This document shows, piece after piece, positions 1 to 35,762 of a stretch of 35,762 nt of DNA. Under the pieces are notes generated by a model, which had not been told where the DNA came from, searched no databases, and worked only from the letters and a program-made list of their open reading frames with translations. Made by a program: the position numbers and the translations under genes. The DNA comes from Planctomycetota bacterium (GTDB lineage: Bacteria > Planctomycetota > Phycisphaerae > Phycisphaerales > SM1A02), in contig JACNLW010000038.1 in the NCBI GenBank assembly GCA_014381305.1, forward strand, positions 1 through 35,762, in the 5' to 3' direction. Positions within the stretch are counted from its first letter, which is position 1; every line of letters begins with the position of its first letter.

Positions 1-74
1 GCACGGCTGTAATCAGGTTCGCCAGCGATGTAGTAGGTTTTTGGGGTCTCCCCCACTCGGTTGTTTTGATTCAA
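1..74 (-). CDS. Partial unidentified CDS, 5' end only
   Basis: This reading frame starts at a TTG (positions 74-72) and runs off the left edge after 24 codons, beginning MNQNNRVGETPKTYYIAGEP. The start is chosen because a good Shine-Dalgarno GGAGG (minus strand, 86-82) lies 7 bases upstream, and the frame stays open to the edge. Too little is visible to name a family. It diverges from the mazG-like gene, so 75-168 should hold both promoters, although I cannot point to a clear one. A 21-codon frame (136-71, GTG start) ends in a TGA overlapping this TTG. It could be a coupled leader or chance. Confidence is moderate that this is a real gene start and nil on function. Confidence 0.45.
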   Translation of the reverse strand, partial: MNQNNRVGETPKTYYIAGEPDYSR

Positions 75-168
75 GGCACGGCCTCCAGGTGCGTAGTGGT
101 TTCAAGGACAACCGATAAGTCCGAGAATCTTTTCACCTCTGCCTCAAATTGAGGTACATTTCTCAATA

Positions 169-465
169 ATGACAGATAAAATGACAATTGAAAGTTTCCA
201 AACGCTCATCAAGGATCGCTATTTTGCGACAGATTCTGCGAGGGGGCTTTCAAAAACGTACCTCTGGCTCGCCGAAGAACAAGGTGAGTTAGCACATGCG
301 CTTGGGAAATATGATGCTGGTGATCCTGATATGGAGAATCTCGCTGAAGAATTTGCAGATGTTCTCGCTTGGCTTGCTACGCTTGCCAATATCACTGGGA
401 TCGATCTCGCGGAAGCGATTCACGATAAATACATCAAAGATGGCGGACCTGAAGGTACAAAATGA
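169..465 (+). CDS. MazG-like nucleotide pyrophosphohydrolase
   Basis: This is a small all-helical protein (98 aa) of the MazG/NTP-PPase type, which hydrolyses nucleoside triphosphates to monophosphate and pyrophosphate and often clears aberrant nucleotides. The sequence shows the paired acidic metal-binding helices: EEQGE near residues 36-40 and EEFADVLAW near 60-68, matching the ExxE...ExxD pattern of the family. It is a single-domain form, much shorter than full MazG. The stop overlaps the trpA start (ATGA at 462-465), so the two are probably co-translated, though no functional link is obvious. The start is uncertain: a GAGG at 151-154 is 14 bases away, and the ATG at 181 is an alternative. 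The true substrate cannot be read from the sequence. Confidence 0.8.
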   Translation: MTDKMTIESFQTLIKDRYFATDSARGLSKTYLWLAEEQGELAHALGKYDAGDPDMENLAEEFADVLAWLATLANITGIDLAEAIHDKYIKDGGPEGTK

Positions 466-1220
466 CCAGAATTACAGAGATCTTCTCATCGAATAAAAAA
501 GCACTGATGCCATTTCTTGTCGCAGGGCATCCAACGATTCAATCGACAGAAGCAGCGATCCTAGCAATGGATAAGGCTGGCGCTGACATTATTGAAATTG
601 GTATCCCTTTTAGCGACCCTATCGCTGACGGACCGGTGATTGCTGCTGCAATGCATGAAGCCATTGAGAATGGCGTGACCCCTGCGCATGCGATTGGTGT
701 CGTTTCTCGCATCAGGGAGCAAGTTTCTGCTGGTTTGATCGCAATGGTGAGCGATTCCATCGTCAACCGATGTGGTGGAAGCGCCTTTCTTGAACGACTC
801 TCAGAGGCAGGATTTGATGGCATCATCATCCCCGACATTGATGACCTAGATGCAGAAGAATTGTCTGCTCATTGTTCTAGATGCGGTCTCACATTTACGA
901 TGTTGATCTCACCTACAACGCCAGACGAACGCATTGCTTGGCTCGCATCAATTTCCAGTGGTTTTCTTTATGTTCTTGCTCGAGTTGGACTCACAGGAGA
1001 ACAATCCACCCTCCCTGACATCGCATCAAGAATAACACAAATACGTGCACTTACTGACCTCCCACTTGCTGTTGGTTTTGGAATTTCTACTCGGGAGCAC
1101 GTTCTATCCGTAACAAAATCTGCTGATGCAGCAATAGTAGGATCTGCACTCGTTCGCAGAATGAGCGATGCAGATGATCCAACGAAAGCAGCGCGAGATT
1201 TTGTTTGTGAATTATCTTAA
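462..1220 (+). CDS. trpA: Tryptophan synthase alpha chain
   Basis: TrpA (252 aa) is the alpha subunit of cytoplasmic tryptophan synthase. It cleaves indole-3-glycerol phosphate to indole and glyceraldehyde 3-phosphate and passes indole to TrpB. Seen in the sequence: a TIM-barrel-length protein with the signature EIGIPFSDPIADGP, which carries the two catalytic acids (Glu45, Asp56), a GLTGE loop near residues 176-180 and the phosphate-binding GFGIS near 205-209. Its length is slightly under the usual 260-270 aa. It overlaps the mazG-like gene by 4 bases. TrpB is not adjacent: glnN follows under its own promoter and no other trp gene is in the window, so the pathway is dispersed or trpB lies elsewhere. 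The family call is secure. Confidence 0.95.
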   Translation: MTRITEIFSSNKKALMPFLVAGHPTIQSTEAAILAMDKAGADIIEIGIPFSDPIADGPVIAAAMHEAIENGVTPAHAIGVVSRIREQVSAGLIAMVSDSIVNRCGGSAFLERLSEAGFDGIIIPDIDDLDAEELSAHCSRCGLTFTMLISPTTPDERIAWLASISSGFLYVLARVGLTGEQSTLPDIASRITQIRALTDLPLAVGFGISTREHVLSVTKSADAAIVGSALVRRMSDADDPTKAARDFVCELS

Positions 1221-1227
1221 AGAACAC

Positions 1228-1255
1228 TTGAAACTAAACGAAAGTGTGGGATAAT
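1228..1255 (+). promoter_or_regulatory. Sigma-70-type promoter for glnN
   Basis: TTGAAA (1228-1233), a 16-base spacer and GATAAT (1250-1255) lie between trpA and glnN. A transcript from here would start near 1262 and give a leader of about 20 bases before the ATG at 1283. This argues against the upstream GTG at 1244 as the start codon. The call is from consensus only. A short inverted repeat CACTT/AAGTG (1226-1247) overlaps the promoter and may be fortuitous. Confidence 0.6.
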
Positions 1256-1282
1256 CAACAAAACGGCAGGAGGCCTCAATAC

Positions 1283-3433
1283 ATGGAACATAAAACAATG
1301 TGTAACGCAATGGAAATGCAAAACGACTACGCTGATTCTTTTGGATGCAGGACTTTTACAGGCAATGTAATGTTGCAATATCTCGCAGCGGATGTCTTCG
1401 AATCGCTACAAGAAACAATTCACAAAGGGAAACCGCTCGACCCCGCAATTGCCAATAGCGTTGCTGATGCAATGAAGGATTGGGCGTTATCGCAAGGTTG
1501 TACTCATTACACACATTGGTTCCAACCGCTTACTGGAACAACCGCTGAAAAACACGATGCGTTCCTTGAACCTGATAGCACAGGTGGCGTGATCGCCAAA
1601 TTTTCTGGCAGTATGTTGATTCGTGGTGAGCCTGATGCATCAAGTTTTCCTTCTGGCGGTATTCGTGATACATGGGAAGCGCGCGGTTACACCGCTTGGG
1701 ACGCAACAAGCCCCGCCTTTATTTTGCCAAATGAAAAAGGTGGTACGCTTTGTATTCCAACGGCTTTTGTTTCTTGGACTGGCGAAGCACTAGACAAGAA
1801 AGCTCCCCTGCTTCGATCAATAGATATTATCAACAAGCACGCGATGCGCATCCTAAAAATCTTTGGCACAGATCAAGGTGTGAATTGTGTGAACACAACT
1901 CTTGGGCTTGAACAAGAATATTTTCTCGTAGATGAAGAATTTGTAGCAAACCGACCAGACCTCATGATTTGTGGTCGCACCCTTATCGGTGCAATGCCAC
2001 CGAAAGGTCATCAGCTTGATGACCATTACTTTGGAAAAATTCCTGAACGAGTGTTAGCATTTATGGACGATGCAGAACGCCAACTTTGTGAACTCGGAAT
2101 TCCAATCAAAACACGGCACAACGAAGTCGCTCCCGGGCAATACGAAATTGCCCCAACGTTTGAAAAAGCAAATGTAGCTGCAGATCATCAACTGCTTACG
2201 ATGCAAATTCTCCGTGTAAAGGCACGCGAACATGGTTTTATTTGTTTGATGCACGAAAAACCGTTTGCAGGCGTCAATGGTTCTGGCAAACATAACAATT
2301 GGTCAATCTCGACTGACGCAGGTGTAAATTTATTGTACCCAGGGAAAGAGCCGCAAGACAATTTGCGGTTTCTAACATTTATTTGTGCAGTAATGCGTGC
2401 AGTTGATCTTCATGCTGGGTTGCTTCGTGCATCAGTTGCTTCTGCTGCAAATGATCATCGCTTAGGAGCGAACGAAGCGCCTCCGGCAATTATGTCAATA
2501 TATTTCGGCGAAATGCTCAGCGATGTACTTGATCAAGTTGAATCAGGAGAATCACGAGATTCGCGTAAGGGTGGCACGCTTGATCTTGGCTCGAGCACGA
2601 TGCCGAAACTCAACCGCCATAGTGGTGATCGAAACCGAACAAGCCCATTTGCATTTACAGGCAACAAGTTTGAATTCAGAGCGGTCGGTTCAACTTCAAC
2701 CATCGCTTGGCCAAACACGATCCTCAACACAATCATCGCTGAATCTTTGGATTACATCGCTACTTCCTTAGAGACTACTCTCGCTGGGAGTGATTCAGCG
2801 GAACACCGTGACACTGAAGTTCGCAAACTGCTACAAGAAATTGTAAAAAATCACCGCAGAGTTGTGTTTGATGGTGATAACTATTCTCAAGAGTGGCACG
2901 ATGAAGCAGCGGCACGTGGGCTTCCGAACCTTCGAACAACTCCAGAGGCACTTCCCCTCTTGACAAGTGAAGCATCACTTGCGCTCTTCAAAAACTACAA
3001 CGTGCTTAACAATAGAGAATTAAATGCAAGGGGTGAGGTTTTAACTGAGAAATACATTACCCAAGTTAAAATCGAAGCGAGAACGCTTTTGCAGATGTTG
3101 TCAACTCAAGTGTTGCCTGCAGCGCTGAGATACCAACTCGAATTGTCACAGGTCGTTGCTACTTCAAAGGAAGCTTCAATAGTTTGTCACCGGACAGCTG
3201 GGCGATTGCATGATATTGCAGAACTTGCAGATTCTCTCCAAGCATCTATTGAAACCGTTTCGCTCGCAGAATCATTTGAATGTGATGACGTTGCAGAACA
3301 CGCTAGAGAGATCAGTACATCACTGCTGCCTGCCATGCTTAGAGCGAGAGATGTTTCTGATCACCTTGAACTGCTTGTCGCAGAGGATCTTTGGCCATTC
3401 CCCTCGTATGCGGACATGTTGCTCTACAGGTAA
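1283..3433 (+). CDS. glnN: Glutamine synthetase type III
   Basis: This GSIII enzyme (716 aa) makes glutamine from glutamate, ammonia and ATP in the cytoplasm, the main ammonia-assimilating step. The length and sequence fit GSIII rather than the roughly 450-aa GSI. The N-terminal signature [21 protein letters not shown] is followed by catalytic-core stretches [23 protein letters not shown] and [12 protein letters not shown], which hold the metal, glutamate and ATP ligands. A helical C-terminal region (about 550-716) is typical of GSIII. I chose ATG 1283 because AGGAGG (1268-1273) sits 9 bases upstream. The frame extends 13 codons further to a GTG, but that overlaps the promoter. It appears to be a single-gene unit between trpA and tig. 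No GlnK or NtrC-type gene is nearby. Confidence 0.95.
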
Positions 3434-3506
3434 ATAGCGACTACAAAATCATACGCAAAGAGTGATTTTTGGTATCCTATGGGGCTCGAAAGAAGGTTTA
3501 CTACTC

Positions 3507-4991
3507 ATGAGCACTACAGCAACACATCCTTACGAAATTACCCTTGAAGAAGCTGGACCAGCGCGAAAGCGACTTGTTATAACAATCCCAGCCGATGTTG
3601 TCTCCGCTAAGATTGAAGAATCTCTTGGGGCGCTTCGAAATCAAACAGTTATTCCTGGTTTTCGTAAAGGCAAAGTCCCTGCGAATCTTCTCGAAAGAAA
3701 GTTCGGTGGTTCGGTTCGGGAGGAAACACGAAACACCCTCATTGGCGAAGCTTGGCAAGCAGCGGTTGAAGAGCATGCGCTCAAACCCCTCGGTGAGCCT
3801 GAACCAATGGACGATCCAAATGATGTGCAAGTTGAAGATGGCAAACCACTCTCTTTCACGCTTGAAGTAGAAGTAATGCCAGAGTTTGACCTCCCTGCTT
3901 TTGACAATATCAAATTGACTCGCCCAATTGTCGATGTAACCGACGAACACATCGATGAGGAAATTGAACGACAAAAAACACGCAACGGAAATCTTGAACC
4001 TGTGGAAGGCACTGTAAGCGAAGGCGACTTCCTTGTCGGGCCTGCTTCCGTAACGCTCAACGGCAGTGATGATATCTTTTATCAAACAGAACAAACGCGA
4101 ATTGCTGTACCAGCGAAAGATGGCGGCGGACAAGTCCTTGGATTATTCCTTGAAGATCTTGGCCAAGCTCTTGCAAAAACGAGCCAAGGAGATGAAATCA
4201 AGTTCAATACTGTTGGTTCAGATGAACATGAAATGGAAGAAGTTCGAGGCGCTAAAGTTGAGATTACATTTAACGTCGTGCAAGCGGTTCGAGTTATTCC
4301 GCTAGATGAAGATACGCTATTGCAAACTTTTGGTCTTGAATCTTCTGATATGTTGAAAGAACAAGTTAAGTTGGCCCTTGAACGCAGACGTGATCAAGAC
4401 CAAGCGATGGTCCTCAGACAGCAAGCTATTGCTGCCATTTCTGATATGGTTGAAATGGAACTTCCTGAAAAGACGTCTGCGAATCAAGCCGAACGAGATC
4501 TACAACGAATGCGTACAGACTTGCAAAGTTCAGGCCGGTACACAGAAGATGAGATTGAATCAAAGGTAGCAGAAGCTCGAGGCGGTTCTGATGAAGAATC
4601 ACGCAAGCGACTCAAAGCATTCTTTATCTTGTCAAAACTTGCTGAGCATTTTCATGTGTCTGTCAGCGAAGGCGAAGTCAATACAAAGATTGCAGAACTT
4701 GCAATGCAAAACGGCGTTCGTCCTGACGAGATGCGTAACAATTTAGCGAAGCAAGGCCAACTTCCACAAATTCAAGCAGTTGTACGAGAAGACAAGGCGG
4801 CCGATCAACTTGTTGCTGCGTGCACTGTGACTGAAATGCCAGTTGAAGAATGGCAAGCGAGTCAGGATGGCGGAACTTCTACGAAGAAGACTGCAAAGAA
4901 AAAAACAGCAAAGAAGTCCGCTGCTAAAAAGAAAACAACGAAAAAGAAAACCAGTAAGAAAACTACAAAGAAGACAACTAAGAAGTCATGA
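3507..4991 (+). CDS. tig: Trigger factor with lysine-rich C-terminal tail
   Basis: This is the ribosome-bound chaperone and prolyl isomerase (494 aa), which meets nascent chains at the exit tunnel. The ribosome-docking signature GFRKGKVP is at residues 51-58, followed by the FKBP-like segment (about 150-245) and the helical C-terminal chaperone arms. Start ATG 3507 is chosen over an upstream in-frame start because the conserved N-terminus begins there and a GAAAGAAGG lies just upstream. The protein is longer than the usual ~430-450 aa. Its last 35 residues (460-494) are almost only Lys, Thr, Ser and Ala, with 19 lysines, resembling histone-H1-like tails. Its stop overlaps the SHOCT gene start (ATGA), and clpX follows, the common tig-clp neighbourhood but without clpP. 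Confidence 0.93.
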   Translation: MSTTATHPYEITLEEAGPARKRLVITIPADVVSAKIEESLGALRNQTVIPGFRKGKVPANLLERKFGGSVREETRNTLIGEAWQAAVEEHALKPLGEPEPMDDPNDVQVEDGKPLSFTLEVEVMPEFDLPAFDNIKLTRPIVDVTDEHIDEEIERQKTRNGNLEPVEGTVSEGDFLVGPASVTLNGSDDIFYQTEQTRIAVPAKDGGGQVLGLFLEDLGQALAKTSQGDEIKFNTVGSDEHEMEEVRGAKVEITFNVVQAVRVIPLDEDTLLQTFGLESSDMLKEQVKLALERRRDQDQAMVLRQQAIAAISDMVEMELPEKTSANQAERDLQRMRTDLQSSGRYTEDEIESKVAEARGGSDEESRKRLKAFFILSKLAEHFHVSVSEGEVNTKIAELAMQNGVRPDEMRNNLAKQGQLPQIQAVVREDKAADQLVAACTVTEMPVEEWQASQDGGTSTKKTAKKKTAKKSAAKKKTTKKKTSKKTTKKTTKKS

Positions 4992-5227
4992 TCCTTCTTG
5001 GCAGCGTCCTGAGGGAGCTTCTTCCTGCAACAATATTGTTAGTCGTATTGGTTGTTATTGGTGGGATCGTTATATTGCGAGCGCGGAAAATGGTGAAGGG
5101 GTCACACAAAGATGAAATGCCATTTACGCTCTCTCAGTTAAGAAAATTACATAAAAGGGGCGAATTGAGTGATGAGGAATTTCAAAGGGCAAAGGCCTCG
5201 ATGATCGAGAAAACGAGAAAAGAATGA
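4988..5227 (+). CDS. Small SHOCT-domain membrane protein
   Basis: This is a 79-aa protein with one hydrophobic N-terminal membrane segment (about residues 9-31), a short basic stretch (RARKMVKGSHK) and a C-terminal SHOCT-like motif. The motif reads LRKLHKRGELSDEEFQRAK: a short helix, a turn with GxLSxEEF and a second helix. SHOCT domains are short oligomerisation or tethering modules of unknown specific function. It overlaps the trigger factor stop by 4 bases, so it is translationally coupled to tig and precedes clpX by 135 bases. A link to chaperone or protease function is suggested by position only. Confidence 0.75.
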   Translation: MILLGSVLRELLPATILLVVLVVIGGIVILRARKMVKGSHKDEMPFTLSQLRKLHKRGELSDEEFQRAKASMIEKTRKE

Positions 5228-5362
5228 CCGATAGCCTTGTATTTATGAGGTAATACTTGTTTTTTAACAAAAAAACATGTTTTCTACATGCCAAACTCCC
5301 AATTTGATGTCACAATAAAGTGCGAGAAATGACTTATTTAAAAAGAGATAGTTGAAAGACAG
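5228..5362 (+). promoter_or_regulatory. AT-rich leader upstream of clpX
   Basis: This 135-base gap holds a weak AT-rich inverted repeat (TTGTT/AACAA around 5258-5271) and a 12-base palindrome AAAACATGTTTT (about 5273-5284). I see no convincing -35/-10 pair and no CIRCE-type heat-shock operator. clpX may be read from the tig promoter or from an unidentified start here. Confidence 0.25.
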
Positions 5363-6802
5363 ATGAGAGATAAAAAACAAATTAAACCAGAACGAATTGC
5401 CCGTATCGACGATGTGCCACCCTTCAACGAAAAGAATGGCAGTGGTTCATACAAGGGTGATGGCAATGGATCTGGTGGCGGTTCAGGGGGCTCAGGTTCG
5501 GGGGGTTCGGATGGATCAGGTGGAGATGACGGCGGTTTTGGCGGACGCAAAGTCACGACATGTTCATTTTGTGGCAAAACGTCTAGAGAAGTTGGACCAA
5601 TGGTTGAAGGTCCAAATGAAATTTATGTTTGTTCTAACTGTACAGATCTTTGCCAGAATATTTTCAAACAAGAGCGTCGGCGTATTACTGCATCACAACC
5701 GACGTTTACTTCTATCCCCTCCCCTCGACAACTCAACGAATATCTCGAGCAGTATGTCATCGGGCAGGAGCGAGCAAAACGATCTTTATCTGTTGCTGTG
5801 CATAATCACTACAAGCGTTTGACTGAAATTGACAACGCAGACCGCGATGTAGAATTGGACAAGTCAAACGTTCTGCTCCTTGGACCAACAGGGACCGGCA
5901 AAACGTTACTCGCAAAAACTTTATCACGCGTGCTCAATGTGCCGTTTGCTATCGGCGATGCGACAACTTTAACTGAAGCTGGATATGTTGGCGAAGATGT
6001 TGAAAACCTTTTGTTAAAACTTCTCCAAGCTGCAGATTTTGATCTTGACGCAGCGCAGCGTGGAATTATTTACATTGATGAAATTGATAAGATTGGTCGA
6101 ACATCACAAAATGTTTCGATTACGCGTGATGTTTCTGGTGAAGGTGTTCAGCAATCACTTCTTAAGATGCTCGAAGGTGTGACTGCGAATGTGCCACCAC
6201 AAGGCGGTCGAAAACACCCAGAGCAACAATATATTCAAATGGATACTTCGAATATATTGTTTGTCTGTGGCGGTTCATTTGATGGCATCGAAGATATCAT
6301 TGCGAAACGAATTGGTACGAGCAAAATTGGTTTTGGTAGTGCTGCGCAAGACATCAAGCCAGATCATGAGCGATCATCTGAATTGCTTGATCAAGTAACA
6401 ACTGAGGACATTCTTCATTTTGGTTTGATACCAGAATTGCTCGGGAGATTACCAATTACTACTCCCTTGATGCCACTTACCGAAGATGCAATGGTTCAAA
6501 TTTTAACTGAGCCCAGAAACGCAATTGTGAAGCAATACCAGCACCTCTTCTCTTTAGAAGCTGCAAGGCTTGAATTCACAGACGATGCGTTACATCTGAT
6601 AGCGAAACGAGCGATGGAACGTGGTACTGGTGCTCGCGCACTTCGATCAGTCATCGATCAATTTATGATTGACGTGATGTACGATCTTCCAGATCGCGAT
6701 AATCAAGATTCCGTGTACCTTATCGATGCGGCTGGTATTGAGCGTGGACTCTCTCTTGATGACATGCTTCGCAAACCACGTGCCGCTAAAGAATCTGCAT
6801 AG
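5363..6802 (+). CDS. clpX: ClpX, ATP-dependent unfoldase with Gly/Ser-rich N-terminal extension
   Basis: ClpX (479 aa) is the hexameric AAA+ unfoldase that feeds substrates to the ClpP protease. Visible parts: a zinc-binding domain with Cys67, 70, 90 and 93; Walker A GPTGTGKT at 174-181; Walker B IIYIDEID around 235-242; pore loop GYVG at 207-210; the RKH loop GGRKHP at 281-286; the ClpP-docking IGF at 322-324; and sensor-2 GAR at 423-425. All key residues are present, so it should be active and ClpP-competent. It is odd in carrying about 55 extra residues before the zinc domain: a charged segment (1-25) and then a Gly/Ser/Asp-rich linker (26-61). No alternative start lies between ATG 5363 and the zinc domain, so the extension is part of the gene. 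clpP is not in the window. Confidence 0.95.
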
Positions 6803-6803
6803 A

Positions 6804-6859
6804 CCGCGGGTGAATTAAACATTACGAGCATTAGCTCGTAGTGTTTATTTCACCCGGGG
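6804..6859 (+). repeat. Long hairpin just downstream of clpX
   Basis: Two 26-base arms (6804-6829 and 6834-6859) are complementary apart from two mismatches and one G-U pair, with loop ATTA. The hairpin begins one base after the clpX stop. Its outer ends read CCGCGGGTGAA and TTCACCCGGGG, related to TTTCACCCGCGG at the edge of cluster B (about 31246-31257). There is no T-run after it, so it is not a classic terminator. It could end or stabilise the clpX mRNA, or be an edge module of the repeat family. Confidence 0.7.
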
Positions 6860-7190
6860 TCAATCTACATCCATTCATATCTGTTGTCTTCGATTATTTC
6901 ACCCGGGGTCACCTGCTTCATACTTCTTGTGCCAGATTTCCAATAAACTCACCCCCGGAAATAAACTCACCCCCGGTGAGTTTATTGGAAATGTACGCTG
7001 AAATTGAAAAACTCACCGGGGGTGAGTTTTTCTCCGGGGGTGAGTTTTTCTTGAAGATGACAGGAACTGACTCTGGGTGAAACAATCGATGATATCGCAA
7101 AGCCTAGTGATCAGAAGAATAAACTCACCGGGGGTGAGTTTAAGGAAAATGAGCGATGAAATCAATAAACTCACCGGGGGTGAGTTTATT
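6845..7190. repeat. Palindromic repeat cluster A (between clpX and rpmB)
   Basis: This non-coding stretch is built from one motif: A/T-rich end, CTCACC, three-base centre, GGTGAG, A/T-rich end. Full palindromes are at 6960-6986 (centre CCC), 7007-7031, 7120-7142 and 7164-7190 (centres GGG). Half-sites are at 6942-6958 and 7034-7049. The pairs 6960/7007 and 7120/7164 have centres 46 bases apart with similar spacers (GGAAATG...GAAAT). An 18-base direct repeat, TTATTTCACCCGGGGTCA, occurs at 6845-6862 and 6894-6911. Short open frames crossing the cluster are a by-product of the palindromes. The remainder of 6803-7336 holds the clpX hairpin and the rpmB promoter and leader. Confidence 0.9.
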
Positions 7191-7262
7191 TCGGTGAACT
7201 GAACTGCGGTCTAATAAACACCTATGAGACGCCAAACAGACGTAAAAGTCCAATTTTAGCGA

Positions 7263-7292
7263 TTGACGAAGAGAATTAAATTATGGTACAAT
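7263..7292 (+). promoter_or_regulatory. Sigma-70-type promoter for rpmB
   Basis: TTGACG (7263-7268), an 18-base spacer and TACAAT (7287-7292) give a near-consensus promoter about 45 bases before the rpmB start. It separates rpmB from cluster A, so the repeats lie outside the rpmB transcript. Consensus match only. Confidence 0.65.
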
Positions 7293-7336
7293 TTCAAACT
7301 TGCCTCATTTTTAGGTCGAGGCACGGAGAATTCGCT

Positions 7337-7618
7337 ATGCCAAGAGTATGTCATTTTACTGGTCGAAAAACTATATCCGGCCGCCGTATCCTTTACCGTG
7401 GTAAACCAAAGTACCAAGGTGGTATTGGTTTGAACATTTCAGGCATTTCTAAGCGTAAATTCAAGCCTAATCTTCAACGAGTACGTGCGATGGTGGACGG
7501 CGTACCGCAACGAATTCGTGTTTCAACGAAGGCAATTAAGCAAGGGTTGGTTGTAAAACCTCTCAAACGGAAATACGGGTACACACGGCAGCAAAAATTG
7601 GCTGCAGCAGCCAAATAG
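7337..7618 (+). CDS. rpmB: 50S ribosomal protein L28
   Basis: L28 (93 aa) is a basic protein of the large ribosomal subunit. The N-terminus MPRVCHFTGRKTISGRR matches the family pattern of a short start followed by VC-x-(V/F)TGK/RK, and the rest is rich in Lys/Arg as expected. Start ATG 7337 is set by GGAG (7325-7328) 8 bases upstream. The frame extends 18 codons further, but those overlap the promoter and do not resemble L28. It appears to be monocistronic: an inverted repeat follows, and the next gene, dnaG, is 371 bases away. No rpmG is next to it. Confidence 0.95.
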   Translation: MPRVCHFTGRKTISGRRILYRGKPKYQGGIGLNISGISKRKFKPNLQRVRAMVDGVPQRIRVSTKAIKQGLVVKPLKRKYGYTRQQKLAAAAK

Positions 7619-7989
7619 TAGTTTTCACCGATTTTTTCACCAATTTTGGTTAAAAAGTCAAAAAATTTACCTTTTTTAAAGGTAAAGTCCGAAAAAAACC
7701 CGTATTCAGTTGACTATGGGTCATTAAGGCGTATTGTTATAGACAGTACTGTTGAGCGGAAATTGGCGAGCACACGCATTACTGGAACTCTGTGGTTCAT
7801 AATCACGAGTCCAAACACCTTCACGTGTGATCTACCTCAAAATTAGTTGTAGCAAAGGGAAATTGTCATATTTGTACATGGAACATTGTTGCGCACATTG
7901 TTGTTTGGGATCTATTTGTATTGCCACTTAGGTGTAATTGCAAGAGGTATCGTTGGAATTGTTGAAAATGCTTGGAGTTTGCTCCTTAC
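7619..7989 (+). other. Intergenic region between rpmB and dnaG
   Basis: This is 371 bases without a convincing gene. A 66-codon open frame (7646-7846) uses TTG without a ribosome site and has no recognisable content. The region includes an AT-rich inverted repeat (7666-7686) and a possible promoter TTGACT-N16-TATTGT (7710-7737) that would read towards dnaG with a leader of about 250 bases. A promoter nearer the gene is not clear. Confidence 0.5.
7666..7686. terminator. AT-rich inverted repeat after rpmB
   Basis: Two perfect 9-base arms TTTACCTTT (7666-7674) and AAAGGTAAA (7678-7686) surround a 3-base loop. It is 48 bases past the rpmB stop and preceded by an A-run. A T-tract follows it only when read on the minus strand, so it is a weak terminator candidate in the rpmB direction. 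Confidence 0.35.
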
Positions 7990-9843
7990 ATGAGTGATAG
8001 AGTTGATCTAGAACGCGTTAGAGAGGCAACAGATCTCGTTGCCCTGATCTCGATGTACGTTCCACTGCAGCCGAAAGGTCGTGAGTGGCTCGGGCTATGT
8101 CCATTCCATGAAGACAACAAGCCCTCCTTTACAGTGGTCACACACAAACAAAATGCTTTTTATAAATGTCATGCATGCGGTGCTTCTGGCGATTGTTACA
8201 AATTCGTCCAAGAGTATCTCAAGAAAGATTTCGGTGAAGCGCTCAGATACCTTGCTGACAAAGCGGGTATCAATTTGTCGAACACACGGCAAGAATCTGC
8301 AACTTCAGAATCCAAAACGAAATTGCGTGCAGCAATGAAATGGGCGTCAGATCTCTTTGTTACTGAATTGGGTAATGGGGAAACAGGTGCAGTTGCAACT
8401 GCTGCTATTTCTTCAAGAGGTTTTAGTAAAGCTTCTGTTGATGAATTTTTAATTGGCGTTGCACCTGTTGGTTGGACGTTCCTCAGTGATAGAGTTCGTG
8501 ACGATAAAAATAGAACCACAACTTGCATTGCTGCTGGGCTCGTGCGAAAAAAAGAAGAAAGCGGACGAATCTACGACACTTTCCGGAATCGTTTGATGTT
8601 TCCAATTTGCGATGAATCGGGTGCGCCAATTGGATTCGGCGCACGCAGGCTAGACGAAAATGAAGAGCCCAAGTACATCAACAGTCCAGAAACTTCACTC
8701 TTTCAAAAGTCAAAGACTTTATACGGGTTGCATCTTGCGAACCGTGCCATTCGCGAACGGAATTGTGCTGTGATCGTTGAAGGCTATACCGACGTGATTG
8801 CATGCCACCAAGCAGGTTTGACAAATGTTGTTGCGACGCTCGGCACTTCCCTGACAAAAGATCACGCGACTATTCTTTCTCGCATTTGCGATGAAGTCAT
8901 TCTTGTATTTGACGGAGACGAAGCTGGGCAACGTGCAGCAGATCGTGCACTTGAAGTATTTATTACACGGCCTATTGATGTCCGAATTTGCGTTCTTCCC
9001 GCTGGACAAGACCCCGCAGATCTTGCTTCTGCTGGCGACACATTGCAACAACATCTTGACAATGCCTGCGATGCAATTACATATAAACTCAAAAATCTTG
9101 AAGAACAAGTACAAACGACTGATACTCTTTCTGGCAGGCAAAAAATCATTGAAGCATGCATCCAAAATCTTGCTTCGCTTGGTCTTTCCAAGTTGGATGG
9201 TGTTCGAAGACCATTGATCCTTGAAAAAATTGCCGCTCTCTTAGGTACAACAATGAAACAAGTTGAATCGATACTTTCAACGTATTCGCCACAACGCGCA
9301 ACTTCTACCGAAACAAAGCAACAGCAAGAATCCATTCAAATGCCTGGTTCGACAATTACAAAAAGTAGATTATTGGCAGAGAGAGAATTCCTTGCTGTTT
9401 GCCTTTATGATCCAACAGAATCCTCCGCTGCCCTTCGAGAGCAACACATGGATCACCCCGCACTTAATACATTTCTTGACCAGACGTGTACTTCAATCGC
9501 CAACATCATCATGCCTCCTCTTTTGGCAGGCACACCCCGCGCGATGCAAGAAACACTTTCTGAACTCGATGAACCCGCCCGCATGCTCGCTTCAAGTCTT
9601 TTCTTTGACGGTCAAAGAATATGTGAAGAAACTGGAAGTGTCATGCTTGCAATTACGACAACGCTTCATGCGTTTAACGAAAAACTTAAAAACCAATCGA
9701 TGAACAATCAAGTACACCAAGTCAAACAGGTCGTAGATCCCGCAAAGCGTGCCGAAGCAGCACAGCTCGCGTTGGAATCCATGCGACAACACAAAACGAC
9801 TGGCGGTACTTCCCAAACACCTATGAGATCATATTTTAATTGA
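7990..9843 (+). CDS. dnaG: DNA primase
   Basis: DnaG (617 aa) makes the RNA primers for chromosome replication at the fork. Seen: an N-terminal zinc ribbon with Cys37, His40, Cys60 and Cys63 (CPFH...CHAC), then the RNA polymerase core with TOPRIM motifs EGYTD at 264-268 and DGD at 308-310, which bind catalytic Mg. A helical C-terminal third should contact the helicase DnaB. The start is ATG 7990, with GGAG (7974-7977) 12 bases upstream. An in-frame TTG six codons earlier is possible, but the conserved region starts after the ATG. rpoD starts 13 bases downstream, giving the dnaG-rpoD arrangement of the macromolecular synthesis operon. rpsU, often the first gene, is not here. Confidence 0.95.
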
Positions 9844-9856
9844 AGGAGATATTGCA

Positions 9857-11701
9857 TTGACCGCAACAATAAAAACTAAAGCTGGATCGGTTCCAACGAT
9901 CCGAATAACACACCCAAGTATGTTTGGGCTTTTGCACATTAGCGCGGAGCGCGGATGGTTGTGTTATGAAGAACTCAACTGGGCGTTACCAGACGAACTC
10001 TTGTTTCCAGAAAAAATCGACGAGCTGCTTGTTTTACTTAAAGCATTAAATGTCGAACTCATTGGCGAAGATGATCGTATGCGACGAGGTTGGAAGCAGC
10101 ATAAAATGCCACTACAAACCAACCTACGCTTTAAGCGTGACACGCCTTGGAAAACGCCAGAAATCGTCGCGATGGAAGCTGCTGAAGACGATGAAGGAAA
10201 CAAACGAACGCATCTTCACATTGACGATGATGACGAACTTCTAGACGAGGCAGAAACGCAAGCGGCGATCGCACAAGCGCTTGAGGAAAGTTCATCTCGC
10301 AGAATAGACGACCCGATTCGCATGTATCTCACACAAATGGGCAGTATCTCTCTGCTCACGCGTGAAGAAGAAATACGTCTTGCGAAGAAAATCGAATCAA
10401 CTCGCATGGTATTCAGGCGACTCGTTCTCGAATCCGATTATGCTGCGAGGCAGGCGATCGAAATTTTAGAACTCGTTCATGCTGGGAAATTACCTTTTGA
10501 TCGAACGATGCGTATCTCAACAGCTGTAGAAGGCGCGAAGGAAACTGTGAAAGCAAGAATTCCTGTCAATCTTCTCACAATGAAAGCGCTCCTTGATTTG
10601 AATGAAGAGGATTGGAATCGTTGCGAAGCTGGTGGTATGAAGAAACGAGAACTTGAAGATACTCGTTTGATCATGCAAGCTCGGCGCAGAAAGATTGCAT
10701 CTCTTATGGAAGAATGCTGTCTTCGCACAGCAAAAATTCAACCATTGCTTCGAAAATTGCAATCAATTTCTAAAAAGTTCCGTCAAATTGAACGTGACTT
10801 GAAGAAAGCAAAAACACCAAATTCAAGAGTTGATCCAGATGACGTACTCGTGATGAATGAAGAACTCAGTGGTCTGCGTGGATTAATCTTGGAAGAGCCA
10901 GCCCAACTTGCTGCTCGTCTTCATGAAACTGAGATTGTTTTCGAAGAATATGAACAAGGCAAACGCGATCTTTCCGGAGGCAACTTGCGTCTTGTAGTTT
11001 CGATTGCAAAAAAGTATCGAAACCGTGGCTTGCCATTCCTTGACATTATTCAGGAAGGTAATACTGGTCTCATGCGAGCAGTTGATAAATATGAGTACCG
11101 TCGCGGGTATAAGTTTTCAACATACGCCACATGGTGGATTCGTCAAGCGATTACTCGCGCGATCGCAGATCACGCGAGAACAATTCGCGTTCCAGTGCAC
11201 ATGATTGAAACAATGTCGAAACTTCGCGCAATTCAGAAACGCCTTCTTCAAGAAGTAGGCAGAGAACCAACGCTTGAAGAAATTGCACTCGCAGCAGATA
11301 TGAGTTTTGAAGAAACGAAACGTGTCATGAAAATTTCACGTCACCCTGTAAGCCTAGATCGGCCAGTTGGTGAATCTGAAGATTCAGAGTTTGGTGACTT
11401 CATCGAAGACGAGCGTCAAAAGCCGCCTTCAGAAACTGCTACGAGCGAGATGCTACGCTCTCGAATTAACGACGTGTTAAAAACATTGACATATCGTGAA
11501 CGAGAAATTTTGAAGTTGCGATATGGTATCGGTGATGGATATACCTATACACTTGAAGAAGTTGGTCGTATTTTCAAAGTAACTAGAGAACGTGTTCGAC
11601 AAGTCGAATCAAAAGCGATTCGCAAGTTGCAGCACCCTGTCCGTAAGCGACGATTGTCGAGTTTTATCGAGCAGCATGATGAGGATGATTCCGACAAGTA
11701 A
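9857..11701 (+). CDS. rpoD: Primary sigma factor (sigma-70)
   Basis: This housekeeping sigma factor (614 aa) directs RNA polymerase to -35/-10 promoters. In order: a region 1.1-like N-terminus (about 15-80), an acidic linker, region 1.2 ([21 protein letters not shown], about 155-175), a long non-conserved helical insert, region 2 ([16 protein letters not shown] through [17 protein letters not shown]), region 3, and region 4 with the HTH ending [17 protein letters not shown]. The start is TTG 9857: AAGGAG (9843-9848) is 8 bases upstream, and no nearby ATG fits. Presence of region 1.1 and all of regions 2-4 marks it as the primary rather than an alternative sigma. It is co-transcribed with dnaG and ends at a strong hairpin terminator. 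Confidence 0.95.
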
Positions 11702-11720
11702 ATAGAAATGATACTTTCAA

Positions 11721-11760
11721 AGCGTGGCAACGTTCCTAGAACGTTGCCACGCTTTTTTTT
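11721..11760 (+). terminator. Rho-independent terminator of dnaG-rpoD
   Basis: A perfect 14-base stem (11721-11734 with 11740-11753) with loop CCTAG is followed by a run of T to 11760, 20 bases past the rpoD stop. It lies at the meeting point of rpoD and the convergent yidD. The yidD stop codon overlaps the T-run. For the minus strand the T-tract is poor, so it mainly serves rpoD. Confidence 0.92.
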
Positions 11761-11998
11761 ATGGTGGGTCGTGGCCACAACCACCAAAGGGATTACATCG
11801 CAGAATACGGTAGATAGTTTTCATTAATCCTTTTACACCACCGTATTTTTTAAATGCTTCAATAGAATAATCAGAACACGTCGGCTCAAAACGACAGTGC
11901 CCACCCAAAAAAGGTCGCAACGTGATTTGATAGAGGCGGACAAACAAGATAAAGAAACGGGCTGCGATAGTAGGCCGAGGTTCTACTTCTTCTTGCAT
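11759..11998 (-). CDS. yidD: Membrane protein insertion efficiency factor YidD
   Basis: YidD (79 aa) is a small membrane-associated protein that assists YidC-dependent insertion of inner-membrane proteins. The sequence shows an amphipathic N-terminal helix (IAARFFILFVRLYQ) followed by the family signature CRFEPTCSDYSIEA (about 35-48) and CNPFGGCGHDPP at the C-terminus. Cysteines and length match the family. The gene start lies 16 bases inside the end of rnpA, so it is translationally coupled. yidC, usually next, is not here: yidD is the last gene of this minus-strand unit and converges on rpoD. Confidence 0.93.
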   Translation of the reverse strand: MQEEVEPRPTIAARFFILFVRLYQITLRPFLGGHCRFEPTCSDYSIEAFKKYGGVKGLMKTIYRILRCNPFGGCGHDPP

Positions 11999-12345
11999 AG
12001 TTGATCGTATTCCATGACTACAGAAAGCAACAATGCTTCGAGCTCATTTCTTGACGGATTACCATTTTTGTGCACAGTCACAACGAGATCGTACCCCGCC
12101 GGAATTGTATGTTGAAGTAGTCGAAAAGCCTCCCTCAAACGGCGCTTTAAAGTGTTCCGAACAACTGCGTTCCCGACACGTTTCGGAATTGAAACACCAA
12201 TTCGAGAACAGTTGAGATTATTTTCTTTCGCGTGGAACATCATGCAATCTGTCCGCCTGCATTGACGACTTCCATATACAGACTCAAATTCACTTTTCTT
12301 TGTCAACCGTAGAGACCTAGAAAATAAGAGTCGTGTCAAACTCAT
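11983..12345 (-). CDS. rnpA: Ribonuclease P protein component
   Basis: RnpA (120 aa) is the protein cofactor of RNase P, which trims the 5' leader of precursor tRNAs. The RNA-binding signature is clear: GNAVVRNTLKRRLREAFR at about residues 77-94, preceded by GVSIPKRV. The length is typical. The start ATG overlaps the ClC gene stop (ATGA at 12345-12342), and the 3' end overlaps yidD. In most bacteria rpmH (L34) precedes rnpA. Here that place is taken by a ClC-family transporter gene, and no rpmH is in the window. Confidence 0.92.
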   Translation of the reverse strand: MSLTRLLFSRSLRLTKKSEFESVYGSRQCRRTDCMMFHAKENNLNCSRIGVSIPKRVGNAVVRNTLKRRLREAFRLLQHTIPAGYDLVVTVHKNGNPSRNELEALLLSVVMEYDQLCKKK

Positions 12346-14159
12346 TGATCTATGTCCGCATTCAGCGCTTTCTGATACCGAGCCATTAATCTTGATCTGG
12401 TAATAAGACCATCGATCATGTCTTTTTCATCGAGCACAACGAGAGATTGCACATCGCTCCTTGAAAACTTATCAAGAACTATATCAAGAGTCTCTTCGAG
12501 TGAGATTGTAGGAAGGTCATTTCTTGCAAGTTCACTCACTTGGAGTAGTGGAATTGATTCTCTGTAAACAAGTGCTTCTCTAAAGTCATCAGAAACTACC
12601 ATTCCAGAATAATTCCCGCTGTCATCAGTCACGACAAAATCAGAACTGCCAGTTTGTTCCATGAGCGTAAGCAACTTTTGTGCAGAATCGGCTTCGTGCA
12701 CAACCGTGGCAGTTTTTAACTGTACATCTTGCGTTGTAAGACGCCTTAGTATTGTGAGGTCACTCATTGCACCCATGCGGACGCCAAGTCGAGAAAGTTT
12801 AAAAGTGTACACACTGTCGCGTGAAACGAATCGAGAAACAATAGTGCCTACTACTGCTGCGAACATCAAGGGTAAAATGACCTCGTAACTTTGGGTCACT
12901 TCATACACAATGAGTATTGCTGTAAGTGGTGCGTGTGTAGTTGCTGCAACGAGCGCAGCCATTCCAACAAGAGCAAAATAGGCTGGGGAGGTATCTGGGA
13001 ACCAACCAAAAGTATGTACTACAAAACCAATGCATCCGCCTGTCGCTGCGCCGATTAACAATGAAGGAGCAAACAACCCCCCTGCACCGCCGGAGCCAAC
13101 CGTAACACTTGTAGCAACAAGTTTTACCAGTGCCAGCAAAATTAATCCGGAGATAAATGGTGTCGCATTGTGTAACTGACCAGTTTGAGAATTGGAAAAA
13201 TATGTTGCTGGATCTAGAAGATGTTTAATATGTGGGTACCCGTTGCCATAAAAATCTGGCAGACCGTTTGAACCACTAATCCAAAACGCGGTAATGCCGA
13301 TTACTCCAAGGATAAGCGCACCCAAAAGTGGTCTAGCCATAATTGGTAACTTAGTAGCGGCAAAGGCACGCTCAGTGAAGTCAAGCGTTTTAACAAAGGC
13401 AGCGCCAATCAATCCACAAGCAAGACCTAAAACGAGGTAGACAGGAATTTGCGTGATGCTAAATTGCAGCCCATCATTAAAAAAGTTATCCCCAACATCA
13501 AAAAGCGCAGCGTCTCCGAGTAGCCCTTGCGTCGTTGCAGATGAAACGACGGCCGCAATGACGATGGGTGTAAAAGTGCGAAGTGAAAAGTCGCGAAGTA
13601 AAAGCTCCATGACAAAAAAGATCCCAGCAATTGGAGCATTAAATACTGAAGCTAACCCAGCTGCCGCTCCACATCCAAGTAAAGTTCCTGTATGTTGAGA
13701 GCCTGTTCCTAAAAGTTTAGATAAATTCGACCCGACTACCGCGCCGATCGTCACAATAGGACCTTCAGCGCCCGCAGAACCACCAGATGCGATAGTGGCG
13801 GTTGAAGCGAGCCACTTCCGCAAACCAATCTTGAGGGAGAGCCGACCTTTTTTTCTTTGAACGGCGTAAATGACAGAAGTAACTCCCGGTCCCACACCTT
13901 CGTGCTTTAACCAGATGATCAAAACACCTGTAATCAGCCCGCCTACAGATGGCCCGAATAGTATCAGCCAAAATAAATAAGGCGATGCATGCAAATTATC
14001 AGCGATAAACTCAGATTGTCGAAGCGGCCAAATGAATAGAACCGCTGCAATCCCCATAAAAAGCCCTATTAGAGCTGCGACGAGGTACAGGTACCAGTCG
14101 CGTTCAAAGCCTAGGCGGATACCTAAGCGGCGGAGATATGAAGAGAGTAGTCGGTTCAT
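12342..14159 (-). CDS. ClC-family anion channel/transporter with CBS pair
   Basis: This 605-aa integral membrane protein has a ClC core (about 20-440) and two C-terminal CBS domains (about 465-600) that in this family bind nucleotides or respond to ionic state. Seen: the GxEGP filter with gating glutamate Glu132 (GGSAGAEGP), FNAPIAGIFFVMEL (173-186), the GSGGAGGLFAP filter loop, and a Tyr in SVYTFKL matching the central tyrosine. By motif alignment to E. coli ClcA, the central-site serine (GSGIP) is Pro91 here (GPGVT), and the internal proton glutamate (E203) is Leu186. The first resembles the nitrate-selective plant form; the second is expected to alter proton coupling. It is the first gene of the unit ending with rnpA-yidD, divergent from rpoZ. 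Confidence 0.9.
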   Translation of the reverse strand: MNRLLSSYLRRLGIRLGFERDWYLYLVAALIGLFMGIAAVLFIWPLRQSEFIADNLHASPYLFWLILFGPSVGGLITGVLIIWLKHEGVGPGVTSVIYAVQRKKGRLSLKIGLRKWLASTATIASGGSAGAEGPIVTIGAVVGSNLSKLLGTGSQHTGTLLGCGAAAGLASVFNAPIAGIFFVMELLLRDFSLRTFTPIVIAAVVSSATTQGLLGDAALFDVGDNFFNDGLQFSITQIPVYLVLGLACGLIGAAFVKTLDFTERAFAATKLPIMARPLLGALILGVIGITAFWISGSNGLPDFYGNGYPHIKHLLDPATYFSNSQTGQLHNATPFISGLILLALVKLVATSVTVGSGGAGGLFAPSLLIGAATGGCIGFVVHTFGWFPDTSPAYFALVGMAALVAATTHAPLTAILIVYEVTQSYEVILPLMFAAVVGTIVSRFVSRDSVYTFKLSRLGVRMGAMSDLTILRRLTTQDVQLKTATVVHEADSAQKLLTLMEQTGSSDFVVTDDSGNYSGMVVSDDFREALVYRESIPLLQVSELARNDLPTISLEETLDIVLDKFSRSDVQSLVVLDEKDMIDGLITRSRLMARYQKALNADIDQ

Positions 14160-14239
14160 TGAGAAAACCTAAGATAGAATCGCGGCATACTACCACAGAG
14201 GCGTCTTCCTTTATCTACACTTCATGAGCAATATTACGG

Positions 14240-14245
14240 TATAAT
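14240..14245 (+). promoter_or_regulatory. -10 element upstream of rpoZ
   Basis: A perfect TATAAT (14240-14245) lies 91 bases before the rpoZ start. The -35 region at the proper distance (ACACTT, about 14217-14222) is weak. The intervening leader (about 85 bases) shows no riboswitch I recognise. The ClC-rnpA-yidD unit starts in the opposite direction at 14159. Confidence 0.45.
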
Positions 14246-14336
14246 CTACCGGTTGTACGCAGCTAACACCCTCAATGGGACTGTTCGATACCCATAAGTA
14301 CTACCAATAGATCCAGCAGCAAGGAACCTGAAAGAT

Positions 14337-14576
14337 ATGATTGAAGCATTACGAAGTGATGAAATTATCCGCAAATGCGGAGGTAGATTTAAACTAACCG
14401 CTCTTATTCAGCACCGGTTGAGAGAATTGATCGTGGATGGTGCTCGTCCGCTGATTGAGCGTGATGGTCGAACTGATATTGAATTGATTATCGAAGAGAT
14501 TATGCAAGATAAAATCACTTCCGATTATTCGAAATCAGGGTATGTTTTCAAGCAAACTGTTGGCGCGAATAAGTAA
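14337..14576 (+). CDS. rpoZ: RNA polymerase omega subunit
   Basis: Omega (79 aa) is a small subunit that helps assemble the beta' subunit of RNA polymerase. The recognisable core is KLTALIQHRLRELIVDGARPLI (about 18-39), matching the family pattern of a helix followed by GA(R/K)P, and then an acidic helix with IEEI. The length is usual. AAGGA (14321-14325) lies 11 bases upstream of ATG 14337. The next gene is coaC, 9 bases downstream, matching the common rpoZ-coaBC neighbourhood. gmk, often upstream, is absent. Confidence 0.88.
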   Translation: MIEALRSDEIIRKCGGRFKLTALIQHRLRELIVDGARPLIERDGRTDIELIIEEIMQDKITSDYSKSGYVFKQTVGANK

Positions 14577-14585
14577 ACATTCAAC

Positions 14586-15164
14586 ATGAGTGATCAGGCC
14601 CAGTGCGAAAGTCATCTAGTTGGGCGTCATCTTATAATCGCTTTATCTGGTGGAATTGCATGTTATAAAATTGCATCTCTCGTGAGCAGTTTGGTGCAAG
14701 TTGGTACTACTGTTGACGTAGTAATGACAGATGCAGCAACAAAATTTGTTTCTCCTTTAACATTCGAATCACTCACTGGAAGGCAAGTCTATGCTTGTCA
14801 ATGGGATCAAGGCGAATCAAAAACACCGCTCCATATTCAACTCGCTGAACAAGCAGATGCAATGCTCATTGCTCCATGTACGATGAATATGCTTGCAAAA
14901 CTTGCGACAGGGATAACTGCTGATCCTGTGACGCTCGTCACCTCAGCAATTGATCGAACGACAACCCCTGTCCTTCTCGCACCTGCAATGAATGCGAAAA
15001 TGTACGCACAGCCCGCTACGCAACGGAATATTAAAACTTTAGAAAATGATGGATTCACTGTTTTAGAGTCAACCGAAGGCTGGCAAGCGTGTAAAACTAT
15101 TGGCAAAGGTCGCCTTCAAGAGCCCGAGGCCCTGTTTGACGCACTCGCAAGTTGTTTTGGATAG
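14586..15164 (+). CDS. coaC: Phosphopantothenoylcysteine decarboxylase (CoaC-type, stand-alone)
   Basis: This flavoprotein (192 aa) decarboxylates 4'-phosphopantothenoylcysteine to phosphopantetheine in coenzyme A synthesis. It shows the flavin-binding ALSGGIACYK, the catalytic His in HIQLAEQAD, the substrate-binding PAMNAKMY, and the conserved Cys in QACKTIGKGRL. These match the N-terminal half of bifunctional CoaBC (Dfp). The CoaB synthetase half is missing: the frame stops after the decarboxylase domain, and the next gene is an unrelated secreted protein. CoaB must be encoded elsewhere. It follows rpoZ by 9 bases and is probably co-transcribed. A related flavoprotein decarboxylase is an alternative, but the motif set fits CoaC best. 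Confidence 0.85.
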   Translation: MSDQAQCESHLVGRHLIIALSGGIACYKIASLVSSLVQVGTTVDVVMTDAATKFVSPLTFESLTGRQVYACQWDQGESKTPLHIQLAEQADAMLIAPCTMNMLAKLATGITADPVTLVTSAIDRTTTPVLLAPAMNAKMYAQPATQRNIKTLENDGFTVLESTEGWQACKTIGKGRLQEPEALFDALASCFG

Positions 15165-15173
15165 CAATTTTTG

Positions 15174-15202
15174 TTGACTTAGATCATTTTTGCTGCCATA
15201 AT
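15174..15202 (+). promoter_or_regulatory. Sigma-70-type promoter for the secreted dockerin protein
   Basis: TTGACT (15174-15179), exactly 17 bases, then CATAAT (15197-15202) lies in the short gap after coaC. It would start transcription about 30 bases before the ATG at 15238. The match is close to consensus. Confidence 0.7.
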
Positions 15203-15237
15203 TGAATCGTGTCTAATTGGGAGAAAGGTTACAACAG

Positions 15238-16722
15238 ATGAAATATGTACTGCTATCGATACTACTATTCCTCACTTCGAGTGCAACTGCTCAAAGTGGG
15301 AACCTAAGCAAAGCGACTCGACTACATCCAATACCTACAAGTATTCAAGCACCAAAGACCCTTCGTGCAACATTGCGTACTGTAGGTTCCAACTCGGAAA
15401 CACAAGCGCATGACCGAGGAGTTTGTGACTCAACACCTGTTACTTTAACTGGGCATGATTTCGGCACAGGGCAAATTACGGTTCAAGCAGGTTTTGCCGA
15501 AGGTGAAATTTTAGCTGCAACGTACGCTGTTCCCGCAGATGAGTTTCCTATCAGAGTAGATCTTGCAGAAGTCATTTTTGCAACGAGTAACACAAGTGTG
15601 CAAACGACGACACATTGGTCGGTCTACGTCTGGGATGGCACCCCAACTAACGGCACATTAGTTGCTCAATTTTCTAGCGATAATATTATTCTTCCACACT
15701 TGGTTATGCCTCCGGGAACATCTGGCACAATTATTTCTGTCTCTGTAGACCCAGATGATCCAGAACAAATTTATATCTACAATGAGAGCGGCCAAAATAG
15801 ATACACCGTTGGTTTTGGGATTGACCAACATAACAACCCTGGTAATCCTTGCGTTAGTGCTCCACCGACAAACAGCAATGCGTTTCCAACCACAGATATT
15901 GATGGGCTTCAATTTCCACAAGACAATTGGATAGATGCTGTCACGGGTACTTGGTGTGTCTGCGGAGAAGGCTGGTTTACTTTTCAAAATTTTCCAAGCA
16001 TTTGTACTCCAAGTGGTGACTGGGTTTTGCGTTCAGCGTATACACCTGTAAATTGCACGGTCGAACCAGCAGCTTGTTGTATTAATACTAAATGCTACGA
16101 TCTTTCTCCAAGTGATTGCGAAGCAATGAACGGCGTATCACAAAATCAAGGAACTGCTTGCGCAACGTATGTTTGCGGGCAAGGCGAAGGGGCTTGTTGT
16201 GTTGAGGTCACTGGCGCATGCGTAGACTTTGATGTAAACGATTGTTACGCTGTAGGTGGAATTCATATGGGCGAGGGCACGATGTGTGCAGATATCACTT
16301 GTTTCCCAGAAGGAGCTTGCTGTCTCGCAAATGGCAATTGCATTGGACCCGTTTCACCAACAGACTGTACAGCCGTCGGTGGTGCTTTCCAAGGGAATGC
16401 AACTTCGTGTAGTTCGGCAAATTGCCCCCAACCGCTCGGGGCTTGCTGCGGATCTAGCTTTTGCTTAGATTTAACAGAAGATGAATGTGTTGCTGTTGCT
16501 GGACAATGGTCTGGAATGAATACCTCATGCGATGATCCAACGACTTGTGGTGTTGATTGCCCCGAAGACATTGATAACGATGGTGTAATTGATGTGAATG
16601 ATCTTCTTGCTATTGTCGGTGGGTGGGGAACTTCTGACCCTGACCTTGACGTAGATGGAAACGGTGTTGTCAACACTGATGACCTACTCGCAGTGATCGC
16701 TGCATGGGGTACTTGCGAGTAA
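15238..16722 (+). CDS. Secreted protein with four six-Cys repeats and a C-terminal dockerin-like domain
   Basis: This 494-aa exported protein has a signal peptide at 1-18 (cleavage likely after ATA), an N-terminal beta-rich region (about 60-275) of unknown fold, and then four repeats of about 40 residues beginning at paired cysteines 280-281, 320-321, 361-362 and 403-404. Each repeat has six Cys in the order CC-x4-6-C-x7-8-C-x13-C-x4-5-C. The C-terminus (441-494) has two calcium-loop motifs, DIDNDGVIDVNDLLAI and DVDGNGVVNTDDLLAV, each ending in a WG, like type I dockerin. Start ATG 15238 has GAGAAAGG (15221-15228) upstream. Such domains are common in planctomycete exported proteins. The partner and function are unknown, and no cohesin is in the window. 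Confidence 0.85.
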   Translation: MKYVLLSILLFLTSSATAQSGNLSKATRLHPIPTSIQAPKTLRATLRTVGSNSETQAHDRGVCDSTPVTLTGHDFGTGQITVQAGFAEGEILAATYAVPADEFPIRVDLAEVIFATSNTSVQTTTHWSVYVWDGTPTNGTLVAQFSSDNIILPHLVMPPGTSGTIISVSVDPDDPEQIYIYNESGQNRYTVGFGIDQHNNPGNPCVSAPPTNSNAFPTTDIDGLQFPQDNWIDAVTGTWCVCGEGWFTFQNFPSICTPSGDWVLRSAYTPVNCTVEPAACCINTKCYDLSPSDCEAMNGVSQNQGTACATYVCGQGEGACCVEVTGACVDFDVNDCYAVGGIHMGEGTMCADITCFPEGACCLANGNCIGPVSPTDCTAVGGAFQGNATSCSSANCPQPLGACCGSSFCLDLTEDECVAVAGQWSGMNTSCDDPTTCGVDCPEDIDNDGVIDVNDLLAIVGGWGTSDPDLDVDGNGVVNTDDLLAVIAAWGTCE

Positions 16723-16730
16723 GCGTCCCA

Positions 16731-17132
16731 ATGCCAACAGCACGTAAATGTACAGTATTTACTTTCAACCTCAAAGATGAGCCTGGACAATTATTGACCT
16801 TAACGAATCGCCTGCGTGCAGCAGACATTACGCTTCGGTCATTCTGGGCTACGAGCAATCCGGATAAAACATCTACATTACGTTGTATTGCAGAACGCGA
16901 TCCTCAGTTTCGAGATTTTGCAAACTCCGCAGAACTAAACATTAGCGAAGAGCAAGCAATGTACATTGTGCAGTCTGAAAACGTTGGTGGTTTTCTTCGT
17001 GTTCTCGAAAACTTAGCAAATGCTGACATCAATATCGGGGACATTCATGCAGTCACACTTGAAGATGAACAAGGCTGGGTTGTTTGGACAGATGAAGAAC
17101 AGTTGGATTCTTTGATTGATCTTATCGGGTAA
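16731..17132 (+). CDS. Tandem ACT-domain protein
   Basis: This 133-aa cytoplasmic protein is made of two ACT modules (about 5-68 and 75-133) and nothing else. ACT modules bind amino acids or similar small ligands and usually regulate an attached enzyme. Here the visible features are FNLKDEPGQLLTLTNRLRAADI in the first module (DEPGxL with the ligand-loop glycine) and VGGFLRVLENLANADINI in the second. No catalytic domain is attached, so a sensor or trans-acting regulator is plausible but unproven. The start at ATG 16731 is 8 bases after the previous stop with no clear ribosome site. An ATG at 16704 inside the previous gene is possible. The gene converges with the 663-aa gene, with only 12 bases between stops. 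Confidence 0.75.
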   Translation: MPTARKCTVFTFNLKDEPGQLLTLTNRLRAADITLRSFWATSNPDKTSTLRCIAERDPQFRDFANSAELNISEEQAMYIVQSENVGGFLRVLENLANADINIGDIHAVTLEDEQGWVVWTDEEQLDSLIDLIG

Positions 17133-17144
17133 TTTCTCAAACTG

Positions 17145-19136
17145 TCACTGGCGCTTCATAGTACCTGTCACTTCGCGATCCCCAGTGACACCTTCTTTGG
17201 CAGCACGTTCCTGCGCGAGCTTTTTTCTCCATGCATCTAAACCAGGCGGTTCAGGGAACGCAACACTAATTGGCGTATTTTTACTCATTGGGTGCTTGAG
17301 ATACTGATCCTGAATGACTGGCATAACGCGATCGTACACTCTTGGGCGTAGCCCCTGCTCTAGTGCATCAATTCCAGCCCAGATCACAATACGCTCTTCC
17401 ATCGGAATCATAGAATCAGTCATAACTTGTTGGAATGAAAGTTGTGCGCTATCTTCCAATGCGCCAATAATATCTTTGATTCTACCAGTACCGAATTTTG
17501 TAGTGTAATTATTAAAATCGTTTGCTTTGAAGAATTCAGTTACTTGTTTAGCAAAAAGTAAAGCGTCTTTGTATAACTCTGGACGTTTTTGGGCTACGCC
17601 TGCTCTGAATGCGTATCGCAAAGATGCAGCAACGTCACTCACGGCAAGCAATGGTTGTCGATCATATTCACCCTGCGTCTTGTTCTTTACCCAGATATCG
17701 AGTGGTACCGCATAAGAATTATTAGGCGGCGACGCCCCACTACCAAAGTATTCATCTAAATGATCAAGTAACGCTTGGGCTCGATCTAATTCACCTTGTC
17801 TATACCACTCACGAACTGCAGAACCTAAAAAGTTCTTTAAGAACGAAGTAAATGTGTCACTGCCAGCACCTCTTACAAAATAATGCTTTTTGTAGAGTTC
17901 ATCCCAAAGACCGTCTCGTTGATCATCACCAATAATTGCGTCAATAAACCTTGGGTCTGGGAATCGTCCTGGAACTTCGTTTGAAAATGGATCAAAAGAA
18001 ATGCGTCCTGTTCTTGCAAGTGACTGAAGTGCGTGAAGTTGCATTCGATCTGTGTTAAGGGTTTTAAAAATATCATTGGAATCATGCCTCCCCTTGCCTA
18101 CATTTGCGCCGCGTCTTGCCCAGTACAACGCATGCGTTTGGGGATGACGCCAGTCAAGTGGTCCTAAATCACGTGTGTACGCATACATCAGATCTGGATC
18201 CATGTTGTACTCTTCACGCAAAATTTTATTTCGTAAATGTTTGAGTAAGACTGGCCACGCTTTTTCATACGCAGGGTCAAGAATAATTGCTTCGATTGCG
18301 TTGTAATATGGAGACTCTGATCGCAGTGCTTGCTCCAAACCAAGTGTTCTTGCAACCATAGAATATTGAGAAATTGCTTTATGTTGCGCGATGTCTTCAA
18401 GTAGTCCAAAACCAATTGGGGATTCGCCCTGCCCTCGGTATGCACCAAGATCTTCCGTGAGTTGATCGATAAGTGGAGCAACAGATGGTTCTAGCAAAAT
18501 AGCATCTTCAATCGTCCTAGGAGCATCTGCAATGGCCTTCATTGCGGCAGTTCGATCATCCCAACTTTCAGGGGGAGTTCCTAAAAGAGTATTCCATTCG
18601 TCTGCAAGCAGGCGTTTGTAATACAAGTGCGCGTCGTCACTATTTCCATCGATCTTATGTCCAAAGAAAAAAGACAACTCTTTATGCAAAACCATATCGT
18701 CAGGATTCGCTACGAGACCTTTTTCTCGAAGCAACCGAATACCTGCATTGACCCATTCCCATCGCTCTTCTAATGTGTTTGTTGCGACTGAAATGTTATA
18801 TGCCATATTGTGCGCATGAAACACCCAGACTTGAGAAAATCGAGGTTGCAGTTTAGTAATTAATTCAGCGTCAGCCATCACTTCGTAAAACAATCCCGCA
18901 TCTTTCATGCGGTTAATTTTTATCCAAAGATAGTCAACCATTAATCCTCGCAACGCACCTATTGACATTCCCAAAGTGTTTACCCAATCAGGCGCACCTT
19001 CGACGGAATTATTTGAGTAACGAAGCGTACTTTGTTCCGCGTCTTTAATGATTGCGGGTAACATTGCACCGCCAAAAGCCATTGAAACAAGTGCAATTCC
19101 ACCAGCAGTGAATTGTATGATTCGGTCACGCTTCAT
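17145..19136 (-). CDS. Large membrane-anchored protein of unknown function (last gene of SPFH/ABC operon)
   Basis: This is a 663-aa protein that I do not recognise. It has an N-terminal hydrophobic anchor (about residues 6-30), then a long soluble, mostly helical region rich in Trp, Tyr and Asp/Glu, likely outside the cytoplasm. Helical segments such as WVFHAHNMAYNISV...EERWEWVNAGIRLLREKG suggest a TPR-like solenoid, but I cannot assign repeats with confidence. The tail is polar and charged. ATG 19136 is chosen because GGAG lies 8 bases upstream. A GTG at 19145 overlaps the permease stop and is too close to that ribosome site. The gap to the permease is one base, so it is almost certainly translated with the exporter, perhaps as its extracytoplasmic partner. 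Confidence 0.8.
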   Translation of the reverse strand: MKRDRIIQFTAGGIALVSMAFGGAMLPAIIKDAEQSTLRYSNNSVEGAPDWVNTLGMSIGALRGLMVDYLWIKINRMKDAGLFYEVMADAELITKLQPRFSQVWVFHAHNMAYNISVATNTLEERWEWVNAGIRLLREKGLVANPDDMVLHKELSFFFGHKIDGNSDDAHLYYKRLLADEWNTLLGTPPESWDDRTAAMKAIADAPRTIEDAILLEPSVAPLIDQLTEDLGAYRGQGESPIGFGLLEDIAQHKAISQYSMVARTLGLEQALRSESPYYNAIEAIILDPAYEKAWPVLLKHLRNKILREEYNMDPDLMYAYTRDLGPLDWRHPQTHALYWARRGANVGKGRHDSNDIFKTLNTDRMQLHALQSLARTGRISFDPFSNEVPGRFPDPRFIDAIIGDDQRDGLWDELYKKHYFVRGAGSDTFTSFLKNFLGSAVREWYRQGELDRAQALLDHLDEYFGSGASPPNNSYAVPLDIWVKNKTQGEYDRQPLLAVSDVAASLRYAFRAGVAQKRPELYKDALLFAKQVTEFFKANDFNNYTTKFGTGRIKDIIGALEDSAQLSFQQVMTDSMIPMEERIVIWAGIDALEQGLRPRVYDRVMPVIQDQYLKHPMSKNTPISVAFPEPPGLDAWRKKLAQERAAKEGVTGDREVTGTMKRQ

Positions 19137-19137
19137 A

Positions 19138-21195
19138 TCACCCACTCCCGCTATAAATTGCGAGTTGGCGTTTTCTTAGAACGAAAGTACCGATTGTGAT
19201 TGCAAATCCCGACCAAAGAATGCCTATGGTGACAAACCCTTGGATGACCGATCCCCACGAGATATACAATCCTTGCACCAATTGACTTGTGGGCTGCTGA
19301 TCGCCAAAACCACGGAGCATGAAGACGAGGAAAGATGCTATTCCTCGAATCGTATTTTCAAACCCCCATTGGATAACCATTCCAAGATCACGAAAATCAA
19401 CATCACTCGTGACAGGAGGTAAGTACATTTGAAGTGATTCAGCGAGCCATGGCGCCATGAGACCACTGGCAAAAACAGTAAATGTAACGAGCGTCGCGAC
19501 TGAAAAACTGAGAAACGTTGCAACAGAAAGACCAATAGCAGCGAGAAACGCTAATTTAATCCACAAGACAATAATCGCGCGCAGGAAGTTAGGCTCAAAA
19601 TCACCCACTCGATAAAGCATCTTAATTCCATCAGCATCAAAACTAATTGAACCCCGCCCTTCCTTTCCAGGAGGAGGTTGATAAAAGTTATAAATCGATA
19701 CGGTAAGAACGCCTTCATCATTTACAAAAGAAGAAGGAATGAGCGTAACGTGTGTCATTGTTGGGACAAATTTAATATTCTGTCTTGTAGCAGGATCTTG
19801 GTTAAAAACGAATCCTGCTTCGTGCACTTCATGTTCATTTGAATCCAAAATATGAAATCTATATTGAAATGCGATTGGGGCACCAACTTTTTTAGCCTCT
19901 TGAAGATCTGTAAATGTATATGTCTGTTGGTAATAACTGCCTTGATGCGCGGGAGGAATTGATCTCTGGCTAGCGAGATATTGTTCTTGCACTTCACTCC
20001 GGATCTTCCGGCGAAGTGGGATTTGAATTTGTTCCATGTCACGCAAGTCAGAATCCGCTTCTACGATTGCATCAACTCTGGCACTTAACTGCTGAGAATC
20101 TAACTCAAGGTATACGGGCTCGGCAGTTCGTCTAGCAGTAAGTACTTCCTCTTCTACTGCGAGGCGATCAAGTTCTCCTTGCATCCCAGAAGCAACTGGT
20201 TGTGCTCGAAGATACTGGATGTAGATAAAAATACTCAAGCCTGCTATGCACAAGATAGTTGCATTCAAAGAAACAATACCAAGCCACTTCCCAAGTAGAT
20301 ACCCTAATTTGTTCACCGGTTTCGTCATGACTTGCCAGACTTGACGGTCGCGTATTTCAAATGCAACAGTTGCACATGAAAGCAAAACCGTGAGGCATGC
20401 TGAAATTGCAAATGTAATTCCAAGGCTCCTACTTAGCATCGTTTGCAATTGATGTCTTAAAGGCGAGGCAGGATCTAACCAGTAAGGAATCAGTGGAAGA
20501 AGAATTAAAAGCAATGCAATAAATGCGAGTGAGAGCCGAGTTCTTGATGCCTCAAGCAAAAGCCCTTTTGCAATTGTAGGGATCTGTTTTGGTGATCCAA
20601 ACAGCAATTCCAAAATGCGGAGCAAAAGTGCACATGTAAATGCTAACAAACCAATTGCTGCAACAGCAAGAGAAAGTCCTGGCATACCAAACATACGAAA
20701 AAGAAACCAAGAAAATGTAGAACCAATAGTTGCATAGAGCAACGGAGTGAGCAGACCTAGCCAGACAGAGGAGACTCCCCAAGCAAGTGCAATGATTGCA
20801 ATAATCCAAGTTGTTCCGAGACTCCGAAGCATCCAGTTTGGGAGCCATGGTGGGATCTCAGTTGAGATTAAATACCAAGTAACAGAAGTTGGATCAGTAA
20901 CAACCCCATTTTCATCGAGGACCTGAAACCCTTTCAATCGTTCATGCCCAATTTTGCGATCTTTAACTGTGATAAAACCGCTCTCTTGCAATTGCTCTCC
21001 AACGAGCCTTTGGTTCGTACCCGTTAGTGCTTCTTCTATCGCAGTACGGTCGCTGTGTAATCGATGACTGACTTGCAGTACAGGTGCAAGGGAACCTGCG
21101 ACGCCGCTAACGATGAGGACTGTCGCGATGATTTTAACAACTAGCCGCAGTTGTGTTCGCATCATCCAGAGATGTATATTCTTTATTACGTTCAC
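19138..21195 (-). CDS. ABC-2 type permease with large extracytoplasmic insert
   Basis: This is a 685-aa polytopic protein of the ABC-2 exporter class. It starts with one membrane segment (about 20-42), then a soluble stretch, then several more segments (about 128-205 and 220-325). A soluble insert of about 215 residues (about 330-545) follows, and the protein ends with further membrane segments. The cytoplasmic motif EIRDRQVWQVMTKPVNKLGYL followed by LGKWLG is typical of NosY-like ABC-2 permeases and recurs in the divergent permease at 27058. The start is GTG 21195, overlapping the ATPase stop (GTGA), with AAGG 6 bases upstream. The partner is the ATPase encoded just before it. The substrate is unknown. 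Confidence 0.82.
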   Translation of the reverse strand: MNVIKNIHLWMMRTQLRLVVKIIATVLIVSGVAGSLAPVLQVSHRLHSDRTAIEEALTGTNQRLVGEQLQESGFITVKDRKIGHERLKGFQVLDENGVVTDPTSVTWYLISTEIPPWLPNWMLRSLGTTWIIAIIALAWGVSSVWLGLLTPLLYATIGSTFSWFLFRMFGMPGLSLAVAAIGLLAFTCALLLRILELLFGSPKQIPTIAKGLLLEASRTRLSLAFIALLLILLPLIPYWLDPASPLRHQLQTMLSRSLGITFAISACLTVLLSCATVAFEIRDRQVWQVMTKPVNKLGYLLGKWLGIVSLNATILCIAGLSIFIYIQYLRAQPVASGMQGELDRLAVEEEVLTARRTAEPVYLELDSQQLSARVDAIVEADSDLRDMEQIQIPLRRKIRSEVQEQYLASQRSIPPAHQGSYYQQTYTFTDLQEAKKVGAPIAFQYRFHILDSNEHEVHEAGFVFNQDPATRQNIKFVPTMTHVTLIPSSFVNDEGVLTVSIYNFYQPPPGKEGRGSISFDADGIKMLYRVGDFEPNFLRAIIVLWIKLAFLAAIGLSVATFLSFSVATLVTFTVFASGLMAPWLAESLQMYLPPVTSDVDFRDLGMVIQWGFENTIRGIASFLVFMLRGFGDQQPTSQLVQGLYISWGSVIQGFVTIGILWSGFAITIGTFVLRKRQLAIYSGSG

Positions 21196-22373
21196 TTATC
21201 GCCTTGAGTCTGATCAGTCTGATCATCTAAAAGAGAATCTATCATTGAAGAGTCAGCGCCTTTTGGAACATCTAATTCCGACTTCGCTTCTTGCACTAAG
21301 TTATCTTGTTTCTTGTCTTTTACAAGTTCATCGAGCACTTCAGTATTTTCTAGTATGTCAGGTGTGGAAGCATGTTCTTCAACAAGAGGTACTTCGTTCT
21401 TCTCTTGCAAAAGTTGATCAATGAGGACTTCGCCTTTGGCATCACGACGAAGAAATGATGCAGTTTCCCCACCATGAAGTGCGCCGCTTGTTGCAGCCTG
21501 TTCAAGTTTTGCTTTTTCAACTATTGAAAGGAAGAGTGATTCAAGTTTCTGCCTTGGTTGCGTGACTGATTCAATAGAAACGCCTTCCGTTTGCATTAAG
21601 ACATCTTCTATTTTAGTAATTGTTTCATCGCTTTTAATTCTAGGAATTTGCAATACTGTATGGGATGAATCGGTGAGCAGTTCGTCCGCAGTCCCCTCTG
21701 CGCGAATTCTTCCACCATAGAGAATTGCCATTCGATCACAAACATCTTCTACATCTGCAAGCAAGTGAGAACTTAGGAGAATGGTTTTTCCTCGTGATCG
21801 TAGTTCAAGGAGAAGATCCTTGACTTGTTTTGTGCCGATCGGATCAAGGCCACTTGTTGGTTCATCTAAAATGAGAAAATCGGGATCATTGATTAACGCT
21901 TGCGCTAAACCAATACGACGCATCATTCCTTTGGAGAATTCGCCCACTGGCCTATGTGCTACTTGTGAAAGCCCAACCCAATCGAGAAGTTCGTCAATAC
22001 GTTTCCGACGAGTGGCACGTTCGAGTCCAAACAGGCGACCATAATAATCAAGCGTTTCTCTAGAGTTTAGATATCGATAAAGATACGATTCTTCAGGGAG
22101 AAAACCAATATATTTTTTTACTGAAACATCGTGCGGGTTGCGATCAAAAACTGTTAACCGCCCTCTCGTTCTATTGAGTAACCCAAGGATCAATTTGATT
22201 GTTGTACTTTTCCCTGAGCCGTTTGGACCAAGCAGGCCGAACAGCTCGCCCTTTTCGATATGAAAAGAAAGATTATCGACAGCTTTCGCTTTTGAACGCA
22301 TCCAAAAATCTTTGAAGATTTTCGTTAGCCCTACCGCTTCTACAATGTAATGCGAGTTTGTGTTACTTGCCAT
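21192..22373 (-). CDS. ABC transporter ATP-binding protein with acidic C-terminal tail
   Basis: This 393-aa cytoplasmic ATPase energises an ABC-2 exporter. It shows Walker A GPNGSGKS (49-56), a Q-loop region near FLPEES (91-96), signature FSKGM (146-150, a variant of LSGGQ common in exporter ATPases), Walker B FLILDEP (166-172) and the switch histidine His203 (SSHLL). The normal domain ends near residue 245. A further 150 residues are predominantly acidic and polar, with repeated EE/DE and Lys, which is long for this family. It overlaps the permease start by 4 bases and follows the HflK-like gene by 11 bases. By position it drives the permease next to it and perhaps the divergent one. Confidence 0.92.
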   Translation of the reverse strand: MASNTNSHYIVEAVGLTKIFKDFWMRSKAKAVDNLSFHIEKGELFGLLGPNGSGKSTTIKLILGLLNRTRGRLTVFDRNPHDVSVKKYIGFLPEESYLYRYLNSRETLDYYGRLFGLERATRRKRIDELLDWVGLSQVAHRPVGEFSKGMMRRIGLAQALINDPDFLILDEPTSGLDPIGTKQVKDLLLELRSRGKTILLSSHLLADVEDVCDRMAILYGGRIRAEGTADELLTDSSHTVLQIPRIKSDETITKIEDVLMQTEGVSIESVTQPRQKLESLFLSIVEKAKLEQAATSGALHGGETASFLRRDAKGEVLIDQLLQEKNEVPLVEEHASTPDILENTEVLDELVKDKKQDNLVQEAKSELDVPKGADSSMIDSLLDDQTDQTQGDK

Positions 22374-22384
22374 AGATCAATTCT

Positions 22385-23794
22385 TTACCTTTGCTTGCCT
22401 CTTACACTTCCCGTACCAATTGATAGTTCGCGAGAAGGACCATATTGATCAATTTCTTTTGCCTTTAGTATCCATGGATTAAAAATGTCAATGTCTTTCA
22501 ACAATGCTTTCATTTCGCGCCGTTCCATATTCAGTCGACTGCGGAGTTGCGCAACTTGATCAGAACCTCGGAGACCTATTTTCATCGCGGCAAGTTGACT
22601 TGGTACGAACATCGTTTCTACATCTGCTGTTCCAAGAACTTCAGAATACGCCGCAATCCACCGATCTCGAATCACGATGGTTGGGTGTTCTAGATATGCT
22701 GGCAAGAGGCTTTCGAATCGTCTGTAATCTCGACCAAGCGTAGTCTCAACCTCTGATCTATACCCTTCAGCTTTACTAATTGTGTTTGCAGCGGATCCGG
22801 CAATTTTATCTGACTGTAGCATTGTGTTGATTGAATCGAGTGCATTTTGCTGGGCACTCAAATCGGAATGGTCAACAACTTCTTCGTAGGACTGGATGAG
22901 CGAAACAAGTGTTGGGTAATCACGACCTGCTGATTCAATGAGCATTTCATGTGCTTCAGCAACAGCGCGTTCTACTTCCGTTTCAGAGTTAATCTTTGCG
23001 CTGTCAAACTCACTGTAAGACTTTTGGATAAAGAATGGAGGTTCAGGTTCATGTGGAAGCGTAACGTCAGCAATACGAATACCGCAATCAAGAACATTCA
23101 ACTGCTTTTGTGTTTCAAGCCGAATTACATCTCGAAGTTGTTCAAGGGGCTCATCGAGCAATTGTTCTAATTCGAGCGTTGCTACGACATGCACTGCTGC
23201 ACGTTCAAGAGTAAGACCAACAAGAATATTGCCATAAGAATCAGGAACTGAATCTGCGTATTTAACAGGTTCGATAATTTCCCATGTAGCAGCAAGTTCA
23301 AGGTGCGCTACGTCGCCATCGCTTGTCAAAAGAGAACCATCACGACCGGGAGCGAGGCCATCTTTTGACCTCGCTTTTGAAATCCTTTGCTCACGTGAAA
23401 TGTTCGGGTTGATTTGAGGCATAAACACATTACCAATTGCAACGAATCGATTTTCAGCTTCAAAAATTTCAAAACCACCAATTGGAGACGGCCAACTCAT
23501 TTGGAGTCCTGGAATCAATCCTTTGTCATCTTTAACTGCGCCAAAAACTGTTGCAACTCCAGTTTCACCTTCGTCAACAGTTCTAAAACCTGAGACAAGG
23601 TATAAACCGATGAGTACAAACATCACAACTTGCAGTGCTCTGAAACTAAGTTGGAGAGAATCAGACAAGGAGCGGTGTGCCGTATCCATTGCTTCCCGCA
23701 TGTCCGTGCCAGAATCGTCCTTATTGATCATATAACGAGCAGACGCAGCACGTCGTGGCAGTTCTTCTGGGATTCGATCTTTATGGTCGTCCAC
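22385..23794 (-). CDS. HflK-like SPFH protein
   Basis: This 469-aa membrane-anchored SPFH (band 7/prohibitin) protein has a cytoplasmic N-terminus, one membrane segment (about 52-70), the SPFH domain (about 70-270) starting RTVDEGETGVATVFGAV, and a long coiled-coil C-terminal part (about 280-450). In E. coli HflK and HflC form a cage around the FtsH protease; whether that applies here is unknown, as no ftsH is in the window. The start is GTG 23794, sharing one base with the hflC-like TAG stop (TAGTG) and with AGGTG 8 bases upstream. An ATG at residue 22 is less likely. The one-base overlap implies balanced production with the HflC-like partner. Confidence 0.85.
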   Translation of the reverse strand: MDDHKDRIPEELPRRAASARYMINKDDSGTDMREAMDTAHRSLSDSLQLSFRALQVVMFVLIGLYLVSGFRTVDEGETGVATVFGAVKDDKGLIPGLQMSWPSPIGGFEIFEAENRFVAIGNVFMPQINPNISREQRISKARSKDGLAPGRDGSLLTSDGDVAHLELAATWEIIEPVKYADSVPDSYGNILVGLTLERAAVHVVATLELEQLLDEPLEQLRDVIRLETQKQLNVLDCGIRIADVTLPHEPEPPFFIQKSYSEFDSAKINSETEVERAVAEAHEMLIESAGRDYPTLVSLIQSYEEVVDHSDLSAQQNALDSINTMLQSDKIAGSAANTISKAEGYRSEVETTLGRDYRRFESLLPAYLEHPTIVIRDRWIAAYSEVLGTADVETMFVPSQLAAMKIGLRGSDQVAQLRSRLNMERREMKALLKDIDIFNPWILKAKEIDQYGPSRELSIGTGSVRGKQR

Positions 23795-24726
23795 TATTTT
23801 TTCACCTTACTATCAGTGCTTGCTGGTTGGGGAATGCCACTTGAGTCAATTTCCGTATTAAGATCGAGTAAATGCCAAGGTGCGAGATTTGTTTCCAATA
23901 CAAGTGTAGTGTTTTGGGAAAGTGCGATTTCAACTGCATCTAGCCACGAAAGAAAGACAGCAAGTTCTTCGTATTCACCCATTTTTTCGAGGTACGTCGC
24001 GGCTTGCTTTTCACCTTCGGCTCGGATGTCCTCGGCGCGTTGTGACGCAAATGCTTCAATTTTGTCACGCTTGGCACGTGCATCGGCGCGAATGGCTTCG
24101 GCATCAGCCCTGCCCTTTGTTCGTAGTTGATCAGCAAGTGTATCTCTGCGTGCTTGCATGCGTTCAAGAACAGCAGTTGTAGTTTTTGGGGGGAGAAGCA
24201 AGCGGTTAATTCCAACTGTGCGAGGAATGATCCCACTTTCCTTGAGCGTATCTAATCGGCTGAGGATTGCTTGCTCCGCTTGAGGCAACGTATTGTTGAT
24301 ACCAGTTAAACTTTCAAAGGAGTAACTACTTAACACAGAAATTGCGTCACGGAATTGACTGTCTATTGCAAGTTGCGCAGCTTCGACCGAAGAATAACTT
24401 CGATAAAAGCGAAGCGGTCCCTCTCCTTCTGTATCTATACTCCAAAGGAGATAGGACTTTACAACAATCTGCTGCCCGTCCTTGGTTTGGAGCATTTCTA
24501 ATGGTGATTGCCGCACTTGGGTCCGAGTGTCGAGTAACGTAACTGCGTCAGCAAAGAATGGAAGTCTAAAGTGCAAACCGGGTGTTGAAACAACACTGTT
24601 CGCATCTGTTTGACCGAATCTACTTAAGATTCCTACTTGGTGAAACGACACTGTAAATGTCATGCTAAACAATAACAAGATGACAAAAATGGCAATGCCA
24701 ATGCCGATGATGAATATGCGCTTCAT
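23794..24726 (-). CDS. HflC-like SPFH protein
   Basis: This 310-aa protein has one N-terminal membrane segment (about 4-24) followed by the SPFH domain (about 25-190; FHQVGILSRFGQ ... TPGLHFRLPF) and an alanine- and charge-rich coiled coil (about 195-265: RADAEAIRADARAKRDKIEA) typical of HflC. Its length matches the family. Start ATG 24726 is 3 bases after the polytopic SPFH gene stop, with GGAG 11 bases upstream. Together with its downstream partner it likely forms a hetero-oligomeric ring or cage. The ABC genes downstream make a role in organising an exporter possible, but this is inference. Confidence 0.87.
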   Translation of the reverse strand: MKRIFIIGIGIAIFVILLLFSMTFTVSFHQVGILSRFGQTDANSVVSTPGLHFRLPFFADAVTLLDTRTQVRQSPLEMLQTKDGQQIVVKSYLLWSIDTEGEGPLRFYRSYSSVEAAQLAIDSQFRDAISVLSSYSFESLTGINNTLPQAEQAILSRLDTLKESGIIPRTVGINRLLLPPKTTTAVLERMQARRDTLADQLRTKGRADAEAIRADARAKRDKIEAFASQRAEDIRAEGEKQAATYLEKMGEYEELAVFLSWLDAVEIALSQNTTLVLETNLAPWHLLDLNTEIDSSGIPQPASTDSKVKK

Positions 24727-24729
24727 TTG

Positions 24730-26841
24730 TTAGTTTGCTCCTTGGTCAACTTCAATTGACTCACTGAAATTCAAAAGTGGATTGATTGTTTGCAATTCCA
24801 AATCGATGTTTACTCGATTTGGATCTATACCAACAATATATTTTCTGAGTTGTGGAAGTCTTCTTGCGAGGACTGCCATGTACGTTCTCTGCCGATAAAT
24901 CTCTGGGGATGCTTCGTAGGCAGTAATTTGACCTCGGACTTTACTCGCCCGTGATCTTGCATTAAGCATCTCTACCCATCGCGTGACATGCGCGTTGTCT
25001 ATTCGGATCGATGCCGCGCCATTACCTTTTCGCAAAAGAGACATTGCATTCGTTTCTTTAGAATCCATAGTAACAAGTGCACTTTGTATCTCTTCATCTG
25101 ATGCATTTGCGACTCTTAATGCATCCCATTTACTTCGAGTGGCGTTGTACGCGTCGACAGCTTCAATTACAGCGTCAACGAGTGCGCCATCGCCAACAGA
25201 GTACGTAAGAATATTATCTGCCCATCCCTGAGCAGCTGAAATAAGTCTAGATTCTGCTTGGCGGGAGACAGACACGCCTTCGAAAGTTGCCCTGTCTCCA
25301 CTTGCTGGTTTCAAAAAAGGTAACGTGAGAGAAACAATTTCAACACCTGTTCCAAACGAATCGAATTTCGCTTGTAATTCAGTAGTCACTTCTGTTGTGA
25401 AGTTCGCACGATCACTACTGATAATTTCCTCTAATGTTTTTGTTTGTAACATCGTTGTAAGTGATTGTTGCGCAATTGCGAGTAGCCCGATTTCTCGTTG
25501 CGTTCTCTGTGACCGGCGTTCAATTGCGTCGGAACCAAATGTGAGCCAGTCAAGCAAGCCATCTTGAGAGATTCTGTATTGAAGCACCGCTCTGACATCG
25601 AGGAGTGCAAGTACATCTTCCGATCCCCCTTCTTCAGCATTTGAGGAACCTGTCACTATGAATGGTTTTGGTTTTGTAACGGTCAAAGTTTGGAGACTAT
25701 CACTCCAAAGGTACACAGGGCGTTCTTCTTTCCAATCAAAGGTGAGGGACAATTCTCGCATCCGACTGACGTCTTCAATTACTTCAGATTCAATCGGCCA
25801 TGGGAGTTTCCACATTAAACCAGGACCGTGAACGTCTCCAACAATCGCACCTTGCCGCAATCGAACTGCTTGCTGCGTTGGCTCGACAATTACCATCGTA
25901 TCTACAGCGAGCAATGCAATGATTGCGAGCGCGATGAGCCAAGCAAAAGATCGGAGCAGGAGTTGGTATCCCCAAGAACTGGTTATATCAAAGCCAAATT
26001 GATAATTGATCGCTTCATTGATTGATCGAACAAATGAATCTGGTGCAGCTAGAAGGCTAAGCGTTTTTGAATCAAACGCTGGGCGGGGAAGTTGCCCAGC
26101 AATTCGTGGTCGGTAGAGATTCAGTGCGAAATTGATAAGAATTTCTACACATACGGCAATCATAAAGACTGGAATTGCCCAGCAAACCCAAACTAATACT
26201 GCATCGTTATCAAAAAAACGAAAAACCAAACCCACAGCGATTGCTGAGAGCAAGATTGTGTTGCCAACCATCCAACTCGAACCGCCTCGCAGATTTGTCC
26301 AGTTTGGAACTTTCGCCATGCCCGCAACAAAACGAGAGAAGATAAATCCGGTGAGTCCCAAGGCGAGTGAAATCGCAAGTGCCCACCCCGTCAGAGAAGT
26401 GAGGTGTAAACTTGTCCTCAATGTGTCGTCTGGTGATTCTAAGAGCCTTAGATGTCCAATGAGCAAATACGCTGTAAAGGCTAACAACAATGCCAAAATC
26501 ACACTCACGGAAGGCATCACCCATTTGTGAAGCAGTTTCAAGCGTTTTGCTGCTGGTCGTATATTTTCTCCAGCACCATCAAACATCGACGCATTTGTAT
26601 CGATTGAAAGTTCAGACTCTTCTAATGCTTCAAGTCGTTCCAACTTTTGTTGGTAGTAGAGAACCAAAATGCCAACCCAGACGACGACTCCGATCCAAAC
26701 CCACAGAGAGGCAAAAATGAAAGAAGTATCTTTCGCAAGAAGTCCGAAGATGAGGAGAATGGCTGCGATTAAGATTTGCAGCAACAGTCCACTTCCAGCG
26801 GTGGAAGCTGCTTTTTGGCAGGCTTGATGATCTACTCTCAT
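24730..26841 (-). CDS. Polytopic membrane protein with C-terminal SPFH domain
   Basis: This 703-aa protein is unusual for the SPFH class. It has about six membrane segments (18-36, 40-63, 108-130, 150-172, 190-210, 214-240), then a seventh (298-316) that directly precedes an SPFH domain. That domain opens DTMVIVEPTQQAVRLRQGAIV and is followed by HGPGLMWKLPWPIE, the HflK-like pattern, with a helical C-terminal region (about 470-690). Ordinary HflK has one segment. It is the first gene of the six-gene operon and starts 216 bases from the divergent permease. ATG 26841 has no clear ribosome site, and an in-frame stop lies just upstream, so no other start is available. The function is unknown. Confidence 0.82.
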   Translation of the reverse strand: MRVDHQACQKAASTAGSGLLLQILIAAILLIFGLLAKDTSFIFASLWVWIGVVVWVGILVLYYQQKLERLEALEESELSIDTNASMFDGAGENIRPAAKRLKLLHKWVMPSVSVILALLLAFTAYLLIGHLRLLESPDDTLRTSLHLTSLTGWALAISLALGLTGFIFSRFVAGMAKVPNWTNLRGGSSWMVGNTILLSAIAVGLVFRFFDNDAVLVWVCWAIPVFMIAVCVEILINFALNLYRPRIAGQLPRPAFDSKTLSLLAAPDSFVRSINEAINYQFGFDITSSWGYQLLLRSFAWLIALAIIALLAVDTMVIVEPTQQAVRLRQGAIVGDVHGPGLMWKLPWPIESEVIEDVSRMRELSLTFDWKEERPVYLWSDSLQTLTVTKPKPFIVTGSSNAEEGGSEDVLALLDVRAVLQYRISQDGLLDWLTFGSDAIERRSQRTQREIGLLAIAQQSLTTMLQTKTLEEIISSDRANFTTEVTTELQAKFDSFGTGVEIVSLTLPFLKPASGDRATFEGVSVSRQAESRLISAAQGWADNILTYSVGDGALVDAVIEAVDAYNATRSKWDALRVANASDEEIQSALVTMDSKETNAMSLLRKGNGAASIRIDNAHVTRWVEMLNARSRASKVRGQITAYEASPEIYRQRTYMAVLARRLPQLRKYIVGIDPNRVNIDLELQTINPLLNFSESIEVDQGAN

Positions 26842-27057
26842 GTTAAAGGTGTTTTCTCATTGATCTTGTGATAAAGTTGGTCGTTATGAAGGGTGATAAA
26901 CTAAAATTATTGATCTGTTTTACAGATTTAGGAGATGATCTGAGGGCTCTCAGAATACGATTACGAACCTTTGCTTAAATACGTTCGTCATAAGGCGAGA
27001 AGATTATCATGAACTGCCCTATCCTGCCCCCTTTTACACTCTATATTTGAGATATCA
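26842..27057. promoter_or_regulatory. Divergent control region of the SPFH operon and second permease
   Basis: These 216 bases should hold promoters for both directions. I see two short inverted repeats near the middle: ATCTGT-TTT-ACAGAT (26913-26927) and CTGAG-GGCT-CTCAG (26940-26953). They are the right size for operator or small hairpin elements. No -35/-10 pair is strong enough to name. A shared operator would tie the two transcripts together, but this is only inferred from the layout. Confidence 0.4.
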
Positions 27058-28197
27058 ATGTTCTACCAGACCCTATCAATCGCTCGAAATGCCTTTTTTG
27101 AGAGTATTCGCCAGCCAGTACTCCTCGTCCTCGTCCTTGCAGGGATGCTCCTTCTGATGCTTTCCAATCCTCTATCAGCTTTTACGATGGATGATGACCA
27201 GCGGATGCTTCTTGATATTGGACTCGCGACGGTATTTACAATCGGAATTCTCATTGCGTCATTTGTCGCAAGCAATGTCCTTGGAAGAGAAGTAGAAAAT
27301 AAAACCGCCCTCACAGTAGTTTCGAAACCAGTACCAAGACCCGCATTTGTGATTGGAAAATTTGTAGGAGTTGGACTTGCTATTTCAATTTCGATGTTAC
27401 TTCTTAGTCTTGTATTCGTCATGGTTGAACAGCAGGCAGTCTTACAAACTGTACGTACACCTATTCACGTACCCGTTGTCGTATTCGGAACAATTGCATT
27501 GCTTGTTGGCACGGCGGTTGCAGTTTGGTGTAATTATTTTTACGGATTTGTATTTTCAAGTACATGGCTTTGTGTCACCGTTCCGAGCATGCTCATAGCG
27601 TACATTCTTGTTCTCAATTTTGGTGCAGATTTTTCTACGCAACCAGTGAGCTTTTCTTTCCGTCCAGAAATTTGGAAAGCGTTATTAGCGATACAAATTT
27701 CGGTGCTCATTCTAGCGAGTATTGCAATTGCACTTTCGACGAGACTAAAACAATTAGGAACTCTATCATTTACTTTTATAATTTTCTTCATTGGTATGAT
27801 GTCCGATGCATGGTTCGGATATCCAATTGATCAAATTGAAAGTGCTTGGCTCGATCGTGCGTCGAAGGATGGCAAAGTACAAATCGTCGAGCAAGTTCGG
27901 ATTATGGAAAAAATAAATGGAGACATTGAGGAAGTCACAACTGAATCAGAAGAAGTACTCTCAGGCACTTCTCTTTCCTCCTACGCAATTGGTGCAGAAT
28001 ATTCAAAATGGGCTGCATACAATGTTGGGCAAGCAATTGTTCCTAATTTTCAAGTGCTTTGGCTCACGGATGCGTTAACACAAGACAATATTATTCCACC
28101 CAAGTATTTGTTACGAACTACTGGCTACGGCATGTTATATATTGTCGCGGCAGTTTCATTGGGAATAGTTCTTTTTCAACGAAAAGAAGTTGCCTGA
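27058..28197 (+). CDS. ABC-2 type permease (second, divergent)
   Basis: This is a 379-aa integral membrane protein with about six to seven segments (about 20-40, 58-78, 105-128, 138-162, 172-190, 215-235, and one near the C-terminus). It carries the cytoplasmic motif EVENKTALTVVSKPVPRPAFV followed by IGKFVG, which parallels EIRDRQ...KPV...LGKWLG in the permease at 19138-21195. No ATPase gene is beside it on this strand. The nearest is 21192-22373 on the other, so sharing that ATPase is plausible. The ribosome site is weak (GAGA before ATG 27058). uvrA follows 8 bases downstream and is probably co-transcribed, although the functions appear unrelated. Confidence 0.83.
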   Translation: MFYQTLSIARNAFFESIRQPVLLVLVLAGMLLLMLSNPLSAFTMDDDQRMLLDIGLATVFTIGILIASFVASNVLGREVENKTALTVVSKPVPRPAFVIGKFVGVGLAISISMLLLSLVFVMVEQQAVLQTVRTPIHVPVVVFGTIALLVGTAVAVWCNYFYGFVFSSTWLCVTVPSMLIAYILVLNFGADFSTQPVSFSFRPEIWKALLAIQISVLILASIAIALSTRLKQLGTLSFTFIIFFIGMMSDAWFGYPIDQIESAWLDRASKDGKVQIVEQVRIMEKINGDIEEVTTESEEVLSGTSLSSYAIGAEYSKWAAYNVGQAIVPNFQVLWLTDALTQDNIIPPKYLLRTTGYGMLYIVAAVSLGIVLFQRKEVA

Positions 28198-28205
28198 TTT
28201 CGCTG

Positions 28206-31073
28206 ATGCCCTCTGAGAAGAGTCATGCTATTCGCGTTACAGGTGCAAACGAACATAACTTACAAAATGTCTCAATCGAAATTCCACGTGATCAACTCAT
28301 CGTTGTTACTGGTGTCTCGGGTTCTGGAAAAAGTTCACTTGCTTTTGATACTATTTTTGCTGAGGGTCAACGCAAATATATGGAATCGCTGAGTGCGTAC
28401 GCTCGGCAATTTTTAAATCAGATGGGCAAGCCTGATGTTGAATCGATTGAGGGGTTGCCTCCGACAATTGCAATTGCACAAAGAAGTGGTGGTCACAATC
28501 CGAGATCGACAGTAGCTACTACAACTGAAATTTACGATTATTTACGATTACTTATGGCAAGGTGTGGCACCCCCCACTGTTGGCACAAAACAAAAGCGGG
28601 AAAAGTGTGCGGTGAAATCATTGAATCTACAACCGCAACTAAAATAATTGATTCCATCATTGCTCTCGAAAAAGGTTCTAAAGTGTTACTTTGCGCAGAA
28701 GTTGTACAAGGCAAAAAGGGATACCACAAAGAAGTCTTAGAAGATTTGCGTGCGCAAGGGTTTGTAAGAGCGCGGGTAAACGGCACGGTGATTGACCTTC
28801 GAGACGTGTTGCTCAATGAATCTGATAACCCCTGCGATCTTGCAAGATATGAAACACATACTATCGAAGCAGTAGTTGATCGCCTTGTGATTAAGCCCGC
28901 TGATCGAGAACGCATCGCAGATTCTGTAGAGACAGCATTGCGTGTTGGAAAAGGTTCCCTCCTTGTATTGTCGGAGAAAGACAAAGGGTGGGAAGAAACA
29001 AGGCTCAGTGAGCGTTTTTCATGCCCCAAACACCCTGAGTGTTCGCTGTCAGAACTAGAACCCCGTTCGTTTTCGTTCAACTCACCTTACGGTGCTTGCA
29101 GTGCTTGTGATGGGCTTGGAACTGTCCACGAGTTTGATGAGAGTTTGGTTATCGCTGATCCTTCGCTGGGTATTACCCATGGAGCTGTTGCCCCTTGGAG
29201 GCGGGCTGGCCCTCGTATGAACAGAAGATATGCAAGGACATTGCGGCGATTCTGCGAAGTTGCAAATATAGACGGAAAAACACCTTGGTCTTCTTTGAAA
29301 AGTGAAAACCAAAAATTACTTCTCTATGGTGGCACTGTTAAATCAAAAGTAAAAGGCAAGCGGAACCTCGCCTTCAAAGGAATCATTCGAGAATTACAAA
29401 GTCGGTTCAAGCAAACAGAATCCGATAGTGTGCGAAACCGTCTTTTAAGTTATATGTCAAAAGGGCTTTGTCAGAGTTGTGATGGAAAAAGATTACGCAA
29501 AGAAAGCCTCGCAGTAACTGTGACTTGTAACAAGGCGCAGTATTCCATTGCAGATTTTACAACGATGACTATCGCTGATGCACAATTGGCATTTGGGAAC
29601 ATCCAACTGTCAGATGAACAGGCCACAATTGCTGCGCCAATTTTAAGAGAGATTGAAAATCGTTTAGAATTCTTGCAGTCCGTTGGACTTGGGTATCTGT
29701 CATTAGACCGAAGAAGTGCAACCCTTTCTGGTGGAGAAGCGCAGCGAATACGACTCGCAACACAAGTAGGCTCAGGTCTTGTTGGAGTGTGTTACGTGTT
29801 GGATGAACCTACGATTGGGTTGCACGCAAGAGACAACGCTCGTCTTATTCGTACACTTCGACATCTCACCGACATAGGCAACACTGTCATCGTAGTAGAA
29901 CACGATACTTCAATGATTCTTGCAGCCGATCACCTCATTGATGTCGGACCCGCTGCCGGAATACACGGCGGGAAGATTGTCGCGCAAGGCAAACTTTCCG
30001 CGATCAAAAAGTCTGAGTCGATAACAGGGAAGTATCTAACTGGCGACATTAAAATACAATCCCGAGATAAGCCAAGAGAACTGAATCCGAGTAACGGGAT
30101 TCGCGTACACAGTGCCACGAGGAATAACTTGCAAAATGTTTCTACGACATTCCCAGCTGGAGGATTGATTTGTGTCACGGGTGTTTCTGGAAGTGGAAAA
30201 TCATCGCTGGTAAATCAGGTGTTGCTCGAAGGAGTGAAGCGACTCCTCATGAAAAAATCTATAGAGAAAAACTCTTGCGCTTCTATTACCGGTCTTGAAA
30301 GCGTTGATCGTGTCATTCAAGTTGATCAATCTCCTATTGGAAGAACACCCCGCTCTAACCCTGCAACTTACACTGGTATTTTTGACGCAATTCGCAATTT
30401 GTACACGCAAACACGCGAAGCAAAAATCAGGGGTTACAAACCTGGTCGGTTTAGTTTTAATGTCAAAGGTGGCAGATGCGAAGCTTGTCAAGGACAAGGT
30501 GTAAAGAAAATTGAAATGCACTTCCTTCCAGATGCATTTGTAACATGCGAAGCATGCGATGGCTCAAGATATAACCCCGAAACTCTAGAAGTATTGTGGA
30601 AAGATAAAACAATCGCAGATGTTCTTGCTACAACAATTGAAGATGCAGCAGAACTTTTCGAGACACACCCCCGCATTAGTAAAATGGCAAACTGTTTGTG
30701 TGATGTTGGGCTCGGATATCTGACGCTGGGTCAACCTTCTACTACGCTTTCAGGTGGCGAGGCGCAGCGTGTTAAGCTTGCCAGCGAACTTGGTGGAGCG
30801 CAGCGTAATCACACCTTGTTTGTCCTTGACGAACCAACGACAGGACTTCACTTTGCAGATATTGATAAATTGTTAATTGTCATCCAACGGCTTGTTGATG
30901 CAGAAAACACAGTCGTAGTGATCGAACACAATCTCGATGTTGTTCGCGCAGCAGATTGGATTATTGACCTTGGGCCCGAAGGCGGTGACGCTGGGGGAAC
31001 AATCGTTGCAGAGGGCACGGTCAGCGATATCAAAAAATGCAAGAAAAGTTATACGGGCATGGAATTAATCTAG
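28206..31073 (+). CDS. uvrA: Excinuclease ABC subunit A
   Basis: UvrA (955 aa) is the damage-sensing ATPase dimer that loads UvrB in nucleotide excision repair. Two ABC modules are visible: Walker A GVSGSGKSS at 36-44 and again at 659-667, and signatures TLSGGEAQRIRLA and TLSGGEAQRVKLASEL. Zinc sites include CSACDGLG, CQSCDGKRL and the C-terminal CEACQGQG...CEACDGSRYN. At the first zinc site the usual CxxC is CPKHPEC, so a CxxH-type ligand is likely. Length and order are standard. Start ATG 28206 fits the conserved N-terminus. An open frame extends 49 codons into the permease gene, but that part has no UvrA character. No clear ribosome site is seen, consistent with coupling to the permease stop 8 bases upstream. 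Confidence 0.96.
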   Translation: MPSEKSHAIRVTGANEHNLQNVSIEIPRDQLIVVTGVSGSGKSSLAFDTIFAEGQRKYMESLSAYARQFLNQMGKPDVESIEGLPPTIAIAQRSGGHNPRSTVATTTEIYDYLRLLMARCGTPHCWHKTKAGKVCGEIIESTTATKIIDSIIALEKGSKVLLCAEVVQGKKGYHKEVLEDLRAQGFVRARVNGTVIDLRDVLLNESDNPCDLARYETHTIEAVVDRLVIKPADRERIADSVETALRVGKGSLLVLSEKDKGWEETRLSERFSCPKHPECSLSELEPRSFSFNSPYGACSACDGLGTVHEFDESLVIADPSLGITHGAVAPWRRAGPRMNRRYARTLRRFCEVANIDGKTPWSSLKSENQKLLLYGGTVKSKVKGKRNLAFKGIIRELQSRFKQTESDSVRNRLLSYMSKGLCQSCDGKRLRKESLAVTVTCNKAQYSIADFTTMTIADAQLAFGNIQLSDEQATIAAPILREIENRLEFLQSVGLGYLSLDRRSATLSGGEAQRIRLATQVGSGLVGVCYVLDEPTIGLHARDNARLIRTLRHLTDIGNTVIVVEHDTSMILAADHLIDVGPAAGIHGGKIVAQGKLSAIKKSESITGKYLTGDIKIQSRDKPRELNPSNGIRVHSATRNNLQNVSTTFPAGGLICVTGVSGSGKSSLVNQVLLEGVKRLLMKKSIEKNSCASITGLESVDRVIQVDQSPIGRTPRSNPATYTGIFDAIRNLYTQTREAKIRGYKPGRFSFNVKGGRCEACQGQGVKKIEMHFLPDAFVTCEACDGSRYNPETLEVLWKDKTIADVLATTIEDAAELFETHPRISKMANCLCDVGLGYLTLGQPSTTLSGGEAQRVKLASELGGAQRNHTLFVLDEPTTGLHFADIDKLLIVIQRLVDAENTVVVIEHNLDVVRAADWIIDLGPEGGDAGGTIVAEGTVSDIKKCKKSYTGMELI

Positions 31074-31138
31074 ACCGTGGGTCAGTTCCCTCCAACTCAA
31101 CCACTCCCTCGATTTAGGATTGCCGCTGCAAGTTAGTG

Positions 31139-31257
31139 AATAAACTCACCCCCGGTGAGTTTAAGGGAAATGAGCACCGAATATCAATAAACCCACCGGG
31201 GGTGAGTTTATTCCGGGGGTGAGTTTATCTCCGGGGGTGAGTTTATTTCACCCGCGG
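31139..31257. repeat. Palindromic repeat cluster B (between convergent uvrA and glycosyltransferase)
   Basis: Same motif as cluster A. Palindromes are at 31139-31162 (CCC centre) and 31186-31212 (GGG centre, one arm mismatch CCCACC), with centres 47 bases apart. The spacer GGGAAATGAGC...GAATATC is closely related to that at 7143-7163. Half-sites follow at 31213-31228 and 31231-31248, and the cluster closes with TTTCACCCGCGG (31246-31257). It fills most of the 185-base gap between the two convergent stop codons, where a two-way terminator would be expected. The left part (31074-31138) shows only ACCGTGGGTCAG after the uvrA stop, loosely like the sequence after clpX. Confidence 0.9.
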
Positions 31258-31258
31258 C

Positions 31259-32305
31259 TTAAAAAACAAACGCTTTGTTAAATACATAATTAAACACGAT
31301 CCCTATGACGGAAGCAGACAACCCGCCGACCAGTCCAGCAAGTGGAATAGAGTGTGCATTTTCAACGAACCACGATGTAATAAAGTAATTGGCAACCGCC
31401 CCAGCAGAACAGACCAGCACAAATCCGAAGTATTGTGAAACAATGGAATTCTTGCGTGAATCCCAAAATGCATATTTACGATCCCAGAAAAAATTCCACG
31501 TCATCGCAATCCAAATAGCAATAACCAATGGCGTTACCATCAGTGCGAGAATATAAACTCCTAGTCCACTGACACCAACTGCTGCAAATGTAAAGAAACT
31601 AACAAATTTTGGGTGTGTATACCGAAGCAAACGAATGACATGTTGCAAATATTCCCATTGGACTTTCAGCGTAAGTTTGCTTTCACCAAGTTGGCGAGTG
31701 CGAAAATGGATTGGAACTTCAACAACGTTCTTGCATCTACATTTAACAATCAACTCTAAACCAATTTTATATCCAACCGGATCAAGATCTTTAGCAGTAA
31801 GAAAAGTTTCGCGGCGCATTCCAAGAAAACCACTCATCGAATCTTTTACTGTCGTAAACGGTCGAGCCATGATCGTTGCAATTTTGGAATTGAGCCAACG
31901 AAGAACGCCCCAGCCATCTTCGGTCGAACCGCCAGGAACATACCGTGAACCAACGGTAAAATCGGCATCATGTACGAGTGCCTCGATCATGCTTGGAATT
32001 GCAGATGCGGGATGTGAACCATCTGCATCCATGACGATACAAAATTCACTCTGAGCTTCTTCGAGTCCACGGATCACTGCTGTTGAAAGACCTTTCTCGT
32101 CACGCCGAACGATCAGGCGAACCCAAGGAATATTTTTTTCGGCAATAAGTGCTTCGGTTCCGTCATCTGAATTGTCATCAACAATAATAAGTGAGAGGTT
32201 TGGAAGTGATTCTTTCTTGACTTCAGCAAGTGCATCAATCAAAGAAGGAAGGCTGTCGACTTCTTCATAGGTCGGCAAGATGATCGTTACTGTTTCTTGT
32301 TGCAT
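31259..32305 (-). CDS. GT2 polyprenyl-phosphate glycosyltransferase (DPM1-like) fused to GtrA domain
   Basis: This 348-aa protein has an N-terminal family 2 glycosyltransferase (about 5-220) like dolichol/undecaprenyl-phosphate mannosyl- or glucosyl-transferases: ILPTYEEVDSLP, IVDDNSDDGTE, and the nucleotide-sugar/metal motif MDADGSHP (Asp93, Asp95). A C-terminal GtrA-like domain with four membrane segments (about 227-348) follows, thought to flip or hold lipid-linked sugars. It would transfer a sugar from a nucleotide donor to a lipid carrier at the inner face of the membrane. ATG 32305 is chosen; an in-frame TTG at 32317 overlaps the ispD stop (TTGA) and would add four residues. Neither has a clear ribosome site. 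It pairs with ispD, an isoprenoid gene, which fits lipid-carrier chemistry. Confidence 0.9.
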   Translation of the reverse strand: MQQETVTIILPTYEEVDSLPSLIDALAEVKKESLPNLSLIIVDDNSDDGTEALIAEKNIPWVRLIVRRDEKGLSTAVIRGLEEAQSEFCIVMDADGSHPASAIPSMIEALVHDADFTVGSRYVPGGSTEDGWGVLRWLNSKIATIMARPFTTVKDSMSGFLGMRRETFLTAKDLDPVGYKIGLELIVKCRCKNVVEVPIHFRTRQLGESKLTLKVQWEYLQHVIRLLRYTHPKFVSFFTFAAVGVSGLGVYILALMVTPLVIAIWIAMTWNFFWDRKYAFWDSRKNSIVSQYFGFVLVCSAGAVANYFITSWFVENAHSIPLAGLVGGLSASVIGIVFNYVFNKAFVF

Positions 32306-32313
32306 CTGCGAAG

Positions 32314-33096
32314 TCAAAATCTTTTGTGTGGCGCTCGTTCTCGAGCTGCCTTTACCCCAAGAATTGCTTTAACAAGGGAAAGGTCGCTCTGTGTTGTGAC
32401 CTTTATATTTCGGCTTTCCCCTTGGACAAGATGAACAACTTCTCCAAGTTCTTCAACAAGCTTGGCATCATCGGTGGCTTTTTGTCCATCAATTTGCGCA
32501 TATGCACGTTTCAGGAGAGACGGCTTGAATATTTGTGGTGTTTGTAGTTCCCATAATCCTGTGCGATCAAGCGTTTGTTCAACTTCATAGACCTCAACCG
32601 TTGATTTTCCTGTATCCCCAAAAATGGCATCGGCAATATCATCCTCATGACCGATCGTTCGCTTGGTCTGCTTCGTGCGCTTTACTGTGCCAGTGATCTG
32701 TGTTGCGGCCGCAACCGCGTCTAGTTCATTCGATGCAAGCAGAAGATGATCAAAAAGTGCATTGGTCAATGCTGGTCTTGCTGCGTCATGGACTGCGATT
32801 CTGTCAATCCCATCTTCAACAAGCGAAAGTCCTTTTTGTACCGAATCCATTCGAGTTTCACCGCCCGAAACGATGAGAACACCGTGAAAGGAAAGTGCGG
32901 GACCGAACCGATCTCGAAAGTTGTCAAAATCTTTCGATGGACCGACAACGATAATTTGGGCAATTTCTTCTCTTTTAGTGAAAAACTCCACTGTTCGCAT
33001 CAATAGCGGCCTTCCACCAAGATCCTCGGCCAATTTATCCCTCTCGCCAAATCTTGTGGAGCTCCCCGCTGCTGGAATAATGACCGCTATTTTCAT
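32314..33096 (-). CDS. ispD: 2-C-methyl-D-erythritol 4-phosphate cytidylyltransferase
   Basis: IspD (260 aa) couples MEP to CTP to give CDP-ME in the non-mevalonate isoprenoid pathway. Seen in order: the nucleotide-binding PAAGSSTRFG (8-17), Lys21 in the DKLAE motif, GGETRMDSVQKGL, VHDAARPAL, LQTPQIFK, ATDDAKLVE and GESRNIKVTTQSDL near the end. All characteristic segments are present and the length is slightly above the usual 230 aa, with part of the excess in a charged stretch near TGTVKRTKQTKRTIG. Its stop lies next to the glycosyltransferase start. Upstream is repeat cluster C and then tRNA-Leu. ATG 33096 has no obvious ribosome site. ispF, often adjacent, is not here. Confidence 0.94.
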   Translation of the reverse strand: MKIAVIIPAAGSSTRFGERDKLAEDLGGRPLLMRTVEFFTKREEIAQIIVVGPSKDFDNFRDRFGPALSFHGVLIVSGGETRMDSVQKGLSLVEDGIDRIAVHDAARPALTNALFDHLLLASNELDAVAAATQITGTVKRTKQTKRTIGHEDDIADAIFGDTGKSTVEVYEVEQTLDRTGLWELQTPQIFKPSLLKRAYAQIDGQKATDDAKLVEELGEVVHLVQGESRNIKVTTQSDLSLVKAILGVKAARERAPHKRF

Positions 33097-33122
33097 GTTC
33101 GCATCATAACAAGACGGCTGAA

Positions 33123-33197
33123 ATTAACTCACCCCCGAAATTAACTCATCCCCAAAATAAACTCACCCCCGGTGAGTTTATTTAGGGGGTGAGTTTC
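33123..33197. repeat. Palindromic repeat cluster C (between tRNA-Leu and ispD)
   Basis: The smallest copy of the family. It contains a half-site (33123-33137), a degenerate half-site with CTCATCCCC (about 33138-33152), one perfect palindrome with arms AATAAACTCACC/GGTGAGTTTATT (33156-33182, CCC centre) and a right half-site GGGGGTGAGTTT (33186-33197). It lies 12 bases beyond the 3' end of the tRNA on the transcript side, so it could terminate the tRNA transcript before ispD. C-type units are on the left and G-type on the right, as in clusters A and B. Confidence 0.88.
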
Positions 33198-33208
33198 GCG
33201 CTTCAAAA

Positions 33209-33293
33209 TACCGAAGATGGGACTCGAACCCATACTCCCTAAACGGGAACCGGATTTTGAATCCGGCGCGTCTGCCAATTCCGCCACTTCGGC
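33209..33293 (-). tRNA. tRNA-Leu (anticodon CAA)
   Basis: On the minus strand the 85 bases fold as a class II tRNA. The acceptor stem GCCGAAG pairs with CTTCGGT (one G-U), then the D arm with TGGC...GGCAGACGC, the anticodon stem CCGGA/TCCGG around loop TTCAAAA (CAA anticodon, decoding UUG), a long variable arm CCCGTTTAGGG and the T arm GGGTTCGAGTCCC, with discriminator A. The long variable arm and anticodon identify leucine. CCA is not encoded; the next bases are TTT, so it must be added by the nucleotidyltransferase. Confidence 0.96.
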
Positions 33294-33360
33294 ATGTGAA
33301 GAAGGGAGATTCTATCACTGTTTTTGCACTTATTGTGTAGGAAAAGTCTCATTTTTTCTA

Positions 33361-33388
33361 TTGCATTGCACCATTTTCGCCGTATGAT
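33361..33388 (+). promoter_or_regulatory. Possible promoter for the terminal secreted protein
   Basis: TTGCAT (33361-33366), a 16-base spacer and TATGAT (33383-33388) precede ATG 33452 with a leader of about 55 bases. The gap (33294-33451) is shared with the start of the divergent tRNA-Leu. Moderate consensus match. Confidence 0.5.
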
Positions 33389-33451
33389 AGATGTTGAACT
33401 TCGCCAAGTTGGCGTTGATACAGTTGAGAGAAAGATACAAGGAGCCATAGA

Positions 33452-35762
33452 ATGTCTACCCTTCGAACGATCTGTACAGTTATCGCTACTTTTGGCATGG
33501 TTGCTGGAATTGCATACGCAGCGCCCCAAGCGAAAAAAATAACCAAAAGAACAACAATGCGAATCGGATCACCAAACCATGGTGCAGCTACTCGCGGCGC
33601 TGGCATTACGATGTGTGATCCCGCTGACATACTTGTATCTGAAAGTTTGGATATGGCAACGATCACACCCGGCAATTCAGTCAATTGTTTTGGTGGGAGT
33701 GGCACTCCTGAACATCGGTACGGCAGAAGCCATGATCTTTCACTTGGAAATACAGCCGGACTTCCTTGGGAAATTACTTGTATTCACTTTGGACTTGCAC
33801 AAAACTCCGTAGCGGGTACAGCAACTGTAAATGTTTATATAGATCAAGACGGTGTTGCAGGCCCAACTGCTGATGGCAGCGATCTCTGGCTGATCGGCAC
33901 AGTTGAAAAACCAATTCCTGTAACGAACACGCCAGTCATGATTACAGCCTCTCCGGTTACACCTTACCCTCTCAACCCTGATGCTTTGATCTTCATTGAA
34001 ATTGTCATCCCCGAAAGTTTCCCTGGAACACACGAAATTGGCAGCAACGCTGCAGGTGAAGCATCTATCAGTTGGATTCGAACAACAAATGGTGAATGTG
34101 GCATTGGTTCGTGGACAAATCCTTCAGCACTTGGTTTCCCTGATATGCATATTCTTGAAGCAATTGAAATCGCTCCTGCGACGATTGCGGATCCATGTGA
34201 TGACCCCCTTCCAACTTGTGCATCTGACATTGATGGCAGCGGGAGCGTTACAGTAGATGATCTCCTTGCAGTCATCGGTGCGTGGGGCCAATGTGGAGAT
34301 GGCACATTCCGCCCCGCTGGCGATGTCGCCCCACTTCCAAATGGTGACTGCTGCGTTGACGTGAACGACGTGTTGCAAATTATTAGTGATTTTGCCTTCG
34401 AATGTGGCGGCGGCGGTGTTGAGGGCTTGGGCATCAACGAAGTTCGTATTGACCACAGTGGCGTTGACGACAACGAATATGCTGAACTCATTGGGCCAGC
34501 AGGAACAGTCCTCGATGGCTACTCTTATATTGTTATAGGTGATGGAACGGGCGGTTCTGGTGTTCTTGAAACGATCATTGACCTCACCGGTTTGATGATT
34601 GCAGAAGATGGCTTCCTATCCCTTGGTAAAGCCGAAATGACAATTGCAACTCCGGACGTCATTATTGATGGACTGAACTTTGAAAACTCCGACAATGTGA
34701 CACACTTACTCGTGTTTGGACTCACAGCCGTACTTGATCAGGATCTGGATATTGAAGACGATGGTGTGCTCGATGGTTCGTTCTGGGCTGAAGAAGTCGA
34801 TAGTTTCTCCCTCCTTGAAATTGGCTATGACGGTGAAGTCCTTGACTTACTGTATTCAGACACAGTACTTGGTCCAGTTGGCGATTACGTTCCTGCACAT
34901 GTTTTCCGTTGTCCAGATGCTGGCGATTGGAACTTAGGTGTTTGGGGTGATCTTGCGTTAGATACGCCAGGTGAACCAAATATGTGTGATCTCGCTGACC
35001 TTGATGAAGACGGTGTATTTGATCTTGTCGACAACTGTTACCTCTACAACCCAGATCAAACCGATTGCAACTCCAACGGAGTTGGCGATGTTTGCGATAT
35101 TGCTGAGGGAGTTTCACAAGATTGCAACGGGAACGGTATCCCTGATGAATGCGAAGCGGATTGTGATGGCAATGGAATCCCTGACGAGTGCGACATCGCT
35201 GATGGCGCTGCTGACTGTGATGGGAATGGTATCCCAGATGTTTGTGAAGCAGACTGCAACGAAAATGGGATTGGCGATGCTTGTGATATTGCTGACGGCA
35301 CTTCGTTAGACGACAACGGCAACGGTGTCCCTGATGAATGTGAAGTTGGTAATCTTCTTTATACGAGTTTCGAAGAACCGCTTACTGGTGGACAATATGT
35401 CGACCTTGGTGATGCCGCAGTTGATCATCAACTTTTCAATAACGCTGGGGAAGCAATGGTTGAATGGGCTGCTACTGGTGCCGAAATGGGATTCACTGCT
35501 TGGTATCTGAACACTCGTGGTAGTGTTGGATTAACCGACGGTGATTACGTCGGCGTAACCGACTACACAGGCGGGGGTGTTGGGGCATATCCAGATGGGG
35601 GCCAAGGCTACCAAAGGAGCGGCTGTGATGGACTGATGCGGGGCGGTTTTGACACCGCAACTGGCAGCGGGGCTTGGGATGTTAGTTTAGACCGGTTCAT
35701 CGCGAGTACAGGGTGGGAAGCCCGTGACGCGGGCGGCCTTGATAATATTTGGTATGGCGGGG
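33452..35762 (+). CDS. Large secreted multidomain protein, 3' end cut by window
   Basis: The frame is open from ATG 33452 to the window end (770 codons, no stop), with AAGGAG (33439-33444) 7 bases upstream. It has a signal peptide (1-23, cleavage after AYA) and an N-terminal beta-rich region (about 55-245). A dockerin-like pair in mid-protein (258 to about 320) reads DIDGSGSVTVDDLLAVIGAWG, then GDCCVDVNDVLQIISDF. A stretch beginning INEVRIDHSG...EYAELIGP (about 328 on) resembles lamin-tail-like domains. Residues 538-631 are calcium-type repeats of the form DCNGNGIPDECE, six times, in units of about 13 and 19 residues. A Gly-rich region follows to the edge. Likely cell-surface or exported. Enzymatic function, if any, is not visible and may lie beyond the window. 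Confidence 0.85.
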   Translation, partial: MSTLRTICTVIATFGMVAGIAYAAPQAKKITKRTTMRIGSPNHGAATRGAGITMCDPADILVSESLDMATITPGNSVNCFGGSGTPEHRYGRSHDLSLGNTAGLPWEITCIHFGLAQNSVAGTATVNVYIDQDGVAGPTADGSDLWLIGTVEKPIPVTNTPVMITASPVTPYPLNPDALIFIEIVIPESFPGTHEIGSNAAGEASISWIRTTNGECGIGSWTNPSALGFPDMHILEAIEIAPATIADPCDDPLPTCASDIDGSGSVTVDDLLAVIGAWGQCGDGTFRPAGDVAPLPNGDCCVDVNDVLQIISDFAFECGGGGVEGLGINEVRIDHSGVDDNEYAELIGPAGTVLDGYSYIVIGDGTGGSGVLETIIDLTGLMIAEDGFLSLGKAEMTIATPDVIIDGLNFENSDNVTHLLVFGLTAVLDQDLDIEDDGVLDGSFWAEEVDSFSLLEIGYDGEVLDLLYSDTVLGPVGDYVPAHVFRCPDAGDWNLGVWGDLALDTPGEPNMCDLADLDEDGVFDLVDNCYLYNPDQTDCNSNGVGDVCDIAEGVSQDCNGNGIPDECEADCDGNGIPDECDIADGAADCDGNGIPDVCEADCNENGIGDACDIADGTSLDDNGNGVPDECEVGNLLYTSFEEPLTGGQYVDLGDAAVDHQLFNNAGEAMVEWAATGAEMGFTAWYLNTRGSVGLTDGDYVGVTDYTGGGVGAYPDGGQGYQRSGCDGLMRGGFDTATGSGAWDVSLDRFIASTGWEARDAGGLDNIWYGG

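Follow-up and report, generated by a model that had tools for sequence, protein, structure and literature searches.

Palindrome dimers in a Planctomycetota genome as probable REPIN-like elements associated with a RAYT transposase

Results

Palindromes with CTCACC/GGTGAG arms in the genome of a Planctomycetota bacterium are very probably a REP family, whose dimers, with centres 46 or 47 bp apart, would be REPIN-like, non-autonomous mobile units copied by a RAYT (HUH/Y1 single-strand transposase). We recognized them in a stretch of 35,762 nucleotides (hereafter the window), which forms contig 6 of an assembly of 1.88 Mb in 114 contigs. A reading of the window from its sequence only had proposed that a palindrome dimer is the copied unit and had suggested looking for a RAYT-type or other transposase gene flanked by a copy, and it was largely right.

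Palindromes, dimers and half-units in the window

The window contained six exact matches to the motif CTCACC-N3-GGTGAG (at 6966, 7012, 7124, 7170, 31145 and 33162), with 0.01 expected from shuffles. A seventh palindrome, at 31192–31206 (CCCACC, GGG, GGTGAG), had a single arm mismatch. The coordinates given by the sequence-only reading were correct, as were the grouping into clusters A, B and C and the distances of 46, 46 and 47 bp between partners, here measured from start to start. Each of the three clusters was flanked by half-sites.

Cluster A began with a lone half-unit at 6942–6958, assigned to the − strand by sequence and polarity analysis (G-loop and arm on the − strand, AATAAACTCACCCCCGG on the + strand). 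Dimer A1 consisted of a C-loop palindrome on the left (6960–6986), a spacer of the GGAAATGTACGCTGAAATTG type (6987–7005, + strand) and, 46 bp apart, a G-loop palindrome on the right (7006–7032); it was followed by the lone half-unit CCGGGGGTGAGTTTTTC (7035–7051, + strand). Both partners of dimer A2 were of the G-loop type (7118–7142 and 7164–7190, 46 bp apart), around a spacer of the GGAAAATGAGCGATGAAATC type (7143–7163, + strand). In cluster B, a C-loop palindrome (31139–31163) and the G-loop palindrome with the mismatched arm (31186–31212) formed a dimer at 47 bp, and two tandem half-units, CCGGGGGTGAGTTTAT, followed with a period of 18 (31213–31247, + strand). Cluster C had two tandem half-units (AATTAACTCACCCCCGA and AATTAACTCATCCCCAA; 33122–33155, − strand), one C-loop palindrome (33156–33182) and the half-unit GGGGGTGAGTTT (33184–33195, + strand). 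The spacers of the three dimers (GGAAATGTACGCTGAAATTG, GGAAAATGAGCGATGAAATC and GGGAAATGAGCACCGAATATC) were related to each other.

An Rfam scan of the window gave one tRNA and nothing else. Near the window end, at 35058–35345, direct repeats that encode motifs resembling DCNGNGIPDECE lay within a long + strand ORF.

Copy number and distribution

The palindrome was not limited to the three sites of the window: the pattern CTCACCSSSGGTGAG (CTCACC-SSS-GGTGAG) had 134 matches in the window's own genome, and the reversed control had none. Among 12 congeners, 11 had no match and one, the metagenome-assembled genome NIOZ-UU88, had 10. The rest of the family and order gave scattered single matches or pairs, with mostly GC-mixed loops, at chance level. 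The longer pattern TAAACTCACCSSSGGTGAGTTTA, searched in one genome each for 84,980 species, was found in the Planctomycetota MAG NIOZ-UU88 only.

The dimer as a repeated unit

Spacing and placement were analyzed in 59 stretches (541 kb, mostly around copies), containing 121 of the 134 palindromes. The centres of 30 of the 34 pairs closer than 60 bp were either 46 (13 pairs) or 47 bp (17 pairs) apart, the other distances being 27–30 (four), 39 and 50 bp. By other counting rules the share at 46 or 47 bp was 30/36 (all pairs <60 bp) or 30/32 (pairs at 39–50 bp). In NIOZ-UU88 all five close pairs were at 46 or 47 bp. This makes the dimer a genome-wide unit and, together with the dispersal of its copies, supports the earlier proposal that the dimer is what is copied. 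Conservation of the spacer, also proposed, held genome-wide for spacing and length and only in part for sequence: by eye, the spacer of ~17 of 31 dimers resembled GGAAATGAACGCTGAAAATC or the reverse complement of it, and the others had a different sequence of the same length.

With C and G denoting the loop as read on the + strand, the pairs at 46 or 47 bp were C-G (17), C-C (6) and G-G (7), and never G-C. Just over half of the dimers were thus in inverted orientation, which is defined here by the loop only. Folded as single-stranded DNA, the dimers had z-scores of −7.8 to −9.7 against shuffles, about 8–10 SD below. The C-G dimers gave a single long hairpin, the G-G dimer a pair of short hairpins. 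Covariation at the fourth base outside the core amounted to 75 paired changes (mean 60 and maximum 73 in 2000 shuffles), and this was the only arm position exceeding all 2000 shuffles. Summed over six arm positions, the count of 545 (shuffle mean 525, maximum 546) was at the edge of the shuffles, and therefore our structural argument is not based on covariation.

Polar half-units and a GGGGWSAS octamer

Lone half-units were strictly polar. There were 34 copies of GGGGTGAGTT and 15 of the complementary AACTCACCCC; neither of the two opposite half types occurred. All 47 half-units near a palindrome pointed outward, C-halves to the left and G-halves to the right, and their period was mostly 15–19 bp. 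The half retained was in 49 of 49 cases the one with GGGGTGAG, an octamer present 13 times in the window clusters. It agrees with GGGG[AT][CG]A[CG], the consensus of the terminal inverted repeats (TIRs) flanking TIRYT transposases (PMC3733652, PMC6006769), and GGGGWSAS had 18 matches in the window, for 3.4 expected. We regard the octamer as a putative recognition site.

Genomic placement and empty sites in relatives

Intergenic placement was found for 119 of 121 copies, in sequence that was 90% coding by simple hexamer-based gene calls (p about 1e-116). Of 49 classified clusters, 19 lay between convergent genes, compared with 13 of 117 other intergenic gaps (Fisher p=1e-4). Gaps between divergent genes were under-represented (10/49 clusters vs 52/117 other gaps), yet present.

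At the loci of sites A, B and C, the two nearest congeners (G005 and G002) had 86–94% protein identity to the window's genome. In both of them the flanking genes were colinear and the repeats absent. Site A measured 474 bp in the window, and 106 and 124 bp in the two congeners. The corresponding lengths were 193 vs 134 and 41 bp for site B, and 90 vs 141 and 68 bp for site C, where the sequences were unrelated. The uvrA-glycosyltransferase junction of site B was without the repeat in further congeners too. From these empty sites only, we infer that the dimers have probably moved. The intergenic sequence of the empty sites was too diverged for a definition of the junctions, and with them of a target duplication. 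Of the element types named by the sequence-only reading, we therefore kept the REP/BIME-like one, in agreement with dispersed, intergenic copies, and dropped the MITE label in favor of "REPIN-like, RAYT-associated".

A RAYT gene between dimers in NIOZ-UU88

The congener NIOZ-UU88 encoded an intact RAYT-type HUH/Y1 transposase of 238 aa, P0001 (G009, locus L039, 2770–3483). CTCACC dimers lay on both sides of its gene, with palindromes starting at 2575, 2622 and 2668, and at 3488 and 3534, and its TAA stop codon was inside a palindrome arm (AATAAACTCACC). P0001 matched PF01797 (Y1_Tnp) above the cut-off (E=2e-10), and NF047646 (REP_Tyr_transpos) with E=7e-15 and a score of 55, below the curated cut-off of 80. 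The catalytic residues were present, with an invariant HUH motif (H59/H61) and Y120. A PDB search by sequence gave no match. An AlphaFold model, with a modest overall pLDDT of 67 and a good core, had its best fold match in 4er8, a structure of the E. coli RAYT in complex with a REP hairpin. At Pfam E <= 0.001, P0001 matched Y1_Tnp only, and none of the C-terminal helix-turn-helix families (Bac_DnaA_C, HTH_23, HTH_28); it may nevertheless carry a divergent helix-turn-helix domain.

The 8-kb stretch around this RAYT gave only repeat matches with the DNA of the window's genome (40 of 128 candidates scored in a first look), thus no sign that its contig was misplaced from the window's species. The estimated contamination of NIOZ-UU88 was about 6%. 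A second RAYT in this genome (L056, contig C232, 883–1557) was 44% identical to P0001, with one internal TGA and one internal TAA counted, and had AAAAAGTCTCAGAGGCGATTTT repeat units upstream.

A RAYT flanked by copies, which the sequence-only reading had suggested looking for, was therefore present in the congener and not in the window's own, fragmented assembly, where none of the three Y1_Tnp genes stood beside CTCACC units. Among the first 57 CTCACC clusters, 16 were at most 300 bp from a contig end, about eightfold the two expected. Because the repeats are over-represented at contig ends, the cognate RAYT is perhaps missing through assembly loss: a gene enclosed by near-identical dimers would be likely to lie on a short contig, perhaps lost in binning. 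Alternatively, the gene itself may have been lost, and the CTCACC repeats would then be an orphan family.

Other repeat families and transposase genes

The closest relative of P0001 in the window's genome, 52% identical, was a RAYT on contig C87 (L018/L021, about 50400–51350). Palindromes of the AATTGACTCSGAGTCAATT family, with half-sites, were found on both its sides. The genome contained 49 copies of this family, and a spacing of 35 or 36 bp was seen in nine of its ten close pairs. P0001 with the CTCACC dimers and the C87 RAYT with AATTGACTCSGAGTCAATT thus represent two related RAYTs whose palindromes differ in sequence and spacing. Conceivably, one enzyme, the C87 RAYT, could act on both families; on its flanks only the GACTCSGAGTC type was present.

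A third dispersed family, AGACCGCGGGTGAATTAATCG ... CGATTATTTCACCCGGGGTCA, had its ends 60–64 bp apart, with 45 strict copies of one end in the window's genome and none in the 12 congeners. It was often directly joined to CTCACC units (AGTTTATTAGACCGCGG), at many loci (e.g., L108, 3111–3430), and in one locus the two formed a tandem repeat at 129 bp. In the window, an interleaved copy, AGACCGCGGGTGAATTAA ... TTTCACCCGGGGTC, was found at 6801–6912, with a second right end at 6891–6912, and by eye we recognized a degenerate left half, ACTGACTCTGGGTGAAACAATCGATGATATCGCAAAG, between dimers A1 and A2 (7068–7115).

Repeats also accompanied other transposase genes. In the window's genome, on contig C110 (L016, about 35600–36400) a Y1 transposase gene adjoined an array of GACCTGACCCTGGGGTCTGACCC units, which agree with the GGGGWSAS repeats of TIRYT genes, and on contig C103 (L017, about 31100–32400) a third Y1 transposase gene adjoined a long, diverged CACAGAG/CTTCGAGG tandem array. 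A RAYT from a different genus (L049, genome G024, contig C4) had AAGGTGTCAGACACCTT / GAAGGTGTCTGACACCTTC palindromes on both sides, suggesting that each RAYT of the family has its own palindrome.

Discussion

Proposed copying of the dimer

RAYTs bind and cut single-stranded REP hairpins (PMC8266576), and the copying of doublets follows Bertels and Rainey's REPIN model (PMC3116915). For the CTCACC family, the dimer would fold whenever it is exposed as single-stranded DNA, such as on the lagging-strand template. RAYT subunits could then bind the dimer hairpins by way of their loop and the GGGGTGAG octamer; single strands next to the hairpins would be cut and rejoined, and a dimer copy placed at a new intergenic site. 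Despite symmetric arms, each palindrome could have a direction, given by the asymmetry between C-loop and G-loop (CCC and GGG on opposite strands). In Stenotrophomonas maltophilia, cutting dropped severely and binding was no longer visible when the loop sequence was reversed (PMC8266576), which makes the CCC/GGG loop a plausible direction mark for a symmetric palindrome. Copies would be retained chiefly where they are least harmful, in gaps that contain no genes, above all those between convergent genes. More speculatively, and with a rather low likelihood, this would be a tag-less RAYT system that reads direction from the loop and GGGGTGAG only, and polar copying or extension would produce the outward, octamer-keeping tandem half-units.

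Other explanations

Several observations count against a REPIN/RAYT origin, namely the missing cognate RAYT in the window's assembly, the missing tag, the C-C and G-G pairs, the NF047646 score below its cut-off and the modest overall confidence of the AlphaFold model; neither excision nor a junction or target duplication was observed. The palindromes could instead be similar bidirectional intrinsic terminators, selected for termination or for the protection of mRNA 3' ends. The enrichment of clusters between convergent genes would fit such a role, as would stems that are GC-rich at the loop and continue in T-rich arms. However, the 10 clusters between divergent genes lie where no terminator is needed, and neither the fixed 46/47-bp spacing, the shared spacer and the 134 near-identical copies, nor the absence in sister species would be expected from terminators, and in NIOZ-UU88 the palindromes flank a transposase gene. 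We thus consider this origin improbable, while some copies may have a secondary role in termination or mRNA stability.

The symmetry of the core, the constant distance between centres and the iteron-like half-sites at 15–19 bp would also be compatible with sites for a chromosomal DNA-binding protein (a repressor, nucleoid or replication protein), the spacing then reflecting a dimer of dimers. Against this stand the species-limited distribution with empty orthologous sites, a spacer that is shared and non-palindromic, the RAYT association in NIOZ-UU88 and the sister family with its RAYT in the window's genome. Such an origin seems highly improbable to us, although REP copies could recruit host proteins, as in E. 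coli. A REP family with a REPIN-like dimer remains our preferred explanation.

Comparison with known systems

The CTCACC family shares most of the features compared with REPIN/RAYT systems and appears to work like them. As in REPINs, whose doublets adopt a single long hairpin or a pair of short hairpins, the palindromes form extragenic doublets of fixed spacing with both kinds of fold, distinct doublet families are found beside distinct single-copy RAYTs of one genome, and singlets and clusters occur too (PMC3116915). Unlike in REPINs (PMC3116915), the centres are 46/47 bp apart, compared with 71 bp for the GI type of P. fluorescens; the arms are symmetric, with the direction in the loop only; direct-orientation pairs are frequent; polar lone half-units stand in tandem; and only a congener yielded the cognate RAYT.

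With the GTAG- and CGTC-tagged REPs, reported from Planctomycetes as well (PMC3733652), the family has in common dispersed intergenic palindromes, dimers and clusters, and a REPtron organization around the RAYT. On the CTCACC flanks both tags were at background level (of 114 flanks on each side, two left and two right ones had GTAG; CGTC was present in 2 of 114), and we place the family outside the GTAG and CGTC super-families.

TIRYT elements (TIRtrons; subclass 2.1 in PMC6006769) are similar in the TIR consensus, which the GGGGTGAG half-unit fits, and in self-complementary repeats that flank a ~238-aa HUH/Y1 transposase, can overlap the 3' end of its gene, and can form dimers and clusters (PMC3733652, PMC6006769). 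The CTCACC family differs from them in its high copy number and in the strong hairpins of its palindromes. Also, subclass 2.1 transposases carry a Pfam-type C-terminal helix-turn-helix (PMC6006769), for which P0001 had no such match, and a 2018 survey detected no REP-like sequences in the vicinity of subclass 2.1 genes (PMC6006769). The BIMEs of E. coli are likewise palindrome mosaics with interleaved second motifs, as here with AGACCGCGGGTGAATTAATCG...CGATTATTTCACCCGGGGTCA repeatedly joined to CTCACC units, but differ in sequence, spacing and tag.

Significance

REP/RAYT systems are mostly known from Proteobacteria, with GTAG tags. Here, several palindrome families coexist in a Planctomycetota lineage with small genomes, and two of the families each have an identifiable partner RAYT; the two enzymes are 52% identical. 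Short-read assemblies of this group seem to be broken up by the repeats, so that the transposase gene itself can be hidden. The pairing of RAYTs with their palindromes allows testing which part of a RAYT sets the sequence and the spacing of its palindrome.

Follow-up and report, generated by a model that had tools for sequence, protein, structure and literature searches.

A planctomycete HflK-like SPFH protein with a predicted CDF-like membrane domain, encoded among transporter genes

Why would an HflK-like protein carry six membrane segments ahead of its anchor? The question is raised by a 35,762 nt stretch of planctomycete DNA (contig JACNLW010000038.1, assembly GCA_014381305.1, Planctomycetota bacterium, Phycisphaerales; SM1A02), which in its entirety is called the window here, and by its gene A, a 703 aa open reading frame from ATG (24730..26841, minus strand). 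HflK and HflC form a hetero-oligomeric cage, and the contents and purpose of bacterial SPFH cages are largely open; the gene A fusion names concrete, testable candidate contents. While SPFH cages, CDF folds and the neighbourhood of HmtA are already known, we found no description of a CDF-like domain fused to an HflK-like protein in a literature on SPFH/HflK with CDF, P-type ATPases or planctomycetes that consisted mostly of titles and abstracts and included few subscription journals.

Architecture of the gene A protein

A sequence-only reading of this DNA had proposed that gene A differs from ordinary HflK, with its single anchor, by about six additional segments, and both parts of that proposal hold. 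Hydropathy places segments at residues 18-36, 42-60, 111-129, 150-168, 192-210 and 214-232 and an anchor at 301-319, and the AlphaFold2 model of the N-terminal region agrees, with helices at 2-36, 39-81, 96-135, 151-175, 184-208, 214-243 and 290-314. By the same hydropathy method E. coli HflK has one segment (80-98), against seven in gene A. Of 20 relatives' rows, 13 represent the correct reading frame, and all 13 keep the seven segments, one of them with a weak eighth inside its SPFH part. Gene A is neither a chance fusion nor a frameshift, since the whole protein used as query finds a match, mostly near full length, in 59 of 61 related genomes.

From the N-terminus, the protein comprises a CDF-like six-helix membrane domain (residues 5-248, 26098..26829, recognized from the AlphaFold2 model, comparison with PDB structures and an hhalign match to a CDF profile); a linker (249-300, 25942..26097) with a conserved YQFGF (280-284) and W290, which would be cytosolic if the N-terminus is inside; an HflK-type membrane anchor (301-319, 25885..25941, from hydropathy and the model); an SPFH/Band_7 domain (318-515, 25297..25890); and HflK-type C-terminal helices (517-661, 24859..25293, from the full-length model and structure comparison), all on the minus strand. 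Band_7 scores 42.9 bits on residues 318-515 (cut-off 23.6), which makes gene A a member of the SPFH superfamily, and HflK (7vhq_E) matches there with an E value of 5.1e-11. The N-terminus and loops 61-110, 169-191 and 233-300 hold 2, 7, 3 and 6 lysines and arginines, whereas the loops on the opposite side hold 1, 2 and 0. This charge pattern fits an N-in topology with the SPFH domain outside, with the caveat that the inner loops are also longer.

A CDF-like fold ahead of the anchor

The sequence-only reading recognized no family in the extra membrane part. At the level of Pfam and NCBIfam this stands, as no family exceeds its cut-off over the N-terminal region of the window protein; structure and profile comparison, however, lead to the fold of the CDF/ZnT/YiiP transporters. 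We modelled residues 1-325 with AlphaFold2 on a 66-row alignment (the window plus 65 of 76 candidates drawn from 80 loci, after filters for length, score and 80% identity), obtaining a pLDDT of 88.7 and a pTM of 0.82. In the full-length model (pLDDT 84.0, pTM 0.54, so that the domain arrangement is uncertain), residues 5-248 give the same CDF match and residues 298-671 match HflK. The top Foldseek matches among solved structures were CDF zinc and manganese transporters, with probability near 1 and E values of 0.03-0.1, none of the CDF entries falling below 0.001. VIA-align superposed YiiP (8f6k) with Z 19.3 and rmsd 3.0 over 205 residues, a score to be read against the best Z of 14 that mostly helical models typically reach. 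Ranks 1-32 were all CDF (Z 19.3 to 9.2), followed in the list shown by an unrelated row at Z 7.3; the comparison covers the families present in the VIA-align structure lists.

Profile comparison points the same way. Against 21 CDF sequences, hhalign with three overlapping alignments returned E values of 4.2e-6, 1.1e-6 and 2.1e-7 (Prob 86.9, 91.0 and 93.6%), with 189-191 columns aligned collinearly across TM1-TM6. Controls stayed lower: among 60 block-shuffled alignments the top value was 25.3%, among 60 locally shuffled ones 4.5%, and reversal gave 0.2%. Seven other families of the locus scored at most 3.5%. In Pfam, Cation_efflux matches 11 of the 66 members weakly (best E 1.4e-4) and the window protein not at all, and the surely spurious Caveolin family weakly matches 24 of the 66 (best E 0.0028), which is a warning on the Cation_efflux hits. 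Taken together, the predicted model has the six-helix CDF membrane fold, and the N-terminal region very probably is a CDF homologue. Searching PDB sequences with the N-terminal profile brought up nothing but weak matches to the GABA-B receptor (E 0.13 or worse), which we rejected.

The likeness might instead be convergent, the six helices being an independent bundle that acts as a broad anchor, fences a lipid patch inside the SPFH ring and has no tie to metals. Helical bundles can reach high Z scores by common arrangement, the Foldseek E values lie above 0.03, and we find below both the lack of a metal site and copies of gene A that stand alone. Nonetheless, we consider convergence unlikely: only CDF structures exceed Z 7.3 in the list shown, the collinear TM1-TM6 profile alignment beats 121 scrambled controls, and the locus is linked to a heavy-metal ATPase.

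Loss of the CDF metal site

CDF metal site A is formed by residues that we take to be D45, D49, H153 and D157 of FieF. In the hhalign alignment these fall on W47, G51, S188 and V192 of gene A. Among 145 unique rows, which include two of the four proteobacterial proteins described below, D, E, H or C occupies the four columns in 24, 3, 0 and 0 cases, and no row has all four ligands together. By comparison, the 21 CDF sequences keep D157 without exception and mostly have D or H at the other positions (deviations are E in six at 45, N in four at 49 and V in four at 153). The C-terminal cytoplasmic domain of CDF proteins is likewise absent from the models after TM6, where short helices, linker, anchor and SPFH domain follow instead. 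Since the four ligands never occur together in 145 sequences, classical transport is improbable, and the membrane domain is best described, from its sequence, as a degenerate CDF domain. Of the earlier suggestion of a channel-like or scaffold module, the channel-like half is not supported, the metal site being lost, while the scaffold half may hold.

Other positions are strongly conserved: E71, F87, E233, P245, S258, YQFGF 280-284 and W290 are invariant or nearly so, with all 145 unique rows carrying Glu at position 233 in TM6 (codon 26143..26145, minus strand). Mean pairwise identity among 69 sequences is 33% in the N-terminal part versus 26% in the SPFH half. We also observed that no genome of the window's genus (0/13, G000-G012) has a Cation_efflux match, versus 19 of 41 genomes in that search. 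These data bear on the reading that the domain is an active cation transporter working through another site, for example around E233, with the SPFH ring regulating or sorting it. The CDF fold, the universal E233, the nearly invariant E71, the better conservation of the membrane part and the want of a Cation_efflux match across the 13 genomes of the genus all speak for it, but the site A columns are without ligands and the CDF cytoplasmic domain is missing, and we doubt that such a transporter exists here.

Distribution of the fusion

The fusion forms a conserved family. When the N-terminal 314 residues alone were the query, 54 of the phylum's 294 genomes gave a match, a minimum given that a single sequence was used. 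A profile of 28 N-terminal regions found one in 58 of 145 genomes of the phylum to which the genome with locus L208 belongs; because that genome's record bears the title Verrucomicrobia subdivision 3, we label the group the inferred Verrucomicrobiota. A scan of named genome contigs gave at least 566 relatives; of the 80 that we kept, 75 are titled planctomycetes, four just 'bacterium' and one Verrucomicrobia. No clear stand-alone copy of the N-terminal domain was seen among the sampled genomes of the phylum and of the inferred Verrucomicrobiota. Short frames in the phylum search comprised one of 184 aa in G041, where the gene is split across two contigs, and two of 195 and 133 aa in G226 and G163, where the remainder of the gene lies in a neighbouring frame; in the inferred Verrucomicrobiota the shortest frame with the N-terminal region was 428 aa. 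The extra region is thus common in HflK-like proteins of planctomycetes and, in divergent form, on proteobacterial plasmids; annotated it is not, and we found no known role for it.

The operon and its neighbours

Gene A is the first of six minus-strand genes, A to F, in which each overlaps the next slightly or is separated from it by no more than 11 bases. Gene B (23794..24726, 310 aa) encodes an HflC-like SPFH protein with one membrane segment that scores 107.9 bits with hflC, itself below the cut-off of 134.4, and gene C (22385..23794, 469 aa) a third SPFH protein, also with one segment (Band_7, 36 bits). These are followed by gene D (21192..22373), an ABC transporter ATPase by family profile matches; gene E (19138..21195, 685 aa), which is permease-like, the window copy having no family and its relatives matching ABC-2 families, one over cut-off; and gene F (17145..19145, 666 aa), for which the window copy has no family and one relative a weak TPR match. 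Gene G (27058..28197, plus strand, 379 aa), a divergent ABC-2-type permease at 27.0 bits, just under the cut-off of 27.2, starts 216 bases from gene A and lies beside it in most relatives. Two large proteins with dockerin- or calcium-binding-like repeats (DxDxDGxxDVNDLL type, from the translations) are encoded elsewhere in the window, at 15217-16722 and 33452-35761.

For the window's taxonomic order we compared 37 loci, one set drawn from 37 of the 59 matching genomes, and A-F follow each other in 35 of them; the exceptions are L045, which is cut by a contig end, and L042, which shows only A-B-C. All such tallies are lower bounds, as contigs end inside loci. Linkage of this kind supports a shared function. 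Elsewhere gene A stands without B, C, ATPase or ABC genes alongside in two of 35 loci of a phylum-wide sample (L120, L121; two others of that sample, L135 and L136, belong to the window's order) and in five of 20 loci of the inferred Verrucomicrobiota (L294-L296, L299, L300), so its protein can occur without the usual genes, or at least without them adjacent. A DEAD-box helicase gene neighbours gene A in L296, L299 and L300, and FKBP and DUF2059 genes lie near it in L120 and L121.

The stretch that separates genes A and G contains an inverted repeat, ACGAAC-N14-GTTCGT (26963-26988), and the word GATTATCATGA (27002-27012); for each, about 0.04 chance occurrences are expected in the window. Seven loci were aligned and judged by eye: the four from the genus all keep the repeat and the word, the other three do not. 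The two elements are perhaps an operator or promoter of the divergent genes. Alignment of the seven intergenic regions, in which we sought a metal-regulator box, gave just this repeat and no box that we recognized.

Gene A could also be an ordinary HflK that modulates FtsH, its extra membrane part a passive addition. In structure comparison its SPFH half is closest to HflK, an HflC-like gene is adjacent, and the window's genome has one FtsH over cut-off and no SPFH genes that we saw beyond the three of the locus, although others could be missed: a Band_7 genome search reported two places and overlooked gene C (22385-23794), found by a protein scan with Band_7 at E 9.2e-9, so that such genome counts are minima. 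However, gene A reaches only 65.9 bits with the HflK equivalog TIGR01933 (cut-off 159.4) and has seven segments where HflK has a single N-terminal anchor. With the extra part being the better conserved half, and the operon partners being transporters, a plain HflK seems improbable.

Linkage to P1B-type ATPases

A heavy-metal ATPase often accompanies the locus. We counted any P1B-type ATPase of at least 150 bits inside the fetched stretch. As minima, nine of the 37 loci from the window's order have one, as do 29 of 35 in the phylum sample, 61 of the 80 on named contigs and 13 of the 20 from the inferred Verrucomicrobiota; in other lineages it lies between C and D or beyond G. The window itself has none, and thus lacks the ATPase adjacency of an HmtA-type cluster. 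Its genome, though, has two P1B ATPases over cut-off, and the one on contig C96 (L252, 4421-6448) scores 654 bits with a profile of the locus type; the genome's other P1B ATPase reaches 345, and two P1B ATPases from relatives reach 358 and 396. In a tree, the C96 ATPase groups first with five relatives' copies that lie away from their SPFH genes and next with SPFH-adjacent copies from three further loci in the order, both groupings having support 1.0. Type and clade together imply that the ATPase link is old and that in the window's family the gene moved rather than vanished. The CPx motif of the C96 ATPase reads TCPGG, whereas CPC is the usual form among 107 aligned ATPases; judging by this motif, its choice of metal may have changed.

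Related clusters in Proteobacteria

Two planctomycete N-terminal regions found no match on plasmids by tblastn, but a full-length planctomycete query found 17 plasmid records. We examined five, two of them without annotation in the region. In each of the three annotated regions, from Paraburkholderia sprentiae, Rhizobium tumorigenes and Burkholderia ubonensis, four genes stand in a row: one for a 'protease modulator HflK' of 606-672 aa, a further two of SPFH type and one for a P-type ATPase. Three of four such HflK proteins have six plus one segments and one (L242) has six in all. As a group, the four N-terminal regions match planctomycete profiles with E values of 1.4e-8 and 1.4e-12, over the part from TM4 through the anchor; compared with the CDF profile directly, they give no match (0.2%).

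PaFlo5-7 of Pseudomonas aeruginosa presumably correspond to PA2437-PA2439. According to two papers, PA2434-PA2439 join the importer HmtA to HflK/HflC-family genes; the cluster has a weak putative Zur site, its transcript levels go up when znuA is mutated, and its proteins increase under zinc depletion, while another transcriptome cited there has hmtA unchanged (PMC4542158, PMC11761036). Deleting the paFlo5-6-7 triple operon is reported to have only minor consequences: biofilm was reduced by about 20%, and virulence in Galleria was partly lost (PMC13086221).

A model for the locus

What, then, might the six segments be for? We give about an even chance to the following reading: gene A would encode an HflK-type SPFH subunit behind a degenerate CDF domain, with the operon's other two SPFH proteins, the HflC-like one and the third, as partners, and the three would build a hetero-oligomeric periplasmic cage by analogy with HflK and HflC. 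Each copy of the gene A protein would contribute a six-helix bundle to the membrane where the cage has its base, and the bundles, their CDF metal site lost, would make up a ring on which the co-encoded transporters dock and pack, namely the heavy-metal P1B ATPase (on another contig in the window's genome) and the ABC-2-type exporter. The fusion itself, the match in fold, the missing site A and the linkage among the genes are computed results. We infer assembly and docking by analogy, from HflK/HflC and from stomatin, solved together with aquaporin 1 according to a PDB entry title; a role in metal handling is a further part of the proposal.

The reading draws on the CDF match of the model, hhalign scores above controls, the weak Cation_efflux matches in 11 of 66 members, A-F synteny, linkage to P1B ATPases including the locus-type enzyme on C96, the SPFH triple with an ATPase on proteobacterial plasmids and the reported response of the P. 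aeruginosa HmtA cluster to zinc depletion. Several results weigh against it: Foldseek E values of only 0.03-0.1, the Z of 14 open to helical models, the low pTM of the full-length model, a window protein without a Pfam CDF match in a family hit more often by Caveolin than by Cation_efflux, proteobacterial regions without a direct CDF match, solo copies of gene A, an ATPase unlinked in the window and the slight effect reported for deleting the triple SPFH operon in P. aeruginosa.

A more ambitious version, which we hold only tentatively and think less probable, is that these proteins form SPFH cages of a class of their own, into which a ring of pseudo-transporter bundles derived from CDF is built. 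Such a cage would close off a periplasmic space where a P1B metal ATPase works, joined in planctomycetes and relatives by an ABC-2-type exporter, and the bundles would sense or pass on metal or gate access to that space. More generally, a protein that unites an SPFH domain with a zinc-transporter fold would account for some 300 unannotated residues in proteins named just 'protease modulator HflK', and may show what the SPFH genes in the zinc-responsive Pseudomonas HmtA cluster are for.

Comparison with known systems

Three known systems resemble parts of the locus. First, the HmtA cluster of Pseudomonas and the plasmid clusters of Burkholderiaceae and Rhizobium share HflK-like, HflC-like and SPFH genes with a P-type ATPase. 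The plasmid clusters differ in a very divergent membrane part and in having no ABC or TPR genes alongside in the three annotated regions. Second, CDF/SLC30 transporters (YiiP/FieF, ZnT1, ZnT3, SLC30A10) share the predicted six-helix fold of residues 5-248 and a weak but controlled profile similarity, whereas gene A is without site A and has linker, anchor and SPFH domain in place of the cytoplasmic CDF domain. Finally, HflK of the FtsH-HflK/C complex (PDB 7vhq, 9cz2, 7wi3) resembles gene A in its anchor, SPFH domain and C-terminal helices and in the HflC-like gene next to it, while gene A stands apart in its six extra segments, its score below the equivalog cut-off and an operon that adds a third SPFH gene and transporter genes.
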